64,000 bases of DNA from positions 1 to 64,000 of the forward strand of contig NZ_JAGSYI010000002.1 of the NCBI RefSeq assembly GCF_025685625.1, written 5' to 3'. The position numbers were made by a program, and so were the translations under genes. Positions 1 to 64,000 of this stretch are shown here, piece after piece; positions within the stretch are counted from its first letter, which is position 1, and each line of letters starts with the position of its first letter. The notes beneath the pieces were generated by a model. It was given only the letters and a program-made list of their open reading frames with translations, was not told the DNA's origin and did no database searches. The stretch is from Acidicapsa acidisoli. GTDB taxonomy: Bacteria > Acidobacteriota > Terriglobia > Terriglobales > Acidobacteriaceae.

Positions 1-853
1 CGGTTGGATGTGATGGACGCGGTTTGCTCATACCTGCGTTGATGCCTGATTCGATGGTTTGCCTTGCAGTCGCTTCGCCATCTTTCGCAATGTAGCCGTT
101 TGCGATGGATGCTTCCCATAGAGCATTTGCAACCCTGTTTGGATCGATCCATGCAGCCATTGTGCCTAGCGAGTGGGCAGCGTTGTTGAGGGCATGATTC
201 CGGCCTGAGCCTTCACCCATCACGGAGAGCTTGGCAACCTCATCTTCTAGCGCGGCCTCTGCATAGTTCCGCTCTGCATCCGTTCCTGTCAGCGTTACAG
301 GCTCACTCGCGGCCTCTGGTGGTGCTGCCGAACGTTTCTCCCTGAGTAGTCGCGCCAGAGGCTCAGGCAGGCTGGGAATTGCGTCCCATGAGCCTGCCAT
401 CAGCCGGTAGCTCCTGCCGTCTGGCAACACAGCGCCCGGTGCAACGCAGTAGCCGCCAACGCCGCGCACGTCGATACCATCGGGCAGGTTCCCGCGAGAA
501 TTGCTGTAAGGGGCATCGGTTCGGAAATAGAAGTGTCTGCCGCCAGAAGGGGTTTCAACCGTGAGCGCGGTTGAAACGTCGATACCTTGGGTAGCGCAGA
601 GAGCTTCAAAGGCAGCTACGCCGTCCACTCCACTAGGTTTGCGGTCTGCGTCAATGACTACCAGACCGTTTGCGCCAACGGGGATCGCTGGCAGAGCGTC
701 CGTCTTCCAGGTTGCCCCAATCATGAATTGGCTGGAGGTTGCCTTTTGCTCCCACGCGGCGACCATCGGCGTTTTATCTGGATTGGCTGGAAATACGGAT
801 ATACCGTGCCTCGCTGCGCTCAATGCTGCATCTTTATTTGAGGAGTTCGGCAC
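1..853 (-). CDS. Primase-polymerase (prim-pol) N-terminal part, truncated by the window edge
   Basis: This is a phage/plasmid-type bifunctional DNA primase-polymerase (AEP superfamily) that would prime replication of the mobile element. I translated it by hand. It opens with GTG at 853..851, which overlaps the TAG stop of the upstream gene by one base, and stays open to position 1 with no stop, so the C-terminal part lies outside the window. The N-terminus reads like the usual prim-pol opening (ALSAARHGISVFPANPDKTP). The catalytic acidic pair is in VVIDADRKPSG (about 560..630 region). The GGRHFYF motif follows at about 520, then GIDVRGVGGYCVAPGA at about 430..475. A helical segment follows with GEGSGRNHALNNAA. 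The GTG start and the missing end explain why automatic callers may miss it. The family call is confident; whether a helicase domain follows is unknown. Confidence 0.85.
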   Translation of the reverse strand, partial: MPNSSNKDAALSAARHGISVFPANPDKTPMVAAWEQKATSSQFMIGATWKTDALPAIPVGANGLVVIDADRKPSGVDGVAAFEALCATQGIDVSTALTVETPSGGRHFYFRTDAPYSNSRGNLPDGIDVRGVGGYCVAPGAVLPDGRSYRLMAGSWDAIPSLPEPLARLLREKRSAAPPEAASEPVTLTGTDAERNYAEAALEDEVAKLSVMGEGSGRNHALNNAAHSLGTMAAWIDPNRVANALWEASIANGYIAKDGEATARQTIESGINAGMSKPRPSHPT

Positions 854-1332
854 TAATTCACCATTCGCTTTCTGGCTTTATCGCTCTTGCGTACACGTTG
901 ATCGCTTACGTATCCGTACCATTCGCTCAGATTCAACCCTTGACGCAGACACATTTGCAGGAAGACTTCGGCAACGCCTTGATCGGTTGCTACATCTGGC
1001 CCATTCCAAAAAGCATGGCCTCGCCATACCGGAAGGATCATGTGATGACCGGGGGATGTCTGCGTTACCAGTACCCAAAGCATCGGCCTTGCTTGGAACT
1101 CAGCTTCAGACGTGAATATGTCGAACTCATTCCGCAATGCAGGCCGGATATACATTCGCTGCGTTGGATAGGTAGCGAAGAAGAGGCCATCAGCCCCGTA
1201 GACCATAGGGTTATGCTGTTCGGGAGTAGGCTTTGAGAAACGCGCAAGCATCAGAGTGCCAATGGTGGGGCAAGCCGTTTCATAAAACTCATCATCCAAT
1301 CCATGCTTAACAAGATTCGGATTTAGCGGCAT
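853..1332 (-). CDS. Hypothetical protein of the mobile element (159 aa)
   Basis: I do not recognise this protein. It is soluble, has no signal peptide or membrane segment, and is rich in aromatic residues (for example GADGLFFATYPTQRMY and VWRGHAFWNGPD), with a basic C-terminus (DQRVRKSDKARKRMVN). Its ATG at 1332 lies inside the end of the AlpA-like gene (10-base overlap), and its stop overlaps the prim-pol GTG, so the three genes are almost certainly one transcript. By position it should be an accessory to replication or regulation of the element, but this is inference only. Confidence 0.75.
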   Translation of the reverse strand: MPLNPNLVKHGLDDEFYETACPTIGTLMLARFSKPTPEQHNPMVYGADGLFFATYPTQRMYIRPALRNEFDIFTSEAEFQARPMLWVLVTQTSPGHHMILPVWRGHAFWNGPDVATDQGVAEVFLQMCLRQGLNLSEWYGYVSDQRVRKSDKARKRMVN

Positions 1333-1544
1333 GATGCCTCCTTAGACACAGATGATTGCTTAAGTTGTTGCTGCGGTAAGTTAGTTGCCCATTGATTTAG
1401 GCTTGCTGCGTCGATGAGTCTGCGACGACCTGCCTTAACAGACTTAATACTGCCATCTGCCAAGCGCTGATACAGAAAGGATCGGCTCAGGCCAGTGCGG
1501 GAGATGGCCTGCGGAATGGTCATAAGTAAGGCTGAATTGTCCAC
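1323..1544 (-). CDS. AlpA/excisionase-like HTH DNA-binding protein (73 aa)
   Basis: This is a small winged-HTH protein of the excisionase/AlpA (HTH_17) type. The signature is TIPQAISRTGLSRSFLYQRL followed by ADGSIKSVKAGRRRLID, which is the classic helix-turn-helix plus wing that reads 'choose a kinase of DNA target, then insert residues'. Such proteins act as excisionases or as activators at the head of satellite and prophage operons. It is the first gene of a minus-strand operon leading into the 159-aa gene and the prim-pol. The start ATG at 1544 faces a divergent plus-strand gene across a 134-bp control region. The family is clear; whether it drives excision or transcription cannot be decided here. 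Confidence 0.85.
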   Translation of the reverse strand: MDNSALLMTIPQAISRTGLSRSFLYQRLADGSIKSVKAGRRRLIDAASLNQWATNLPQQQLKQSSVSKEASCR

Positions 1545-1678
1545 GGTTGTCCTCTTGCGTTCGGAGTAAGTGTCGAGTTACAGAAAAAACGCTATCATAT
1601 AAATTGCGTGTTGACACTCGAAACATTCGCATTTACGCTGGCCACTGATTCACAGACTTTCACAACTTACGAGGGGTT
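1545..1678. promoter_or_regulatory. Divergent control region of the mobile element
   Basis: This is the gap between the AlpA-like operon (minus) and the ribbon-helix-helix gene (plus). A plus-strand TTGACA box at 1611..1616 is followed after 17 bases by a weak TACGCT at 1634..1639. On the minus strand TATGAT (complement of 1594..1599) is a good -10 candidate, with no clear -35. A GAGGGG ribosome site at 1671..1676 serves the plus gene. The region is AT-rich at 1580..1605. The promoter reading is inference from consensus matches. Confidence 0.5.
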
Positions 1679-2116
1679 ATGGCAAAGATAGGTAAAGGCG
1701 CAGCGCGCACTGAAACGGTTGGAGTCCGTGTTGATCCTAAAGTTCGTTATCTCGCAGAGATCGCAGCGAGAGAGCAGCAGCGCAGCGTTTCGAGTTTTAT
1801 CGAGTGGGCAATCCGCAAGATTCTTACCGAAGGATCGCCAAGCATTGAACCAGGTACAGGACCAATGATCGATCCAACGAAACAACCCAAGCCGATGTGG
1901 GGCGATGGATTGTGGGACGTTGACGAAGCAGACCGATTTTTCCTGCTCGCCACAATGCGAAGCGACCTGCTCACAATCTCTGAGCAAAGGCTTTGGAAGT
2001 TGTTCCATCTTGGCAATCCCACTCAAGACAAGAACATCGCAACATTCCGTGAGTTCTGGAATTCGCCTTCAATTGACACGACGCATCTGAAGGCTGAAAG
2101 CATGGAGGTCGCTTAA
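1679..2116 (+). CDS. Ribbon-helix-helix-like DNA-binding protein (145 aa)
   Basis: The first 50 residues look like a ribbon-helix-helix fold: a short strand (TETVGVRVDPKVRYLAEIAA) followed by a helix pair ending in SVSSFIEWAIRKIL. This is the arrangement seen in CopG/Arc-like repressors, which dimerise through the strand to bind DNA. The remaining 95 residues are a non-basic tail with many tryptophans (PKPMWGDGLWDVDEADRFF) that I do not recognise. It sits divergent from the AlpA-like operon and two bases upstream of the scaffold-like gene, so it may repress the shared control region. The start is supported by GAGGGG immediately upstream. Confidence 0.7.
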   Translation: MAKIGKGAARTETVGVRVDPKVRYLAEIAAREQQRSVSSFIEWAIRKILTEGSPSIEPGTGPMIDPTKQPKPMWGDGLWDVDEADRFFLLATMRSDLLTISEQRLWKLFHLGNPTQDKNIATFREFWNSPSIDTTHLKAESMEVA

Positions 2117-2118
2117 CC

Positions 2119-2658
2119 ATGCCCGAACCAATCGAACAACCTACTAGCGGCCAACTTGACGCAGCAAGCGAATTGCTCAAACTCCAGAAGGTTCACGCCG
2201 AAGTGTTGGGTAAGCGCAATAAAGACAAAGCGCGAATCGCAGAGCTTGAAACTACTTTGACCGAAACGCAGGGTAGAGTGACGGCAGCGGAAGCGAGAGC
2301 GCACGAATTGGAAATTGGCCAACCGCTGAAGCAACTTGCCAAGTCAATGTCCGATGTACCGGATTATTTCTTGCAGACGCTACAGGCTCAGTTTCAAATC
2401 CAGGCGAAGGATGGAGAGCTTTCCCTATTGACCAAAGACGGGAAGCCGGTCATGGATGCAGAGGGTAAGGCTGTTGGCTGCGAGTCTTCAGAACTGGCAA
2501 AGTATCTGACGGAGAACGAGCCGGACAGCGAGCGAACCAAAGTGTTTCGCAAGATAGTTACAGTTTCGCGAGCATCGGGCGCGGCAAGCGGTTCGGGTCA
2601 ACGTCGCACGGAAGCTTCAGGATCGTTCAATCTTGGCGATAACTTCGGTTTGCGTTAG
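2119..2658 (+). CDS. Coiled-coil protein, possible capsid scaffold (179 aa)
   Basis: Residues about 10..75 form a charged heptad-like coiled coil (KVHAEVLGKRNKDKARIAEL onward). A compact middle follows with LTKDGKPVMDAEGKAVG, then a low-complexity Gly/Ser C-terminus (ASGAASGSGQRR) that ends in DNFGLR. A coiled coil plus a 'dGkpv..dGk' block plus a disordered Gly/Ser tail is typical of putative scaffolding proteins found next to phage major capsid genes. Here the capsid gene is 0.7 kb away on the other strand. The gene starts two bases after the preceding stop, with GGAGG inside that gene as ribosome site, and is closed by a strong terminator. The scaffold role is inference; a plain element-specific structural protein is the alternative. 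Confidence 0.6.
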   Translation: MPEPIEQPTSGQLDAASELLKLQKVHAEVLGKRNKDKARIAELETTLTETQGRVTAAEARAHELEIGQPLKQLAKSMSDVPDYFLQTLQAQFQIQAKDGELSLLTKDGKPVMDAEGKAVGCESSELAKYLTENEPDSERTKVFRKIVTVSRASGAASGSGQRRTEASGSFNLGDNFGLR

Positions 2659-2674
2659 TCCAGGTCAAAGAAAG

Positions 2675-2706
2675 GGGTTGCTTCCCATGTGGAGGCAACC
2701 CTTTTT
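2675..2706 (+). terminator. Rho-independent terminator after the scaffold-like gene
   Basis: An 11-bp stem (2675..2685 with 2691..2701, one T-G pair) closes a five-base CATGT loop and is followed by five T residues at 2702..2706. It lies 17 bases after the stop of the plus-strand gene. It also stands between convergent transcripts, so it may limit read-through from the TerS-like gene. Confidence 0.85.
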
Positions 2707-2719
2707 GCTGCGCCTTAGA

Positions 2720-3286
2720 TTAACGTTGGGGCTTCCAGCTAGGTGGACCGAAGTACGCTGGGGAGCTTGCTACTGCCTCCGGCTCCGTCTGGTATACCTG
2801 AGGCTCGTAGATCGACGCAGACGCAACCTTAGCGCCTTCTAGCTGTCTTGGTGCGGCCTCTGGTGCTGTTAAAGCACGTTGCTGTGCAAGTGCCTTAGCT
2901 GCCCATTCTTCATCCGTGCCGTGATCCTTGATGACGAGTACATTGGTGGGAGCTACGGCAACCCCAACGTTGACATTCGTATTCGGTGAATCGTTCTCTC
3001 TGTACCCATGGCGCGATTTCAAAATGAAGAACGCATTCACGTTTGCAGGCTTGTTCATGACCGCGGATTGAACGACCAGGGCATGTAACGCTTGCCGCTC
3101 TGCTTCGCGTCCAATCTCGAAAGCCTCTTGGATCGCTTCGTCTTCATCGCACCAGCGCTTGAACGTTTCACGCGATACGCCGAAATGCTTTGCTATGCCG
3201 ACGATTGCATGACCTTGTGCGGCCATCGCTTCGATGGTTGTTGCTGCCCCTGCTGGTGGATGCTTTCTAGGTGCGCCCATGTTCAA
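2720..3286 (-). CDS. TerS-like DNA-packaging protein (188 aa)
   Basis: The N-terminus holds a helix-turn-helix (AAQGHAIVGIAKHFGVSRET then FKRWCDEDEAIQEAF) followed by a long helix and the block NKPANVNAFFILKSRHGYREN. This order, a recruiting HTH and then an oligomerisation helix ending in a 'fiLK.r.gyre' block, is characteristic of small terminase-like phage proteins that select DNA for packaging. The last 70 residues are Ala/Pro/Gln-rich and probably disordered. It is downstream of the capsid gene on the same strand. No large terminase is visible, so a helper phage motor would be needed. It could instead be an unrelated HTH regulator. Confidence 0.65.
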   Translation of the reverse strand: MNMGAPRKHPPAGAATTIEAMAAQGHAIVGIAKHFGVSRETFKRWCDEDEAIQEAFEIGREAERQALHALVVQSAVMNKPANVNAFFILKSRHGYRENDSPNTNVNVGVAVAPTNVLVIKDHGTDEEWAAKALAQQRALTAPEAAPRQLEGAKVASASIYEPQVYQTEPEAVASSPAYFGPPSWKPQR

Positions 3287-3302
3287 TGCTCCAATAAGAG
3301 GC

Positions 3303-3333
3303 GAGGGGCATCGCTTCAGACTGCCCCTCTTTT
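3303..3333. terminator. Hairpin between the capsid and TerS-like genes
   Basis: Perfect 8-bp arms GAGGGGCA (3303..3310) and TGCCCCTC (3322..3329) enclose an 11-base loop. On the plus strand it is followed by TTTT, a terminator-like shape, although no plus-strand gene ends here. On the minus strand it lies between the capsid stop and the TerS-like start, so it may instead attenuate or protect the capsid mRNA. Confidence 0.5.
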
Positions 3334-3349
3334 CCCTGCTGGGGGAACT

Positions 3350-4384
3350 TTACTTGCTGATGAGGAACGCAATCGGAATTGACTTGCGCTGCGACACGGC
3401 TCGCGTCCAATGGGCAGGATTGGAAAGATCGGCCATGACCGGAGAAGGTCCGGCAACTGCATTCGCGCCAGTGCCATCATTCCAACTCATCCCAAGGGGA
3501 TGCAGCGCGAGATTCCAGCGAGAGAACAATGCAGTCTCGCCCGCGCCGTTTCCAAAGCTCGGATACCGATAGACTTCGGTTCCGAAGCCGGATACAGGCT
3601 CGCTCAAACCGAATCCTACGGCACCAGGGCCAAACAAGATCGTGACATAGACTCCAGCGGTCGCCGTGGTCAAGTTGTCGTCCACGATTACGGCCATGCC
3701 TTTGTAAGTCGGAATGACCATGCTGTTATCGGACGGCTTGAAATACTGAATTTCGTCGTTCTTCAGCATCTCTCCGTAGATGTACGAATGGCAGGCGATT
3801 GCCTTCATGTCTGAAAGGCGGTCGCCAATGGTCAAAGCTGTGTTGATGACTGCGACACCATTGAACGTGTTTGCTGGAACAGTGACATTCGTTCCAGGCA
3901 CGGTCACGGTTCCGGTTGCTCCACTCACATCGTTGACCATATCGCTGTTGTTGTTGGCGACGTTCGAATAGAGCACGCCAAGCAACGAAGCAATGAGCCG
4001 GAATTCCCATTGACGCGCCCAATAGGCGCTAACCCTGCTCTGTACCCGTTCCAGGGCATTGCTTCCGCTCAGATCGTTGGCAAGGTCCATTTGCGCCCAC
4101 GATTGATTGACGAAGGACTTACGAACGACCAAGTCTCGCGCAGTGACCTTTAGAGGGGTTGCGATGTCTGCGGGATTGTCGGTTCCGATGTTGGCTTCCG
4201 TGTCGGGTAAATCCTGCCAGAACGGTACGGTAAAGCTCGGCGCACCGGCCTGAAGGTACTGTTGCATCAGGTTGTTGCGCACCAGGACACCGCTCTGGAA
4301 GAGCGCGGTGCTGACAAGGGAATTCTCAGCGACGTATGCGCTGAAGATTTCAGGAACAATAATGTCTGCAATTTGTGTGGGCAT
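3350..4384 (-). CDS. Phage major capsid protein (344 aa)
   Basis: The protein would form the capsid shell. The N-terminus (DIIVPEIFSAYVAENSL) and the sequence of a long strand-rich body with TPLKVTARDLVVRKSFVNQS, the region about IYGEMLKNDEIQYFKPSDNS and then VYVTILFGPGAVGFG match the common HK97-fold coat proteins annotated as major capsid proteins in tailed phages. The length of 344 aa is typical. There is no N-terminal delta/scaffold domain and no protease gene nearby, which fits a separate scaffold such as the 2119 gene. The start ATG at 4384 lies at the head of the transcript that continues into the TerS-like gene. The fold is inferred from sequence pattern only. Confidence 0.85.
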   Translation of the reverse strand: MPTQIADIIVPEIFSAYVAENSLVSTALFQSGVLVRNNLMQQYLQAGAPSFTVPFWQDLPDTEANIGTDNPADIATPLKVTARDLVVRKSFVNQSWAQMDLANDLSGSNALERVQSRVSAYWARQWEFRLIASLLGVLYSNVANNNSDMVNDVSGATGTVTVPGTNVTVPANTFNGVAVINTALTIGDRLSDMKAIACHSYIYGEMLKNDEIQYFKPSDNSMVIPTYKGMAVIVDDNLTTATAGVYVTILFGPGAVGFGLSEPVSGFGTEVYRYPSFGNGAGETALFSRWNLALHPLGMSWNDGTGANAVAGPSPVMADLSNPAHWTRAVSQRKSIPIAFLISK

Positions 4385-4450
4385 GGGTCTAAACCTCGAA
4401 TCAAAGTTGGATTTCAGCTTGATTCAGGCTTAGGCGACTGCTTAGACCCG

Positions 4451-4494
4451 CCCCGACTGGGGGTGAAACATGATGCAGATGCCCGACTGGGCAT
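4451..4494. other. Two tandem hairpins with identical loops upstream of the capsid gene
   Basis: CCCC-GACT-GGGG at 4451..4462 and ATGCCC-GACT-GGGCAT at 4479..4494 are perfect inverted repeats with the same four-base loop (AGTC on the minus strand). They lie 67 to 110 bases upstream of the capsid start, so they would sit in its leader RNA or promoter. An operator, a leader structure or a protein-binding RNA element are all possible. Confidence 0.6.
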
Positions 4495-4581
4495 AAGTTA
4501 CCTTAGCGCGGAATTCGCCAGCGTGCAAGTCATTTAACTACACATGCATGGGTGGACAAGTGTGGACTATTTGAATGAAGG

Positions 4582-5076
4582 TTAGAGTTCGTACCATTCC
4601 ATTGGAATGATGATTCTCGAAGATTGATAGCGTTGAGACTGAATAAATTTCTTGATGTGTTCAAAGGTACTTGGATCGGTCAACATTTTTGGGATTTCAC
4701 CTCTTGTATAGCTGTCCTTAACTATATGATCCAATATGTTGTCAAGATAAGTCTTCATCAACTCCGTGGATACGCCTGAAAGTGTTTGCTCGTTCTGAAT
4801 TGCACATGCAATTTCAATCAGATTCATCAATTCGGACAAATCTGCGAATCGATTGTCCTGACTTGCCGGATTTTGTTCAGTTGAGCTAATTGAAGAGATG
4901 AGCCGCTGCCACGCTTCACGGAACGCTTCATTCAAGGTCACCAGAGTGGCGACTGAAGAATTCTTGTCTGACTTTCGGATTGCGCGGATTGCAAAGTAAA
5001 CGGAGAGCAAAGCTGCGATGAGCGACAATACTGCGACGACAAAGGACCAAGCTGCTATCCAATCGGCGGTCTGCAT
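4582..5076 (-). CDS. Membrane-anchored protein of unknown function (164 aa)
   Basis: I do not recognise a family. A single strongly hydrophobic segment at about residues 9..33 (WSFVVAVLSLIAALLSVYFA) is followed by basic residues (IRAIRKSDK), placing the remaining 130 residues in the cytoplasm. This soluble part is helical, with AFREAWQRLISSI and LMNLIEIACAI. The layout, a one-pass anchor plus a helical cytosolic domain in an AT-rich accessory region of a mobile element, is common among cargo and defence proteins, but no catalytic motif is visible. It is the third gene of a three-gene minus-strand cluster, four bases after the preceding stop. Confidence 0.75.
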   Translation of the reverse strand: MQTADWIAAWSFVVAVLSLIAALLSVYFAIRAIRKSDKNSSVATLVTLNEAFREAWQRLISSISSTEQNPASQDNRFADLSELMNLIEIACAIQNEQTLSGVSTELMKTYLDNILDHIVKDSYTRGEIPKMLTDPSTFEHIKKFIQSQRYQSSRIIIPMEWYEL

Positions 5077-5079
5077 GTG

Positions 5080-5286
5080 CTATTTCTGCTGGTTCGATTG
5101 CGATGCGCCTTGTCCGCTCCCCGCACTGGATTGATTAGTCGAACTCTGGTTTGGAGTGGTTTGCACAGGTTGAATCTGCTGCTTCAGGTGAGAGGTAGTT
5201 AGTGATTTCTTCACTAGGTCTAAATGGTTAACTGTTAAGCTGTCATTCGCGTGACCAGTGTACTTTGGATTTGTTTCTTCAGTCAT
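5080..5286 (-). CDS. Small repeat-motif protein, paralogue of the next gene (68 aa)
   Basis: I do not recognise a family. The product has two copies of a short motif, DSLTVNHLDLV and KSLTTSHLKQQI, followed by a Gln/Ser/Asn-rich disordered tail (SSTNQSSAGSGQGASQSNQQ). The second motif matches ESLTTAFLKQNL in the upstream 95-aa protein, so the two are related. It ends three bases before the start of the membrane-anchored protein, so all three genes probably form one operon. An antisense or non-coding explanation is unlikely because the motif is shared. Confidence 0.65.
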   Translation of the reverse strand: MTEETNPKYTGHANDSLTVNHLDLVKKSLTTSHLKQQIQPVQTTPNQSSTNQSSAGSGQGASQSNQQK

Positions 5287-5309
5287 TTCTGCCCTCCATA
5301 GTTAGTCAG

Positions 5310-5597
5310 TCATTTTTTGGCGCTGTTCTCGTTCGCCTGTTGCTTAGGAGTGTCACGGTGATGTAGCGATGAGGCATTTTGATTGTTTTGGACCTCAATG
5401 ACGGCAGCACGCTCCAGGTTTTGCTTGAGAAACGCGGTGGTTAAAGATTCTGCCGCCAAGACCTTTCCGCCATTCGAGTTAGCTTTCAATGCATCCTTCA
5501 AATGCTCAGTGGTTCGGCTACCATTTTTGGGAATCGGTTTTACTGTATTTCTGTTATCGGTCACTCTTGGTCCCTTACTGAAGAAGGATTCTAACAA
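5310..5597 (-). CDS. Small repeat-motif protein (95 aa)
   Basis: I do not recognise a family. Two copies of the motif seen in the next gene appear here: SRTTEHLKDAL and ESLTTAFLKQNL, separated by about 20 residues. Basic N-terminal residues precede them and a polar Asn/Gln/Lys tail follows. There is no signal peptide or membrane helix. It is the first gene of the three-gene cluster 5597 to 4582. The paired amphipathic helices suggest a protein-protein interaction role, which is inference. Confidence 0.65.
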   Translation of the reverse strand: MLESFFSKGPRVTDNRNTVKPIPKNGSRTTEHLKDALKANSNGGKVLAAESLTTAFLKQNLERAAVIEVQNNQNASSLHHRDTPKQQANENSAKK

Positions 5598-5696
5598 ATG
5601 CTAGCATGGCACGATATGAGAGGAAGCCCCAAATTTGTGGATGGACCACTTTAATGAATATGGGCTATCCCAACGTGCTTTTGATTCTCAAATACT

Positions 5697-6098
5697 TCAC
5701 TTCGGCGATTCATCCTCGCTTGGATTCCCATTTGGATCGCTCCTAAGTCGAAGTGTGATTGTGCCCTTAACTGAGTGGAGGCATTCTCGACCCTTATTGC
5801 GTCCCTTTGGGCTCCCCTCGTCACCTCGACAATTGAGCCAGATATCCCTTGTGTTCTCGCCCGAATAAAGCATCATGTTCACTTCGCGGTCGAATTCATA
5901 CCCTCCGCGATTGCATCTTGGATTGGAGCATCTCATCTGTCCGCCCTCGATTCTGAGACTCCAAACACCGGACTTCGGATTGTTTCCGAAATCTGACTCA
6001 GTGAACTTGATGATTGCGTCTTCCAATTGTGGATATGCGGACTCGAATTTGGTTGTCAGTCCTAACCATCTGTTGGATCGATCAAGCGGCTCACCCAT
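5697..6098 (-). CDS. Putative zinc-binding hypothetical protein (133 aa)
   Basis: I do not recognise a family. Residues about 55..60 contain CSNPRC, and WLNC and GREC follow further on, which could form a four-cysteine zinc site. The middle (GGYEFDREVNMMLYSGE) looks like a small beta domain, and the C-terminus ends in a beta strand TITLRLR followed by a polar tail. It is separated from the 5597 cluster by 99 bases and from the palindrome-rich edge region by 40 bases. It has the lower GC of the island. Confidence 0.6.
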   Translation of the reverse strand: MGEPLDRSNRWLGLTTKFESAYPQLEDAIIKFTESDFGNNPKSGVWSLRIEGGQMRCSNPRCNRGGYEFDREVNMMLYSGENTRDIWLNCRGDEGSPKGRNKGRECLHSVKGTITLRLRSDPNGNPSEDESPK

Positions 6099-6138
6099 GT
6101 CACTGTCTCCAATTCTGAAATCCTAGGCGAATGAAAGG

Positions 6139-6273
6139 TGAATGTCTACGGACATTCAATTCGCTATTTAGGCAGGGCATTGAATGCTCTATTGGGGCAT
6201 TACCCCGATTTCCATTTTGAATCCCCAAACGTGACACTTCGGTTCAACGCTTCGGAATTGGGGTATACCCCAA
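6139..6273. repeat. Cluster of four palindromes at the island edge
   Basis: Four perfect inverted repeats lie in 135 bases: TGAATGTC-TACG-GACATTCA (6139..6158), GCATT-G-AATGC (6177..6187), GGGG-CATTA-CCCC (6194..6206) and the 16-base palindrome TTGGGGTATACCCCAA (6258..6273). They lie just upstream of the 133-aa gene. They may be operators, initiator-binding repeats or an integration/replication site. The stretch 6099..6775 has no gene I can support. Confidence 0.7.
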
Positions 6274-6553
6274 CTTCTAAATTTGACCGAGATTGACGGG
6301 GATGGGGGCGCGGCCTCGCACGGATCGCAAAATTGGGTGGGTGGGGGGTGCTCAGTCCAGGCTTTCAACCGTACCGGCTGCGCCAACGGAGTGAGCGCAA
6401 AAAAGCACCGCCGACAAAATTATTTTTCGGTGGTAATCGAAAAAAGCGAGTCACCGTGGCGAGCATGGTGCTATAAATGGTGCTAGTTTTCTCATGATGC
6501 TATTTAAGTCGTTTAGAATCAATTAAGTGTGAGTCCCTCACTGCCAAAATAGT

Positions 6554-6615
6554 CCCATCAGGGCACACGTATACTTGACACCTTTTTGCGTCAGGTATAC
6601 GTGTGCCCTGATGGG
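6554..6615. repeat. 62-base near-perfect hairpin
   Basis: Arms of 21 identical bases (6554..6574 and 6595..6615, beginning CCCATCAGGG and ending CCCTGATGGG) are extended inward by TTGAC/GTCAG (6575..6579, 6590..6594), with a ten-base loop ACCTTTTTGC. Outside the arms, CACTGCC (6539..6545) is mirrored by GGCAGTG (6614..6620) after an eight-base AAAATAGT interruption. There are no transposase genes nearby. It is too long for an ordinary terminator; a recombination site, a transposon end pair or a folded element boundary is possible. Confidence 0.75.
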
Positions 6616-6723
6616 CAGTGGCCAATGCACTCAAGGAGTTCCCGTCGCTAACTGAGGTCTGTTTGTGTTCCGGATGGGACAAAGGTTGGCGGGGTTGGCG
6701 GCGCGGCATTTACGTGGATATAG

Positions 6724-6759
6724 CCTCAACGGCCTGTGCCTATGCACAGGCCGTTGAGG
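6724..6759 (-). terminator. Hairpin behind the TonB receptor gene
   Basis: Perfect 16-bp arms (6724..6739 and 6744..6759; CCTCAACGGCCTGTGC) with a CTAT loop lie 17 bases after the stop of the receptor gene. There is no T-run, so termination efficiency is uncertain, but position and stem strength fit a transcript end. Confidence 0.7.
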
Positions 6760-6775
6760 ATGGGGTGAAGAGTCT

Positions 6776-9631
6776 CTACTTCTCTTTGTGGGTTGGCGTC
6801 CAGCGGATGCCGGCGGAGAACGTCGGCTGGTAGTACTCGCGCTGGATCATGTACTGCTGGCTGCCCTGGTAGAAGCCGAAGACCTCGTTATTGAGGTTGA
6901 GGCCGGACAACACCAAGCTCATGTTTTCCCGCAGTCCGATGATGCCCTGCGCATCCACCTGGATATGTGAGTAGAAGTACTGGTCGCTGAGCGGGCCCTT
7001 GATGCCGCCGGGCATACCGTCTGTGTACTGGTAGGCGGCAATGTTGGCCTGGTTGTAAGAAATCCCCATGCGCAGGGAGTAACGGCCGCGATCATAAGTG
7101 GGACTGATGTTGAAGACATTGGGTGAGTTGCGCAGCAGCCGGGGATGGTCGGAACGGCCGGGAATGCCGTTGGTGCTGGAGCCGATGTAGCTGTAGTTTG
7201 CCGACAGCCCGAGCCCACCGAGGAAGCCTGGCAGCGCGGAGTAGTGCTGCAGATATGACGCCTCAAAGCCGCTCAACCATGCGCTGCCGGCGTTGACCGG
7301 TTGAGTAGCCAGATAGTTCCCGCGATCCACTGCCGGCGCGCCAGGGGGCAGATAGTTCGGAAGCTGATAGGAGCTCGTGACAATCGGGTTTTGGAGCGAC
7401 TTGTAGAAGTAGCCGACGGAGATGATGCCCAACGGTTTCAGATAGTGATTGAAGAGCACATCCACGTCGTCGCCGGTTTCGGCCTTCAGGTTGGCGTTGC
7501 CGAAGGTGACGGAATATTTGTTGGCACCGTTGCCGTTAATCGACCAGCTGAGCGGCTGGGCGATGTCCTGCGGATCTGGCCGCGACAGACCGCGTGCATA
7601 GATCAAACGGACGTCGCTCTCGGGCCCGGCGCGAAATCGGAGCGAGGCGCTCGGCAAGAGGGTGTAGTAGGAGCCGGAGAAGGCATTGGGCGCGACGGCG
7701 CCACTATCGCCAAAGGCAAGGTTGTGAACGCCGTCGAAGGTGTTCTCCGCGCGCAGGCCAGCGATGAAACGCACACCGTTGGAGAAGTCGATCGTGTTCA
7801 TCACATACCCGGCGCTGACCTGTTCCACCAGGCCGAACTGCGAGGGATCCTGTCCTTGCGTGCTGCTGGAGCTAAATGAGGTCGGATTGGAATTGGCATA
7901 CGCGAGGACGTCTTCCAGCGAGACGTTGTAGCCGAGCTGGTACGCACCGCCGTTGTAGTAGTTGTGGTTGACCATACGGTTGGGAAACTGGGACATGCTC
8001 AGTGTGCCGTAGGGCGAGAGCGAAAGAACATAGGTGTCGGCATATTTGTGTTCGTTGCGGAACTTGCCGCCGTACTCGAAGACTGCCGAGCGGTTGCCGA
8101 TGTGATACTGCCAGGCGCCCGATCCACCAACGCCGAGGTTGAGCTGAACTGCTTCGCCCAGGTCACGGGTGATCCCGCCGACTGTGGGAGTCATGACGAA
8201 GTTGGCCGGATTCTGAATCTCTGTAAAACAGGGCTGGGTCCACTGTGGAAGGTATTTATCCTTGGTCGCTGACTGGTTGAATTGGCAGTTACTCGAAGGA
8301 AGGGTCGAGCCGAAGTTTGCGTCCGAATAGGGCGAATTGCCGTAGGAAGAACGGCCGATATTGGCTTCCCATGTGTACCACGTCCTATTAAAAACGTGGT
8401 TGCCGCCGATGATCAGGCTGCCTACTTGAATATCGGGGTTTCGAAGCTCCCCGTCATAGGAAGGAGTGCCGCCCTGATTTTGCGGGGCAAGCAGTGAGAC
8501 TCCGGGCGTGTTGTCCTGAAGCTGGTAGGCCCAGCGGTCGCCGTAGTTTTTGAAATCCGAATAGAGAAAACGCGCGTAAAGGTTCGATCCGTCGCGGATG
8601 CGGTAGTCGGCGCTTCCAGCCAAACCGTATCGCGAGCGGAAATACTGGTACTCGCGGAGACTCATGCCATCGAACCAGGTTGCACCGCTATTTTCATCGG
8701 GGGACGGCTCGATGTCGTCGATGCCGCGGCCTTCCCAGTCATACGAGCCGCCGACGATGATGCCGAGTTTCTTGCTGGCTCCGAAACGGCGGCCCAATGT
8801 GGCGGTCTCGGTTGTGTTGCCACGGCCGCCTTGAATCGGCGTGATGCCGCCCAGGCCAGTGATCTCGACCGTCGGCGTGTCGGTCGCGGTCTTGGTGACA
8901 AGATTTACTGAGCCGCCGATGCCGTCGCCTTCCATGTTCGCCTGCAGGGTTTTGCTGATCTGGACAGACTCAACCAGGCTGGATGGAATGGCGTCGAATT
9001 TGATCTGGCGGACGCCGGGCTCTTCGGAGGGGAGGTTCACGCCGTCCACCGTGGTGTTGGTAAGGCGTGGCTCCGTGCTGCGGACCTGCACGTATTTGCC
9101 TTCGCCTTCATCTCGCTCGAGCGTCACGCTTGGCAGGCGCCCCAGCGCGTCGGCAAGGTTTGCATTGGGCAGGCTGGTGATGACTTCGTTTGGCATTACC
9201 TGGAGAAGGTTGTCGGCTGCGCGCTCCACGTTGATGGCTTCAGCTTCGGCGGAGGCACGGCCGGCCGTTACGACAACAGTCTCGTCCTGATTGGCGACGT
9301 GCAATTGAGCATCGACATTCGCGGTCTGCCCGGCGCTGACGCTAACCGTCGTGGTGAACGGAGCCAGGCCAACGTATGTAATGGTGAGATTGTAGGTTCC
9401 GGGCGCGAGGCCATTGATGTAGAACCGCCCCTCTTCGTTGGTGGAGACTGTGAGGGCAGGCGACTGCGTGGAGATCTGTGCACCTTGCAGAATGGCTCCG
9501 GCCTGATCGGTGACCGTTCCTCCGACAGCTCCGCGTGTTTGCGCTTTGGCACCGGGCAAAAAGCCGCAGAGCAGCAACGCGAAAACGAGAAGCGAAACAC
9601 AGTGGTGGGGACGGTATACTTGCGACGTCAT
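6776..9631 (-). CDS. TonB-dependent receptor, TonB-Xanth-Caul type (951 aa)
   Basis: This outer-membrane active transporter takes up a large substrate, powered by TonB. A signal peptide ends at about residue 30 (GAKA). A carboxypeptidase-regulatory beta domain spans about 32..110 (GGTVTDQAGAILQGAQIST). The plug spans about 140..250, including DALGRLPSVTLERDEGEG and NMEGDGIGGSVNLVT. This plug pattern is the one seen in receptors that import sugars and oligosaccharides in Xanthomonas and Caulobacter, so carbohydrate uptake is likely. The rest is a 22-strand barrel. The C-terminus ends in FSAGIRWTPTHKEK, a few charged residues past the last strand. AAGGAG at 9638..9643 supports the start. No substrate-processing genes adjoin it. 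Confidence 0.95.
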   Translation of the reverse strand: MTSQVYRPHHCVSLLVFALLLCGFLPGAKAQTRGAVGGTVTDQAGAILQGAQISTQSPALTVSTNEEGRFYINGLAPGTYNLTITYVGLAPFTTTVSVSAGQTANVDAQLHVANQDETVVVTAGRASAEAEAINVERAADNLLQVMPNEVITSLPNANLADALGRLPSVTLERDEGEGKYVQVRSTEPRLTNTTVDGVNLPSEEPGVRQIKFDAIPSSLVESVQISKTLQANMEGDGIGGSVNLVTKTATDTPTVEITGLGGITPIQGGRGNTTETATLGRRFGASKKLGIIVGGSYDWEGRGIDDIEPSPDENSGATWFDGMSLREYQYFRSRYGLAGSADYRIRDGSNLYARFLYSDFKNYGDRWAYQLQDNTPGVSLLAPQNQGGTPSYDGELRNPDIQVGSLIIGGNHVFNRTWYTWEANIGRSSYGNSPYSDANFGSTLPSSNCQFNQSATKDKYLPQWTQPCFTEIQNPANFVMTPTVGGITRDLGEAVQLNLGVGGSGAWQYHIGNRSAVFEYGGKFRNEHKYADTYVLSLSPYGTLSMSQFPNRMVNHNYYNGGAYQLGYNVSLEDVLAYANSNPTSFSSSSTQGQDPSQFGLVEQVSAGYVMNTIDFSNGVRFIAGLRAENTFDGVHNLAFGDSGAVAPNAFSGSYYTLLPSASLRFRAGPESDVRLIYARGLSRPDPQDIAQPLSWSINGNGANKYSVTFGNANLKAETGDDVDVLFNHYLKPLGIISVGYFYKSLQNPIVTSSYQLPNYLPPGAPAVDRGNYLATQPVNAGSAWLSGFEASYLQHYSALPGFLGGLGLSANYSYIGSSTNGIPGRSDHPRLLRNSPNVFNISPTYDRGRYSLRMGISYNQANIAAYQYTDGMPGGIKGPLSDQYFYSHIQVDAQGIIGLRENMSLVLSGLNLNNEVFGFYQGSQQYMIQREYYQPTFSAGIRWTPTHKEK

Positions 9632-10385
9632 TGGCTTCTCCTTACTCAGGTCATCTTCTGTGGCTTATTGAACCGCGCCACTAAGTGGCGTCCGGCGAAC
9701 CTACAGGGTGATGTCTGAGCGTGCTATATAAGAGCGATGAGATATCCGTATATGACAACTGCGAGCAGTCGCATAACTGTTGTGGCAACCGAATGTTGCC
9801 GGCCTCCGCGGTTTTTCTTTGGGGCGAGCTCAGTCTATGGAGACAAATCTTAAGAAACCCTGAAGGTTCAACCTGTTTCACTGAAGATTCAAGAGCAATT
9901 CACTGTCCTTTCACGGAACGCTGAGGCACTTGACCGTCCCATGAAAACGTCGTCGCGGACGACTGTTTTCGGCGAGCATCTTGCCCGTTTCCGGTTGCCT
10001 CCGATGCGGGGCGGGGGCAAAGACGGCCGCGGTGAGTTCTACGATTCGGGAATGTATGACGGCGTCGCCGTCTTCGTCCGCTTCATCCGGATGGTAAATC
10101 CGCTCGATTCCTATTACTGGGAACATCATTCTTTGCCGAGGGCGGCACAACCTGGGAGACGAACCTCGTCTGGGATCTGATGGGAAATAAAGGATGCGGG
10201 ATGACTGGCGCAAGGAACTGGAACGCGCAGTGAAAAATGAAGTCTCCTGATAGAACAGAGAAAGTTCTCAATGAACAACTTCAGGGCCGATGCTTTTTTG
10301 CAAGTCCCTGCGAAGAGCCCGTGCAACACGTGGCTGGAGAGCCGCATCCCATCTTCAGTTCGTGGTTAAGACAGGAGAACAAACG
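9632..10385. other. Gene-free stretch
   Basis: This 754-base stretch separates the TonB receptor start from a small membrane protein. I see no convincing coding region; the open frames on both strands are short and Arg/Pro-rich. A GGCAAC-CGAAT-GTTGCC inverted repeat is at 9784..9800. A hairpin of two 6-bp arms with one bulge and a GCG loop is at 9943..9970 (GAAAACGTCGTC). The receptor promoter should lie in 9650..9800, but no clear -35/-10 pair is present. Confidence 0.55.
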
Positions 10386-10538
10386 ATGCTTTGGACCATA
10401 TTCGTGATACTTCTGGTCCTGTGGTTGCTCGGTTTTATCGGCTTCCACGTCATTGGAGCGTACATTCACATTTTGCTTGTGCTGGCGTTGATCGTCCTGA
10501 TTATTCAATTAGTCAGCGGACGACGGCCGGTGCTTTAG
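10386..10538 (+). CDS. Lmo0937/DUF5670-like small membrane protein (50 aa)
   Basis: This 50-residue protein is two hydrophobic helices and a short basic tail (MLWTIFVILLVLWLLGFIGF, then a His/Gly turn and LVLALIVLIIQLVSGRRPVL). It fits the Lmo0937 family, small membrane proteins of unknown role that are often induced by envelope or osmotic stress. A strong ribosome site (AGGAG at 10373..10377) is eight bases upstream of ATG 10386, which makes this start preferable to a longer frame that begins at 10290. A weak terminator-like repeat follows at about 10566..10595. Confidence 0.75.
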   Translation: MLWTIFVILLVLWLLGFIGFHVIGAYIHILLVLALIVLIIQLVSGRRPVL

Positions 10539-10806
10539 CACACATTCATCGAACCTGTCAGTGTGAAGGCGGATCGCTTGGTTTAAGTAATCCGTCTTTA
10601 GCTCTCTTTCTTTCTGCGCCCAGTCCTAAAGAACAGATTTGCGTTCCAATGATGGATCGGGCGTCGCTACCGGTCGAAAAACGCTGCTGTTGCAGTCGGC
10701 AGAGGGCTAGTTGCTCCCTCATCAATCCGATGCCAATTCCACAAAGCTTATAGGTTCAGGAGAGGGTTCGCAGGGCGCCTCATAGATTGAAATACGAGAT
10801 ACGCGA

Positions 10807-13800
10807 TTACCAGGTCTTCTTGATAATTGCGTCGAAGGCGAACCCACCACTTTGATCGCGCGTTGCGCTTAGAGCAACGCGTGGAGATAGCTGATACTGC
10901 CCCTGAATGGTCTGAGTCTGAGTCGAGGCAACATTGGACGAGAACGTCACGAACAAGTTACCTGTTACGCGCTGTTGGATTGTGATGTTAGCGCCCGCCT
11001 GTCCTTGGCTTGTCCCCCCTGCCAGTACCGGATTAATGGAGAGTTGCGAGATGCCCGCAATCTTCGAAATGCGACTAGTAACTTGACTGCTGACCTGCGA
11101 TGCGACGAGGCCCGCAGCCGCCTGGTTTGCCGATGTCGAAGCGTTTGCCGTATTGCTGGCCTCTGTCGTCTGACCAAATGCCAGCAGATTGATGATATCC
11201 GCCGATGGCAAAGCTGGGTCTGAATTGTAATTGGTACGCAACTGATCCACCGGGCCATTGAATCGAAGGTAGACGTCATACTGCTGAATCGTCGTCTTCA
11301 AAGACAAATTGAGCACAGGCTGAGTCTCTGAGGGATTTACGAATTCAACTGTTCCTCCGTTCAGCACAAACCTGTCGCCATTCAAGATGACATCGCCATT
11401 GTTTATATTGACTCGGCCAAGAATGACTGGATTTGCCGCGGTGCCTCGCACTTGAAGATTTGCAGAGCCATTGATACTCAAAGTTCGACTGACGAGGTCG
11501 ACATTACTACTGGAACGCACAGCCAGGTTGAGTTGCAGGTTTTGACTGAAGCCTGGCGTGGGCGGGGCCGATACCCCTCCGGAGAACTGACTGATGAAGC
11601 TATTCATATCGAAGGCAGAGGTAAAGGACAGATCCGTGAGGTTAATTGAGCCGCCTAACACAGCCGCGTCCGTTGAACCGGCCAGTCTGAGATTTGCATC
11701 TATGCCTTCCCGCATTCCCTGTGGATATAGCATGCGAATACCATTCGCGGCCAATCCAAGATCAAACTGAATCGTGGGTCGCAATAAAACCCCGCCTTGA
11801 GCGGTGACAGTTCCTCCTCCGATCGTGCCTTGAAATTTGGCGATGCTGATACGGTCTCTGGTGAGTGTTAACGTACCGTTTCCATTCTGCAGACCTACCG
11901 GTAGATCTTCCGATGCGTAAGTAGCATTCACGATATCGATCTTGCCCCCGAAGTCCGATGTTCCGTTAGAGTTGATGTCGAACTTCAACTCGCCGGATGT
12001 TCTTACGTCGGGATCAAAGAGTTGCGCGAGTTGAAGGTTGACCGTGCCTTGCAGCATAACGGACATGGGCGCGCTCGTTGTGACCGGAATCGAGCCCTGA
12101 AACGAAAGGTCCGTGTCAGTGCCTCGAATGCTTCCGCGTTGCACAAGGACGGTGCCGTTCTTATAGTCGGCATGAATAGGACTTGCGGCCGCAAGCTGGA
12201 TGCTCTTGCCATAAGCCATCCGGAGAGTTGGAATGGTAACATGCGCCTCAATGAGATTCTTATTCTTGAGCGGACCATGCAGTGTGGCATGAACTTCCGT
12301 GTCACCGGAAAGATCTGCTGCCTGCTCTGGCGCATAGATTGCCAGCAAAGGTTGGAATGGAATGGCTTGCGTATCGAGTGTTATGTCAGCAAGGTAGTCG
12401 CCCGTGAGGTCGACCCTGGCTTTGCCTTGAATATTCGTATTCACTGCGGATGTGGCAAGGGTAGCATTCGCTATGTGATCAGCGACGTCGACGCGAAGGT
12501 TCAAGTCTGTAATTGCCTGCTTTTGAACGATGAGCCGGGGGATTTGCAACGAAGCCTGCATTTGAGGGTCGGTAATAGATCCTGACCCGCTTGCGTTCAA
12601 TGAGAGAACTCCGGTCGCATCAATGTTCCGCGCCTTTAGGGCCTGCAACTTGTCCAGCGAAATTCCGGCGGCTGTCAGCTTGGCTGAATAGGTCTTATCT
12701 TTAGGCCGAACACTTACGTTGCCTTGTATGTTGCCGGAAGGCAGCCGAATCGCAAGGTCCGCATGGGCTTCATCTCCAGTTCCCGAAAAAGTTACGTTCG
12801 CCATCGGAATGGGCTGATCGTACGCTACGAGCCCCGTTAGCGCGATGCTTCCATTGCCTACCGGATTAAGTTCCGTACCATGTATCTTGATATTCGCTGC
12901 AAGAGTACCGGTCACCGGCAATGCCTGCCCTGTCAATTTTGCGAGTTCCGCGACGTTTAACTGAGATGCATCCAGATCGGCTTGAACTGGACTGGTATTG
13001 GTGAAAGACCATTGCGTCAGGCCGGTGCTTGCGTTGAAGCGAATATGACCACGCGAAGCAGGTTCCATTTCTCCGTGCTGCAGACTGGCTAATGTGGGGC
13101 TCAACTCAACGTCGCATCGCAGCAACTTCCACTCGGTTCCGTTTGCGTGTAAATTTGAAGCCGAAAGCTGCCCTGTAAGATGCGGCGCTGTCGTCGAACC
13201 GTGGATGGTTCCCTGGAATTGAGCATTGCCGGCGAGTCCCAATGGCCGTAGTGATTGACCGGCGACGGGTGTGCGAAAGATGTCCGCTATGGCCTCAACC
13301 TCGCGGAGATCATTGGCTTGAAGCTTCAGATCGAGACTTGATCGATCACTTACTACGCCGTTCATAGTGAGGTTGGTTTGCGGCGTCTGCACATAGCTCT
13401 TCTCTAACGCGATCTGTTTATTTGCAGCTGTATAAGCTCCATGAATTGCGCCTTCGATTGGGATACTGTTTAGCGGGGCAGGCATGCTTGTTGTCTTGAC
13501 CGCGGCGGATTCTCCAATATCATGCGCTGGGCCTTGGACTTGGCCCTTGATCGCGGCGTCAGCATGAGCCACAAGATCCTTGAATGTCTTTCCCCATGAA
13601 GCCTCAAGCTTGGCATCCACGCCGCCCGACAATGCAAGGCTGCTGGCCGAGGCTGACTTGCCAGCGAGGCGTTTCAACTCTGCGAGCGACACGTTGCGAA
13701 GCGTGGCATTCACGCTTGAATGTGAATCGCCGGCGATCTTGCTCATGGTGCCTGCGCCGGCAAGTGTGCCGCCCAGGAGATTCAATCTTAGTCCTGTGAG

Positions 13801-14862
13801 ATTGGCGTCGCCATCTGTGAGCGAGTAATTTGCTGTGAGGTTGGTGATTTGGGTGCGTAGTGAGGGCGTCTTCACGTCCAGTTGTCGACTATATAGGTTA
13901 CCGGTGACGACTAACGACTCAAGGAGTGTGTGGTTGAGTATCTGCTGATAATGCAGATTACCTATTGTGTGGAGTTGGCCGTTCGGTGTAGATGGACTGT
14001 TCAGGATCTGGCCTACCTGAGCTCCGTCAACCGTTACATCATATTGCGCATCCGCGATAGGATGCGAGTAATTCTGCACGGTTGCAGTGAGCAGAAGTTG
14101 TGACGGACCGGAGGACAGCTTTGCACGGGTTAGATGAAAGGTCGTCGGAGTTGCATCGAATTCTGCCGCAAGATTGTGTGAAATCGTTCTGAGTGTGCCT
14201 GAAACGAAATGGCCGTCTGTGTACGACAGGCTTCCCGAATACTTTTGCATCAGGCTATTAAAGGACGCTTGAAATTCGACGTCGTGCAAGTCGGCGGCCA
14301 AAGGGCTTTGTTGGTCGTTGTAGTAGACCTCACCATGATCGAGTACAGCATGTCGAATGGCAAGGTCAAAGATACTTGTATTACTGCTGCTGTTGCCTGT
14401 GCTCTTGATCACAGGGAGATTCGAGGCTCCATTCGCATCAACAAAGATGCGTACGATGGGACGATCTACTCGAACGCTTTCCAGATACCACTTGGCATGG
14501 AGAAGGGAAACGATACGAACACCAACCTCAGCGTGATCTACTTGAAGCAATGGCGGATTTGCGTATGGAGAAGCGCCGTCAATCGTAAGACCATACAAAT
14601 CCAGGTCGAGGTGCGAAAGGTTCAATGCGAAATTCTGTAATTGCACGCGGACGCCGAGACTATCACTGGCTTTTTGTTGAACTGCATTGAGGATGTACTT
14701 GTGGAACGATTCATTGTGCAACAGAATCGTAATCGTAATAGCCGCGAGCACGATCAACGCTGCCACACCACCCAGCATCCAGCCAAGGATCTTCCATGGC
14801 ACACGACGATGCATTGACGGTCGCGGTCGACGTGGCTGCGGATTGTGTACTGTGTCGTTCAT
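10807..14862 (-). CDS. tamB: TamB-like translocation/assembly protein (1351 aa)
   Basis: This is an inner-membrane anchored, periplasm-spanning AsmA-like protein with a C-terminal TamB (DUF490) domain. It is thought to form a beta-groove that carries lipids or helps assemble outer-membrane proteins. An N-terminal basic stretch is followed by one transmembrane helix at about residues 25..48 (GWMLGGVAALIVLAAITITI). The AsmA-like region begins about 50, with a long beta-rich body. The C-terminal domain about 1000..1351 contains GRVNINNGDVILNGDRF and ends in AIIKKTW, the signature end of the family. It begins 12 bases after the stop of the upstream outer-membrane gene, forming a TamA/TamB-like operon. 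Length is typical of large acidobacterial TamB proteins. Confidence 0.93.
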   Translation of the reverse strand: MNDTVHNPQPRRPRPSMHRRVPWKILGWMLGGVAALIVLAAITITILLHNESFHKYILNAVQQKASDSLGVRVQLQNFALNLSHLDLDLYGLTIDGASPYANPPLLQVDHAEVGVRIVSLLHAKWYLESVRVDRPIVRIFVDANGASNLPVIKSTGNSSSNTSIFDLAIRHAVLDHGEVYYNDQQSPLAADLHDVEFQASFNSLMQKYSGSLSYTDGHFVSGTLRTISHNLAAEFDATPTTFHLTRAKLSSGPSQLLLTATVQNYSHPIADAQYDVTVDGAQVGQILNSPSTPNGQLHTIGNLHYQQILNHTLLESLVVTGNLYSRQLDVKTPSLRTQITNLTANYSLTDGDANLTGLRLNLLGGTLAGAGTMSKIAGDSHSSVNATLRNVSLAELKRLAGKSASASSLALSGGVDAKLEASWGKTFKDLVAHADAAIKGQVQGPAHDIGESAAVKTTSMPAPLNSIPIEGAIHGAYTAANKQIALEKSYVQTPQTNLTMNGVVSDRSSLDLKLQANDLREVEAIADIFRTPVAGQSLRPLGLAGNAQFQGTIHGSTTAPHLTGQLSASNLHANGTEWKLLRCDVELSPTLASLQHGEMEPASRGHIRFNASTGLTQWSFTNTSPVQADLDASQLNVAELAKLTGQALPVTGTLAANIKIHGTELNPVGNGSIALTGLVAYDQPIPMANVTFSGTGDEAHADLAIRLPSGNIQGNVSVRPKDKTYSAKLTAAGISLDKLQALKARNIDATGVLSLNASGSGSITDPQMQASLQIPRLIVQKQAITDLNLRVDVADHIANATLATSAVNTNIQGKARVDLTGDYLADITLDTQAIPFQPLLAIYAPEQAADLSGDTEVHATLHGPLKNKNLIEAHVTIPTLRMAYGKSIQLAAASPIHADYKNGTVLVQRGSIRGTDTDLSFQGSIPVTTSAPMSVMLQGTVNLQLAQLFDPDVRTSGELKFDINSNGTSDFGGKIDIVNATYASEDLPVGLQNGNGTLTLTRDRISIAKFQGTIGGGTVTAQGGVLLRPTIQFDLGLAANGIRMLYPQGMREGIDANLRLAGSTDAAVLGGSINLTDLSFTSAFDMNSFISQFSGGVSAPPTPGFSQNLQLNLAVRSSSNVDLVSRTLSINGSANLQVRGTAANPVILGRVNINNGDVILNGDRFVLNGGTVEFVNPSETQPVLNLSLKTTIQQYDVYLRFNGPVDQLRTNYNSDPALPSADIINLLAFGQTTEASNTANASTSANQAAAGLVASQVSSQVTSRISKIAGISQLSINPVLAGGTSQGQAGANITIQQRVTGNLFVTFSSNVASTQTQTIQGQYQLSPRVALSATRDQSGGFAFDAIIKKTW

Positions 14863-14874
14863 GGCGTCCCTCGC

Positions 14875-17800
14875 TTAGAATGCTTGTCCGATGCTGATAA
14901 AGTATTGTGTCGAACTGACTCCTGCTACTGGAGTACTAAGATTGTGGCCTATGTCGATTCGAACCGGACCGACAGGCGTGGCATAGCGCAAGCCCACGCC
15001 TACATTGTTCGAGTAGAGAGATGTGAAGTCGTGAAAGCCAATGATGGGAAACACATTGCCCCCGTCATAGAATGCAACCATGCCGAGTCCCTTTTTGAAG
15101 GGTAGCGGAATACGCGCCTCCGAATTGATGAGCAGTAGCTCGTTGCCGCCACTTGGAACCTGAATGAATACATTGCAGCCAGTCGCACCGTTGGGGCAGA
15201 CCTCCACCGGTCGCTGTGGTCCTGCGCCATCCAGTGGGAAGCCACGCAAGGAGTTACCGCCGCCACTGAAGAATGCTTCGCTTAAGGGAACGCGGCTATT
15301 CGCGAAGGGTTGCGCCAGGCCGACACGAAGGCTGTTTGCAAATACGATGTTATGGATGCCAGTCTTGTAATACGCAAATTGCCCAGTCAACTTGGCGAAG
15401 TCAACGCTCGATCCAAGCTTTGTGGTGTTGAAATCCAACTCGAGGGTATGCAACATCCCCTTGTGAGCATCCAAGGGATTGTCGCGCGTATCATGCGTTA
15501 GGTTTGCAGAAATTGTAGAGAGTCTAACATTGCGATCTTGCGGTAAAACAAGGCCTTGAATCAAGACCCTGGTAAGGTTGGTCTTGCTTAAGCTGTAACG
15601 CAAGAAGAGATTCGTCGTCTTCGCCTTATCCAGGTCTCGCTGTAATTGGAATGTACCTGCCTCCTGCTGTGAAGAATAAATCGGGTTTTCTTCATTCTTC
15701 TCGGCAGTGACGGAACTGGTAGCTCGCCAGGGCGACCATCGAAAGTTCGGATCAATATAGTAGACGGCGGCTCGCTGATCCAGGCGGCCTGCGAATCCTG
15801 TAAACGAAAACGTCTCGCCCTTGCCGCGAACATTGTTCCGCGTAAATTGGAAAGTTCCTCGCGGGCCGTAAAAAGTCTGCTGGCTCGATGTGAAACTGGT
15901 GGGTAAACCTACGGGCGGCAATCCTGGCAGAGTTACTGTGCCGCTTGGTACGCTCCCACCTCGGTTGATGACTTCAAAGCCGAAGCCGTAGGTGATTTGG
16001 TTCTTTTTCGCCTCATGGAGTTTTACCAGTACGTCTTCTTTCGTCTGGGTAGTAATCTGCCGCTTTGGGTCAACCTCTGCCCAATCGAATACGCCTGTGT
16101 GGTTATAGAGCCGACTCTCCGATGTCAATAATTGCGTCTCAGTCAGCGGAGTTCCTGGATGGATAGAGGAGACGTCTTCATCGATGAGCCGTTGCTTCGT
16201 GCTCGAACGACCCAGTGTGACGATGTCTCCGGCAAATACCTGCGGCCCCTCATAGATGTGATAGACCACGTTGATGTGGTGAGGATCATCTTTTGAGACC
16301 ACGGTCGCGGTCTGACGGAAGCTTGAGGTCAGATATCCGGCCTTGAGATATTGAGCGACAATACTGGCTCTATCGGCTTCGACGAGTGCCTGCGAATAGG
16401 GTTTGCCGGGTCCAAGTTTCAATCCATTTGGCGCATACTTGTTTTGAGGAAATGTATCTGCCCCTTCAATTTGCAGTGAGTTCACAATATCGCGGGGACC
16501 CTCCTGCACCTGAAACGAAACCTTGATGTCTCCGCCTTGATTGTCTACTTTAGAGACTACCTTCGCACTGCTGTAACCATGCGACTGGTAAACCGCCTGC
16601 AGATTCTTTACGCTATCGCGCACAAGCTTGGCGCTGAATTTTCCAGGCGAGAAAAGATGCTTCTTTTCAACGGCGAGATGAGGTATCAGATTATCCGAGG
16701 AAAGATGCGTATTTCCTGTGAGTGTTACCGCTGTCACTTTGTGCTTCTTCTCTTTTGAGATCGTGTAGAGGATCGTATCGCCTGTCGTACCTTGCGTTGA
16801 TTGAGCATCCACGTTTGCATCGAAGTAGCCCTTCGCCTGAAAGTACGACACGAGAGCCTGCCGGCCCTCCTGCACCGATTCGTCATCCACGTCGATCCCC
16901 TGGTAGAAAGGCAGCAACGATTTGCGCGTCCAACTGAACAGGTGGGCGCCTTTTATTTGGACATGGACGAGCGGACCAGTTGTCACTTGCAGGTGAATGT
17001 CGGCGCGATTGGTATCGGCATGATACTCAGCACCCTGGAGTTTGACCTGCGCGGCTAGCCGATCTTCCTTAGCTAGTTGAGCCTTTAAGTAGTTTGTCGC
17101 TCTGGTGAGAGTGGAACGATGGTATGCCTTTCCGGGCCGAATCGCCGCGCCGCGAGCGCGTGCCAGGAATGTCTGCAAGGCATGGTTCAACTTTGCTGTG
17201 TCCTGCGGACTGGCATCTGAAATGACGACATTTCCGAACCTTGCTTTCTGCTTGAGGGAAACGTGAAACAAGACATTCGCGAGACCATGCACTTGATCCA
17301 CTTGCGTTTCGGGTCGAACTTCGGCTTGAAAATAACCTTCCTGCTGGAAGAATGTCAGCAGGCTCTGTCGATCGCGCTCTACGTCATCCGCGTTGTAAGG
17401 CACCTGTGGTGGATAGTTTGCGACCTGCACCAGGCGCGAATATGCAAATCGTTCAGCCCCCGGAAACTTGAAGACTCCGAACCAAACCGCTGGCTCCAAA
17501 ATCATCAAGACACGAACCCCATCCGCTTCGGGATCTACCTGTAGCTGAACTTCTGTGAATTTTCCAGTTGCCTTTAAGGCGGCCACTGTCTGGTCGACCT
17601 TTGCCTGGGAAAACGGTTCTCCCGAGTGTTGCACGAAGAGGGAGGTGAATTCCGAGGATTTGAGTTCGGGATGCCCAGCGATTTCCACTGCCGTGACGTT
17701 TTGCCCCTCAAAGGAGGACAAGATTTGAGCCGTCTGTGGGGAGGTTTTAGGGGCTTGATCTGTAGCTTGATCTGCCGCAGGCGCTGCGCCCTGCTGTGCA

Positions 17801-17955
17801 TACAATGCCGGGACGCATCCCGTAAGGAAGAAAGCGAGGAAGAAAGCAAAGAAACATCGAAAGATGTTGTATCTGCGCCGAGGAACTCGGATGCTTGGTC
17901 GAGCAGGAACAGGGATTAGGCCCCTGACTGTTGAAGTTAGGCAACTCTGAACCAT
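14875..17955 (-). CDS. BamA/TamA-family outer-membrane protein with multiple POTRA domains (1026 aa)
   Basis: This Omp85-family protein is the outer-membrane partner of TamB. A hydrophobic signal segment lies at about residues 30..50 and is probably cut near LYA-QQG. Repeated POTRA-like domains span about 80..640 (each with the pattern LL.Y......A.V, for example LLTFFQQEGYFQAEVRPET, ALVSYFQAKGYFDANVDAQ, IVAQYLKAGYLTSSF). I count about six, more than the three of E. coli TamA or the five of BamA. The barrel follows from about 650, with the family motif RGFPLDG at about 920 and C-terminal YFISIGQAF ending in Phe. The ATG at 17955 has no strong ribosome site; a downstream start is possible. Confidence 0.9.
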   Translation of the reverse strand: MVQSCLTSTVRGLIPVPARPSIRVPRRRYNIFRCFFAFFLAFFLTGCVPALYAQQGAAPAADQATDQAPKTSPQTAQILSSFEGQNVTAVEIAGHPELKSSEFTSLFVQHSGEPFSQAKVDQTVAALKATGKFTEVQLQVDPEADGVRVLMILEPAVWFGVFKFPGAERFAYSRLVQVANYPPQVPYNADDVERDRQSLLTFFQQEGYFQAEVRPETQVDQVHGLANVLFHVSLKQKARFGNVVISDASPQDTAKLNHALQTFLARARGAAIRPGKAYHRSTLTRATNYLKAQLAKEDRLAAQVKLQGAEYHADTNRADIHLQVTTGPLVHVQIKGAHLFSWTRKSLLPFYQGIDVDDESVQEGRQALVSYFQAKGYFDANVDAQSTQGTTGDTILYTISKEKKHKVTAVTLTGNTHLSSDNLIPHLAVEKKHLFSPGKFSAKLVRDSVKNLQAVYQSHGYSSAKVVSKVDNQGGDIKVSFQVQEGPRDIVNSLQIEGADTFPQNKYAPNGLKLGPGKPYSQALVEADRASIVAQYLKAGYLTSSFRQTATVVSKDDPHHINVVYHIYEGPQVFAGDIVTLGRSSTKQRLIDEDVSSIHPGTPLTETQLLTSESRLYNHTGVFDWAEVDPKRQITTQTKEDVLVKLHEAKKNQITYGFGFEVINRGGSVPSGTVTLPGLPPVGLPTSFTSSQQTFYGPRGTFQFTRNNVRGKGETFSFTGFAGRLDQRAAVYYIDPNFRWSPWRATSSVTAEKNEENPIYSSQQEAGTFQLQRDLDKAKTTNLFLRYSLSKTNLTRVLIQGLVLPQDRNVRLSTISANLTHDTRDNPLDAHKGMLHTLELDFNTTKLGSSVDFAKLTGQFAYYKTGIHNIVFANSLRVGLAQPFANSRVPLSEAFFSGGGNSLRGFPLDGAGPQRPVEVCPNGATGCNVFIQVPSGGNELLLINSEARIPLPFKKGLGMVAFYDGGNVFPIIGFHDFTSLYSNNVGVGLRYATPVGPVRIDIGHNLSTPVAGVSSTQYFISIGQAF

Positions 17956-18188
17956 GTGCTCTTAGATGCAAAAATGCGACAACGGTTTGTTTCCGCCATG
18001 CAGCTTGTTAGCTTATGGCTCGTGCTTCATCGCAGCAGCAAGATTTCACACTCAATTATGCATTTCTTTACGCCGGGTTATGCTGCCTGGGATTCGTAAT
18101 TCCGCATCCATCTAGTCAGCAATATGAATGGAGGAGCAACCTGGGAAGACTCGCCATCGACGTCACCCAATCCAAGGACAGGATTTTC

Positions 18189-19118
18189 ATGCGCCAGCAG
18201 CAGATTTGGGATTTCGTCTCCCGTACGCCGCTTCGCTCCCTCTGGAGTCTGGATGGAGTGCCTGCCGGTACGGTTGCGAAGCGTACCTGGGAGTCTATAT
18301 TGGCAGATCGCCTTTTCGGTCGAGCCGCAGAACTTGGCTTCTATTTTTTATTTGCTCTGTTTCCGACTCTTTTCAGTGCCAGTTCGATCCTTGGACTGGT
18401 CGCCCGGTCTGCGAGCCAGTTCTACGATAGAATCCTCGTCTATCTTGCGCTGGTCATTCCCACACAAGCGCTGGGCACCGTATTGGAGACGTTCAATGAG
18501 ACGACGGCCAACGCGACGCGCGGCAAACTGACATTTGGACTGATTGCCGCTATCTGGTCCGCTTCCGCCGGTGTCTCGGCGATTCAGGACTCGCTGAACA
18601 CTGTGTATAAGGTGAAAGAGAATCGATCGTATCTTGCTGCTCGCCTTTATGCCATCGCGCTCACGATCATTCTGACCATAATCATGACGCTTGTCTTATG
18701 CGCAATGCTCGGCGGGGACTTCGTTGCGGCATTTATCTCGCATCAAATCACCAATCGCGCGTTGACGGCGGCGACAGCGATTATGGCGAGACTCATCGCC
18801 TGGGCGATTGCAACCGCTTTGCTGGTGCTTTCCTTTGCGGTCATCTACTATTGGGCTCCTGACATCAAGACTCGCCGCTGGCGTTGGCTCACTCCAGGAG
18901 GAGCCTTCGGGATTCTCGGTTGGTTGATCGCGTCGCTGGCTCTACGAATCTACCTCAGCTTTTTCAATAGTTACTCGGTGACATATGGTTCCCTCGGCGC
19001 CGTCATTATTTTGTTGACGTGGTTCTATATCACAGGGCTGATGATCCTGGTCGGAGCGGAAATCAATAGCGAAATTGAATCGGCAACTTCCGCGAGGATA
19101 AGGAAGGAAGGGGACTGA
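18189..19118 (+). CDS. YihY/BrkB-family inner-membrane protein (309 aa)
   Basis: This is a multi-pass membrane protein of the YihY/BrkB family. Its role is unsettled; it was once called RNase BN and is sometimes linked to envelope functions. About six hydrophobic helices are visible, with the family block AAELGFYFLFALFPTLFSAS near the N-terminus, AAIWSASAGVSAIQDSLN in the middle, and YYWAPDIKTRRWRWLTPGG and AVIILLTWFYITGLMILVGA near the end. The chosen ATG 18189 sits in a good context after AAGGA at 18174..18178. A longer in-frame start at 18015 would add 58 residues with no family similarity and run into the bamA-like promoter, so I favour the shorter form. Divergent from the TamA/TamB-like operon. 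Confidence 0.85.
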   Translation: MRQQQIWDFVSRTPLRSLWSLDGVPAGTVAKRTWESILADRLFGRAAELGFYFLFALFPTLFSASSILGLVARSASQFYDRILVYLALVIPTQALGTVLETFNETTANATRGKLTFGLIAAIWSASAGVSAIQDSLNTVYKVKENRSYLAARLYAIALTIILTIIMTLVLCAMLGGDFVAAFISHQITNRALTAATAIMARLIAWAIATALLVLSFAVIYYWAPDIKTRRWRWLTPGGAFGILGWLIASLALRIYLSFFNSYSVTYGSLGAVIILLTWFYITGLMILVGAEINSEIESATSARIRKEGD

Positions 19119-19213
19119 ACGGCTGGCCTGCGGATGGGAAGGACGCGGGTGGGCCGGGGTGGCAGGGAGTTTGTCTTGGTACGAGACTCTTACGCATGAT
19201 CGCGCAGGGCCCG

Positions 19214-19855
19214 CTATAGGTGCATGATTCCGCGGCGGAGTGCGATGGTGACGGCCTGGGTGCGATCATCGGCGTCGAGTTTCTCCAGGATGTGCTTGAG
19301 GTGAGCTTTGACGGTCTCTTCGGAGATGAAGAGTATCTCTCCGATTTCGCGGTTTCCTTTTCCGTTCGCAACTTGCCGCAGGACCTGGATCTCGCGGTCA
19401 CTGAGCGATTCGTCGCTGACGTGTTCTGCCAGAGCGTTGGCTAATTCGGAGGGAATCCGTCTTCTACCGGCGTGCACCATGCGAATCGCCTCCACAAGCT
19501 CTTTTGGAGGCGCGGTCTTGAGCATGTATCCGCGGGCTCCGGATTCCAGCGAGCGCCTGATTTCCACGTCGCCTTCGAAGGTGGTCAGAATGATGATCTT
19601 TGCATCGGGGAAATCGGCTCGGATCGCGATCATGGCATCGATTCCGCTGATGTCGGGAAGCCGCAGGTCCATGAGGACGACGTCCGGCTTCTGTTCCCGA
19701 TAAAGCTGGATGGCGGTATGGCCATTCGGCGCTACTGCTACGAGGTCCAAGTCGGGTTGGCTCCGGATGACTGTGGCGATTCCCTCCCGAACGAGAGGGT
19801 GGTCATCCACGCACATCACCTTGATCGAAAGTTTTTCCGCTATCGTCTCTGTCAT
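19214..19855 (-). CDS. LuxR/NarL-type response regulator (213 aa)
   Basis: This is a cytoplasmic two-component response regulator. The receiver domain (1..about 125) has VDDHPLVREG, the phosphorylation Asp in VVLMDLRLPDISG, the Thr in IIILTTFEGD and the Lys in MLKTAPPKELVEAI. The LuxR-type DNA-binding domain (about 145..213) has LSDREIQVLRQVANGKGNRE and SEETVKAHLKHILEKLDADDR. It overlaps the stop of the upstream histidine kinase by four bases (19852..19855), so the kinase is its cognate partner. Its targets are unknown; the divergent cellulose synthase promoter is a candidate. Confidence 0.95.
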   Translation of the reverse strand: MTETIAEKLSIKVMCVDDHPLVREGIATVIRSQPDLDLVAVAPNGHTAIQLYREQKPDVVLMDLRLPDISGIDAMIAIRADFPDAKIIILTTFEGDVEIRRSLESGARGYMLKTAPPKELVEAIRMVHAGRRRIPSELANALAEHVSDESLSDREIQVLRQVANGKGNREIGEILFISEETVKAHLKHILEKLDADDRTQAVTIALRRGIMHL

Positions 19856-22800
19856 ATTCGTCGATCGCCTCCAGAGTTCTTTCTCCAGGTATTTTTAAGA
19901 AAAAGCCGGTACATTCGTTTGAGGATTCCGCCTTGATTATCGAGTTGATACGCGATGTGGCGCGGGACGGTCAACTCCACCTCGGTTCCGGCCGCGGAAC
20001 GGCTCAATACTTTTAGTTTGGCCCCAATCCTGCCGGCGCGCTCGCGCATCCCGGGAAGGCCCCAATGCCCGTCGCGTCCAGATTCCACGACTTTCGGGTC
20101 GATGCCGCATCCGTCATCACGGACAGTCATCTGCAAATGTCCAATGGAATAGTCCATTTGTACCTCAATATTGGATGCCCGTGCGTGGCGGAAAGCGTTC
20201 AGCAACGCCTCGCGGCCGATCAGATAGATTTCGTTGCGGACAGACGGATGCAGTGGACGGACAGGACCATCGACGATAATGCGGAAGGCAGCTTTCTGCT
20301 CAAGAGCGAGTTCTTCAGGAACGGAGGACAAGGATCGCTCCAGATCGCGACTGTCGCGGGAGGATGAGCGAAGACCTTGAAGGGCTGTTCTACCCTCTTC
20401 GGTGACCTGTCTCATGAGTTGTAGAACCCGGCCGAGAAGCGGCTTCGCAGGGGAAGTATCAGGCACTTGCTCATCCGCAACATGCAGTTGCATCGAGGCG
20501 CTGAGAAAACCCTGAAGCAGAGTATCGTGCAACTCTTGTGCGATCCGCATTCGTTCCGAAAGCCGCTCTTCGAAGCGTACATTCAGTTGGCGTGTGATTT
20601 GCCGCATTCGGAAGAGATAGAAAAGCCACACCAGGAAGATCGCAGCCACTGCGCAGGCCAATCGAAACCACAGCGTCTGCCAAAGCGCCGGTTCAATGCG
20701 GAACGAGAGCGTGGCATCTGCGCCGTTCCATGGGCCGTCACTGCCGGAGGCCGACAGGCGGAAGCGGTAGGGGCCCGGACCTAGGTTGGTGTACACAACC
20801 TGTCGCGTACTGACAGGCTCGCTCCAACCTCGATCAAATCCTTCAAGCTTGTAGCGGTAGCGAACCCGGTCGGGAGTCGCGAGACTCAGGCCGACATAGC
20901 TTATCGTAATGCGCTGCGGTCTGGCGGGAATGCTGATTGAGTCTTGCAGCGCGACCGGATTGCCGTCGACGGAGACTGCTTCAATGTGGGCAATTGCAGG
21001 AGCCGGCTTGTTGATTCCGCGACCAGGATCGACGACAGATATGCCACGGTTCATGGAAAACCAAATCCGTCCGCGTTGGTCCTCAACAACGGAGCGGTCG
21101 CGCCTTACTCCTTCGGTGCTTTGCAGACCGTCCGAGATACCGAATTCGCGGATATCGCTCTCGTGGACCTGTCCGCTTAAAGCCGCGGCTCGACTTAGTC
21201 TGAGTATATGGCTGGAGGTTGTAAGCCATAGAGAACCCAACCGGTCGATGGCGATGCCTAGAATCGGTTCGCGCAGAGGGCCTTGCTCGTCGAAGACCTG
21301 GTGAATGTGGTTCGAGGACAGGAATGCGAGGCCATTTGCTGTGCCGATCCACAACGCGCCGCTGGAGTCATCGAGAAGAGAAGTCACTTCCTCGGAAGGC
21401 AGACCATCCCGCGCCGTATAGTTTCTCCAACGGCCATTGGAGAGCGTGCTCAGCCCTCCGGAGGTAGCGAACCACATCGCTCCATCCGGACTCTCGGCGA
21501 TCGATGAGACTGTATTGGAACCCAGACCGTTCGCATCGGTATAGGTGGTGAAATTGCCGTCCCTGAGGCGACTGACGCCGCCACTGAAGGTTCCTGCCCA
21601 AACATCTCCATCCCGGCTTTTGTAAACAGAGGAAACGCTGTTCTGGGCGAGTCCAGTGGCGTGGGTGTAGGTTTGAGTTGCGCAAGCGCCGTTGCGCATG
21701 GAAAGGCGTGTCAAACCGCCCAGACGGCGTCCGATCCATACCTCGTCTTTGTCCCCGGCGATGGAATAGACGATGTCGTTACCGAGGCCTGGACACTTGA
21801 TCCGCTCGATCTTTCCGGATGCGATTTGATAGAGGCCGCCATCGGATGGAGCTACCCAGACTGGAGCTACCTGGGCATGGGAAGATGCATCGACATAGAT
21901 AGGACCGCCGCTCTGGGATGGGAGTCCCTGGCTGAGGGAATAGGTCGAAAAGACGCTGTCCCGAATGCGTTCCAGGCCTTGCGAATCTCCAACCCAGAGG
22001 TCGCCCTCGCGGTCTTCAAAGAGCGCTGTGATGGCGGTGTTCTGACGATTTCCGGTCGTTTGCTGCGAGGAGACACCATCTACGTTCAAGCGAAATAGCC
22101 CTTCACTGGAGCCGATCCACAGATTCGAATCGCGATCCCTGGCTAACGCCAGAATGGGCAGGTGGCTCAACTGCGGCGGAATCGGTTTGGAGGAAATCTT
22201 TGCTCCATCCCACAACGCCAGTCCATTGTCGGTTCCAATCCACAAGGCTCCTGCGTTCCCGGGCAGGAGGCAATTGATCTTCCTGTCGGGCAGACTTTCG
22301 GTGAAGGGAACCACACGTTCCTTGTCCACGTAGAACAATCCCTCGTCGCGCGTGCCGAGCCAGACTTTGCCGTCAGAGGTCCGGGCCATCGAAAGTGTGG
22401 GCCCGGAGGATTGCATGGATGGTGAAGCGATCGATTGGAGACCGCGGTCAGTGTAGTGGAAGACGGTGTTACCCAGCGTGGTGAACAGGATCTCCCGAGA
22501 GTAGCCCGGCGACATTGCAGTGATTTGAAGTCCAGCGACGCCGGGGCTCGCCAGCACGTCCTCAAAACTGCCTCCCTGATAGCGCAGCGCGGTCAGGCTT
22601 TGATCGCGAAGCCATAAGGCGCCTGCGCTATCCGTTGCTAGTTCGAGTGCGCGAGTGACCGGTTGCGCGGCTGAGTTCAAGAGTTGCATGGGCAGGAAGG
22701 ATATGCCGTCGTATCGGACCAATCCCTTGTCGGTGGCGACCCAGAGATATCCATCGGAGGTTTGCGCGATGGAGTTAACGGGGCCTCCGGGGAATCCGTT

Positions 22801-22962
22801 GGCAGAGTTCCAGTAATCCCGCACGTACTGAGCTATCTCTTTGCCGGGATCGAGTGCACGTGCCGGGCTAAGGATGCAGGCGGCCACGAGCAACGCTGCT
22901 AGCCCATCTCGCAGAATGCGACGTCGGTGCGCGACTTCACGGAAGGTATTGGAACTTCTCAA
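19852..22962 (-). CDS. Propeller-sensor hybrid-like histidine kinase (1036 aa)
   Basis: This inner-membrane sensor kinase has a very large periplasmic domain. A signal/first helix lies at about 15..38. About 14 blades of Reg_prop repeats follow (for example SDGYLWVATDKGLVRYDG, NLWIGSSEGLFRL, DGDVWAGTFSGGVSRL) up to about 660. A Y_Y_Y beta domain follows (RYRYKLEGFDRGWSEPVSTR), then a transmembrane helix at about 785. The kinase core is HisKA_3 with the His in RIAQELHDTLLQGF and an HATPase with DDGCGIDP and GLPGMRERAGRIGA. Such propellers usually sense polysaccharide products. The start overlaps the GH16-like gene by 26 bases and the end overlaps the regulator by four, so all three are one operon. 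Confidence 0.93.
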   Translation of the reverse strand: MRSSNTFREVAHRRRILRDGLAALLVAACILSPARALDPGKEIAQYVRDYWNSANGFPGGPVNSIAQTSDGYLWVATDKGLVRYDGISFLPMQLLNSAAQPVTRALELATDSAGALWLRDQSLTALRYQGGSFEDVLASPGVAGLQITAMSPGYSREILFTTLGNTVFHYTDRGLQSIASPSMQSSGPTLSMARTSDGKVWLGTRDEGLFYVDKERVVPFTESLPDRKINCLLPGNAGALWIGTDNGLALWDGAKISSKPIPPQLSHLPILALARDRDSNLWIGSSEGLFRLNVDGVSSQQTTGNRQNTAITALFEDREGDLWVGDSQGLERIRDSVFSTYSLSQGLPSQSGGPIYVDASSHAQVAPVWVAPSDGGLYQIASGKIERIKCPGLGNDIVYSIAGDKDEVWIGRRLGGLTRLSMRNGACATQTYTHATGLAQNSVSSVYKSRDGDVWAGTFSGGVSRLRDGNFTTYTDANGLGSNTVSSIAESPDGAMWFATSGGLSTLSNGRWRNYTARDGLPSEEVTSLLDDSSGALWIGTANGLAFLSSNHIHQVFDEQGPLREPILGIAIDRLGSLWLTTSSHILRLSRAAALSGQVHESDIREFGISDGLQSTEGVRRDRSVVEDQRGRIWFSMNRGISVVDPGRGINKPAPAIAHIEAVSVDGNPVALQDSISIPARPQRITISYVGLSLATPDRVRYRYKLEGFDRGWSEPVSTRQVVYTNLGPGPYRFRLSASGSDGPWNGADATLSFRIEPALWQTLWFRLACAVAAIFLVWLFYLFRMRQITRQLNVRFEERLSERMRIAQELHDTLLQGFLSASMQLHVADEQVPDTSPAKPLLGRVLQLMRQVTEEGRTALQGLRSSSRDSRDLERSLSSVPEELALEQKAAFRIIVDGPVRPLHPSVRNEIYLIGREALLNAFRHARASNIEVQMDYSIGHLQMTVRDDGCGIDPKVVESGRDGHWGLPGMRERAGRIGAKLKVLSRSAAGTEVELTVPRHIAYQLDNQGGILKRMYRLFLKNTWRKNSGGDRRI

Positions 22963-24097
22963 TAACTACCTCCGCCTCTTTTTGGAGGGGAACCTTGGAG
23001 TAGCCGAAATCGCAAAAATTCATTTGAACGGACTCTGTGCCGGGCGAAGGAACACCGGCTGTGAATACCTGGCTCGCAATGGGCTTGGCTTGCGAGTTCG
23101 CGGCTCCTTCGCGAACGGCCTGAAAGGATGCCTGTCCCGGTTTCCATTGCAGTGAATAAGTTATCGGCCCTGGTGGAGCGATGAATCTCGACACATTTTC
23201 CGGAACAAAGTAAGGCTGGATGACGAAGCCTGCGTTTTTGTTTTTCGGGTCGCCCCATTGGCTGATTTCGATATCCATCTCGCGATGGTTTTGTTCGGCT
23301 CCCTGTTCATCCCACGTCAGCAGGCTGAGAGCTGCGGCAGGTTCAAGGTGAGAGTTGTCTCGTACGGTGAAGCTATAGGTGCCGTATCCAAAGCTTCGCG
23401 TGAGCGCGACCTCTGAACATAGCCAGTGATCCGATTTCTTTGAAATCCGAAGATGCAGAAGGCCCTTTGAGTCGGTCCACGCGTTAGCGGGGTCGTATTC
23501 GCTTGCGGCCCCGTTGCGATCGCTTGAAACGGAGCGTGTTTTCCACTCGTATCCGCTGAACTGGAGTGACTTTTGAACTGGCACCGCGGCCGGTAGACCT
23601 TTCACGGTTGCCACGGCGACAATCTGGCCGCCGATAACTGGCAGGGCACTGACCGTTGCGCTGGGATGATATCCCCCGTCAACCAAAAGAGCGCCGTATT
23701 CGGTTCCGAGATGCGTGGAGGACTTCCATGTGGAGTCTGTTCCAATCTTCGTGAGCGCCTGGTAGGAAAACGGTTGCACCCACCAGGTGCCAGCCTTGGC
23801 ATACAGCACGATCTGCTGTCCGGGACGCTGACCGGTCACGCGGCCCTCGATATCTTCCATTTTGATCGGCCCTCCCTCGTCGGCATGCGGAATCCGGGTG
23901 AACTCGATGGTGGGCCTACTCCTGGATTGCAACCAATTGCACCCTGGGAGAAATAGACACAACGCCAAGAGAGCCATATTCAAGGCGCGGAATCGCGCAG
24001 GGATGGATGGGCCTTGATTGCCGTACTCGATGGGCGATTTCGGCATAAGACCTTTGTCCGATGATCGAATGATTCTCGCTGACAGAAGAAACATCAC
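22937..24097 (-). CDS. GH16-like lipoprotein (386 aa)
   Basis: This looks like a secreted glycan-acting or glycan-binding lipoprotein. A hydrophobic stretch ends in LFLPGC, a lipobox, so it is probably lipid-anchored. A beta-rich N-terminal domain spans about 60..180. The C-terminal jelly-roll (about 190..386) contains REMDIEISQWGD, which matches the ExDxE catalytic motif of glycoside hydrolase family 16, followed by a WGDP block typical of this subgroup. The start is uncertain: ATG at 24097 gives a long N-tail, while ATG at 24046 or 23977 would put the signal peptide close to the N-terminus. Being first in an operon with a propeller sensor kinase and next to cellulose synthase, it probably processes a surface or environmental beta-glucan. 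Confidence 0.75.
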   Translation of the reverse strand: MMFLLSARIIRSSDKGLMPKSPIEYGNQGPSIPARFRALNMALLALCLFLPGCNWLQSRSRPTIEFTRIPHADEGGPIKMEDIEGRVTGQRPGQQIVLYAKAGTWWVQPFSYQALTKIGTDSTWKSSTHLGTEYGALLVDGGYHPSATVSALPVIGGQIVAVATVKGLPAAVPVQKSLQFSGYEWKTRSVSSDRNGAASEYDPANAWTDSKGLLHLRISKKSDHWLCSEVALTRSFGYGTYSFTVRDNSHLEPAAALSLLTWDEQGAEQNHREMDIEISQWGDPKNKNAGFVIQPYFVPENVSRFIAPPGPITYSLQWKPGQASFQAVREGAANSQAKPIASQVFTAGVPSPGTESVQMNFCDFGYSKVPLQKEAEVVIEKFQYLP

Positions 24098-24456
24098 TCG
24101 TTCGAGATTATCGTGCGAGACTATTCCAATTTCATGATAACCACATGTGCGATCCTTTTACTTCTATCTGGCGGTACGTAAGGCGAGCGAACTGTGTCAC
24201 GGTTGGCTTCGCCTGGAGACTTCAGCGCATTGACTGTTTACTCTTCGATTATCCAGTTGGAACAAAGATAGTTTTTAAGACTTCGGCGTCTGCGGAAGGG
24301 GTGGCGGCATCATTTTCAGGATCGCGGAGGTGCTGGATTTAGCCGCCTTTATATCGGGAGTAGTGCTTCTGTCAATAAACTAAAGTAACCAAGCGGCACA
24401 AAAACAATGCGATTTGCAAACTTTAGGCACGTTAACATAGCCGAAGAATACCAAAT
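24098..24456. promoter_or_regulatory. Divergent intergenic region: GH16-kinase operon and bcsAB
   Basis: These 359 bases must hold the promoters of both operons. The stretch is AT-rich near 24350..24456 on the cellulose side. I see no perfect -35/-10 pair and no sigma-54 box with correct spacing. TTGCAA at 24414..24419 could be a -35. No further gene is supported. The placement would allow the LuxR-type regulator to act on both directions. Confidence 0.45.
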
Positions 24457-27400
24457 ATGGGTGTGTCTCAAAACAGCTTCGGCACGCGTCTGTTTCGAAT
24501 ACTGGTGCTGCTCCTCACCGCGTTTCTTGTATTTCAACTGATCAGCCTTGATCTAAGTTGGCCGAAGCAAGCCGTCCTCGGGGTTGTTTGTCTATTCCTG
24601 GCGCTTGGAGTAAATCGATATTCCAGTTCGCAGATCACCACATTCGCACTTATGTCGATATCGATGACGGCGACGTTTCGATACGGCTGGTGGCGTTTTC
24701 GCGTATTGATCGAGTATTTCTCCGACGAATCGAACCATAGACTGAGCATCGATTCCGTTTTAATGCTCATTCTTATGTCGGCTGAGGTATACACCATGCT
24801 GATTATGGTGTTGGGCTACATGCAGACAGCGTGGCCTTTGAAACGAGTCCCCGTTCCGATGCCGAACGACGAGAGTCTATGGCCCCATGTCGATGTATTG
24901 ATCCCAACTTACAATGAGCCTTTGTCCCTGGTCAGATATACAAGCCTGGCAGCTCATAACATCGACTATCCTCCTGAAAAGTTGCACGTGTACATCCTTG
25001 ATGACGGCACGCGCGAGGATTTCCGCGAATTTGCCAGGGAAGCGGGTATTGGCTATGTCACGCGCGTTGAACACAAACATGCGAAGGCCGGCAATATCAA
25101 TCACGCGTTGACGACAATGAGTTCGGAGTATGTCAGCATTTTTGACTGCGATCACGTTCCGACGCGCAGCTTTCTGCAGATGACGCTGGGATGGATGCTG
25201 GTGGATCGGAATCTGGGCATGCTGCAGACTCCGCATCACTTCTATTCTCCCGACCCGTTCGAGCGCAATCTACTGCAATACAAGACGATCCCGAATGAAG
25301 CGGCGTTGTTCTACGGCATCATCCAGGACGGCAATGACTTCTGGAATGCCACTTTCTTCTGCGGTTCCTGCGCGCTGATTCGTCGTTCCGCACTCGAGGC
25401 AGTGGGAGGAATTGCGACCGAGACTGTGACCGAAGACGCGCACACTTCGCTGCGGATGCAGAAACTTGGCTATAACACCGCTTATATCAACATTCCGCAA
25501 GCGGCGGGTCTTGCCACTGAGACTCTGGCGGCACATATCGGGCAGCGTATTCGCTGGGCGCGCGGCATGATCCAGATCTTCCGGACGGACAATCCGCTGC
25601 TGGCGCGCGGTATGAAGTTTACGCAGCGTCTTTGTTACCTGAACGCGATGATTCACTTTCTGTACGCGGTGCCGCGGCTGGTGTTTCTGGGCGCGCCGCT
25701 GGTTTACATGCTGATAGGCCGGACGATTATTCCTGGATATTGGCTGGCGATTCTGGCATACGCTATTCCGCATCTCATCTTGTCGAGTCTTACGAACTCG
25801 CGTATCCAGGGCCGCCATCGACATTCGTTCTGGAATGAGATTTATGAGTCCGTACTGGCTCCGTACATCCTTGCGCCCACTCTGCTTGCCCTGGTCAACC
25901 CTAAGTTGGGTAAGTTCAATGTTACGGATAAAGGAAGCACTCTAAGTCAGACACATTTCGATAGTAAGATCGCGACACCGACTCGATGGATGCTTTTCAT
26001 TAATGTCGTCGGCCTTCTGGTTGCTCCCTATCGATTGCTGGTTACGGATGCGCAACACCCTGGCACTGTGATCATGAACCTTGTCTGGATAGTGTTCAAT
26101 ATTGTGATCCTTGGCGTTGCGGCGGCGGTTGCCCACGAACAGAAGCAAAGAAGAACATCCGTTCGAATCGAGGCGCGGATTCCCATGAGGATCTCGATGC
26201 TCGATGGAAGCCGGATAGACTGTATTTCGAGTGATATGTCGGTTGGGGGAGCTTCGGTCCAATTACAGGGGAGTTCAAGGTTCGTCGTTGGCGAGTCTCT
26301 TCGAGTCGCGTTCCCGGAACATGCAGGAGATGCTGAGATAGGCGCGAGAGTCGTCGCGTTAGATCCCGGAGAGGTTCGCCTGGCGTTTCTTGTGCCGACG
26401 ATTGCGGAGCAGGAGACACTTACAAGGGCTCTCTACTCGCGCGCGGATGCCTGGATATCTTCCCTCGAATCGAAAGAAGTCGATCGCCCGCTTCGGAGTC
26501 TGGCGCGAGTTATCAGCCTCTCCCGGTACGGGATATACCAGATATGCAGAGACTTTTTCCCTGAAAAGCGAAGGGCCGCAAAATCGCACGCTGCACAGAC
26601 TGCCGCGATGTTGCTGCTGATGGTATTCCTCGGTTCTTCCTGCCACCTTTTCGGAGCTACTCCAGCCGGGAAGCCATCGGTCGATGCGTATGGAGGTGCA
26701 GAAGCTCAGAAAGTGATTCCATCCGCTGTTGCAGTGTCCGGGAGTGATGAGTCTTCAGCTTCAGAGCCGAGCACGACGGCGAATGTTCAAGTGTTGAGCC
26801 TTCAGGATATGGGCTTAACTCAACCCGTAGAAATGCGGGGCCCTCACTCGTACTCTTCGGTGGGTTTCACGCTGCCCTATACGCTGGTTCCCAGGCAGGC
26901 CACGCTCAAGTTGATTTACAGCTTCGATCCGGCACTGGATACGCATTCCGGTTCACTGGCAATCAACCTGAATGGCACAAGGATCGGGGTGCTTCAGCCC
27001 ACGCATTCAACCGATCCTGGGGCAGGTTTTGCCGAGGCCAGGATTGCTGTTCCTTCGGACCTTCTGCTGCGTACCAACAGCCTTGTGTTCGAGTTTGCGG
27101 GAAGTGGAATCATGCAACGCGAAGAAGAGGCTCGAGCGCACATTCTCTGCCGTATCAGCCCCGGATCCGCCTTGGAGGTCGACAGTGACCGGCTGCAATG
27201 GCAAAATGATCTCAGTCAATTGCCGTTGCCGATCTTCGATAGTGATCTTCAGAGTTCGACGACAGTTCCCATTGTTTTCCTTTCTCAGCCGAGTCTGAAG
27301 ACGCTACAGGCATCTGGCGCCATCGCGTCCTGGCTCGGTTTGCTGGCAGGCTCGAAGCCCGTACGTTTTGGCGTTTCAATTGGGACGATTCCTCCAGGGA

Positions 27401-28938
27401 ACGCGATCCTTTTCTCTGCCAATCGATCGACACTGCCCAGCTCGCTTCGTATTCCGGTTGGTTCTGGTCCGATACTTGCGCTCAGGAGTAATCCAACAGA
27501 TTCTCTTGGAAGCATTCTCGTGATCGCAGGCGATGACGATCAGCAACTGCTGAGCGCTGCCCGTACACTCTCGCTTACCAAGCGCGCTACTCCGGCAAAT
27601 CCGGCGCAGGGCTTGCCATTGGTAGGCGATACAATGCATATTCCAGATCTGACAATGCCGTTGGGCCGCAGCAAAGGGGACGCGCCGCGATGGATGCCCA
27701 CCAACAGAGCAGCTCCGTTGGCGAGTTGCCAGTTACAGCAATCTCTGCGGACCGATGGTTCGACTCCAGTTCCTGTTTATTTCCATCTTCCGCCGGACCT
27801 GTTTTACGGCGAACGGGAGAATCTCAAGCTTCATCTTGACTACCGATATAACGCTCTACAGGCAGCACCAGGGTCAGCATTGCGGGTAGTTGTAAACGGT
27901 ACGCTGATCAATGAAATAGAACTGCTTCCTGGTACGGACTTTGTCGATCGGCAACGCACGATCCTGCTTCCAGTGGCAAATCTAAGGCCGTTCGGTAATA
28001 CGATTCTTTTCAATTTCGATTTTATTCCGGCGAATCACGCACCTACTCAGAACCCTGCATCGGCTAATCCGCAGGGTGAGATTCTTTGCAAATCGTCGTT
28101 GGATACGCACGGGCTCGCGTCGTGGACAAGCATGCCAAATCTTGAGCTGTTTGCGGACGCCGGATTTCCATTTACGCAAATGGCTGACCTGTCTGAGACA
28201 ACCGTGGTACTTCCAGAGACCCCAAGCACAGACGAGGTATCCCTGTATTTGCATCTCATGAGCCATTTTGGAGCGCAGACGGGCTACCCAGCACTTGGAG
28301 TTACAGTCGATGGTCCGAATGCGGTCGTCCGCTCCGATCGCGACTATCTTGTTCTCGGTACGATTGCCAGCCAACCAGCATTCCGGTCGCTAAATGCGAT
28401 TCTTCCCGTTGCCTTCGAATCGGATGGAATTCATCTCGAAAAAAAGCAGGATGTGATCACGGTTCTATCTTCCCTGGAGGCGATGCCTGCGCGGTGGTGG
28501 TCCAAACTCAACAAAGATCCTGTAAAGCCGGAACTGCCGTCTAACGCGAGCGGAATGCCGGACGCACTGATCGAGGAAATCAAGTCGCCGTCATCGCTGG
28601 ATCGATCCATCGTTGTGATTGCTCTCAAAGACAATACTTCCGCGGACGCATTTGCGACCGTTCTGCTCGACAGGTCTCATTCGGGCGACATTGCCTATTC
28701 TGTCAGTCTCCTGCGCAATTCGGCCTTCGAGTCCTATCCCGTGGATGTTGCGACCTATCACGTCGGGAACATCTCCTCCTATGCCATTATGCGCATCTGG
28801 CTGACACAACATTTCATGCTGCTTCTGATATCTGTTACGCTGCTTAGCTTTCTTGTGGCTATTTGGACTCGCGAATGGCTAAGTCAGCGTGCGCGCGAAC
28901 GATTGAAGCTTGCAGAAGGTGTGATCTCGGTGAGCTGA
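24457..28938 (+). CDS. bcsAB: Cellulose synthase BcsA-BcsB fusion (1493 aa)
   Basis: The catalytic subunit of UDP-glucose-dependent cellulose synthesis is fused to its periplasmic partner. N-terminal membrane helices lie in 1..about 140. The glycosyltransferase-2 domain has DDGTRE (about 181), the DxD motif in FDCDHVP (about 228), TED (about 325) and QRIRW (about 361). The gating loop FNVTDKG follows. A PilZ domain at about 564..670 has the RxxxR start and SDMSVGG, the c-di-GMP contact motifs. A hydrophobic segment at about 717..735 links to the BcsB-like part, with a final helix at about 1450..1475. The fusion resembles AcsAB. No bcsC, bcsD or bcsZ lies in the window. Regulation by c-di-GMP is expected from PilZ. 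Confidence 0.95.
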   Translation: MGVSQNSFGTRLFRILVLLLTAFLVFQLISLDLSWPKQAVLGVVCLFLALGVNRYSSSQITTFALMSISMTATFRYGWWRFRVLIEYFSDESNHRLSIDSVLMLILMSAEVYTMLIMVLGYMQTAWPLKRVPVPMPNDESLWPHVDVLIPTYNEPLSLVRYTSLAAHNIDYPPEKLHVYILDDGTREDFREFAREAGIGYVTRVEHKHAKAGNINHALTTMSSEYVSIFDCDHVPTRSFLQMTLGWMLVDRNLGMLQTPHHFYSPDPFERNLLQYKTIPNEAALFYGIIQDGNDFWNATFFCGSCALIRRSALEAVGGIATETVTEDAHTSLRMQKLGYNTAYINIPQAAGLATETLAAHIGQRIRWARGMIQIFRTDNPLLARGMKFTQRLCYLNAMIHFLYAVPRLVFLGAPLVYMLIGRTIIPGYWLAILAYAIPHLILSSLTNSRIQGRHRHSFWNEIYESVLAPYILAPTLLALVNPKLGKFNVTDKGSTLSQTHFDSKIATPTRWMLFINVVGLLVAPYRLLVTDAQHPGTVIMNLVWIVFNIVILGVAAAVAHEQKQRRTSVRIEARIPMRISMLDGSRIDCISSDMSVGGASVQLQGSSRFVVGESLRVAFPEHAGDAEIGARVVALDPGEVRLAFLVPTIAEQETLTRALYSRADAWISSLESKEVDRPLRSLARVISLSRYGIYQICRDFFPEKRRAAKSHAAQTAAMLLLMVFLGSSCHLFGATPAGKPSVDAYGGAEAQKVIPSAVAVSGSDESSASEPSTTANVQVLSLQDMGLTQPVEMRGPHSYSSVGFTLPYTLVPRQATLKLIYSFDPALDTHSGSLAINLNGTRIGVLQPTHSTDPGAGFAEARIAVPSDLLLRTNSLVFEFAGSGIMQREEEARAHILCRISPGSALEVDSDRLQWQNDLSQLPLPIFDSDLQSSTTVPIVFLSQPSLKTLQASGAIASWLGLLAGSKPVRFGVSIGTIPPGNAILFSANRSTLPSSLRIPVGSGPILALRSNPTDSLGSILVIAGDDDQQLLSAARTLSLTKRATPANPAQGLPLVGDTMHIPDLTMPLGRSKGDAPRWMPTNRAAPLASCQLQQSLRTDGSTPVPVYFHLPPDLFYGERENLKLHLDYRYNALQAAPGSALRVVVNGTLINEIELLPGTDFVDRQRTILLPVANLRPFGNTILFNFDFIPANHAPTQNPASANPQGEILCKSSLDTHGLASWTSMPNLELFADAGFPFTQMADLSETTVVLPETPSTDEVSLYLHLMSHFGAQTGYPALGVTVDGPNAVVRSDRDYLVLGTIASQPAFRSLNAILPVAFESDGIHLEKKQDVITVLSSLEAMPARWWSKLNKDPVKPELPSNASGMPDALIEEIKSPSSLDRSIVVIALKDNTSADAFATVLLDRSHSGDIAYSVSLLRNSAFESYPVDVATYHVGNISSYAIMRIWLTQHFMLLLISVTLLSFLVAIWTREWLSQRARERLKLAEGVISVS

Positions 28939-29019
28939 ACTCCGTACATGCTGACGAATCTTGGCGTTATCAATCAATATTTGATTTTCATCCGGCACTT
29001 TCAATGAGGGAGCACGACA

Positions 29020-32000
29020 ATGTCCACTTTGGCACTCGGCGGTACCTATGACTATCGACTCGTTGCATTATCCGTATTGATCGCAATGCTGGCAGCGTAC
29101 GCGGCACTCGATCTTGGAGGCCGCGTGACGAGCGCTCGCGGCGGGGCGCGTCTGGCATGGTTGAGCGGCGGCGCATTCGCCATGGGGATTGGGATCTGGT
29201 CGATGCATTACATTGGAATGCTGGCATTTCGCATGACGGTTCCGGTTGAGTATGATTGGCCGACTGTGTTGCTCTCGCTCCTTGCGGCCGTGTTCGCCTC
29301 TGGAATCGCGCTCTTCGTGGTCAGCCGGGAAAAGATGGGACTTCTTCAGGCGGCCGGCGGAAGTATCTTCATGGGCGCAGGCATCGCTTCGATGCACTAC
29401 ATCGGCATGGAAGCTATGCGTCTACAAGCGATGTGCAGTTATTCCTGGGGGCTGGTTTGGCTTTCGGTCGCTCTGGCGATTGTGATCTCGTTTGTGGCCC
29501 TGTGGTTGACTTATCTTTTGCGCGATCAACTCAGCACCTGGGGTTGGCGCAAACTCGCCTGTGCTGTCGTGATGGGGGCTGCAATCCCTGTGATGCATTA
29601 TGTAGGGATGGCGGCTGTCAGTTTCATGCCCGAAGTTCAGCAAGCTGCCAGCTATTCTCACGCCATCAAGATTTCCGATCTCGGGCTGGCGTGCATTCTC
29701 ATTGCGACGCTTGTGATTCTGGGGCTTGTCTTCATTACGTCGATTGTCGATCGGAGATTCTCCCTTCAGACCCTCGCGCTTGAGTCGAGTGAGGAGCGCT
29801 ATAGGCTGATTGTCGAGACAGCGTTTGATGCCTTCATCGGCATCGATTCTGACGGTGCGATTACCGAATGGAACGCTCAGGCTGAGGCTACGTTTGGACG
29901 GTCTCGTGCGGAAGCGATAGGGAAACTGGCATCGAGGTTCATTTTGCAAGACCGGAACTCTGAGGGGAATCAGTCATTGGATGAACTCTTGTCGTCCGGA
30001 AGCGCTGATTCGATACACAAGCGGCTTGAAGCGATTGGGGTCCGGCGCGATGGGACGGAGTTTCCCGTTGAGATGACCCTATCGGCGGTTCATCATGGTC
30101 AGAAACGTCTGTTCGCCGCCTTTGTGCACGACGTGACTGAGCGCAAGCAGATGGAGCGGGAACGGGAGAAGGCAAAGCAAGATGCAGAGGCCGCCAGCCG
30201 CGCGAAGAGCGAGTTCCTTGCGAATATGAGTCATGAGATTCGGACTCCATTGAACGGCGTGATCGGCATGACAGACCTGGTGCTCGAAAGCCAGTTGACG
30301 CTGGAACAGCGCGAGTGTCTGGAAACGGTAAAACTCTCGGCTGATTCGCTGCTGCATGTGATCAATGAGATTCTGGATTTTTCGAAGATAGAAGCTGGCC
30401 GGCTCGAATTGGAAGATGAGGATTACGATCTTCACGATTGCATGGAGTCGACACTCAAGACTTTGGCTCTGAAAGCAGACGAAAAATCCCTTGAACTTCT
30501 ATGCGAAGTTGCTCCGGATGTTCCCGATACTGTGCGCGGTGACTCGGCTCGTTTGCGGCAGGTTCTGGTCAATCTCATTGGAAATGCCATCAAGTTTACC
30601 CGGCACGGCGAAGTAAGTTTGAAGGCCACACTTGTCAAGAAGAATGAAGAGGAAACGATTCTGCACTTTGTCGTATCCGACACTGGAATCGGCATCGCTC
30701 CCGAAAAGATCAAGCTCATCTTCGAGTCCTTTGCGCAGGCTGATACGTCGACTACCCGTGAATTTGGAGGATCTGGTCTTGGCTTGACCATCTCACGCCG
30801 GCTGGTTGAAATGATGGGCGGGCAGATCTGGGTCGAGAGTCAGGTTGGCCAAGGTTCTCAATTTCATTTCACGATTCATGTCAATGAAGCACTCCAAAGA
30901 GTGTCGAACCCAACGATTCTTGGTCAACCGGAACTGTTGCATGGCGTGAAGGTGTTGATTGTCGACGATAACCGGACGAACCGCAGAATCCTCGACGGGC
31001 TGTTGCGTCACTGGAAGATGAGGCCGACCACCGTTGAAGACGGAGAGCAGGCGCTCTATAAAGTTATGGCAGCTTATGAAGACGGTGAGCCATTTGAATT
31101 GATTCTCACGGACATGCATATGCCAAAGATGGACGGGTTCGATCTCGTGCAGCGTATCCGGTCCAAGCCTGCGCTGGTTGCTTCGACTATCATGATGTTG
31201 AGCTCAGGTGCTCAAAGAGGAGACTCGCAGCGCTGTGAAGAGTTGGGTGTTGCCGCGAACCTGTTGAAGCCGGTCCGACAGCTTGAACTGCGAAACGCTC
31301 TGATCCGCGTGATTGGCGCCAAAGAGCATCCTGAACAAGTTCCGATGATTAGCAATGTTGCCATCGCCAATCGGTTGGAACCATTCAGGAAGCTACGAGT
31401 GTTGCTTGCGGAAGACAACTCTGTCAATCAATTGCTGGCGACGCGGCTGCTCGAGAAACGAGGCCACTTTGTCAAAGTGACAGGCAATGGCAGGGAAGCA
31501 CTAGATGCCTTGGCGAAGGACTCATACGACTTGATTTTGATGGATGTGCAGATGCCCGAGATGGATGGCATTGCAGCGACGATAGCGCTGCGCGAGATGG
31601 AGAAGGTGACCGGGAACCATCAGCCTGTGGTTGCGCTGACAGCCATGGTGATCAAGGGCGATCGAGAGAAATGCATGGCGGCCGGGATGGATGGTTATAT
31701 TTCCAAGCCGATTCGTCAGCATGAGTTGGATGAGATACTGGACAGTGTCGCTGCCAACCTGCCTGCATCGCAAATTGGCGAAACTCCGAAGGTCGCTCCG
31801 ACCGGCGAATGGGTAGATGAGACCGACCTCATGGAACGGATCGGCGGCGATGTCGAATTTCTTTCAGAGTTAACGGAAGTATTTCGGAAGGAATATCCGA
31901 TACAGCTTTCGGCGGCACGAACGGCGTTTGCCAAAGGCGATGCGGAAGGATTGATGAGAGCTGGCCATACGTTACGAGGGGCACTTGCGAATCTAGGTGC

Positions 32001-32151
32001 GACGACTCCGTGTCAGACAGCGTCCTCCATCGAAAAGTTCGCAGATCAACGCGAGTTCTCGAAGGCGGGAAAGGCTCTAGATCAGCTGGAGCAGGAAATG
32101 GGGAATGTGCTTACTTTCCTGCAGTCGCTGTGTCAGGGGGCCGCAAGATGA
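29020..32151 (+). CDS. MHYT-PAS hybrid histidine kinase with two receivers and HPt (1043 aa)
   Basis: This is a membrane multi-step phosphorelay kinase. The N-terminal seven-helix MHYT domain (about 1..240) shows three copies of MHYIGM/MHYVGM, thought to bind copper and sense O2, CO or NO. A PAS domain follows (about 257..370). The HisKA/HATPase core has NMSHEIRTPLNGVIGM. Two receiver domains carry Asp in ILTDMHMPKMDG and LILMDVQMPEMDG. The C-terminal HPt has the His in GHTLRGALANLG. The stop overlaps the next gene by four bases (ATGA), so it probably feeds phosphate to the GGDEF regulator. The start is 81 bases after the cellulose synthase stop. Confidence 0.93.
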   Translation: MSTLALGGTYDYRLVALSVLIAMLAAYAALDLGGRVTSARGGARLAWLSGGAFAMGIGIWSMHYIGMLAFRMTVPVEYDWPTVLLSLLAAVFASGIALFVVSREKMGLLQAAGGSIFMGAGIASMHYIGMEAMRLQAMCSYSWGLVWLSVALAIVISFVALWLTYLLRDQLSTWGWRKLACAVVMGAAIPVMHYVGMAAVSFMPEVQQAASYSHAIKISDLGLACILIATLVILGLVFITSIVDRRFSLQTLALESSEERYRLIVETAFDAFIGIDSDGAITEWNAQAEATFGRSRAEAIGKLASRFILQDRNSEGNQSLDELLSSGSADSIHKRLEAIGVRRDGTEFPVEMTLSAVHHGQKRLFAAFVHDVTERKQMEREREKAKQDAEAASRAKSEFLANMSHEIRTPLNGVIGMTDLVLESQLTLEQRECLETVKLSADSLLHVINEILDFSKIEAGRLELEDEDYDLHDCMESTLKTLALKADEKSLELLCEVAPDVPDTVRGDSARLRQVLVNLIGNAIKFTRHGEVSLKATLVKKNEEETILHFVVSDTGIGIAPEKIKLIFESFAQADTSTTREFGGSGLGLTISRRLVEMMGGQIWVESQVGQGSQFHFTIHVNEALQRVSNPTILGQPELLHGVKVLIVDDNRTNRRILDGLLRHWKMRPTTVEDGEQALYKVMAAYEDGEPFELILTDMHMPKMDGFDLVQRIRSKPALVASTIMMLSSGAQRGDSQRCEELGVAANLLKPVRQLELRNALIRVIGAKEHPEQVPMISNVAIANRLEPFRKLRVLLAEDNSVNQLLATRLLEKRGHFVKVTGNGREALDALAKDSYDLILMDVQMPEMDGIAATIALREMEKVTGNHQPVVALTAMVIKGDREKCMAAGMDGYISKPIRQHELDEILDSVAANLPASQIGETPKVAPTGEWVDETDLMERIGGDVEFLSELTEVFRKEYPIQLSAARTAFAKGDAEGLMRAGHTLRGALANLGATTPCQTASSIEKFADQREFSKAGKALDQLEQEMGNVLTFLQSLCQGAAR

Positions 32152-33104
32152 AGATCCTGATAGCTGATGACGATTTAGTTTCGAGGCGATTGATGGAGAG
32201 GGTGCTGGAGCGCAGCGGATATGAGGTTGTGACCGCCGCAAACGGACGCGAGGCTGCTGAAATACTGACCGAGGCTGATTGCCCGAGACTTGCGCTTATT
32301 GACTGGATGATGCCGGAACTGGATGGGCCAGGTGTCTGCCGAAACGTACGCAGCAGGCATGACAGCCGTTACGTCTATATCACACTGCTGACCTCAAAGC
32401 AGAGTAGCGAGGATGTAGTTCTTGGATTGGAAGCCGGCGCCGATGACTATCTCATCAAACCTTGCAATACAGAAGAGTTGAAGGCTCGCTTGCGAACGGG
32501 TGTGCGCATTCTGGACCTGGAAGACAAGCTCGTTGAGGCGCGAGAGGAGATGCGATACAAGGCGACGCACGATTTTCTGACCGGGCTCTGGAATCGAGGC
32601 TCGATTGTCTCTGATTTCGACCGGGAACTGGCGCGTGCCCGCAGGGAGAACGGAGCTGTAACGATCCTTATCTGCGATCTGGATCATTTCAAACGAGTCA
32701 ACGATGTTTATGGTCATCTTGTGGGCGACGAAGTCCTTCAAAGCGTTGCTACGCGTCTTGCGAAGTCGGTTCGATCCTACGATATGGTCGGCCGATACGG
32801 TGGGGAAGAGTTTCTACTTTTGCTGACGGGACGCGATGCAAATCTCGCTGAAAAGCGAGCGGAAGAGATACGTTCGGTCGTGGCTGGGCGCACTATCGAA
32901 ACTTCTAGTGGCCCCCTATCTGTAACTCTGAGCATCGGCGTGCTCACGAGTAGTCATTGGGGAAATGAATTGACTGCAAATCAGCTTTTGAAAGAGGCCG
33001 ATAAGGCGCTTTATTTTGCCAAGGCGAATGGCCGCAATTGCGCGAGAATCGCACTGCCGTTTCCGCTAGAGTCTCTGGGAGAGGTCAGAAGAAGTCTCAC
33101 GTGA
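32148..33104 (+). CDS. REC-GGDEF diguanylate cyclase (318 aa)
   Basis: This phosphorelay-controlled enzyme makes c-di-GMP from two GTP. The receiver domain (1..about 120) has ADDDLVSRRLMERVL, the Asp in LALIDWMMPELDG and Lys in YLIKPCNTEEL. The GGDEF domain (about 145..305) has the active motif GRYGGEEFLLLL, so it should be catalytically active. The RSYD five residues before GGEEF is the RxxD inhibitory I-site, so product feedback is expected. The ATG at 32148 overlaps the kinase stop. A longer in-frame start exists at 32010 inside the kinase gene, but it adds unrelated residues. It is the likely source of c-di-GMP for the PilZ domain of the neighbouring cellulose synthase. Confidence 0.95.
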   Translation: MKILIADDDLVSRRLMERVLERSGYEVVTAANGREAAEILTEADCPRLALIDWMMPELDGPGVCRNVRSRHDSRYVYITLLTSKQSSEDVVLGLEAGADDYLIKPCNTEELKARLRTGVRILDLEDKLVEAREEMRYKATHDFLTGLWNRGSIVSDFDRELARARRENGAVTILICDLDHFKRVNDVYGHLVGDEVLQSVATRLAKSVRSYDMVGRYGGEEFLLLLTGRDANLAEKRAEEIRSVVAGRTIETSSGPLSVTLSIGVLTSSHWGNELTANQLLKEADKALYFAKANGRNCARIALPFPLESLGEVRRSLT

Positions 33105-33151
33105 AGCGGCGAGCCGTCGACAGTCCGCAACCGCAATCGTCGCCGCTTCAC
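33101..33151 (+). terminator. Inverted repeat at the end of the GGDEF gene
   Basis: Perfect 12-base arms GTGAAGCGGCGA (33101..33112, containing the stop codon) and its complement (33140..33151) flank a 27-base loop. No T-run follows, so it may be a weak terminator or an mRNA-stabilising hairpin. Confidence 0.5.
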
Positions 33152-33295
33152 ACAATTGCGGACATAGGATGAGATTGTTATCTTGGATCAACCGGCCTTT
33201 TCGTTATGGAAGGCGCGGTTGCGGGTAACAACGTGACCATACGCTGTGGTTCAAATCCTGGGGCAGGGAACTCGGATTTCGACGTTAGGGGGTTG

Positions 33296-34954
33296 ATGCG
33301 GCTCCGTTCGTTGCGTGGCCCCTGGGTAGCGATCTGTCTTCGAATCGCCCTGGGGCTTGTCGCAGCGCTAATGGGTTGGCCTGCTGCAATGGGGCAGAGC
33401 GCGTCTCCTCTACCATCTGACGGAGTCTCGATCTCCGGCGCAGTGGTTGACTCGGCGGGCAGGCATATCCCCGATGTATTCGTGCGGCTCGAGCGATCCA
33501 GTGTTCCGGGCGCGGTTGAGACTACGACGGATGCCAGCGGCTCCTTTGAGTTTCATTCGCTGAAAGTTGGCGACTACACTCTCATTGCGCAAAAATCACG
33601 GCTTCGCAGTCATTCTACTTCTGTCTCTGCCACATCGGCGGACGAGGTGAAGCAGGTCAAACTTGTTCTTGAAGATTTGTCCGCTCCCGTCAACGCAATG
33701 GAATTCGCCGACGCGCCGAATTTCACAGTTGCAGGTGTCACCGATTGGACTGCTGTGGGAGGTCACGGATCGGATTCAAGTCTGCGTACGAGCGAAGCGC
33801 TCACCCGGGAAGCGCTCACTCTCAAACCCGAAGCAGAACATCATAGCGTCACGCCGGCTACACCGAATTCGATCGAATCGGATCAGGCTGAGGGCAGGCT
33901 GCGCGCAGAGCTTGCCAACGATCCCCGAAGCTTTGCGGCGAATCATCAGTTAGGCGAATTCTATTTTCGCGCCGCACGCTACCACGAGTCGATTCCCCTT
34001 TTTGGTGCGGCATATGAGATCAATCCATCCGATCATGGGAACGAGTATGACCTGGCGCGGGCTCTGAAGGAAGTCGGAGATTTTCAGCGTGCCAGAGAGC
34101 ATATTCAAAAACTGCTCGCGGCCGAGGAGGTCGCTGACTATCATCGCCTTGCAGGGGAGCTAGACGAGAAGCTGGCTGATCCGCTGGCAGCCGTGCATGA
34201 ACTGGAGCAGGCAGTTCGCCTAGATCCGAGCGAGGATAACTACTTTGCATGGGGCTCCGAGTTATTGCTTCATCGCGCCGTCTGGCAAGCCGAGCAGGTC
34301 TTCCGGAAGGGAGCCGGTGCTTATCCAAAGTCCGCTCGTCTGCTTACCGCATTGGGCACAGCTCTCTTCGCCAGCGCACGATACGACGAGGCCGCCGCGC
34401 GTCTTTGCGAGGCTTCGGACCTGAATCCTTCGGATTCGGAACCATATATCTTCATGGGCAAGATCGAGATGGCGGCGCCTGACTCGCTGGCGTGCGTCGA
34501 GCAGAAGCTGGCGCGGTTCGCGCAGGATCAGCCGGGCAATTCTCTCGCGAACTACTTCTACGCCATGGCGGTTTGGAAGCGGCAACAACAGTCAGCAGAC
34601 CCTCTGGCATTGCAACAGGTTGAGACGCTGCTTACGAAAGCTGTGACCATCGATAACAAGTGTGCTGATGGTTATCTGCAGCTTGGGATTCTTCGTTCTT
34701 CCCAGCGAAAATATGAAGATGCGATTGGGCTGTACGAAAAGGCGATTGAGGCCAATCCGCAATTGGCTGAGGCGCATTATCGACTGGGGGTGGCTTACGA
34801 TCGCACTGGCGAGAAGACAAAGGCTAAAGAGGAATTTGTCTTGCATGACGAGATCGAAAAGCGGCAAGCTGCTGCAATCGAAGAACAGCGGCGGGAGGTC
34901 AAGCAGTTCCAGGTGCTACCGCAGGGACCGTCTGTTCCGCCCGCGGCGCGATGA
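33296..34954 (+). CDS. Exported TPR protein with carboxypeptidase-regulatory domain (552 aa)
   Basis: This is probably periplasmic. A hydrophobic signal peptide lies in the first 30 residues (WVAICLRIALGLVAALMGWP). A carboxypeptidase-regulatory beta domain follows (VSISGAVVDSAGRHIPDVFV). Then come about ten TPR motifs. The repeat section contains DPSEDNYFAWGSELLLHRAV, which matches DPNEDNLFDWGSELLLHRTY in the protein at 45508, so the two are paralogues. The C-terminus is charged and Pro-rich. ATG 33296 with AGGGGG directly upstream is favoured over ATG 33206, which would put 30 unrelated residues before the signal peptide. Partners are unknown. Confidence 0.8.
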   Translation: MRLRSLRGPWVAICLRIALGLVAALMGWPAAMGQSASPLPSDGVSISGAVVDSAGRHIPDVFVRLERSSVPGAVETTTDASGSFEFHSLKVGDYTLIAQKSRLRSHSTSVSATSADEVKQVKLVLEDLSAPVNAMEFADAPNFTVAGVTDWTAVGGHGSDSSLRTSEALTREALTLKPEAEHHSVTPATPNSIESDQAEGRLRAELANDPRSFAANHQLGEFYFRAARYHESIPLFGAAYEINPSDHGNEYDLARALKEVGDFQRAREHIQKLLAAEEVADYHRLAGELDEKLADPLAAVHELEQAVRLDPSEDNYFAWGSELLLHRAVWQAEQVFRKGAGAYPKSARLLTALGTALFASARYDEAAARLCEASDLNPSDSEPYIFMGKIEMAAPDSLACVEQKLARFAQDQPGNSLANYFYAMAVWKRQQQSADPLALQQVETLLTKAVTIDNKCADGYLQLGILRSSQRKYEDAIGLYEKAIEANPQLAEAHYRLGVAYDRTGEKTKAKEEFVLHDEIEKRQAAAIEEQRREVKQFQVLPQGPSVPPAAR

Positions 34955-35040
34955 GAATGACGGAGGCTTGATCGGCGATGCTGGCCGACGTGATATTTTG
35001 AATTGGCCACGCTAATTTACATCTCAACGGAGCTCTATCC

Positions 35041-35505
35041 ATGTTCAAGCTACTCTCCGCGTTGCTTCTTCCTCTGATGGCAATGCAGGCAACCGAACTT
35101 CCAAGCAAGCAGTACCTGAGTCTCGCAGCGATCAAGACGATGGTCGCCGCATCGGAAGCAAAGGCCAAGGAACTCAACGTGGAGGTGACCATCTGTGTTG
35201 TCGACGAGAGCGGCAATTTGCTGTTTCTAGAAAAGGGCGATGGCGCTGCGCTTAACACTCTCGACTTTGCTCAGAAGAAGGCTCGCCACGCGGCCTTTTA
35301 TGGAAGTCCGTCCAAGGATGGTGCCGATGCGGTCAAGAAGGGCAATGTCGAGGTACTGGCGTTTCCGCAATTCTTTCCCAATCAGGGTGGGTTGCCGATC
35401 AAAGTCAGTGGCCATGTCCTTGGCGGTATTGCGGCTAGCGGCGCCAAGTCAGAGATAGACGAACAAATCGCGCAGGCTGGCATAGACGCGCTGCTGAAGA
35501 AGTAG
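35041..35505 (+). CDS. HbpS/GlcG-family exported protein (154 aa)
   Basis: This is a member of the GlcG/HbpS haem-degrading-like family (PF03928 type). The sequence SLAAIKTMVAASEAKAKELN and VTICVVDESGNLLFLEKGDG are the family hallmark, with GLPIKVSGHVLGGIAASGAK near the end. A short hydrophobic N-terminus (FKLLSALLLPLMAMQ) suggests export. Family members bind haem or act in cofactor handling, and no catalytic residues are certain. It starts after CGGAG and lies 86 bases after the TPR gene; possibly co-transcribed with it. Confidence 0.85.
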   Translation: MFKLLSALLLPLMAMQATELPSKQYLSLAAIKTMVAASEAKAKELNVEVTICVVDESGNLLFLEKGDGAALNTLDFAQKKARHAAFYGSPSKDGADAVKKGNVEVLAFPQFFPNQGGLPIKVSGHVLGGIAASGAKSEIDEQIAQAGIDALLKK

Positions 35506-35551
35506 TCCGCAGAGATTCGAAAAATAAGATCGTGTGCTTCGCGGAAGGGTG

Positions 35552-37345
35552 CTACGCGGTTCTCGGCTTAAAGGTCGAAACGACGCCTTCACCCTCGCGG
35601 ATGGTGAGTATCTGATTCGCCTTGACCTGCGTAAATCGCTCGATCTTTTGAGTGGTCGGCCACTTTACTTCGATCAGATCGACGGTTTCTGCTTTACCCA
35701 GGCCGAAGTGAAGGCGAAGGTCGCTTTGCGACATGACGCTTGTTCCGCTATGCACTTCGTCCATCTGAGTATGCTTGCCCGTCGTGACCCGAACACGCGC
35801 GCCGATTGCAGTTCGATTGCATTTTGTACCCACAAGTTTGATCTTGATCCAGTTCTGTTTGTTGCCTCCGTCGTTGCGAAGCAGAGACGGGGGATCGTTC
35901 ATATTCAGGATGAGGATATCCATATCGCCGTCGTTGTCGTAGTCTCCAAACGCCGCGCCGCGACTGGAAAAATGTTCGCTGATGCCGGGTCCCATCTCTG
36001 TTGAAACATCCTTGAAGTGGCCATTGCACAGATTGCGATATACCAAGCGGGGATTCTTGAATTTCTGGCCGAAGTTATACTTATCGATCTCCGGATACAC
36101 ATGTCCATTGATCTGAACGATATCCTGCCAGCCATCATTGTCGTAGTCAATGAAGCCGCATCCCCAGGCAACATAGCTATTGTTGATTCCAACGCCTGAA
36201 GCGAATGTGAGATCGTTGAAGGTTCCGTCGCCGTTGTTGTGGTATAGATTGCAGGTATCATCCGCGAAGTTAGTCTTGAAGATGTCGAACCATCCGTCGC
36301 AGTCATAATCGGCCACGGCCAGGCCCATGCCGGCCTGCTCGTGACCGTTATCGTTGTAGGCGCAACCAGCCATTACAGCCACATCGGTAAAGGTCCCGTC
36401 GTGGTTGTTCTGAAATAGAATGCTTGGTTCCGAATCAACTGCAACATAGATGTCCGGCCAACCATCGTTGTCGAAATCGTATGAGACCGCCGAGATGGAG
36501 TAGCGCGGTCCTGGCTTCAAAATTCCTGCCTTCGCCGATACATCCGTGAATGTGCCATCCCCATTGTTGCGATAGAGAATATTCGTATCGCCGGGAAGGC
36601 CGCGCGGGCCGCACATCGTTGGAACGCCCTTCCACTGGCAGAACTTTGTGTCGTTGGGTGAGGGAATCTGGTCAGGTTCCAGTTTGATGTAATTGCAAAC
36701 GAAGAGATCAAGATGACCGTCCCGGTCATAGTCGAGAAACGTACAGCCTGCGCCCCAGCGGTGCTGATCCTGATACAGGCCGGCCTTATGCGTCACGTCC
36801 GTGAATGTACCGTCTCCGTTGTTATGGAAAAGGATGTTATGCCCCCAGAAGCAGCAGAAAAGGTCGTCCCATCCGTCATTGTTGTAGTCGCCTACGCAGA
36901 CGCCAGTCTGCCAACCGGTGCGTGCCAAACCTGATTTCTCGGTGACATCGGTAAACGTGCCATCGCGATTGTTCTTGTAGAGGTGAGAGGTTGGAGCCTG
37001 CCCTGCCGGCCACTTCGCATCGAGCCTATCTCCATTAGTGAGATAGATATCCAGCCATCCGTCGTTGTCGTAGTCGAAGAATGCAAGTCCGCTGCCCTTG
37101 GCTTCGAGGATGGATCTCTTATGGTCTACGCCGCCCCAGACATTCGGGATGGTCAAGCCTGCTTGCAGAGCAACATCGACGAACTGCACTCCAGGCTGTG
37201 CGGGAGAGGATGTGGGGCTCGACATTGCGGCTTTAACGAGCGCTGAATCTCGCCATTTCCACAGCGGAGTCGCGAGACCCTCCGTCAGCGTGCTGCCGAG
37301 AATAAAGAGAGATGAGCCTAGAAAGCGGCGTCGCGGAAGATTCAT
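35552..37345 (-). CDS. CRTAC1/ASPIC-UnbV FG-GAP protein (597 aa)
   Basis: This exported beta-propeller protein carries repeated calcium-binding FG-GAP/VCBS motifs. The N-terminus MNLPRRRFLGSS has a Tat-like RR motif. Repeats of the type FFDYDNDGWLDIYLTNGD and GDGTFTDVT recur about every 50 residues from 50 to 510. The C-terminal ASPIC/UnbV domain spans about 515..585, with NRTAIGARVRVTTG and LHFGLGKAETVD. Such proteins are abundant in Acidobacteria and Planctomycetes, with unknown substrates. It begins 58 bases after the stop of the related 1322..1332-type giant at 37404 on the same strand. Confidence 0.93.
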   Translation of the reverse strand: MNLPRRRFLGSSLFILGSTLTEGLATPLWKWRDSALVKAAMSSPTSSPAQPGVQFVDVALQAGLTIPNVWGGVDHKRSILEAKGSGLAFFDYDNDGWLDIYLTNGDRLDAKWPAGQAPTSHLYKNNRDGTFTDVTEKSGLARTGWQTGVCVGDYNNDGWDDLFCCFWGHNILFHNNGDGTFTDVTHKAGLYQDQHRWGAGCTFLDYDRDGHLDLFVCNYIKLEPDQIPSPNDTKFCQWKGVPTMCGPRGLPGDTNILYRNNGDGTFTDVSAKAGILKPGPRYSISAVSYDFDNDGWPDIYVAVDSEPSILFQNNHDGTFTDVAVMAGCAYNDNGHEQAGMGLAVADYDCDGWFDIFKTNFADDTCNLYHNNGDGTFNDLTFASGVGINNSYVAWGCGFIDYDNDGWQDIVQINGHVYPEIDKYNFGQKFKNPRLVYRNLCNGHFKDVSTEMGPGISEHFSSRGAAFGDYDNDGDMDILILNMNDPPSLLRNDGGNKQNWIKIKLVGTKCNRTAIGARVRVTTGKHTQMDEVHSGTSVMSQSDLRLHFGLGKAETVDLIEVKWPTTQKIERFTQVKANQILTIREGEGVVSTFKPRTA

Positions 37346-37403
37346 ACTTGGACTCGATTATAGAGACTGATCGTTGTTCCAGCGCAACGGGGCATGATGC
37401 CGA

Positions 37404-40400
37404 TCATTGAAGCATTTCCATGGCTTGCTTTGCTCCGGGATTCTGCGGTTGGAGGCGCAGCAGTTCCTGTAATACTTCTCTGGCCTTGTTGCTGTCCTTC
37501 TGCATGGCGTAGAGGCGCGCTAGGTTGATATAAGACTGATCAAAGGTTGGCGCAACCTGGATGCATCTCTTGAATTGTTCTTCGGCCTCTGCGTAGTCTT
37601 CGCCGCGCACGAATAGAACACCGAGATTATTCAATGCCTCTGCATAATCCGGCCGCAGATCGATGGCCTTCTGCAGATACTCGGATGCTTGTTTTATCTG
37701 GTTCTGCTGAGCGTAGAGCATACCGAGGTTGTAGTAAATCTCGGGATCGTCAGGTTGAAGTTCGAGCGCATGGTTGAGGGACTCCTGGGCTTTATCAAAG
37801 TTCCCCTGACGCCGGTATACATTGCCGAGGTTCAATAGGGCAATCGCGTAGCCAGGCCGGAGTTGCAATGACCGTTCAAAGTTCTGAATTGCTTCCTCCG
37901 GATGGCCTTGCTGCGCTGCCATCATTCCGAGATTGTTCCACGCTTCGGGGTAATTGGGGCGCAGCTTGAGCGTTTGTTCAAGATAGTGGCGCGCTTCCGT
38001 GAAGTTATTTCTTCGCAGATTCAATGTGCCGAGGTTGTAATAAGCTTCCGGATTGTCGGGCTTTGAGGCGACCACCTGTTGAAACGACTGTGCAGCCTGA
38101 TCCAGGTATCCGTGTTGGAACATAGCCACGCCATAGGTAAAATCATTTCGCTGAAACGTGCTTTGATACAGTGTTCCGCCAAGAGGCAACGCCTTTTGCA
38201 TGCGATCTGTTGCTGTCGTCGGGACCGATCGAAGATCCTCCAACAGATGTTGAGAATCCACGGAGCCTTGATAGACCTTTACGATCATGCCGTCTTTGTC
38301 GAGCAGGAAAGAGGCAGGAATCGGGAGATCCCTGCGGCGGTCGAAGAGATATCGATAAATGATGTTGTAAATGCCCGCGACTTCTTCCGTCGCCAAGAGC
38401 ACTGGAAAAGTCAGCGACTCCTGCGCAGCAAACGAACGCGCTTTGGGAATATCCTCAGCGTTGTCGGTGTTCAGGGCTACGACTCTGAGCCCGCCTGAAG
38501 CCAGCGCTGCTCGATTCTGATGCAGCGCTTTGAGTTGTTCCTGGCTCTCCTCTGCGGTCGTCGCCCAGAAATTCAATAACGTAAATCCGTCAACAAGGCT
38601 CTGGATACTTCGCATCGCGCCGGTAAGATCCGGGAGAGAAAATTGTGGCGCCTTCAAAGGCTCGATGAGCCAGGTGCCAATTTGCGCAGGCAGCGGTTCG
38701 AGCGGCGATGGCGGTGCGGCCTGAGCGTACGACTTCACGGTCGTCGCGAATGGTTTGGCCGTAAACGATGCCGAGCCCTCTTCAATCTCAATCCGGTGAT
38801 TCACAGGCAGGCCGTCAAACTCCTGCGTGAGCCCGCTGGGCCAGCGAATCGAAGCGCGCACGGTTCCCTGAGTGTCGCCGACTCCGAAGAAGAGTTCTTT
38901 CGAGTGCTGGGCCAGAAATCCGGAACCTGCCTGCAGATATCTGGTCTGGCGCAGAGTTCCGGCTTCGACGGTAACCGCTGCTCCAATGGCGTCGCGATTA
39001 CTTCTGTGGCCTCGCAGCCGGAAAGCGATCGAGCGGCCCAGTTCCTTCATGCCGTTGTGCAAAACGCGAAGCTGAGGGCCGTTCCGGTTCTTGAGAATGA
39101 CTTCCAGTCGTCCGTCGTGGTCGAGATCGGCGAGCGCAAAGGAGCGGCTATCCTCGGAAAAATCCAGCCCGAGTGGCCCGGAAACCTCGGAGAATGTCCC
39201 GTCGCGGTTATTTGCGAAGAGGACGTTGCGTTCAACCCCGCTCCATGAGGTATCTGACCGGATCAATTCGTTAAGCGCGTTCCAGCCGCGCTCGTATGCC
39301 AGGGAGGGCGTCGCATCCTCAGGAGACTTGGCAACGACTTGGCGCCAGAAGAAGCTTCCGAGGTCGTAGTGATCCGAAACATTCTTATCCTGGTTGCCAG
39401 ATTTCGAATCCGGAGCAGGTGGAGCTGAGATGTAGCCGTTGGCGACGTAAAGGTCAGGGTAGCCGTCGTGATCCAAGTCCAAGAAGTCCGAACACCAGGA
39501 CCAACGTCCCATCTCCACTCCCGACTGCCGGCAGATATTTTCAAACGTCCCATCCCCTTTATTCCTATATAGGGAGTTGCCTCGTGCGTGGCGTTGATAC
39601 AGTGTGCGAATGTCTTCAGGTGTTGCGATTTGAAATTGTTTCTGTGAAGAAATTCTTTGGCCGGCGGACGACCACATGTTGGCGACGTAGATGTCCTGCT
39701 TCCCATCGTTATCGAAATCGCTCCAACTGGCGCTCATTCCCGCTCCGGGGTCTTCGACGTGGGCTGCTGTCGCCGCAGAAGTAAACCTGCCGTGACCGTC
39801 GTTTCGGTAGAAGTTTCCGCGGCCGAAATCGTTTGAGACATAGAGATCGGGGCCGCCATTTGCCCCGGAGTCGCCCCATGCACAGGCAAAACTGTAGCGG
39901 TCGTTGTCGACGTTGAGTCCTGCTGCTTCGGTCCGGTCGGTAAAGGCACCGTTTCCTTCGTTGTGCATTAGGTAATTCAGCGGACCGTTGCGGGCGTCGA
40001 AGTAGGGCACCGGATAGTGATACTGATCGAGGCCCAGATAGTAGGAATAAGTACAGAAATAAATGTCGAGCCGCCCGTCGCGGTCATAATCGGCCAGCGC
40101 GGCATGGGTGAATGTCCCCTGCGGCGGGTTGGCGAACTGGAATGCGTCACGTTTGATTGCAAATGAGCCGTTGCCCTGATTGATAAAGAGCAGGGGACCG
40201 CTGCCGCACACGACCAGAAGGTCCTGACGCCCCTGATTGTCAAAGTCGGCAAAGAGTGCGCAGGCAGTGCTGTCGAGGACTCCGACGCCGGATTTTTCCG
40301 TCACATCTTCAAAGGTGCCATCGCCGCGGTTTCGATATAGCCGATTCGGAATTCCTGCCGGCTGGCAGACATAGAGATCGTCGAAGCCGTCATTGTCGAA

Positions 40401-41306
40401 GTCGCCCGCCGCCACGCCATTGTTGCCGTACACGTCGATGCCGCAAGCGCCATCGAGCACCGTGCGCCAGTAGTCTGCGCCGCGAAGCATCTGCTTCGTA
40501 TACGACTCGACTCCGGCAAAAGCCTGGGGAGTAACATCCAGAAAGCCTGGTCCGCGCAATACGGTGAGCGTTTCTTCGCTCGCCTTCCACCTTTGCGCCT
40601 TCCACGCCTCGGAATCGTCTCGTAACCATTCGGTGCGCCAGGTGCCTACGCGTTCCGCGCGCTCCAACTCTGGCCCACTGCCGCGGCGCGCGACAATGTC
40701 ATAGCGGATTTCCAGCCGGAGCGCGTGCGGTGCGCTGCCAATCTCCTCGATCTCGACGATTTCGAAGTCGGCGGTTTCGATACTGGTTTCCGGTCCAAGC
40801 CAGCCTTGAATTTCGTGGCAAAATTGTTTCGTATTCGAAATTAGATCTTTAGGAAAACGTCTTCTGAAAACGCTGATTCCATGATCTGAGCGTAACGTGG
40901 TTTGGGCCGCAGACCCCATCCGGGAGCCTTGAAACTCGGTGTTTAGGAGCTTCGTTAAGACCTCCAAGGCGCTGAAACGTCCGTTGTCCGGGGTAGTTGC
41001 CTTGAGGGCGTGGCTCCATTGCTTCAGGAGTGCCGCGATCTCAAAAGCATATTTTTCAGTAACATAGCTGTCCGCTCCGGGAGGCACAAGACGCAGGACA
41101 TCTGCGAGCGGCGATTTGGCTGGGTAATGGGGAGTGAGACGAGCGTCGGAATAGCGGAATTCGGGATTCTGACCGGCAGCCGTTCGGCTGGAATCGAACA
41201 GCCACGAGGCTCCGAAGAAGGGCGCCGGACGGAGAATTACGGGAGCTAACCCCATTGTTTTGAGGAGAGTCCGTCGAGAAATGCTTCGAATTGTCTGGCG
41301 CGGCAT
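37404..41306 (-). CDS. CRTAC1/UnbV protein fused to a thioredoxin-like domain and TPRs (1300 aa)
   Basis: This is an exported multi-domain protein. Starting at ATG 41306 the N-terminus MPRQTIRSISRRTLLKTMG is a Tat signal with the RR motif, which is why I prefer it over the upstream ATG at 41402. An unknown domain spans about 50..270. FG-GAP repeats (DFDNDGFDDLYVCQPAG and similar) follow to about 740, then an ASPIC/UnbV domain (NRDAIGAAVTVEAGT). Next is a thioredoxin/redoxin-like domain (about 870..1010) in which the usual CxxC is replaced by NFWATTAEESQEQ. About seven TPR motifs fill the C-terminus. No catalytic cysteine pair is visible, so the redoxin domain is probably structural. Confidence 0.9.
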   Translation of the reverse strand: MPRQTIRSISRRTLLKTMGLAPVILRPAPFFGASWLFDSSRTAAGQNPEFRYSDARLTPHYPAKSPLADVLRLVPPGADSYVTEKYAFEIAALLKQWSHALKATTPDNGRFSALEVLTKLLNTEFQGSRMGSAAQTTLRSDHGISVFRRRFPKDLISNTKQFCHEIQGWLGPETSIETADFEIVEIEEIGSAPHALRLEIRYDIVARRGSGPELERAERVGTWRTEWLRDDSEAWKAQRWKASEETLTVLRGPGFLDVTPQAFAGVESYTKQMLRGADYWRTVLDGACGIDVYGNNGVAAGDFDNDGFDDLYVCQPAGIPNRLYRNRGDGTFEDVTEKSGVGVLDSTACALFADFDNQGRQDLLVVCGSGPLLFINQGNGSFAIKRDAFQFANPPQGTFTHAALADYDRDGRLDIYFCTYSYYLGLDQYHYPVPYFDARNGPLNYLMHNEGNGAFTDRTEAAGLNVDNDRYSFACAWGDSGANGGPDLYVSNDFGRGNFYRNDGHGRFTSAATAAHVEDPGAGMSASWSDFDNDGKQDIYVANMWSSAGQRISSQKQFQIATPEDIRTLYQRHARGNSLYRNKGDGTFENICRQSGVEMGRWSWCSDFLDLDHDGYPDLYVANGYISAPPAPDSKSGNQDKNVSDHYDLGSFFWRQVVAKSPEDATPSLAYERGWNALNELIRSDTSWSGVERNVLFANNRDGTFSEVSGPLGLDFSEDSRSFALADLDHDGRLEVILKNRNGPQLRVLHNGMKELGRSIAFRLRGHRSNRDAIGAAVTVEAGTLRQTRYLQAGSGFLAQHSKELFFGVGDTQGTVRASIRWPSGLTQEFDGLPVNHRIEIEEGSASFTAKPFATTVKSYAQAAPPSPLEPLPAQIGTWLIEPLKAPQFSLPDLTGAMRSIQSLVDGFTLLNFWATTAEESQEQLKALHQNRAALASGGLRVVALNTDNAEDIPKARSFAAQESLTFPVLLATEEVAGIYNIIYRYLFDRRRDLPIPASFLLDKDGMIVKVYQGSVDSQHLLEDLRSVPTTATDRMQKALPLGGTLYQSTFQRNDFTYGVAMFQHGYLDQAAQSFQQVVASKPDNPEAYYNLGTLNLRRNNFTEARHYLEQTLKLRPNYPEAWNNLGMMAAQQGHPEEAIQNFERSLQLRPGYAIALLNLGNVYRRQGNFDKAQESLNHALELQPDDPEIYYNLGMLYAQQNQIKQASEYLQKAIDLRPDYAEALNNLGVLFVRGEDYAEAEEQFKRCIQVAPTFDQSYINLARLYAMQKDSNKAREVLQELLRLQPQNPGAKQAMEMLQ

Positions 41307-41402
41307 CCTCAACAGTTCCGTGTATTCAAGAAGGTGACCGAAGAATAGCATCTTGGCGAGATGTCTCCCAAGCCCCGCCGTGGCGAAATCTTCCTCGGTC
41401 AC

Positions 41403-41571
41403 CGTGCGCTAATGTCGTGAAATCGTTGCCTCCAACTTTCGGTTGACAAAGGTTATTTGGTTGTATTAGTTTCGCTCGCACGATTATGTAATCGTTTCCA
41501 CATGCAGCAAAGCGCGGAGGGATTCGTACGAAGCGCAAAGACTGGGGTGGATGAAAGTGGAGGTTACTCGG
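41403..41571 (+). promoter_or_regulatory. Promoter region of the Oar-like receptor with two LacI-type operators
   Basis: A TTGACA box lies at 41443..41448, with a poor -10 (TATTAG/TTAGTT) at about 41464..41471. TGTAATCGTTTCCA at 41487..41500 fits TGnAAnCGnTTnCA, the LacI-family consensus with CG centre. TGAAATCGTTGCCT at 41418..41431 fits with two mismatches. Their centres are 69 bases apart, one on each side of the promoter, an arrangement suited to repression by looping. The operator reading is inference from consensus. Confidence 0.55.
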
Positions 41572-44500
41572 ATGGGCCTTGATCGCAAAATCTTCGGTTG
41601 GTTCAGATCCATTGGCTGCTTAACCCTCGTTTGTGTTTGCTTCCTCCTGGTTTCAAGCCAGAAGGCATTGGGCCAGGTAGACGAGGGTTCAATAACCGGT
41701 ACAGTATTGGACTCCTCCGGCGCGGTTGTTCCTGGTGCTCACGTGACGCTCCTGAACACCGACCAGGGCCTGAGCATCGAGACTCTGAGCAACGGCAGCG
41801 GTGGATATTCCTTCAGCCCCGTCCGAATCGGCCACTACAAGATCACCGTTTCGGCCAAGGGTTTTGAGACTACGACGCAGGAGAACCTCACGGTTGCGAT
41901 TGCGCAGAACCTTGGCGTCAACATCCAGTTGAAACCGGGTGCAGCGACGGAGACCGTCGAGATCACTGAAGCTCCCCCGCTGCTTCAAACCGAGGACGCT
42001 TCGGTAGGTCAGGTGGTGGACGAGCATTCCGTGAACAGCCTGCCACTCAATGGCCGTAACTTCACATTTCTGGCGCAGCTTGGCGCCGGGATGCAGACCC
42101 CGCAGGCGGACACGCGCGGCAATGCGGCTTCAGGAGCATTCAGCGCCAATGGCCTGCGCCCGGCGCAGAACAACTACCTGCTGGACGGCATCGACAACAA
42201 CTCCAACGCGGTGGACTTCCTGAATGGCACCAACTTCAGCGTGCTCCCTCCCATCGATGCGATCGCGGAGTTCAAGGTTGAAAGCGGCGATTTCAGCGCC
42301 GAGCAGGGCCGTGCTGCGGGCGCGATTATGAACGCGACGGTCAAGTCCGGCACCAACAGTTTCCACGGCGATGTGTGGGAGTACTTCCGCAACGATGTAC
42401 TGGACGCTGCCGACTTTTTCGAGTCTACAAAAAGCGAACTGCGATTGAACCAGTTCGGCGCCACAGCGGGCGGCCCCATCTGGAAGAACAAGTTCTTCTT
42501 CTTCGGCGACTACGAGGGAAAGCGGCGGGTGCAGGGCAACACTTCAGGCTTGGAGAGCGTGCCAACGCCCACGGAACGCAGCAGCGGGTACGCAAATCTA
42601 ACCGACATTCTCACCGCGAACGCTGGATCGGCTCCCAGAACCGATGCTTTGGGCAGGAGCATTCCGGTAGGTGTGGTGATGGATCCGTCTACGACGCGCA
42701 CGGTCACCGCAGGGGTTCCCGATCCAACAACAGGAATTGTCGCGGCCACCACGGGTTATGCCCGGGATCCGTTCGGCTATAACACTTGCACGACCGCTGG
42801 ATTGACAGCTCCTTCGCTGGCGGCTTGCCCCGGTCTCAACACAATACCTTCGAGCGTCACCGCCTCGACTGGCTTCCAGGATGCCACGAAGATATTGAAT
42901 CTCTTCCCGAATCCGACGCGGAATACCCTCACTTCGAACTTCCAATCGAGCTACCCGTTGTATGAACACTCGAACACCTGGGACACGCGCGAAGACTTCA
43001 ATCCCTCGGCAAAAGACCAGATTTTCGTGCGCTTCAGCTATGTGGATGACCCGCAGTTCATCCCAGGACCCTTCGAAGGAATTGCAGACGGCGGCAGCTT
43101 CCAGCAGGGCATTCAGACTCTGCATTCGGACCAGGCAGCGGCTGCATATACCCACGTCTTCACGCCTACGACGATCAACGTGGGCCGCGTCGGTTTCAAC
43201 CACCTGCACACCACGCGCTTCGGCCCGGACGGCACCACGGTAGGCATCCCCGCCCAATACAACATTCAGGGCATTCCGCAGCTCACAGAGAATGGAGGTC
43301 TTCCCGGCTTTACCTTCGGTGGACTGGGAAACCTGGGCAGTAATAACTTCCTGCCCTCGGACGAAGTCAGCCAGACACTCCAGGTGACGGACGACTTCAC
43401 CAAGATTTACGGCAAGCATAGCTTCAAGATGGGCATCGAGTACCAGCACGTAAAGTTCCAGACGCTTCAGCCGGCATACTCCCACGGCCAGTTCGACTAC
43501 AACGGTTCGTTTACCGATGTGCCGAACCTGAACAGCAGCACAACGGGAATCGCACAGTTCCTGATACCGCCAGTAGCCGCCACAGTTGCTAACGGTATCA
43601 ACTACTCTGGAGGCTCCGACCAGGTGCAAGCCTCCAACATCAGCACGACCTATGATGAGAGAAACTACTTTGCCGCTTATCTGCAGGACGATTTCAAGAT
43701 CTCTCCCAAGCTGACCCTCAACCTGGGCTTGCGCTACGACTACTTCGGACCGATCGGCGAATCGAATGGCGGCCAGGCCAACTTCGTTCCCTACGGCCTT
43801 CCTAACAATGTGCCGGAATATCTGATTCCTGCTACGGGCAAGGACAATAGGACATTGTCTAACAATTCCACATCGATTCCGGCCAATACCGGTTTCGTCA
43901 ACCTGCTCGCGCAGGATGGCATCACGCTGATGCAAACCAACAAATACGGTAACGGCTTGGTTCAGACACAGAAGACCAATTTCGCGCCACGATTTGGCGT
44001 CGCATATCAAGTCACGCCCAAGCTGGTTGTGCGCGGCGGGTACGGCATCTTCTACAACTCGTTTGAAAACCAGGGATATGGCCCGAACATTGGCGAAAAT
44101 TATCCCTTCGTCTACAACTTCAATTTCGTCCCTCGCGGTTCGCAATCCGAAGTTGCCCCGGTGAGTTCCGGTACGCCGTTCGCCGGTTGCACCCCAACTG
44201 GAGCCGCCACGTTTGAATCGATGTACAGTTGCATTTCCTTCACACCCGCCGCTGTCGATGGGCAGGGATTGAGCCTGGAAGGACTCCAGTTCAACTACCA
44301 GACTCCGCTGACGCAAAGTGCGAACGTGACAGCGCAGTATTCGCTGACACACAGCTTGTCCGCGCAGGTTTCCTACGTGATTACGCACGGAGAGCATTTG
44401 CAGACGGGTATAGGCTCCAACAACGTGAGCGCCCTCTGGCCGGCTGGACACAGCACCACCGATCCCTACCCCAACAACGAGATTCCGTTCCCCGACTTCT

Positions 44501-45393
44501 CCCAGGGCCAGAGCTACAACGCAACCCTGGGTACGAGCACCTACAACGGACTCCAAACCAAAGTCGAAGAGCAAATGTCGAATGGATTGCAATTTCTCTT
44601 CGCTTACACATGGGCTAAGACGCTTTCCGATGCGGGCGACCTGCTTAACGGCGGAAGCGCTGGCGGATATCGGGCGCCCAACGTCGTTGGCTATGGAATC
44701 GGCTTCGACCGCGGCTTGGCCGATTTCGATATCCGCCAGGTCCTCCACTTCAGCGGCGGATATCAGTTGCCGTTCGGAAAAGATAAACAGTTTCTGCACA
44801 ACAGTAATGGCCTGACAAACGCACTAGTTGGCGGATGGAGCGTGAACTGGATCGCGACGCTGCAGGGCGGCCAGCCGATGACCATGGGCTGTCCATCCGG
44901 AACGACTGCCGGAACGGGCTGCGACGTCCTTAACGTCCCCGGCCAAAGCCAGAAGCTTGGCATCCACATCGTAGGTGGACAACCAACCTGGTTTGGAAAT
45001 CCAGCAGCATTCAACCAGCCTTGCCAGACTACCGGAACTGCGAACAATCTTAGCTTCATTCCCGGCACGCCGGCAGGCTGCATTGCCACCCAGGGCACCC
45101 AGGTCCTGGGCGGTTACAACACCGAAAGTACAACCCCCGGTTTCCGCAGGCTCGACTTTTCGACCTTCAAGGCCTTCCAGTTGACTGAACGATTCTCCTT
45201 GCTCTTCCGGGCAGAGTTCTTCAACATCCTCAATCACCCCAACTTCAATGCTCCCGGATTCGGCGGCAACGGAGTCGTGTCCATCGCCAATTCCACCAAC
45301 TTCACCAATTCCAACTTCGGCGAAATCGGATCGACCCGCGATGCTCCCTTCGATCCAAGACAGATTCAATTCGCTCTGAAGCTGTATTACTAA
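41572..45393 (+). CDS. Oar-like TonB-dependent receptor (1273 aa)
   Basis: A very large outer-membrane receptor of the Oar type, common in Acidobacteria and Myxobacteria. After a signal peptide (CLTLVCVCFLLVSSQKALGQ) a carboxypeptidase-regulatory domain (about 40..120) begins with GSITGTVLDSSGAVVPGAH. The plug (about 130..270) includes SLPLNGRNFTFLAQL and NNYLLDGIDNNSNAVDFL. The rest is the barrel, ending in FDPRQIQFALKLYY with terminal aromatics. ATG 41572 follows GGAGG (41559..41563) by eight bases and is preferred; ATG 41551 is also possible. The LacI-type operators upstream suggest that it takes up a sugar or related compound. An uninterrupted antisense frame at 42598..44799 is a coding shadow. 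Confidence 0.95.
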   Translation: MGLDRKIFGWFRSIGCLTLVCVCFLLVSSQKALGQVDEGSITGTVLDSSGAVVPGAHVTLLNTDQGLSIETLSNGSGGYSFSPVRIGHYKITVSAKGFETTTQENLTVAIAQNLGVNIQLKPGAATETVEITEAPPLLQTEDASVGQVVDEHSVNSLPLNGRNFTFLAQLGAGMQTPQADTRGNAASGAFSANGLRPAQNNYLLDGIDNNSNAVDFLNGTNFSVLPPIDAIAEFKVESGDFSAEQGRAAGAIMNATVKSGTNSFHGDVWEYFRNDVLDAADFFESTKSELRLNQFGATAGGPIWKNKFFFFGDYEGKRRVQGNTSGLESVPTPTERSSGYANLTDILTANAGSAPRTDALGRSIPVGVVMDPSTTRTVTAGVPDPTTGIVAATTGYARDPFGYNTCTTAGLTAPSLAACPGLNTIPSSVTASTGFQDATKILNLFPNPTRNTLTSNFQSSYPLYEHSNTWDTREDFNPSAKDQIFVRFSYVDDPQFIPGPFEGIADGGSFQQGIQTLHSDQAAAAYTHVFTPTTINVGRVGFNHLHTTRFGPDGTTVGIPAQYNIQGIPQLTENGGLPGFTFGGLGNLGSNNFLPSDEVSQTLQVTDDFTKIYGKHSFKMGIEYQHVKFQTLQPAYSHGQFDYNGSFTDVPNLNSSTTGIAQFLIPPVAATVANGINYSGGSDQVQASNISTTYDERNYFAAYLQDDFKISPKLTLNLGLRYDYFGPIGESNGGQANFVPYGLPNNVPEYLIPATGKDNRTLSNNSTSIPANTGFVNLLAQDGITLMQTNKYGNGLVQTQKTNFAPRFGVAYQVTPKLVVRGGYGIFYNSFENQGYGPNIGENYPFVYNFNFVPRGSQSEVAPVSSGTPFAGCTPTGAATFESMYSCISFTPAAVDGQGLSLEGLQFNYQTPLTQSANVTAQYSLTHSLSAQVSYVITHGEHLQTGIGSNNVSALWPAGHSTTDPYPNNEIPFPDFSQGQSYNATLGTSTYNGLQTKVEEQMSNGLQFLFAYTWAKTLSDAGDLLNGGSAGGYRAPNVVGYGIGFDRGLADFDIRQVLHFSGGYQLPFGKDKQFLHNSNGLTNALVGGWSVNWIATLQGGQPMTMGCPSGTTAGTGCDVLNVPGQSQKLGIHIVGGQPTWFGNPAAFNQPCQTTGTANNLSFIPGTPAGCIATQGTQVLGGYNTESTTPGFRRLDFSTFKAFQLTERFSLLFRAEFFNILNHPNFNAPGFGGNGVVSIANSTNFTNSNFGEIGSTRDAPFDPRQIQFALKLYY

Positions 45394-45421
45394 CCGCAGT
45401 ATCACTGAGGTAAGATGAATG

Positions 45422-45468
45422 CACCCCGGAATGACAAGCCTGCCGGCTGTCCTTTCGGGGTGTTTCTA
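45422..45468 (+). terminator. Terminator-like structure after the receptor gene
   Basis: CACCCCG (45422..45428) pairs with CGGGGTG (45456..45462), followed by TTTCT. An inner GAC-AGCC / GGCT-GTC stem lies between them. It starts 28 bases after the receptor stop, so it probably ends that transcript before the TPR gene. Confidence 0.5.
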
Positions 45469-45507
45469 CGTAGTGGGTTGCCAACACCGCGATCACGGAG
45501 GAGGACT

Positions 45508-46923
45508 GTGAACAGGAGGTGTCTGTTTCGGTTATTGTGTTTTGGTCTTCTCGTGGTCGGTGCGAGCTATGCCGCAGCCCAGGAAAGCCAGAACCAAATG
45601 CTGGACCGCCAGTACCAGTCGGCCGCAGCGCAATATGAAGCAGGGCATTTCGCAGAAGCGGAAGCGCAGCTGGAAAAGCTGCTACCGTATGCTCCGAAGA
45701 GTTTCGAAATCCATGAAATGTTGGGGTTGGCTTACGCTTCTCAGTCGCAAGACTCAAAAGCCGTTGAACATCTTAAGATCGCAGTTCAATTGAAGCCCGA
45801 CTCAGGCGCGGCACGGACAAACCTTGCCGCGAGTCTCGTTCGCGCAGGCAAGCCGGAGTTGGCTCTGGAACAGTTTCAAAAGGCGCTCCAACTGGAGCCG
45901 CAGGATTACGACGCCAATCACAATCTTGGCGAGTTCTACATTCAATCGGACAAAATCGAGGATGCGCGCCCATTGCTCGAAAAGGCGCAGAAGATCAACC
46001 CGTCGAATTACGACAATACGTATGATCTGGCGCAGGCTGACTTCCTTACGGGACACATTGCTGCTGCGCGATTGATCGTTCAAAGCCTGCTGCAACGGAA
46101 GAATACCGGCGAGCTACACAATCTTCTTGGCCACATACAGGAGCGAGACAGCAAGTTTGTGGAAGCGGTCAACGAGTTCCAAACCGCCGCACACATGGAC
46201 CCAAACGAAGACAATCTCTTCGATTGGGGAAGCGAGCTCTTGCTTCACCGAACCTACGACCCAGCAATCGAAGTCTTTGAGCAGGGAGCGCAGCGATTTC
46301 CAAGCTCGCCGCGTCTGCAAACGGGGCTGGGCCTCGCGCTGGACCTGCGGGGCAGATACGATGATGCGGTGAAGGCGTTTCTGGCAGCCGCTGATCTCGA
46401 CCCAACGGACGCTCGCTGCTACCTTTTTCTATCTAAGGCCTACGGCAGCTCTCCAGATCAGGCGGAGGATGTTATCCGGAGGTTTCGGCGCTACGCAGAG
46501 CTGGAACCGGCGAATGCACTCGCGCAGTACTATTACGCGATGAGTTTGTGGAAGGGCAAGCAGATGGAAGACTCGAGCCTGGACATGCAGATGGTCGAGT
46601 CGCTGCTCAAGAAGTCACTCGCGCTCGATGACAAGCTTGCAGAAGCCCATGTGCAGCTCGGCAATCTTTACGCGGATCAGCGCCACTACGATCAGTCGAT
46701 TCCTGAATACACACGCGCACTGGAATTGAATCCGAATCTTCCCGACGCGCACTACCGCCTCGGGCAGGATTACGTTCATGTGGGACAGAAAGAGCTGGCG
46801 CAGCAGGAGTTCGCCGTGTACCAGAAGCTGCGAGCCGAGCACCTGGCTGAAGAGGACAAGGAGCGAGCGGAGGTGCAGCAGTTTGTGTTGGCATCGAGTT
46901 CGAATTCATCGAGCAAGCCGTGA
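45508..46923 (+). CDS. Exported TPR protein, paralogue of the 33296 gene (471 aa)
   Basis: This TPR protein is probably periplasmic. GTG at 45508 follows a strong GGAGGAGG ribosome site (45496..45504) and gives a signal peptide (RCLFRLLCFGLLVVGASYAA). An ATG at 45415 would add 31 residues without a ribosome site. About ten TPR motifs fill the rest, including YANQYEAGHFAEAEAQLEK-like units and NPNLPDAHYRLGQDYVHVGQ. It shares the block DPNEDNLFDWGSELLLH and the C-terminal charged tail with the protein at 33296, but lacks its carboxypeptidase-regulatory domain. It sits between an Oar-like receptor and a phosphatase-superfamily protein and may be a scaffold for these exported proteins. Confidence 0.85.
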   Translation: MNRRCLFRLLCFGLLVVGASYAAAQESQNQMLDRQYQSAAAQYEAGHFAEAEAQLEKLLPYAPKSFEIHEMLGLAYASQSQDSKAVEHLKIAVQLKPDSGAARTNLAASLVRAGKPELALEQFQKALQLEPQDYDANHNLGEFYIQSDKIEDARPLLEKAQKINPSNYDNTYDLAQADFLTGHIAAARLIVQSLLQRKNTGELHNLLGHIQERDSKFVEAVNEFQTAAHMDPNEDNLFDWGSELLLHRTYDPAIEVFEQGAQRFPSSPRLQTGLGLALDLRGRYDDAVKAFLAAADLDPTDARCYLFLSKAYGSSPDQAEDVIRRFRRYAELEPANALAQYYYAMSLWKGKQMEDSSLDMQMVESLLKKSLALDDKLAEAHVQLGNLYADQRHYDQSIPEYTRALELNPNLPDAHYRLGQDYVHVGQKELAQQEFAVYQKLRAEHLAEEDKERAEVQQFVLASSSNSSSKP

Positions 46924-46974
46924 GTTGGTGATAGCGCGCTGCAAGAGGCAAGGAAAGTTCAGGGTGGTTTTGCA

Positions 46975-48159
46975 TTGAAAGATCGCGAGTTCCAATCACC
47001 GTTTGGCGTCGACAACAATCCCAGAGAGATTGCATGGAGGCTGGGCCGCAGTCGACGCGAATTTCTGCGCGATGTGGCAGGCCTTGCGCTGGGAGGCACA
47101 CTTCTGAGTGCGAGCCCGTTCCTTCGCGGCGAGGCTGCGGCAAAGAAGCGCAAGGTGATTGTAGTTACGTTTGGCGGTGGCGCTCGCGATCAGGAGACCT
47201 TCGCGCCCGAGGGACAAGAAAACATTCCGAACATGCTCCGAGAGCTTGCCCCGCAGTCGAGTTTCTTTACGCGAGTAACAAACCAGGGCATCCTTGGACA
47301 TTATGTTGCGACGGCAAGCCTTGCCACCGGTGTTTACGAGACGCTGAACAACTTTTCCGCCATTCCACCGGAGCATCCGACGGTCTTCGAATATTTCCGT
47401 AAGGATTTGAAGCGTCCCTTGTCAGATGCGTGGGTCGTCGCGCCCAGCAACGGCTTCAACCGCATCGGCGAGAGCAACGCCCGTTCGTATGGCCCGGGGC
47501 TCGGAGCGCGCGTGGTTCTGCCAAAGCATCTCCTCAGCGCGGCGGCATCGGGCGGCATCTCGGACTACGATCATCTGGTGCGCGACAACTACGAGACTCC
47601 GCTGTATACGCCGCAGATCGGAGGCGGCGAGTTTGAATTGCAACAGCTTGAGATGATCCTGAAGCTCTCTGTCGACGACTTTATGGCTCATGCGCGCACC
47701 ATCTCAAGCCCGGATGAGCTTTCGATGTTCATTGTGAAACGCCTGATGAAGCAGGAATCTCCTAGTCTGCTATGGATCACCATGCACGACATCGATATTG
47801 CCCACTCCGGCGCGTATTCGCTGTATGTCGATGCGATCCGGCGCACCGACCGGCTTTGCGCCGAGTTATGGAAGGCGGTGCAGAACGAGCCGGAATACGC
47901 CGGAAACACAACGCTTTTCATCCTTCCCGATTTTGGGCGCGATGCCGATGAAGATGCCGGAGGCAATGGCTTTCAGCATCATCGGACCGGCGACGCGGCT
48001 TCCCGCACAACATGGATGATGGCGCTTGGCGCGGGCGTTCGCGAGGGAGTGGTCTTCGATCGTCCGATGCAATCGATTGATCTCGTTCCCAGTCTTGGAG
48101 CGATTCTGGGGTTCTCGCCTGCGCAATCCCAGGGACGGCCGATTCAAGAGCTGCTATAA
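46975..48159 (+). CDS. Tat-exported alkaline-phosphatase-superfamily protein (394 aa)
   Basis: This looks like a DUF1501/sulfatase-type exported hydrolase. An RR motif in GRSRREFLRDVAGLALGG suggests Tat export. The alkaline-phosphatase fold is suggested by VIVVTFGGGARDQE at the first metal site, GHYVATASLATGVYE (nucleophile region), MHDIDIAHSGAYS (Asp and His) and FILPDFGRDADED followed by FQHHRTG (second metal). TTG at 46975 is the start; the spacing to the upstream gene is 51 bases. I cannot name a substrate. Its gene partner starts five bases after its stop. Confidence 0.7.
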   Translation: MKDREFQSPFGVDNNPREIAWRLGRSRREFLRDVAGLALGGTLLSASPFLRGEAAAKKRKVIVVTFGGGARDQETFAPEGQENIPNMLRELAPQSSFFTRVTNQGILGHYVATASLATGVYETLNNFSAIPPEHPTVFEYFRKDLKRPLSDAWVVAPSNGFNRIGESNARSYGPGLGARVVLPKHLLSAAASGGISDYDHLVRDNYETPLYTPQIGGGEFELQQLEMILKLSVDDFMAHARTISSPDELSMFIVKRLMKQESPSLLWITMHDIDIAHSGAYSLYVDAIRRTDRLCAELWKAVQNEPEYAGNTTLFILPDFGRDADEDAGGNGFQHHRTGDAASRTTWMMALGAGVREGVVFDRPMQSIDLVPSLGAILGFSPAQSQGRPIQELL

Positions 48160-48163
48160 GCCT

Positions 48164-49372
48164 ATGCTGCCAAACGATCTCAAAGCCGAGCACTTCGCCG
48201 CGTACCCTCCGCAGGCGCGGAGTCTTATCGTTGCCAATCTCAGTGTTCTTCAGCAGCTCCCGATCAGCTTTGTGCCGAGTCTTCTTCGCGAAGCTATCGA
48301 TTACGATTACAAGTTTCCCGCAGAGCAGTCGGCGATCAGCAGGGAACTCCTATTTCTGACTTCATTATCTCCGCAGCAGCTCAGGGATTTGTTTCAGGGA
48401 TTTTCGCAGTTATCGATTTCAAGCCAATTGAAAGACTTCGATTGGATCAACCAGCCTGCCCAGTTTGTCGAACAGTTATCCGCATATCTTTGGACCACGC
48501 ACCAGCTCGACGCCTTCCGCAAAGCTGCAACCGATTATGGCGATCGAATGCGAACAGCGGCGCCTCTCGAGCCGATTCCCATGCGACGGCTTGGCATCGC
48601 CGTCATCGGACAGGGCGTGGCAAGCTACGATGCACCCCTTTTTCGAAATCTGCGCAAACACGGCACTTACTTCAGCCAGGTCAAGCCAGAGAATGGGCTC
48701 GATATATTGCTTTCTGCTGTCGCAGCGCGTGCAAAAGAGCATCCGGTTCCTTACGGCCATTGGTATGTGGATGGTGCCCAGCCGGCGGATCATAGCCACT
48801 CACTGACTTGCGTGTCGTATCAAACGCTCGAACCGGCGCGCGCCGCGCTGCTGAAGAAGATCGATGCGGAGCTCCATAAACCCGGCATGGGACCGGAAGA
48901 GTTGCGAACCCATCTCGCGCGGCTGTTGCCATCCGACATCGGCATGGACAAGGCGGGAGACGAAGTCCTAGACAGATTTCAGGTGAAGCTGCTTACCGAA
49001 GGCTCAGGAACGCAAATCTTCAGCACTACCTTTGCGCAGTGGACCACACGCGAAGTTCTGCGCCGTGCGCAGGCTCTTACGCTGCTGGTGCGCTACGCTC
49101 CGCGTCAACGGCAGAAGCCGATGAATGAGATGCTGTCCGGCAGCCACAGCAATCCCGAAGTCGATGCCACCGGCTCGCTGGTCGATGCGGATATGGCCGC
49201 CTACTATCATTGGATCAACCAGCAGAGGCTGCCCGCCTCCGAACACTCCTCGTTTGTGGTTTGGTTCGAAGGCCACAGCGAGGCGCTTGCCGTTGCGCCG
49301 TCCCTTCCCCACGGCACCCAGTCCAACTCCGCAATGGATCTTGGACAGCTTCTGTCGCTCGTTCTAGGCTGA
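48164..49372 (+). CDS. Unknown partner of the phosphatase-superfamily protein (402 aa)
   Basis: I do not recognise this family. There is no signal peptide or transmembrane segment. It is mostly helical, with AAYPPQARSLIVANLSVLQQ near the start. A central segment GIAVIGQGVASYDAPLFRNL is glycine-rich. Two regions are conserved-looking: PYGHWYVDGAQPADHSH and FSTTFAQWTTREVLRRAQ. It is translated from ATG 48164 with almost no gap after the 394-aa gene, so the two are a probable pair. A cytosolic maturation or regulatory role is possible but unproven. Confidence 0.7.
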   Translation: MLPNDLKAEHFAAYPPQARSLIVANLSVLQQLPISFVPSLLREAIDYDYKFPAEQSAISRELLFLTSLSPQQLRDLFQGFSQLSISSQLKDFDWINQPAQFVEQLSAYLWTTHQLDAFRKAATDYGDRMRTAAPLEPIPMRRLGIAVIGQGVASYDAPLFRNLRKHGTYFSQVKPENGLDILLSAVAARAKEHPVPYGHWYVDGAQPADHSHSLTCVSYQTLEPARAALLKKIDAELHKPGMGPEELRTHLARLLPSDIGMDKAGDEVLDRFQVKLLTEGSGTQIFSTTFAQWTTREVLRRAQALTLLVRYAPRQRQKPMNEMLSGSHSNPEVDATGSLVDADMAAYYHWINQQRLPASEHSSFVVWFEGHSEALAVAPSLPHGTQSNSAMDLGQLLSLVLG

Positions 49373-49582
49373 GACGGTATCCTCCGAATCTATCGCGATT
49401 CATCGCGGGCTAGCGGCAATTCCGTGTCTCTTTTGTTGTGAATCCTCTGACACGGTGTGTGCCTGCTGACACGTTCCTGGACGTGTATCTGGCCAATAAC
49501 TCATTTATTTTCAATGTCTCCCGTTTGGTTTGGGGCTTGCACTGTATTTGGGCGCAGGCAGTCAGGCAAAAGGGGAGAAGCG

Positions 49583-50248
49583 ATGAAGAACTGGATACTT
49601 AAGAGCCTTTGGATAGCAGTCCCGGCAATTGTCATGGCGGTTCAGACAACGGCGCAGCAAGCGCCTGCGCCGGAGCCGGTTCGACAGATCGTGGTGAGCC
49701 TTGCAGATCGCAAGCTGGCCCTCCTCGAACACGGCCAGGTGAAGAAGATCTACAACGTGGCCGTTGGCAAGCCGTCGACACCGAGCCCAGAGGGCACTTT
49801 CACCATCGAGCGACGCGTAGTGAACCCTGTGTATCACCACAATGGCCGCACCGTGGAGCCCGGTCCGGCGAATCCGGTTGGCACGCGGTGGATGGGGTTG
49901 AGCACCAAGGGCTACGGAATTCACGGCACCAACGAACCGAATTCCATCGGCAAGGCCGCGTCGCATGGCTGCATTCGCATGGCGAAGGCCGATCTCGAAG
50001 AGTTCTACGGGCTCGTCGCCGTTGGGGATCAGGTGCAGATCATCGGGACTCGCGATGAGCAGACCGCGCGTCTCTTTGAACCCGCTCCGGCAATGGTTGC
50101 GAAACAGGCCGTGCAAGTCGCAAAGGCCGAGCACCCAGTGGCTGCGCCCGTGACTGGCCAGCAGGTTTCCATCTCCGAAGCTGTGGTACAGGACGCCAGT
50201 CATCATGAGCCCGTGATGATTGCGGTTTCAGCGGCTGCGTCGCGGTAA
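49583..50248 (+). CDS. YkuD-type L,D-transpeptidase (221 aa)
   Basis: This is a peptidoglycan cross-linking or anchoring enzyme acting in the periplasm. A signal peptide lies in the first 25 residues. The YkuD domain has HGTNEPNSIGKAASHGCIRM with the catalytic His, Ser/Gly and Cys, the signature HG...SHGCIRM. A VVSLADRKLALLEHGQ start is typical of the fold. The last 60 residues are Ala/Val/Gln-rich and may be a linker. ATG 49583 is preceded by AGGGGAG. It heads a plus-strand run of ten genes. It could cross-link peptidoglycan or attach an envelope protein. Confidence 0.93.
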   Translation: MKNWILKSLWIAVPAIVMAVQTTAQQAPAPEPVRQIVVSLADRKLALLEHGQVKKIYNVAVGKPSTPSPEGTFTIERRVVNPVYHHNGRTVEPGPANPVGTRWMGLSTKGYGIHGTNEPNSIGKAASHGCIRMAKADLEEFYGLVAVGDQVQIIGTRDEQTARLFEPAPAMVAKQAVQVAKAEHPVAAPVTGQQVSISEAVVQDASHHEPVMIAVSAAASR

Positions 50249-50258
50249 GGAGGATGTG

Positions 50259-50435
50259 ATGAGGCTTTTCATGGAAGCAATGAGCGTCCTCGGCTCGGTG
50301 CTGTTGCAGCTAGCTGTAGGGCTGCTGATCGAAGAGTTGACCTTCGCAGGACTGGTCCGGCTGATTCTCGCTCCACGGTCGTCAACCGGTAAGAACAAGG
50401 GGCGCAATCACAAGAACAAGGGAGAAATGCAATGA
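50259..50435 (+). CDS. Small membrane protein upstream of the SPFH gene (58 aa)
   Basis: I do not recognise a family. It has one long hydrophobic stretch (MSVLGSVLLQLAVGLLIEEL) and a basic C-terminus (KNKGRNHKNKGEM). AAGGAGG sits five bases upstream of ATG 50259. Its stop overlaps the start of the SPFH gene by four bases (ATGA), so the pair is translationally coupled and probably acts together. A helper for the SPFH protein at the membrane is likely, which is inference. Confidence 0.7.
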   Translation: MRLFMEAMSVLGSVLLQLAVGLLIEELTFAGLVRLILAPRSSTGKNKGRNHKNKGEMQ

Positions 50436-51784
50436 ACGCGCTGAAGCTGGTGTTGATGGTGGCGGGAGTGCTGTTGCTGGTTACCGCTGCAGGGATTCCG
50501 CTGTATGGGTTGTCCATGCGGATTCGTAGTTTCATGAAAAAGCAGAAAAGCGAGTCGGATCAGGTGGGTTCGAGGTTGATGGAACCGTTGCTGAATCCCA
50601 TTCCGTGGAAGCTCCCACTTGTGCTCGCGCTGGCGGGTTGCCTTCCGATGTTGGTGGCTTCGAGCATCGTCGTTGTCCCCAGCGGCATGGGTGGCGTGCG
50701 CGTAAGCCAGCTCTCTGGCACGCTGCCGGGAACGCTGTATCCTGGCGTGCACTTTATTCCTCCGCTGGTGGAGAGCGTAAAGACCTTTGATCTGCGTGAT
50801 CACCTTTTCACGGCGGGCGTTACTGACGAAGGCAGCAAAGACTCGAAGCAGAGAAATGGTCTTGAGGTTCAATCGCGCGAAGGTCTCAACATAGCGCTCG
50901 CTATCACGGTGCGCTACCATCTTGATCCACGCAGGTTGGACCATGTCGAAGAGCATCTGCCACAGCCTGTCGATAAAGAGCTCGTTCCCCCAGTTGTAGC
51001 GAGCGCATGGCGCGAACTGGCGCCTGGCTACACCGTTCAGGAGATCTTCAGCTCAAAGCGCGAGGAGGTGCGTGCAAAGGCCGCGGCGACCATTACCCGT
51101 AAATTGGGCGTGGACGGTATCGTTGTGGACGAAGTGATGCTTCGTGATATCCAGTTGCCGGAGGAATACGCAAAGGGTCTCGAAGGCCTGCTGCTCAAGG
51201 AACAGGAGAACGATCAGATGGCCGTTGCTACCGAGATCCAGCAAAAGCAGATCAAGATTCTGGAGCTGCAGGCCGAAGGCGAAGCGGCGCAGAAGGTAAA
51301 GCAGTCCGAAGGCGAAGCGCAATCCCGCGTCGTGGAAGCCAAAGGCGAGGCCGATGCAATGCAGTACACGCTGCCACTCAAGCAGAAGCAGATTGAACAG
51401 AGCAAGCTTGAGGCAGAGGCGCGCAAAGAGGCCACGATTCAGAATGCGCAGGCCGACGCGGAAGCCAAAGTCATTGACAGCAAAGCCGAACTGGAGCGGC
51501 GCAACCTGCTGGCCGATGCCGAAGCGAACCGTGTGCGTCTTATGGCCTCTGCCGACGGCGAACGTATGAAGAGCGAAGCGGCATTGTTGAACGAGTCGCC
51601 GCTGCTGATCAACAAGATCATTGCCGAGCGGTTGTCGGACAAGATCCAGGTGCTCATGGTGCCGTCCGATGGCAAGTTCTTCTTCGCCAACGACGTCTTC
51701 AAGGCAGCGGCTACGAATCCAGCGCTGAAGCATGAGATGGATGGTGACGACAAGGCGGAAGGTGCGCACGGCGGCGCGCACTAA
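50432..51784 (+). CDS. SPFH/Band 7 family membrane protein (450 aa)
   Basis: This flotillin/prohibitin-like protein organises membrane patches. Two hydrophobic segments lie at about 3..30 and 68..85. The SPFH domain about 90..270 contains GVHFIPPLVESVKTFDLRD and REVRAKAAATITRKLGVDG. A long charged coiled coil at about 270..400 (for example AEGEAAQKVKQSEGEAQSRV) follows. The C-terminus is His/Gly-rich. Start ATG overlaps the 58-aa gene. Similar proteins often have an NfeD partner; none is visible here, the small membrane protein taking that place. Confidence 0.9.
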   Translation: MNALKLVLMVAGVLLLVTAAGIPLYGLSMRIRSFMKKQKSESDQVGSRLMEPLLNPIPWKLPLVLALAGCLPMLVASSIVVVPSGMGGVRVSQLSGTLPGTLYPGVHFIPPLVESVKTFDLRDHLFTAGVTDEGSKDSKQRNGLEVQSREGLNIALAITVRYHLDPRRLDHVEEHLPQPVDKELVPPVVASAWRELAPGYTVQEIFSSKREEVRAKAAATITRKLGVDGIVVDEVMLRDIQLPEEYAKGLEGLLLKEQENDQMAVATEIQQKQIKILELQAEGEAAQKVKQSEGEAQSRVVEAKGEADAMQYTLPLKQKQIEQSKLEAEARKEATIQNAQADAEAKVIDSKAELERRNLLADAEANRVRLMASADGERMKSEAALLNESPLLINKIIAERLSDKIQVLMVPSDGKFFFANDVFKAAATNPALKHEMDGDDKAEGAHGGAH

Positions 51785-51920
51785 GGAAACGGCAGCAATG
51801 GGGAGACAGGCCTGGGCGGTTGGAATTGGAACGGCACCATCAATGACGCCGTCCAGGGCCGGCTCCCTGTAAGCTATGGTTTGCAAAGTTATGCCCACGG
51901 GCCATACAAGAGAGATATTC

Positions 51921-53174
51921 ATGATTCGCTCGAGATTTTTATCGGGGTGCAGGTGGTTCTGCCTGGTACTCCTTCTGGCAGGCCAATTTGCGCATGCGGC
52001 AAACCACTGGGAGCAGCCCGCATCCCAACTGGCGACGCAGATTGCCGAGATTCTCGGCTCTGGGCAGGCGCAGCTCGTTTTGAGCAATCGCTCGACGATT
52101 GAAGCCTCCGAAATCGCGCCGATTCGCCGCATGTTAGAGCAAGATTTGCGCTCCCATGGCGTGGCCCTTTCCGGCGCGGAGAGCGCCAACATAATCCGAG
52201 TGACGCTCAGCGAGAACACACGTGAACGGCTTTGGGTGGCCGAAGTTATCGAAGGCAACCGGACGCAGGTCGCGATGGTGCACGTGGATCGCGAAACCCT
52301 CGCTGCGCCTGCCGCGCAGACTGGGATCGTTCTGGAGAAGAAGTCATTGTGGAGTTCTGATCAGCCGGATGGCCCGGTGCTGGCCGCACTCGAAACCCAC
52401 GCGGGGCTGGTGATCCTGGAACAGGAAGAGATCGTCGTGCTGGCCGGAAGTACTGCGGCATGGCGCGAAGAGAAGCGATGGAATCTGGATGCAGGCCGGC
52501 CATTCAACAGAGACCCGCGCGGGATGTTGCAACCCGCGCCGGATGGGATCGGTTTTACCGCTGTCTTACCGGGCAGACTTTGCGATGGAAGTTATGCCGC
52601 TCAGCCAGACGCAAGCGAGCCGACCGGGAACTGGAGCCTGCATTGCCGCGAGAGCGACGATCCATGGTCAGTCGACGTCGGGAAGACTGGAACTGCATCC
52701 GCAGATCTGCATGCTTTCTACAATGCTTCGCGAAATTACTTCACCGGGGTGATCACGCCGAATCCTGGCATGGATATTACGCCGTTTTACAGCGTGGCGG
52801 TGCTTCCGCATCCAACGGTGGATCATCTAGCCCTGCTCATTCATGGAATCGATGGCAAGGTGCAAATGATGGAAGGGAATTCCTTGAGACCAGTCGCCGG
52901 TATGCGCGACTGGGGTAGCGACTTCGCTGCGGTGCACTCAGCCTGTGGTGTGGGGACCCAGATATTGGCCTCTGCCTCAGGAGAAGCGGAGAACGATAGT
53001 CTGCGCGCCTACGAACTGGCTTCTCAGGAGGCGGTTGCTGTAAGCGCTCCTCTCGAAATGGGCGGAACAATTACCGCGCTTTGGACAGCTCCCGAGGGAA
53101 CCACCGCATTGGCCGTAGTTCGCAAGAGCGCGAAAGAATACGAGGTGGACCGTGTTTCGGCTCTCTGCCTTTAG
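51921..53174 (+). CDS. Exported protein of unknown function (417 aa)
   Basis: I do not recognise a family. A signal peptide (FLSGCRWFCLVLLLAGQFAHA) is followed by a beta-rich domain with repeated Asp/Gly/Trp turns, perhaps a beta-propeller. It contains LCDGSYAAQPDASEPTGNWS and ASGEAENDSLRAYELASQ. The start ATG 51921 follows AGAGA. Its last 23 bases overlap the GTG of the substrate-binding protein, and the two may form one exported unit feeding the NtrY-like kinase downstream. Confidence 0.75.
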   Translation: MIRSRFLSGCRWFCLVLLLAGQFAHAANHWEQPASQLATQIAEILGSGQAQLVLSNRSTIEASEIAPIRRMLEQDLRSHGVALSGAESANIIRVTLSENTRERLWVAEVIEGNRTQVAMVHVDRETLAAPAAQTGIVLEKKSLWSSDQPDGPVLAALETHAGLVILEQEEIVVLAGSTAAWREEKRWNLDAGRPFNRDPRGMLQPAPDGIGFTAVLPGRLCDGSYAAQPDASEPTGNWSLHCRESDDPWSVDVGKTGTASADLHAFYNASRNYFTGVITPNPGMDITPFYSVAVLPHPTVDHLALLIHGIDGKVQMMEGNSLRPVAGMRDWGSDFAAVHSACGVGTQILASASGEAENDSLRAYELASQEAVAVSAPLEMGGTITALWTAPEGTTALAVVRKSAKEYEVDRVSALCL

Positions 53175-54540
53175 TTCGCTTTCCTCAAATCGTGCCATGG
53201 TCCTCTGTGTTCTTGTGATGTTGACGGCGACGGCTCACGCGAGAACGCGCCCGCACTACGGCGGGACGATTCGCATCGAGGTCGAAGGCGACCCATTGCA
53301 GAAGCCGGATGGGATCGCGTGGCGGCTGATGCTCGACGGCCTCACTCGCAAAGACTCCGAGGGCGCAGTGCGTCCTTCGTTGGCCACGCGCTGGACCTCG
53401 GAAGACAACGATCATCGGTGGCAGTTCTGGCTACGGCCCGGCGTTAGCTTTCACAACGGACATCCATTGAACGCCCTCGCAGTTGTGACCTCGCTCGAAG
53501 AGTCCTGCCGTGCGGCCGCGTGCCCATGGTCGGCTGTGCGGGTGCTCGGTCAGTCGGTGGTCTTCACCAGCGACAATCCTATCCCCGATCTTCCGTCACT
53601 GCTCTCCGAAAATGGGTTTCTGATTCAACAGAAGTCTCTCGCGGAGGACAACGCGGCAGCGACGGTCATCGGCACCGGCCCATTTCGAATGAAAGACTCA
53701 AACAATAGCGCTGTGCAGCTTGAGGCCAACGATGATTGCTGGCAGGGTCGGCCATTCGTCGACGCCATCGAAATCGAAGCGCACCGCCCCACGCGCGATC
53801 AGTGGATGGATCTCAGTCTGGGCAAGGCAGATGTTGCGGAGGTTCGTCCCAGCGATATTCGGCAGGCCCGTCAACAGCGGCTGAACGTAATCATCTCGCC
53901 GGAAGTCGCGCTGCTTGCGCTGGAAGTCCATAACACGGAACTTACTCCGCAACTGCGGGCGGCGCTGGCGTTGTCTGTGGATCGCGCGGCGTTGTATCAG
54001 TTCATCTTTCAAAAGCAGGCTGAAGTGACTGCCAGCCTCTTGCCTGACTCGCTCTCTGGCTACAGCTTTCTCTTTCCTATCGACCGCGATCTGACGCGAG
54101 CGCAAAGCCTGCGCGGCGGCATCACCCCTCCGCCGCTGGCGCTCGCTTATGACGGAACAGGCCCGATCCAACTGGCAGCCGAACGCCTTGCGCTCAATCT
54201 GCATGACGCAGGCTTCGCGGTTCGAGTCATCCCGCCGGGACCAAACGGATATATCTCGCCAAGAACGGACCTTATTCTGCGACCCTTTCCACTTACTGGC
54301 GGAACTCCATCCGACATACTCGACGAGCTTCTGCGCAGATTCGGCCAGACCGCACCGGCGAAGCTCCCGGACGCCGCTGCAACATATAAGTCGGAGCATG
54401 ATTTCCTCGATCAACATACTGTTATTCCGTTGCTGGATCTGCCCCGCGCCTGGGCTGTGAGTGGACGCATGCGCGATCTTCGTCTCACTGCCGAGGGCGT
54501 GCCCGACCTCGCCAACGTGAGTTTGGAGGATGCAAAATGA
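53152..54540 (+). CDS. Orphan substrate-binding protein, SBP_bac_5-like (462 aa)
   Basis: This periplasmic peptide/nickel-type binding protein has no transporter genes nearby. A signal peptide of about 30 residues ends near AHA. The family pattern is seen in HYGGTIRIEVEGD and WQFWLRPGVSFHNGHPLNAL. It is shorter than the usual 500..540 aa. GTG 53152 overlaps the previous stop; ATG 53197 is an alternative inside the signal peptide. It overlaps the NtrY-like kinase gene by four bases. Without a permease the likely job is ligand delivery to the kinase or loss of transport function, which is inference. Confidence 0.8.
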   Translation: MFRLSAFSSLSSNRAMVLCVLVMLTATAHARTRPHYGGTIRIEVEGDPLQKPDGIAWRLMLDGLTRKDSEGAVRPSLATRWTSEDNDHRWQFWLRPGVSFHNGHPLNALAVVTSLEESCRAAACPWSAVRVLGQSVVFTSDNPIPDLPSLLSENGFLIQQKSLAEDNAAATVIGTGPFRMKDSNNSAVQLEANDDCWQGRPFVDAIEIEAHRPTRDQWMDLSLGKADVAEVRPSDIRQARQQRLNVIISPEVALLALEVHNTELTPQLRAALALSVDRAALYQFIFQKQAEVTASLLPDSLSGYSFLFPIDRDLTRAQSLRGGITPPPLALAYDGTGPIQLAAERLALNLHDAGFAVRVIPPGPNGYISPRTDLILRPFPLTGGTPSDILDELLRRFGQTAPAKLPDAAATYKSEHDFLDQHTVIPLLDLPRAWAVSGRMRDLRLTAEGVPDLANVSLEDAK

Positions 54541-56396
54541 GCCTGCGTCAAAAGCTCCTGCTGCTCTTCTCCCTCACGGTCGCTGCGGCTGTCGCTGTCG
54601 TCTCGTGGACAGTGCTGGTGCGCATCCGCCAAGTCTTCAACCAGCAGGATCAGGAGAAGACAACACTGCTGGTGAACCAGTTTCAGCGGGAGTTTCAGCA
54701 TCGGTCCGCTGAGGTGACTGCGGCGGTGGACCGCCTCGCCAACTCCGAACGAACCCGCGGCATGGCTTTCGAGTTGATACAAACGGCCGATGCCGCTCCA
54801 TATCTCGGCGAAGCTCAGGCGCTGGTAACCGAAGCGCAGTTGGACTTTCTGGAAATCGTCGGCTCCGACGGAAGCATCGTCAGTTCAGCGCAATGGCCTG
54901 CGCGCTTCGGCTATCCTGAGCCGGCGGTCCAGGGCGCCAGTGCACAGGCATTCCTCAAGCGCGAGGATCTGCCGGACGCGATGAGCGCGCTGGGCATCTT
55001 TGCGGTGCGATCGATTCGCGGGTCTCCTTCGATTCGGATCGTAGGTGGAAGGCGTCTCGATCCGCAATTTCTCGCCGACCTGCCCACCCCTGCGGGTGTG
55101 GATGTGTATCTCTATAGCGTGGGCGATGGCCGGCCCGACTCCTCGACATCGCAGCCAACAGCCTTCGATCCGAAGCAGCTTCTTGGCGTGAGCGGCCCTG
55201 TAGCGAATGCCGCGCGATATCAGTCTGTGATCGATGCTGCGCGGCGAAGCGGGCAACCATCGAGCTCGATCGTGTATCTCTCAGACCGCCGCGAAGACAG
55301 CGTCAGTACAACAGTGCAGCCCCTCAAGAGCGCAACAGGTCAGGTGCTGGCAGTGCTGGTTGTTGCGGCTTCGCGCCGTGAGATGGTGCAGGCGCAACAG
55401 CACATTCGCGCGATCGCCTATGGAGTCGCAGCCACCGGCATCCTGCTGGCAATTGCGATCAGTGTCTGGATCGCAGGCCGTGTCTCGCGGCCTATCGAAG
55501 AGCTTGCCCGCGCCGCGGAAGAAGTGGCATCCGGCAATTGGAATACGCACGTGCCGATTCGCGGAAGCTTGCGCAGCCGCGACGAAGTCGCGACGCTGGC
55601 GCGGAGCTTCAACCACATGACCAGCGAGCTCACGGCACAACGTGAAAAGCTCATTCAGAGCGAACGCGTCGCAGCGTGGCGGGAACTGGCGCGCCGCCTG
55701 GCGCATGAGCTGAAAAATCCACTCTTTCCTCTTCAGCTCACCGTGGAGAATCTTGTCCGCGCACGCAGCCTGTCAGAGGTGACGGAGGCGGAGTTCGACG
55801 AAATCTTTCACGAGAGCACACAGACGCTGAGCATGGAAATCGCCAATCTGAAGACCATCATTGGCCGCTTCAGCGACTTCAGCAAGATGCCAAAGCCGCA
55901 ACTGGAGCGCATCAACGCCGCAGACGCCATCACACGCGTAGCGCTCCTGTTCTTCCCATGGAAGGCGGCCTCTGAGCAGGAGTGCGACGTGACCTCCGCG
56001 GGCCAGCAGGACATCGAGTGCTGCATCGTCCTCGATCCCGATCCGCTCCCCATCGATGCCGATCCGGAAATGCTGCATCGTGCGCTCAGCAATCTGGTCC
56101 TGAATGCAATGGATGCGATGCCGGATGGTGGCAAGCTGACACTATCCGGCAAGTGCGTGGGAGACCGGGTCGAGATACGTGTCGCTGATACCGGCGAGGG
56201 CCTGACTCCCGAAGAGTGTGAACGCCTCTTCACCCCCTACTACACTACCAAGCAGTATGGAACGGGGCTGGGTCTTGCAATCGTGCAGTCTGTCATTGCG
56301 GATCATGCTGCCACCATCTCTGTCGAAAGCCATCCCGGCGGCGGGGCTGCGTTCGTACTGTTATTTCCCAAAGCTGCGGAAGGCACTGAGAGTTAG
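54537..56396 (+). CDS. NtrY-like sensor histidine kinase (619 aa)
   Basis: This is a membrane sensor kinase. Two transmembrane helices (about 8..30 and 300..320) bracket a periplasmic domain of about 270 residues. A HAMP region follows (ISRPIEELARAAEEVASGNW). The kinase core has ARRLAHELKNPLFPLQLTVE with the His, then HATPase motifs NLVLNAMDAM, ADTGEGLT and GTGLGLAIVQ. It overlaps the substrate-binding protein and is 27 bases before the NtrC-like regulator, its probable partner. Input is likely an envelope signal, given the exported neighbours. Confidence 0.93.
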   Translation: MSLRQKLLLLFSLTVAAAVAVVSWTVLVRIRQVFNQQDQEKTTLLVNQFQREFQHRSAEVTAAVDRLANSERTRGMAFELIQTADAAPYLGEAQALVTEAQLDFLEIVGSDGSIVSSAQWPARFGYPEPAVQGASAQAFLKREDLPDAMSALGIFAVRSIRGSPSIRIVGGRRLDPQFLADLPTPAGVDVYLYSVGDGRPDSSTSQPTAFDPKQLLGVSGPVANAARYQSVIDAARRSGQPSSSIVYLSDRREDSVSTTVQPLKSATGQVLAVLVVAASRREMVQAQQHIRAIAYGVAATGILLAIAISVWIAGRVSRPIEELARAAEEVASGNWNTHVPIRGSLRSRDEVATLARSFNHMTSELTAQREKLIQSERVAAWRELARRLAHELKNPLFPLQLTVENLVRARSLSEVTEAEFDEIFHESTQTLSMEIANLKTIIGRFSDFSKMPKPQLERINAADAITRVALLFFPWKAASEQECDVTSAGQQDIECCIVLDPDPLPIDADPEMLHRALSNLVLNAMDAMPDGGKLTLSGKCVGDRVEIRVADTGEGLTPEECERLFTPYYTTKQYGTGLGLAIVQSVIADHAATISVESHPGGGAAFVLLFPKAAEGTES

Positions 56397-56423
56397 CGAA
56401 CAAACTGGCAAGAAGCGAGGCAC

Positions 56424-57803
<1,380 letters not shown>

Positions 57804-57918
57804 AACGAAGGCAAAGATCGTGGCTAAGGTCGGTACAATTCGATTCAAAGACACCTGGGGCCTTCGGGAGGCTCAATGCCTGCTTGGCTGTAACTCATTG
57901 CAGTCGGCATTCATCTAT

Positions 57919-58644
57919 ATGATTTTAGGAACAAGGACGCGTCCCGAAGCTAAGGGATCGGGCGTCTTGCAAGAACGACGGCAAAAACGACGATTGACAG
58001 GCGAGATCAAATCCGGAACGGCAGAAAAGGAAGCGACAGCGGCGCTCATTACTCGAGTGCTGGCCGGCGAATCGCATCTCTTTCACGACCTGATTCGACC
58101 AATCGAACGTGCAGTTTACGTGATGCTCCTCATGCTCCTGCGCAACGAGACAGACGCGGAGGATGTGACGCAGGAAACATTCATCAAGATTTACCGCAAC
58201 CTGCATAACTTTCGCGGCGAATCCAAATTCAGCACGTGGGTGCTCTCGATCGCTCGCAACGAGGGTCTGGGCTGGTTGCGCAAACACGCATCTCGTCCGG
58301 AAGAGCCGTTGGAACCGGTGCTCGACGAGAGCAGCGGCGATTTTACCCCGGCGCTGCTCACCGACTGGCGCGAAGTACCAGCGGAGGCGCTGGAGCGCAA
58401 AGAGCTGCGCGCATGTCTGTGTCGAGCCATTATGGATTTACCCCCGATCTATCGAGAGGTCGTGCAGCTACGAGACGTTGATGAGCTCGATGTGCAGGAA
58501 ACTGCGGAAGTACTTGGAATTACTCCGGGATCGGTGAAAGTAAGGCTGCATCGGGCCCGGGTCATGTTGCAAAAAGCATTGGTGCCCGTGTTGAAAGGAT
58601 TTGCCCCGGCAACCAAACGGTCGTGGTTCGGGAGGCGCGCATGA
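57919..58644 (+). CDS. ECF RNA polymerase sigma factor (241 aa)
   Basis: Extracytoplasmic-function sigma factor. Region 2 has AVYVMLLMLLRNETDAEDVT and FRGESKFSTWVLSIARNEGL, region 4 has LPPIYREVVQLRDVDELDVQ then ITPGSVKVRLHRARVMLQKA. ATG 57919 lacks a clear ribosome site and an unusual 50-residue N-tail precedes region 2, so the start may be elsewhere; a longer frame runs back into the previous gene but is unlikely. It overlaps the anti-sigma gene by four bases and follows the NtrC-like gene, so it may be part of the same circuit. Confidence 0.88.
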   Translation: MILGTRTRPEAKGSGVLQERRQKRRLTGEIKSGTAEKEATAALITRVLAGESHLFHDLIRPIERAVYVMLLMLLRNETDAEDVTQETFIKIYRNLHNFRGESKFSTWVLSIARNEGLGWLRKHASRPEEPLEPVLDESSGDFTPALLTDWREVPAEALERKELRACLCRAIMDLPPIYREVVQLRDVDELDVQETAEVLGITPGSVKVRLHRARVMLQKALVPVLKGFAPATKRSWFGRRA

Positions 58645-58892
58645 AGATCGATTGCAGGCATGTCTGGCAGCACATCTCGTCGTATATCGACGGGGATGTG
58701 GACGCCGTCCTGCGTACCGAAATCGACCGTCACCTGGAGCACTGCGAGATCTGCTCCGCAGTCCTGGACTCGACCCGCAACGTAGTTGTGCTTATGGCCG
58801 ACGATCGCGTCTTTGAAATTCCCCGAGGATTCAGTGAGCGGCTGCATCGGCGTCTGGATGCAGTGTTGGCAACGGGCCCTGGCGTAGACTGA
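58641..58892 (+). CDS. Zinc anti-sigma factor (83 aa)
   Basis: This is the cognate regulator of the upstream sigma factor. The zinc motif HLEHCEIC fits HxxxCxxC, the ZAS signature, with an early His (CRHVWQHIS) as a further ligand. No transmembrane helix is present, so it is probably cytoplasmic and redox- or partner-controlled. The ATG overlaps the sigma stop by four bases (ATGA), the usual arrangement for sigma/anti-sigma pairs. Confidence 0.88.
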   Translation: MKIDCRHVWQHISSYIDGDVDAVLRTEIDRHLEHCEICSAVLDSTRNVVVLMADDRVFEIPRGFSERLHRRLDAVLATGPGVD

Positions 58893-58927
58893 TTGTGAAC
58901 TGACCCCTGAGTTATGGAAGTGAGTGC

Positions 58928-59449
58928 ATGATGAGTAAATCTCCTGCGATCCTGTGCGTCCTGGTTCTCGGATTCGCGCTCTCGCCGTGTCGTACCGCGT
59001 ATTCGGCTGGCGCCTTGAAGTCGAACATGGTTTTCTGGGCGGCGCAGCAATGCCACATTAACGGCACGGTGGATTATGGCTGTTTTCAGAAGAGCCTGGG
59101 CCGTTTTGAGCAGTTTGTCTTGCAGGATGAAGCTGGGTGGTTGCAAAAGTCGATCGTGGCCGAGGCTTTGGTCAAGACATACGATGCGCTGCACATCTCG
59201 TCGCCCGCTGAGGCTGCGGTGCGAGCCAAGGAACAGATCTACAGCAAGGCGAATGAGGCTCTCGACAAGAGGGAACTGGGTGAGATTAACGATTGCCGGG
59301 ACGAGGCCAGTCCCGACGGCTGCCTGAAGACACGGTATTGCTTCAAGGAAGCATATATCAAGGTTAAGAATGTACTCGTGACCAACGAGCCGGAGCGGTT
59401 TCAAGCGGAGATTCGATGGTTTGACCGGGAGATCAAGGGGCACTGCTGA
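58928..59449 (+). CDS. Exported cysteine-rich protein of unknown function (173 aa)
   Basis: I do not recognise a family. A signal peptide covers about residues 5..28 (ending near AYSAG). The mature part contains six cysteines (QQCH, YGC, NDC, DGC, RYC, GHC at the very end), enough for three disulfides, in a helical, charged framework. It begins 35 bases after the anti-sigma gene and may be a target or sensor of that sigma system. ATG at 58928 or 58931 are both possible. Confidence 0.75.
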   Translation: MMSKSPAILCVLVLGFALSPCRTAYSAGALKSNMVFWAAQQCHINGTVDYGCFQKSLGRFEQFVLQDEAGWLQKSIVAEALVKTYDALHISSPAEAAVRAKEQIYSKANEALDKRELGEINDCRDEASPDGCLKTRYCFKEAYIKVKNVLVTNEPERFQAEIRWFDREIKGHC

Positions 59450-59477
59450 GTTTCTTTTCGAAAGCGGCTGATGCGCC

Positions 59478-61655
59478 TCACCAGACGTGGCAAGCGTTGG
59501 CCGGCATCATTGGCTGGCCCGTTTTGCATCCGAAGGCCCGACCAAATTCCGGCATATTTTGCACAACGCCCGTAATGCGAAATTCGTCTGGCGAGTGTTC
59601 ATTGGTTTGCACTTGCAGGCGAATCTGCTCTGGGCGACCACCCCCGCACCATTGTTGCCCGTGAGCCAGAAAGAACTGCTGCGCGGGCGTGTATCCGCTG
59701 CCATCCCTGGCGTTCAGATCAATATTCTTGCGCTGGGCGTCCGCCTGTAACGCCACCCACGCAAGGCGCAACCCGCCATTGTCCGCGGTGTTTTCGCCCA
59801 GAGTGAGCTTGCCGTTTAATTTGACATCATCGACCGCGGTAAAGCTCCCATACTCCTTCACTTCGCAATCTGTCATCGCTTCGAATTTCTTCGCATCCTC
59901 AGCCGTCCACCAGTCGGATAAATTGCCATTGCCATCAAACTTCCGTCCCTCGTCGTCAAAGCCGTGCGTCAACTCGTGGCCAATAGTGCCGCCGATATGG
60001 CCATAATTTTCGGCATCGGTAGAGTTCGGACTGAAGAGTGGCGCCTGTAGAATACCTGCCGGAAAGTTAATGTCGTTCATGCTCTGGTTATAGTAGGCAT
60101 TCACAGTCGGCGGAGTCATGCCCCACTCTCCGCGATCTACCGGCTTGCCTATTTTGGCTAACCAACGGCGATTTTCAAATTCTTCGCCACGCAAGCTGTT
60201 ACCGGCAGCATCGCCACGAACGATCTTCAAGGAGGAATAATCCCGCCAATGGTCGGGATAGCCGACTTTATCCGCGATCAATCGCAGTTTCTCCTTGGCT
60301 TTGATCTTGGTCTCGGAACTCATCCAATCCAGTGTGTCTATCTCCTTATCCATCGCGTTCTCGATGTCCTTTACCATTTGCAGGGTCTTCGCCTTGCTCT
60401 CAGGAGGGAAATAAGCTTTTACGTAGGCTTCGCCCAGAGCTTCGCCTAACTCTGTGTCAGTCTCTTCGGCGCAGCGCTTCCAGCGATCCCGCTCCTGGAT
60501 CTGTCCCTGTAACTCCCGATCGAAGAAGTTGAAGCGCTCCTCGCCGAAAGCAGTGGGAAGTGCAACGCGAGGTACAGCGGCGAGAAGATGCCATCGCAGA
60601 TAGGTTTGAATGGTCTCGAGATCGGTGGACTTCAGCAATGCCGCTAATCCTTTGAAGAAATCCGGGTTCCTCACGTTTACTTCTGTGACCGGCGGTGCGC
60701 CAGTTCGCGCGAAGAAGTCTGTCCAGTTGATCTCGGGAGTTAACTTCGCCAGCTGCGAAACAGCCATAAGGTGATAGACATTCTTCGGATCGCGCCGAGA
60801 TTCGACATCCATCGATATCCTGGCCAGCGCGGTCTCAAGCGTCATGATTCTCTGCGCATCACTCACCGCCTTGGCCTGCTGCTCACCCAGCAACTTCAAG
60901 GTATTGGTGAGATGCAGTATGTATTGCTGCCGGGTCTTTTCCGCGGCATCCCCTGTGCGCAGATAGTAGTCGCGCTCCGGCAGTCCAAGACCTCCCTGGT
61001 CTACTGCTGCGATTTGTTTACTCGCATCTTTGAAGTCCTGCTGCTCGCCGTAGCCGAAGAATGCATTTACATTGATCAGTTCGAAACCCGCAAGCAAACT
61101 GGTCAGTTCGCTCTTTGCCTTCATGTGCGCAATGCGGTCCAAATCCTGCTGAATGGGCATGAGTCCGGCTGCCTGGACGGCATCGTTATCCATGCAACTT
61201 GCGTAGAAGTCACCTACCTTCTTCTCGTTCGGCGTTCTTGAGGGACTATCTGTTTCCAATTTTTCAAGCAACGCGCGAAGCGCCAATTCGTTGTGCTGGA
61301 AAACTACATCCCATGGGTCGAAGGAAGACATATCTGCCGGAATCGGAAATACCTTGGTAAAGTTTCCGCATGCGTACTGAGCAAAATTCACGCAAGGATC
61401 TGCTGTCGTGTCGAGGAAGCGGGCATCCAGGCCCGTTGGCAGTGCAGAGTTCTTGTCTGCCTGCACTGTAGACTGCACTGTGGACTGCACCGTGGAATTG
61501 ACCTGTGGATCTGCGAACGGAGCATCGATGGCGACAAAAGCGCCAACCAAAGCTAATACGGCAATAGCCCCATTATGCTTTTTCATCGCGTTCGGAACCT
61601 GCTTTTCAATCTGTTTTTGCTTCTGGGTTTGAAGCAGACCGATTGTCACACACAT
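59478..61655 (-). CDS. M13-family metallopeptidase, neprilysin/PepO-like (725 aa)
   Basis: This zinc endopeptidase cleaves oligopeptides, probably in the periplasm. The catalytic zinc motif HELTH is in GHELTHGFDDEGR (about 560), with the third ligand Glu in GENTADNGG (about 620). NAYYNQSMNDINFPAGILQ is the substrate-binding block of M13. It ends in PANACHVW, the family end. A signal segment (GAIAVLALVGAFVA) follows ATG 61586, which may be the true start; ATG 61655 adds 23 polar residues. Close after it is a TVQS repeat. It is convergent with the cysteine-rich gene. Confidence 0.95.
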   Translation of the reverse strand: MCVTIGLLQTQKQKQIEKQVPNAMKKHNGAIAVLALVGAFVAIDAPFADPQVNSTVQSTVQSTVQADKNSALPTGLDARFLDTTADPCVNFAQYACGNFTKVFPIPADMSSFDPWDVVFQHNELALRALLEKLETDSPSRTPNEKKVGDFYASCMDNDAVQAAGLMPIQQDLDRIAHMKAKSELTSLLAGFELINVNAFFGYGEQQDFKDASKQIAAVDQGGLGLPERDYYLRTGDAAEKTRQQYILHLTNTLKLLGEQQAKAVSDAQRIMTLETALARISMDVESRRDPKNVYHLMAVSQLAKLTPEINWTDFFARTGAPPVTEVNVRNPDFFKGLAALLKSTDLETIQTYLRWHLLAAVPRVALPTAFGEERFNFFDRELQGQIQERDRWKRCAEETDTELGEALGEAYVKAYFPPESKAKTLQMVKDIENAMDKEIDTLDWMSSETKIKAKEKLRLIADKVGYPDHWRDYSSLKIVRGDAAGNSLRGEEFENRRWLAKIGKPVDRGEWGMTPPTVNAYYNQSMNDINFPAGILQAPLFSPNSTDAENYGHIGGTIGHELTHGFDDEGRKFDGNGNLSDWWTAEDAKKFEAMTDCEVKEYGSFTAVDDVKLNGKLTLGENTADNGGLRLAWVALQADAQRKNIDLNARDGSGYTPAQQFFLAHGQQWCGGGRPEQIRLQVQTNEHSPDEFRITGVVQNMPEFGRAFGCKTGQPMMPANACHVW
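61459..61494. repeat. Three 12-base tandem repeats in the M13 peptidase gene
   Basis: Copies at 61459..61470, 61471..61482 and 61483..61494 (unit GACTGCACTGTG with few changes) encode three TVQS units just after the signal peptide. The linker may vary in length between strains by slippage, which is inference. Confidence 0.75.
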
Positions 61656-61703
61656 TTGGGCAGTTTTTCTAAGATAAAGCAGGAATTGTAAGTCGATGCT
61701 AAG

Positions 61704-64000
61704 TTAGAGGACTTTAGCCAGCCATTTCCCGGTGTGCGAATGGAGATTGGCGGCGATCTCTTCTGGCGTGCCTGCGGCTACTAACTGGCCGCCGCCGGAG
61801 CCGCCCTCCGGACCGAGGTCGATGACCCAGTCGGCGGATTTGATCACATCCAGGTTATGTTCGATGACCACCAATGAGCCGCCTCCGTCGATCAGTTTGC
61901 GGAGGGCTGTCAGAAGTTTTGAAACATCGTCGAAGTGGAGGCCGGTGGTTGGCTCGTCGAGGATGTATAGAACGCGGCTGGCGCCGGCAGTACGGACGTT
62001 GGCGCTCGCCGCTCGCACCTGCGCCAGATGCGCAGCCAACTTGACGCGCTGGGCCTCGCCGCCGGAGAGCGTGGTTGCCGACTGCCCGAGCCGCAGATAG
62101 CCGAGCCCTACTTCGTCCAGCACTGTCAGGCGGTCGAGCAGGCGCGGCAGGCCGACGAAGAAGCGAAGCGCTTCCTTCACGGTGAGGTTCAGCACCTCAT
62201 GGATGTTCTTGCCCTTGTATTGAACGCTCAGAATTTTGGGCTGGAAGCGGGTTCCGTTGCAGTCCTCGCAGGGCAGTTCGACATCGGCGAGGAACTGCAT
62301 TTCGACCGTGACGGTGCCGTCGCCTTCGCAGGTCTTGCAGCGGCCGCCGGGAATATTGAAGGAGAAATGGCCTGGGGTCAGCGATTGCTTCTTTGCCTCC
62401 GGCTGGGAGGCAAACAGTTCGCGTATCAGATCAAAGGCTTTGATGTAAGTGACTGGATTGGAACGAGGTGTGCGCCCGATCGGGGTCTGATCTACGAGCA
62501 CCACGTCGTTCAGTCGCTCCGCGCCTTTGAGGTCACGGAAGAGTCCAGACGGATCTGCGCCGTCTGACTGGCCAAGGGCGCGCGCGACGGCGCGATACAG
62601 AACCTGATGGACCAGCGATGATTTTCCCGAGCCGGAGACGCCTGTGATCGCGACCAGCATGCCGAGAGGGATTTCGATGTCGATGTTCTTCAGATTGTTG
62701 GCACGCGCTCCGCGCAGAAGCAGCATTTCCCGTCCGGGCTCGCGGCGCCGAGTGGGAACGGGAATCGTAAGTTGGCCGGAGAGATAGCGGCCAGTGAGGG
62801 AGTTGGGGTTGGCGAGAATTTCTTCGACTGTTCCTTCGGCGAGCAGTTTGCCGCCGAATTCGCCGGCTCCGGGGCCAAGGTCGAGGAGATGATCGGCGGC
62901 GCGCAGGACATCCGGATCGTGTTCGACGACGAGGATGGTGTTGCCGAGGTCGCGCAGATTTTTAAGGATACGGATCAGGCGGTCGGTGTCGCGGGTATGG
63001 AGGCCGATGGACGGCTCATCGAGAACATAAAGCGCGCCTACGAGACGCGATCCGAGCGAGGTCGCCAGTTGGATGCGCTGGGCTTCGCCACCGGAGAGCG
63101 TGCTGGCGAGCCGGTCCAGCGTGAGGTAATCTAGACCGACGGCGTCGAGGAAAGTGATTCGTTCGCGGACTTCGTCTAGGATGGGGCCTGCGATCTCCTG
63201 TTGCATTTGGCCGAGGGTCAGTGCTCCGAAGAACTCCTTGGCTGCGGAAATAGTGAGCGCGGAGGCCTCGCAGATATTGCGGCCGCTGATGCGGACGGAG
63301 CGGGCTTCGGCGCGCAGACGCTGGCCGCGGCACTCAGGGCAGGTAGCGTAGCCCCGGTATTTCGAGAGCATAACGCGGACATGCAGCTTGTACTTCTTGC
63401 GCTCCATTTCGGCGAAGAAGCCGTAGATTCCGAGGAATCCGGTGCCGCCGGGACGCTTGTCGCCGTAAAGCAGCACCTCCTGCTGGAGCGGCGTGAGGTC
63501 TTGCCAGGGAACGTCCATAGGCACCGTCAGAGCCTTGGCCTGGCGCTTGAGGTCGGTGAACCAGGAACGGTATTTCGGGCGATTCCAGGGGTCGATTGCG
63601 CCGTCGTTGAGGCTCAGGGACTTATCGGGGATGACCAGGTTGAGATCGAAATCGATGGTGTTGCCAAAGCCCTGGCAGCGGGGACATGCGCCGAAGGGAT
63701 TGTTGAAGGAGAACAGGCGCGGCTCAGGTTCGCGACCGGGTTTGTGGCAATTGCGACACTCGTAAGCTGTTGAAAATCGGTGCCTTGGACGCTGGCTTCC
63801 GTCGGCCAATTCTTCTCGCGGCACTTCTTCGAAGAGGACTTCGCCTGCCTCGCGATAGGCGATTTCGACGGCGTCGACGATGCGGGCGCGATTTTCCGGC
63901 GAAACTACGATGCGGTCAATGAGCACGAATACTGGAAGCGAGAAATCCAAGTCCAGGAGCGATTCGGGGCTTGAGAACTCGAAGATTTGTTCGTGCTGGT
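61704..64000 (-). CDS. uvrA: UvrA excinuclease subunit, cut by the right edge
   Basis: The DNA damage sensor of nucleotide excision repair. The frame is open to position 64000 ([19 protein letters not shown] reads through, so no start lies within the window and the N-terminal part is missing). Zinc-binding cysteine pairs appear at CRNC/CPRC, CPEC and CKTC/CEDC. Two ABC signatures are present, [12 protein letters not shown] and [12 protein letters not shown], with Walker A GVSGSGKS for the second domain and Walker [10 protein letters not shown] and LDEPTTGLH. It ends in LAKVL. Nothing unusual is seen in the part visible. Confidence 0.97.

What the first reader, a model, noticed from the sequence alone, without database searches (positions are those of the whole stretch)
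1..6098. Capsid-encoding satellite-like island without packaging motor or tail genes
Seen: AlpA-like HTH, prim-pol, ribbon-helix-helix protein, scaffold-like coiled coil, TerS-like protein and a major capsid protein within 4.4 kb, with four unknown small genes. No large terminase, portal, protease or tail gene is present in the visible part. Known: capsid-encoding phage-inducible islands carry AlpA, a primase and their own capsid genes while borrowing tails and sometimes motors. Inference: this may be a new acidobacterial satellite with an unusually small capsid module, or a decayed prophage.
Basis: partly seen in the sequence, partly recalled or inferred. Interest (0 to 1): 0.78.

Follow-up and report, generated by a model that had tools for sequence, protein, structure and literature searches.

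The report
Phage satellite lacking portal and motor
This is one of two copies, in a soil bacterium, of a roughly 10 kb phage parasite that brings its own virus-shell genes but no DNA-entry portal, and that seems to have replaced its packaging motor by a docking tail that would let it use another phage's motor.

Summary
The window starts inside the element because the assembly breaks at a two-copy primase gene. Its other end lies on contig C7 (integrase, tRNA-Val), with a 15 bp repeat at window 6531-6545. A sister island sits at tRNA-Glu (C6/C8, 47 bp repeat). Six repeat-bounded Acidobacteriaceae islands (10.0-11.2 kb) share integrase, prim-pol/helicase, scaffold, capsid protein and TerS, and also carry TerL. 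I found no portal, protease or tail gene in any of these eight.

The capsid protein is of SPP1 gp13 type. Sixteen such proteins from loci without a detected portal, some proteobacterial, form one clade (100/100) apart from 15 phage homologues. Capsid dN/dS between the two in-genome copies is 0.045, which speaks against decay.

Four TerL-less islands (one decayed) carry a chimeric TerS: satellite head, Lokivirus-type tail. In 13 of 13 viral contigs fetched with that tail, a Loki-type TerL follows directly. I infer a satellite that builds its shell on a helper's portal and recruits a helper's TerL. No helper was found and nothing was tested in the laboratory. It is a new variant of capsid-encoding satellites, distinct from cf-PICIs.

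The parts
2..853 (-). prim-pol, N-terminal 284 residues; the gene continues over the contig break, its end is on C7:5-187
   Evidence: PF09250 E 3.3e-30; continuation inferred from the L039 homologue
853..1332 (-). orf159, conserved protein of unknown function between AlpA and prim-pol
   Evidence: no Pfam or PHROG match; homologues in the islands; dN/dS 0.039
1323..1544 (-). AlpA-like HTH regulator / excisionase
   Evidence: PF12728 E 2.2e-7; phrog_66 E 6.6e-7
1679..2116 (+). probable ribbon-helix-helix protein
   Evidence: 45% to the L039 protein, which matches an Arc-like repressor family E 3.4e-4
2119..2658 (+). head scaffolding protein
   Evidence: phrog_206 E 8.5e-9
2659..2719 (.). 61 bp junction between scaffold and TerS, where TerL lies in TerL-bearing islands such as L040
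   Evidence: whole-genome search finds only a 30% partial TerL match elsewhere
2720..3286 (-). chimeric small terminase: head (residues 1-97) of satellite type, tail (about residues 98-142) of Lokivirus type
3350..4384 (-). major capsid protein, SPP1 gp13 type
   Evidence: phrog_247 E 4e-84; SPP1 coat protein E 5e-38
4582..5076 (-). accessory small protein with one N-terminal hydrophobic stretch (by reading)
   Evidence: 40% homologue in L051; similar ORF in L114 by reading
5080..5286 (-). accessory ORF, 68 aa
   Evidence: not family-scanned
5310..5597 (-). accessory ORF, 95 aa, no significant match
5697..6098 (-). accessory ORF, 133 aa, no significant match
6531..6545 (.). 15 bp attachment repeat, identical to the 3' end of tRNA-Val(TAC) on C7 (2357-2371); right end of the island

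Best explanation
The window holds most of a tRNA-integrated phage satellite of about 9.8 kb (estimate). It carries its own tyrosine integrase (on C7), an AlpA-like regulator and a prim-pol/helicase (shown as genes), so it probably excises and replicates by itself. It encodes an SPP1-type coat protein with its scaffold, enough to make a shell (inferred from SPP1). No portal was found, so the DNA-entry vertex, and with it the tail, must come from a helper phage (inferred). This copy, its sister and the other TerL-less members have a TerS whose satellite-type head presumably recognises satellite DNA and whose Loki-type tail presumably recruits a helper's large terminase (fusion shown, function inferred). 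Other members of the family keep their own TerL.
For: Two islands in this genome at two tRNA genes with two different integrases. Six assembled, repeat-bounded relatives of 10.0-11.2 kb with the same core. No frame matching four reference portals; no sense-strand unassigned frame of portal size. SPP1-type coat; in SPP1, coat plus scaffold assemble normal and smaller procapsids without portal (PMC6316719, passage). Sixteen coat proteins in one clade, 100/100. dN/dS 0.045 coat, 0.141 scaffold, 0.153 TerS. TerS head 45/94 and tail 4/32 identical to L039; tail 18/43 and 22/43 to Shy and Pavpe01, heads 16/94. Tail directly before a Loki-type TerL in 13 of 13 viral contigs. Tail in 4 of 4 TerL-less and 0 of 10 TerL-bearing islands.
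Against: No helper: no Loki-type TerL in this genome; 9 of 398 family genomes matched at 28-34% identity, five of these being the satellites' own TerL. The 83-24 portal found nothing in 9 satellite genomes, a weak test. Lokivirus Shy itself has a coat protein and scaffold without BLASTP similarity to the satellite's; only 3 of the 13 tail-bearing contigs show a clear coat protein of the satellite family. The coat tree allows one or two origins of the TerL-less state, so the 4-versus-10 contrast is not made of independent cases. The TerL-less genomes other than this one were seen only on the held stretch. About 930 bp of prim-pol could not be read, so its integrity is unknown. Small size and packaging are untested.
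Confidence: 0.63

Rival explanations
1. Decayed prophage remnant that lost portal, TerL and tail genes and is no longer mobile.
For: Many family genomes hold only fragments or broken copies of the coat gene, and G657 holds a decayed TerL-less island. TerL is absent here.
Against: Same compact architecture and tRNA-end repeats in several genera, purifying selection since the two copies split, two integration sites with two integrases, coat clade separate from phages.
Confidence: 0.13
2. Capsid-size redirector like Ccm of SaPIbov5: the island's coat protein mixes into helper capsids to make them small, rather than forming its own shell.
For: SaPIbov5, PmCI172 and EcCICFT073 encode a capsid homologue without their own portal (PMC6893505; PMC6092414; passages).
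Against: The island also has a scaffold gene under constraint (dN/dS 0.141), and relatives have their own TerS and TerL. No helper with a close coat protein was found in the genomes sampled. Coexistence of both modes is not excluded.
Confidence: 0.14
3. Self-sufficient small phage whose portal and connector are too divergent to recognise.
For: Several small ORFs have no assigned function, and distant members hold single head genes: a head-morphogenesis fragment in L040 and a Neck1 connector in L090.
Against: Largest unassigned sense-strand frame in the assembled islands is 323 aa (L042); the 361 aa (L040) and 358 aa (L041) frames lie across coat or prim-pol genes on the other strand. The accessory ORFs differ between islands. 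No tail genes and too little space for them.
Confidence: 0.04
4. The TerS tail is only a widespread terminase tail and says nothing about the motor used; packaging is by some other route.
For: Tail function is inferred. TerL-less cases are few and related.
Against: Head and tail have clearly different nearest relatives, and all 13 viral contigs found with the tail have one TerL type beside it.
Confidence: 0.06

Closest known systems
Capsid-forming PICIs (cf-PICIs)
   Same: Integrated island with its own capsid gene, terminase gene(s), AlpA-like regulator and replication gene, presumed to take tails from helpers.
   Different: cf-PICIs are described as also encoding head maturation protease, portal, head-tail connectors and HNH endonuclease (PMC10690885, passage), mean size 14 kb (PMC10803314, passage). 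Here no portal, protease or connector was found in the assembled islands, size is 10-11 kb, and the coat is SPP1-type. The original cf-PICI paper is not held.
SaPIbov5 (ccm) and capsid-homologue PICIs such as PmCI172
   Same: A capsid homologue without a portal (PMC6893505; PMC6092414).
   Different: Ccm works together with the helper coat protein; here a scaffold and, in relatives, a full terminase come with the coat gene.
SaPI-type TerS redirection
   Same: A satellite TerS used with a helper's TerL (PMC10690885, passage).
   Different: Here the TerS is a head-tail chimera and the satellite lineage otherwise has its own TerL.
SPP1 and related phages (Steinhofvirus, Guernseyvirinae, Queuovirinae)
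   Same: Coat protein family and a scaffold gene; SPP1 has no internal protease (PMC6813328).
   Different: The phages compared encode portal and tail; the satellite coat proteins are a separate clade.
Streptomyces satellites MulchRoom and MiniFlayer
   Same: Satellites with terminase, capsid and scaffold genes.
   Different: They encode a portal and have no obvious replicase (PMC10690885, passages).

Membership tests
cf-PICI | own major capsid protein | tested here: met
cf-PICI | own portal protein | tested here: not met
   about 930 bp of the window island unread
cf-PICI | own head maturation protease | tested here: not met
   none recognised in the window genes or the scanned relatives' genes
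cf-PICI | head-tail connectors | tested here: not met
   none in the scanned island genes; a Neck1 protein in the distant L090
cf-PICI | own small and large terminase | tested here: not met
   window: TerS only; relatives L039-L043, L116: both
cf-PICI | HNH endonuclease | tested here: inconclusive
   no family match in the genes scanned
cf-PICI | needs the helper only for tails | not testable with these tools
   experiment needed
PICI (classical) | integrase, replication module and master regulator | tested here: met
   criteria from PMC6092414
PICI (classical) | absence of phage structural genes | tested here: not met
   coat and scaffold present
PICI (classical) | attachment sites never used by prophages | not tested
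   sites are tRNA-Val and tRNA-Glu ends
PICI (classical) | induction by a helper phage | not testable with these tools
   no helper known
SPP1-type capsid family | full-length homology of the coat protein to SPP1 gp13 | tested here: met
   residues 3-335 aligned, E 5e-38; profile E 3e-63
Ccm-type capsid redirector | co-assembly with helper coat protein | not testable with these tools
   experiment needed

The most novel reading that the evidence does not exclude
An old satellite lineage, seen in Acidobacteriota and in alpha- and betaproteobacteria, lives on a shell-only kit (SPP1-type coat protein plus scaffold) and borrows the portal itself from helper phages. Its packaging part is exchangeable, and in one branch the motor gene was dropped while TerS was re-tailed to dock on a helper's large terminase.
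Probability: 0.5. Interest if true: 0.85.

Novelty: new variant of a known kind. Interest (0 to 1): 0.76.

Why it matters
It would fill the gap between satellites that steal or remodel whole heads and those that steal only tails: shell from the satellite, portal from the helper. Because the portal ensures correct head size in SPP1, this makes the question of what sets capsid size testable in a natural system. The chimeric TerS is a natural domain swap that could show which part chooses the DNA and which part chooses the motor. It also gives candidate satellites for Acidobacteriota, where little is known about viruses.

Tried and rejected
Decayed prophage: not favoured, on dN/dS, shared architecture and clade structure. 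Hidden portal: no suitable frame. TerL elsewhere in the genome: one 30% partial match on C3, in a stretch with its own portal-like gene. Helper search: the 83-24 portal gave 0 of 9 satellite genomes, which shows little; Shy TerL gave 9 of 398 family genomes at 28-34%, five of them the satellites' own TerL, and none in this genome. Lokivirus Shy as source of the head genes: coat protein and scaffold show no meaningful BLASTP similarity. Structure predictions for coat protein and orf159 were of low confidence (mean pLDDT 47 and 41); the Foldseek match of the coat model to SPP1 and to phage SH-Ab15497 agrees with the sequence result but adds little. A 159 bp repeat near the island ends was considered as packaging or origin site: no unusual fold (z 1.10) and not found in the other islands compared. 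Accessory genes against PADLOC: no convincing defence system, apart from a protease-like gene on C6. The first viral-contig scan with the window coat protein alone found nothing; the alignment query found 7 loci.

Literature: searches with cf-PICI terms, Acidobacteria, SatelliteFinder, portal/capsid/primase, tycheposon/VEIME, scaffold/AlpA, Rhodobacter, Terriglobus/Edaphobacter and SPP1 listed nothing that I recognised, from titles, abstract starts and the passages read, as describing this family. That covers this open library only, and the lists were capped.

Rows left out of counts. TerL/TerS-tail contrast: L046 (decayed; TerS and TerL fragments, TerS of the TerL-bearing type), L083 and L084 (another TerL type, TerS not recognised), L085 and L090 (no TerS or TerL seen), L044, L045, L047-L051, L087 (coat fragments), and the weak tail match in G259. 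Capsid tree: fragments and L093 (near copy of L092) left out; L092 and L094 included without a group; L114 only as a partial row in the second tree.
Full report
What the sequence shows. The window is the first 64 kb of contig C2 of a 7.1 Mb genome in 18 contigs. Between AlpA and prim-pol lies a conserved unknown protein, here called orf159.

Why the left side is missing. The same module occurs at the very end of contig C6 (88-93% identical DNA). C2 and C6 break at the same base inside prim-pol. Contigs C7 and C8 both begin inside the end of prim-pol and are 95% identical over their first 913 bases. The assembly thus broke at a two-copy repeat. C6 and C8 share a 47 bp direct repeat at a tRNA-Glu 3' end, and C7 and C2 a 15 bp repeat at a tRNA-Val 3' end. 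Integrase genes lie on C7 (931-2187) and C8 (922-2211); the C8 one is 38% identical to the L039 integrase, while the C7 one was not found with that query. So there are two islands at two tRNA genes, each about 9.8 kb by estimate: assembled parts plus roughly 930 bp of prim-pol inferred from the L039 homologue. That middle piece could not be read; six small contigs read as N, one of them 939 bases long. The gene next to tRNA-Val on C7 was found in 12 of 14 relatives of the genus, and a tRNA-Val(TAC) lies near it in 5 of those 12 held stretches of at most 3.9 kb. That flank is therefore old chromosome; the other flank was not matched and no complete empty site was shown.

Relatives. The window coat protein matches 14 of 300 family genomes, this one included, many as fragments; its profile matches 8 of 399 genomes of the class, this one included (the samples overlap). 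Contigs of the same length in a named collection identify four of the loci: Terriglobus roseus DSM 18391, Edaphobacter lichenicola, a Terriglobus MAG and an Acidobacteriaceae MAG, so the family is Acidobacteriaceae. Six islands were assembled from repeat to repeat: L039 10,530 bp, L040 10,180, L041 11,202, L042 10,395, L043 10,047, L116 10,263 (repeats of 44-69 bp, 90-100% identical; lengths). A tRNA gene was called at one end in four of them (Val in L039 and L041, Glu in L043 and L116); in L040 and L042 the repeat only resembles a tRNA end. In L042 the integrase is in two pieces at opposite ends. All six have integrase, prim-pol/helicase, coat protein, TerS and TerL by similarity. AlpA-like, RHH, scaffold and orf159 genes are in the same places, but a few are called only by position, reading or a weak alignment (RHH and orf159 in L043, AlpA in L039, AlpA, RHH and scaffold in L116). 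Accessory genes differ from island to island. A simple pattern found Walker A, Walker B and three acidic nuclease motifs in 8 of 10 TerL proteins; L116 and L089 lacked part of it.

No portal found. Of all stop-to-stop frames of at least 250 aa in the six islands and in the assembled parts of the two in this genome, those matching no integrase, prim-pol, TerL or coat protein were 262 aa (L039), 250 and 361 (L040), 358 and 252 (L041), 323 (L042) and 342 (C6); none matched four reference portals or a tape-measure protein. The 361, 358 and 250 (L040) aa frames lie across coat or prim-pol genes on the other strand; the 342 aa frame on C6 is protease-like. PHROG scans of larger unknown genes gave no portal. 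Against a fully clean picture, L040 has a fragment similar to a head-morphogenesis protein and the distant contig L090 a Neck1 connector.

The capsid. The coat protein aligns with SPP1 gp13 over residues 3-335 (E 5e-38). In the phage collection it matches 722 records, the best being Achromobacter phages (Steinhofvirus) at about 39%. A tree of 33 coat proteins puts all 16 from loci without a detected portal in one clade (100/100; 100% of 200 bootstrap trees), apart from all 15 phage ones; two viral-contig rows were left without a group. The clade includes a Polaromonas MAG (L082), two Rhodobacterales (L083, L084) and four IMG/VR contigs (L088-L091). Several of those contigs are incomplete, so their lack of a portal is less certain than in the assembled islands. 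[quoted passage not shown] SPP1 has no internal protease (PMC6813328, passages). A coat-plus-scaffold kit is thus enough for a shell but not for a DNA-filled head.

Selection. Between the two in-genome copies dN/dS is 0.045 for the coat protein, 0.153 TerS, 0.141 scaffold, 0.039 orf159, 0.137 prim-pol N-terminus and 0.327 AlpA, at dS between 0.10 and 0.94. The copies have diverged under constraint, both lack TerL, and they sit at two sites with two integrases.

The chimeric TerS. Aligned with nine TerS from TerL-bearing loci, the window protein agrees in the head (38-49 of 94-95 identical, 45/94 with L039) but not after the conserved HGYRE motif (3-5 of 32). Its tail instead matches TerS tails of Lokivirus Shy (18/43) and phage Pavpe01 (22/43), whose heads do not match (16/94 each); 83-24 TerS matches in neither part (21/95, 3/38) (first seen). 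A profile of the tail confirmed 13 viral contigs. In all 13 a TerL 58-65% identical to Shy TerL follows directly; a portal is seen in 12 (the thirteenth contig ends inside TerL), and a clear coat protein of the satellite family, at 36-39%, in 3. Among 398 family genomes the tail was found in this one (twice), in G657, and weakly in G259 in a much longer frame. G657 (L114) is a decayed island of the same kind without TerL on the held stretch. A fourth case, with an open TerS gene, is Edaphobacter sp. RYN_7 (L078), where TerS with this tail is followed at once by the scaffold gene on the other strand. So 4 of 4 TerL-less islands have the tail and 0 of 10 TerL-bearing loci do (L116 by reading; Fisher p 0.001), with the warning that the coat tree needs two changes and allows one, so these are not independent cases.

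Mechanism. Shown: islands with own shell, replication and integration genes, no detected portal, and a TerS that joins a satellite head to a tail linked elsewhere to one TerL type. Inferred: the helper gives portal and tail; the TerS head binds satellite DNA; the tail brings the helper's TerL. That TerS generally has a DNA-binding head and a TerL-contacting end is recalled, not taken from a call. The label P4-type for the C7 integrase is also by reading and recall.

What is known. cf-PICIs are described as encoding portal, protease and connectors besides capsid and terminase (PMC10690885, passages). SaPIbov5 and PmCI172 encode a capsid homologue without a portal (PMC6893505; PMC6092414; passages). 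This family lies between the two. A survey of acidobacterial genomes lists T. roseus KBS 63 with one prophage, a terminase and a portal but no capsid gene (PMC5900883, table passage), so the satellite's coat protein seems not to have been recognised there; that KBS 63 and DSM 18391 are the same strain is recalled. The paper on Tunturi viruses of Acidobacteriota does not contain the word satellite (PMC11924767, find).

Limits. No helper, no particle and no excision data. The literature search covers one open library.

Noticed in passing
window 6240-6398; C6:261854-262015; C2:1407933-1408042: A 159 bp repeat just inside the end of both islands, with a third partial copy far away on C2; absent from the other islands compared, no unusual fold. 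Could be an island-end element or a host repeat.
   Followed up: partly
L042:6066-6635 and 15123-15872: The integrase gene is in two pieces in opposite orientation at the two ends of the island (MAG contig), which suggests an inversion or an assembly error.
   Followed up: no
L068:7929-12860 (contig C3, about 102.9-107.9 kb): A TerL-like gene followed by a portal-like gene (by reading) in this genome, probably a prophage or remnant; no coat gene was recognised in the stretch listed.
   Followed up: no
L067:2356-3618 (contig C8): A second tyrosine-integrase-like gene directly beyond the attachment repeat of the sister island, perhaps a neighbouring element at the same tRNA.
   Followed up: no
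L004:7217-8221 (contig C6): The sister island carries a protease-like gene at the accessory position, matching the protease part of the PADLOC model RT-Protease_XI, E 1.2e-12.
   Followed up: partly
L083:5962-13182 and L084:3887-10128: Rhodobacterales loci with primase, another TerL type, scaffold and satellite-type coat protein; L083 also has a resolvase-like recombinase by reading.
   Followed up: partly
L040:10273-10836; L090:8037-8531: Single extra head genes in family members: a head-morphogenesis (MuF-like) fragment and a Neck1 connector.
   Followed up: partly
L041:3726-3788: A third copy of the tRNA-Val end about 0.9 kb outside the island, as if a second element had been inserted beside it.
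   Followed up: no
window 853-1332: orf159: present in the islands examined (21-34% identity between species), dN/dS 0.039, yet no Pfam, PHROG or PDB match; possibly a hallmark gene of the family.
   Followed up: partly
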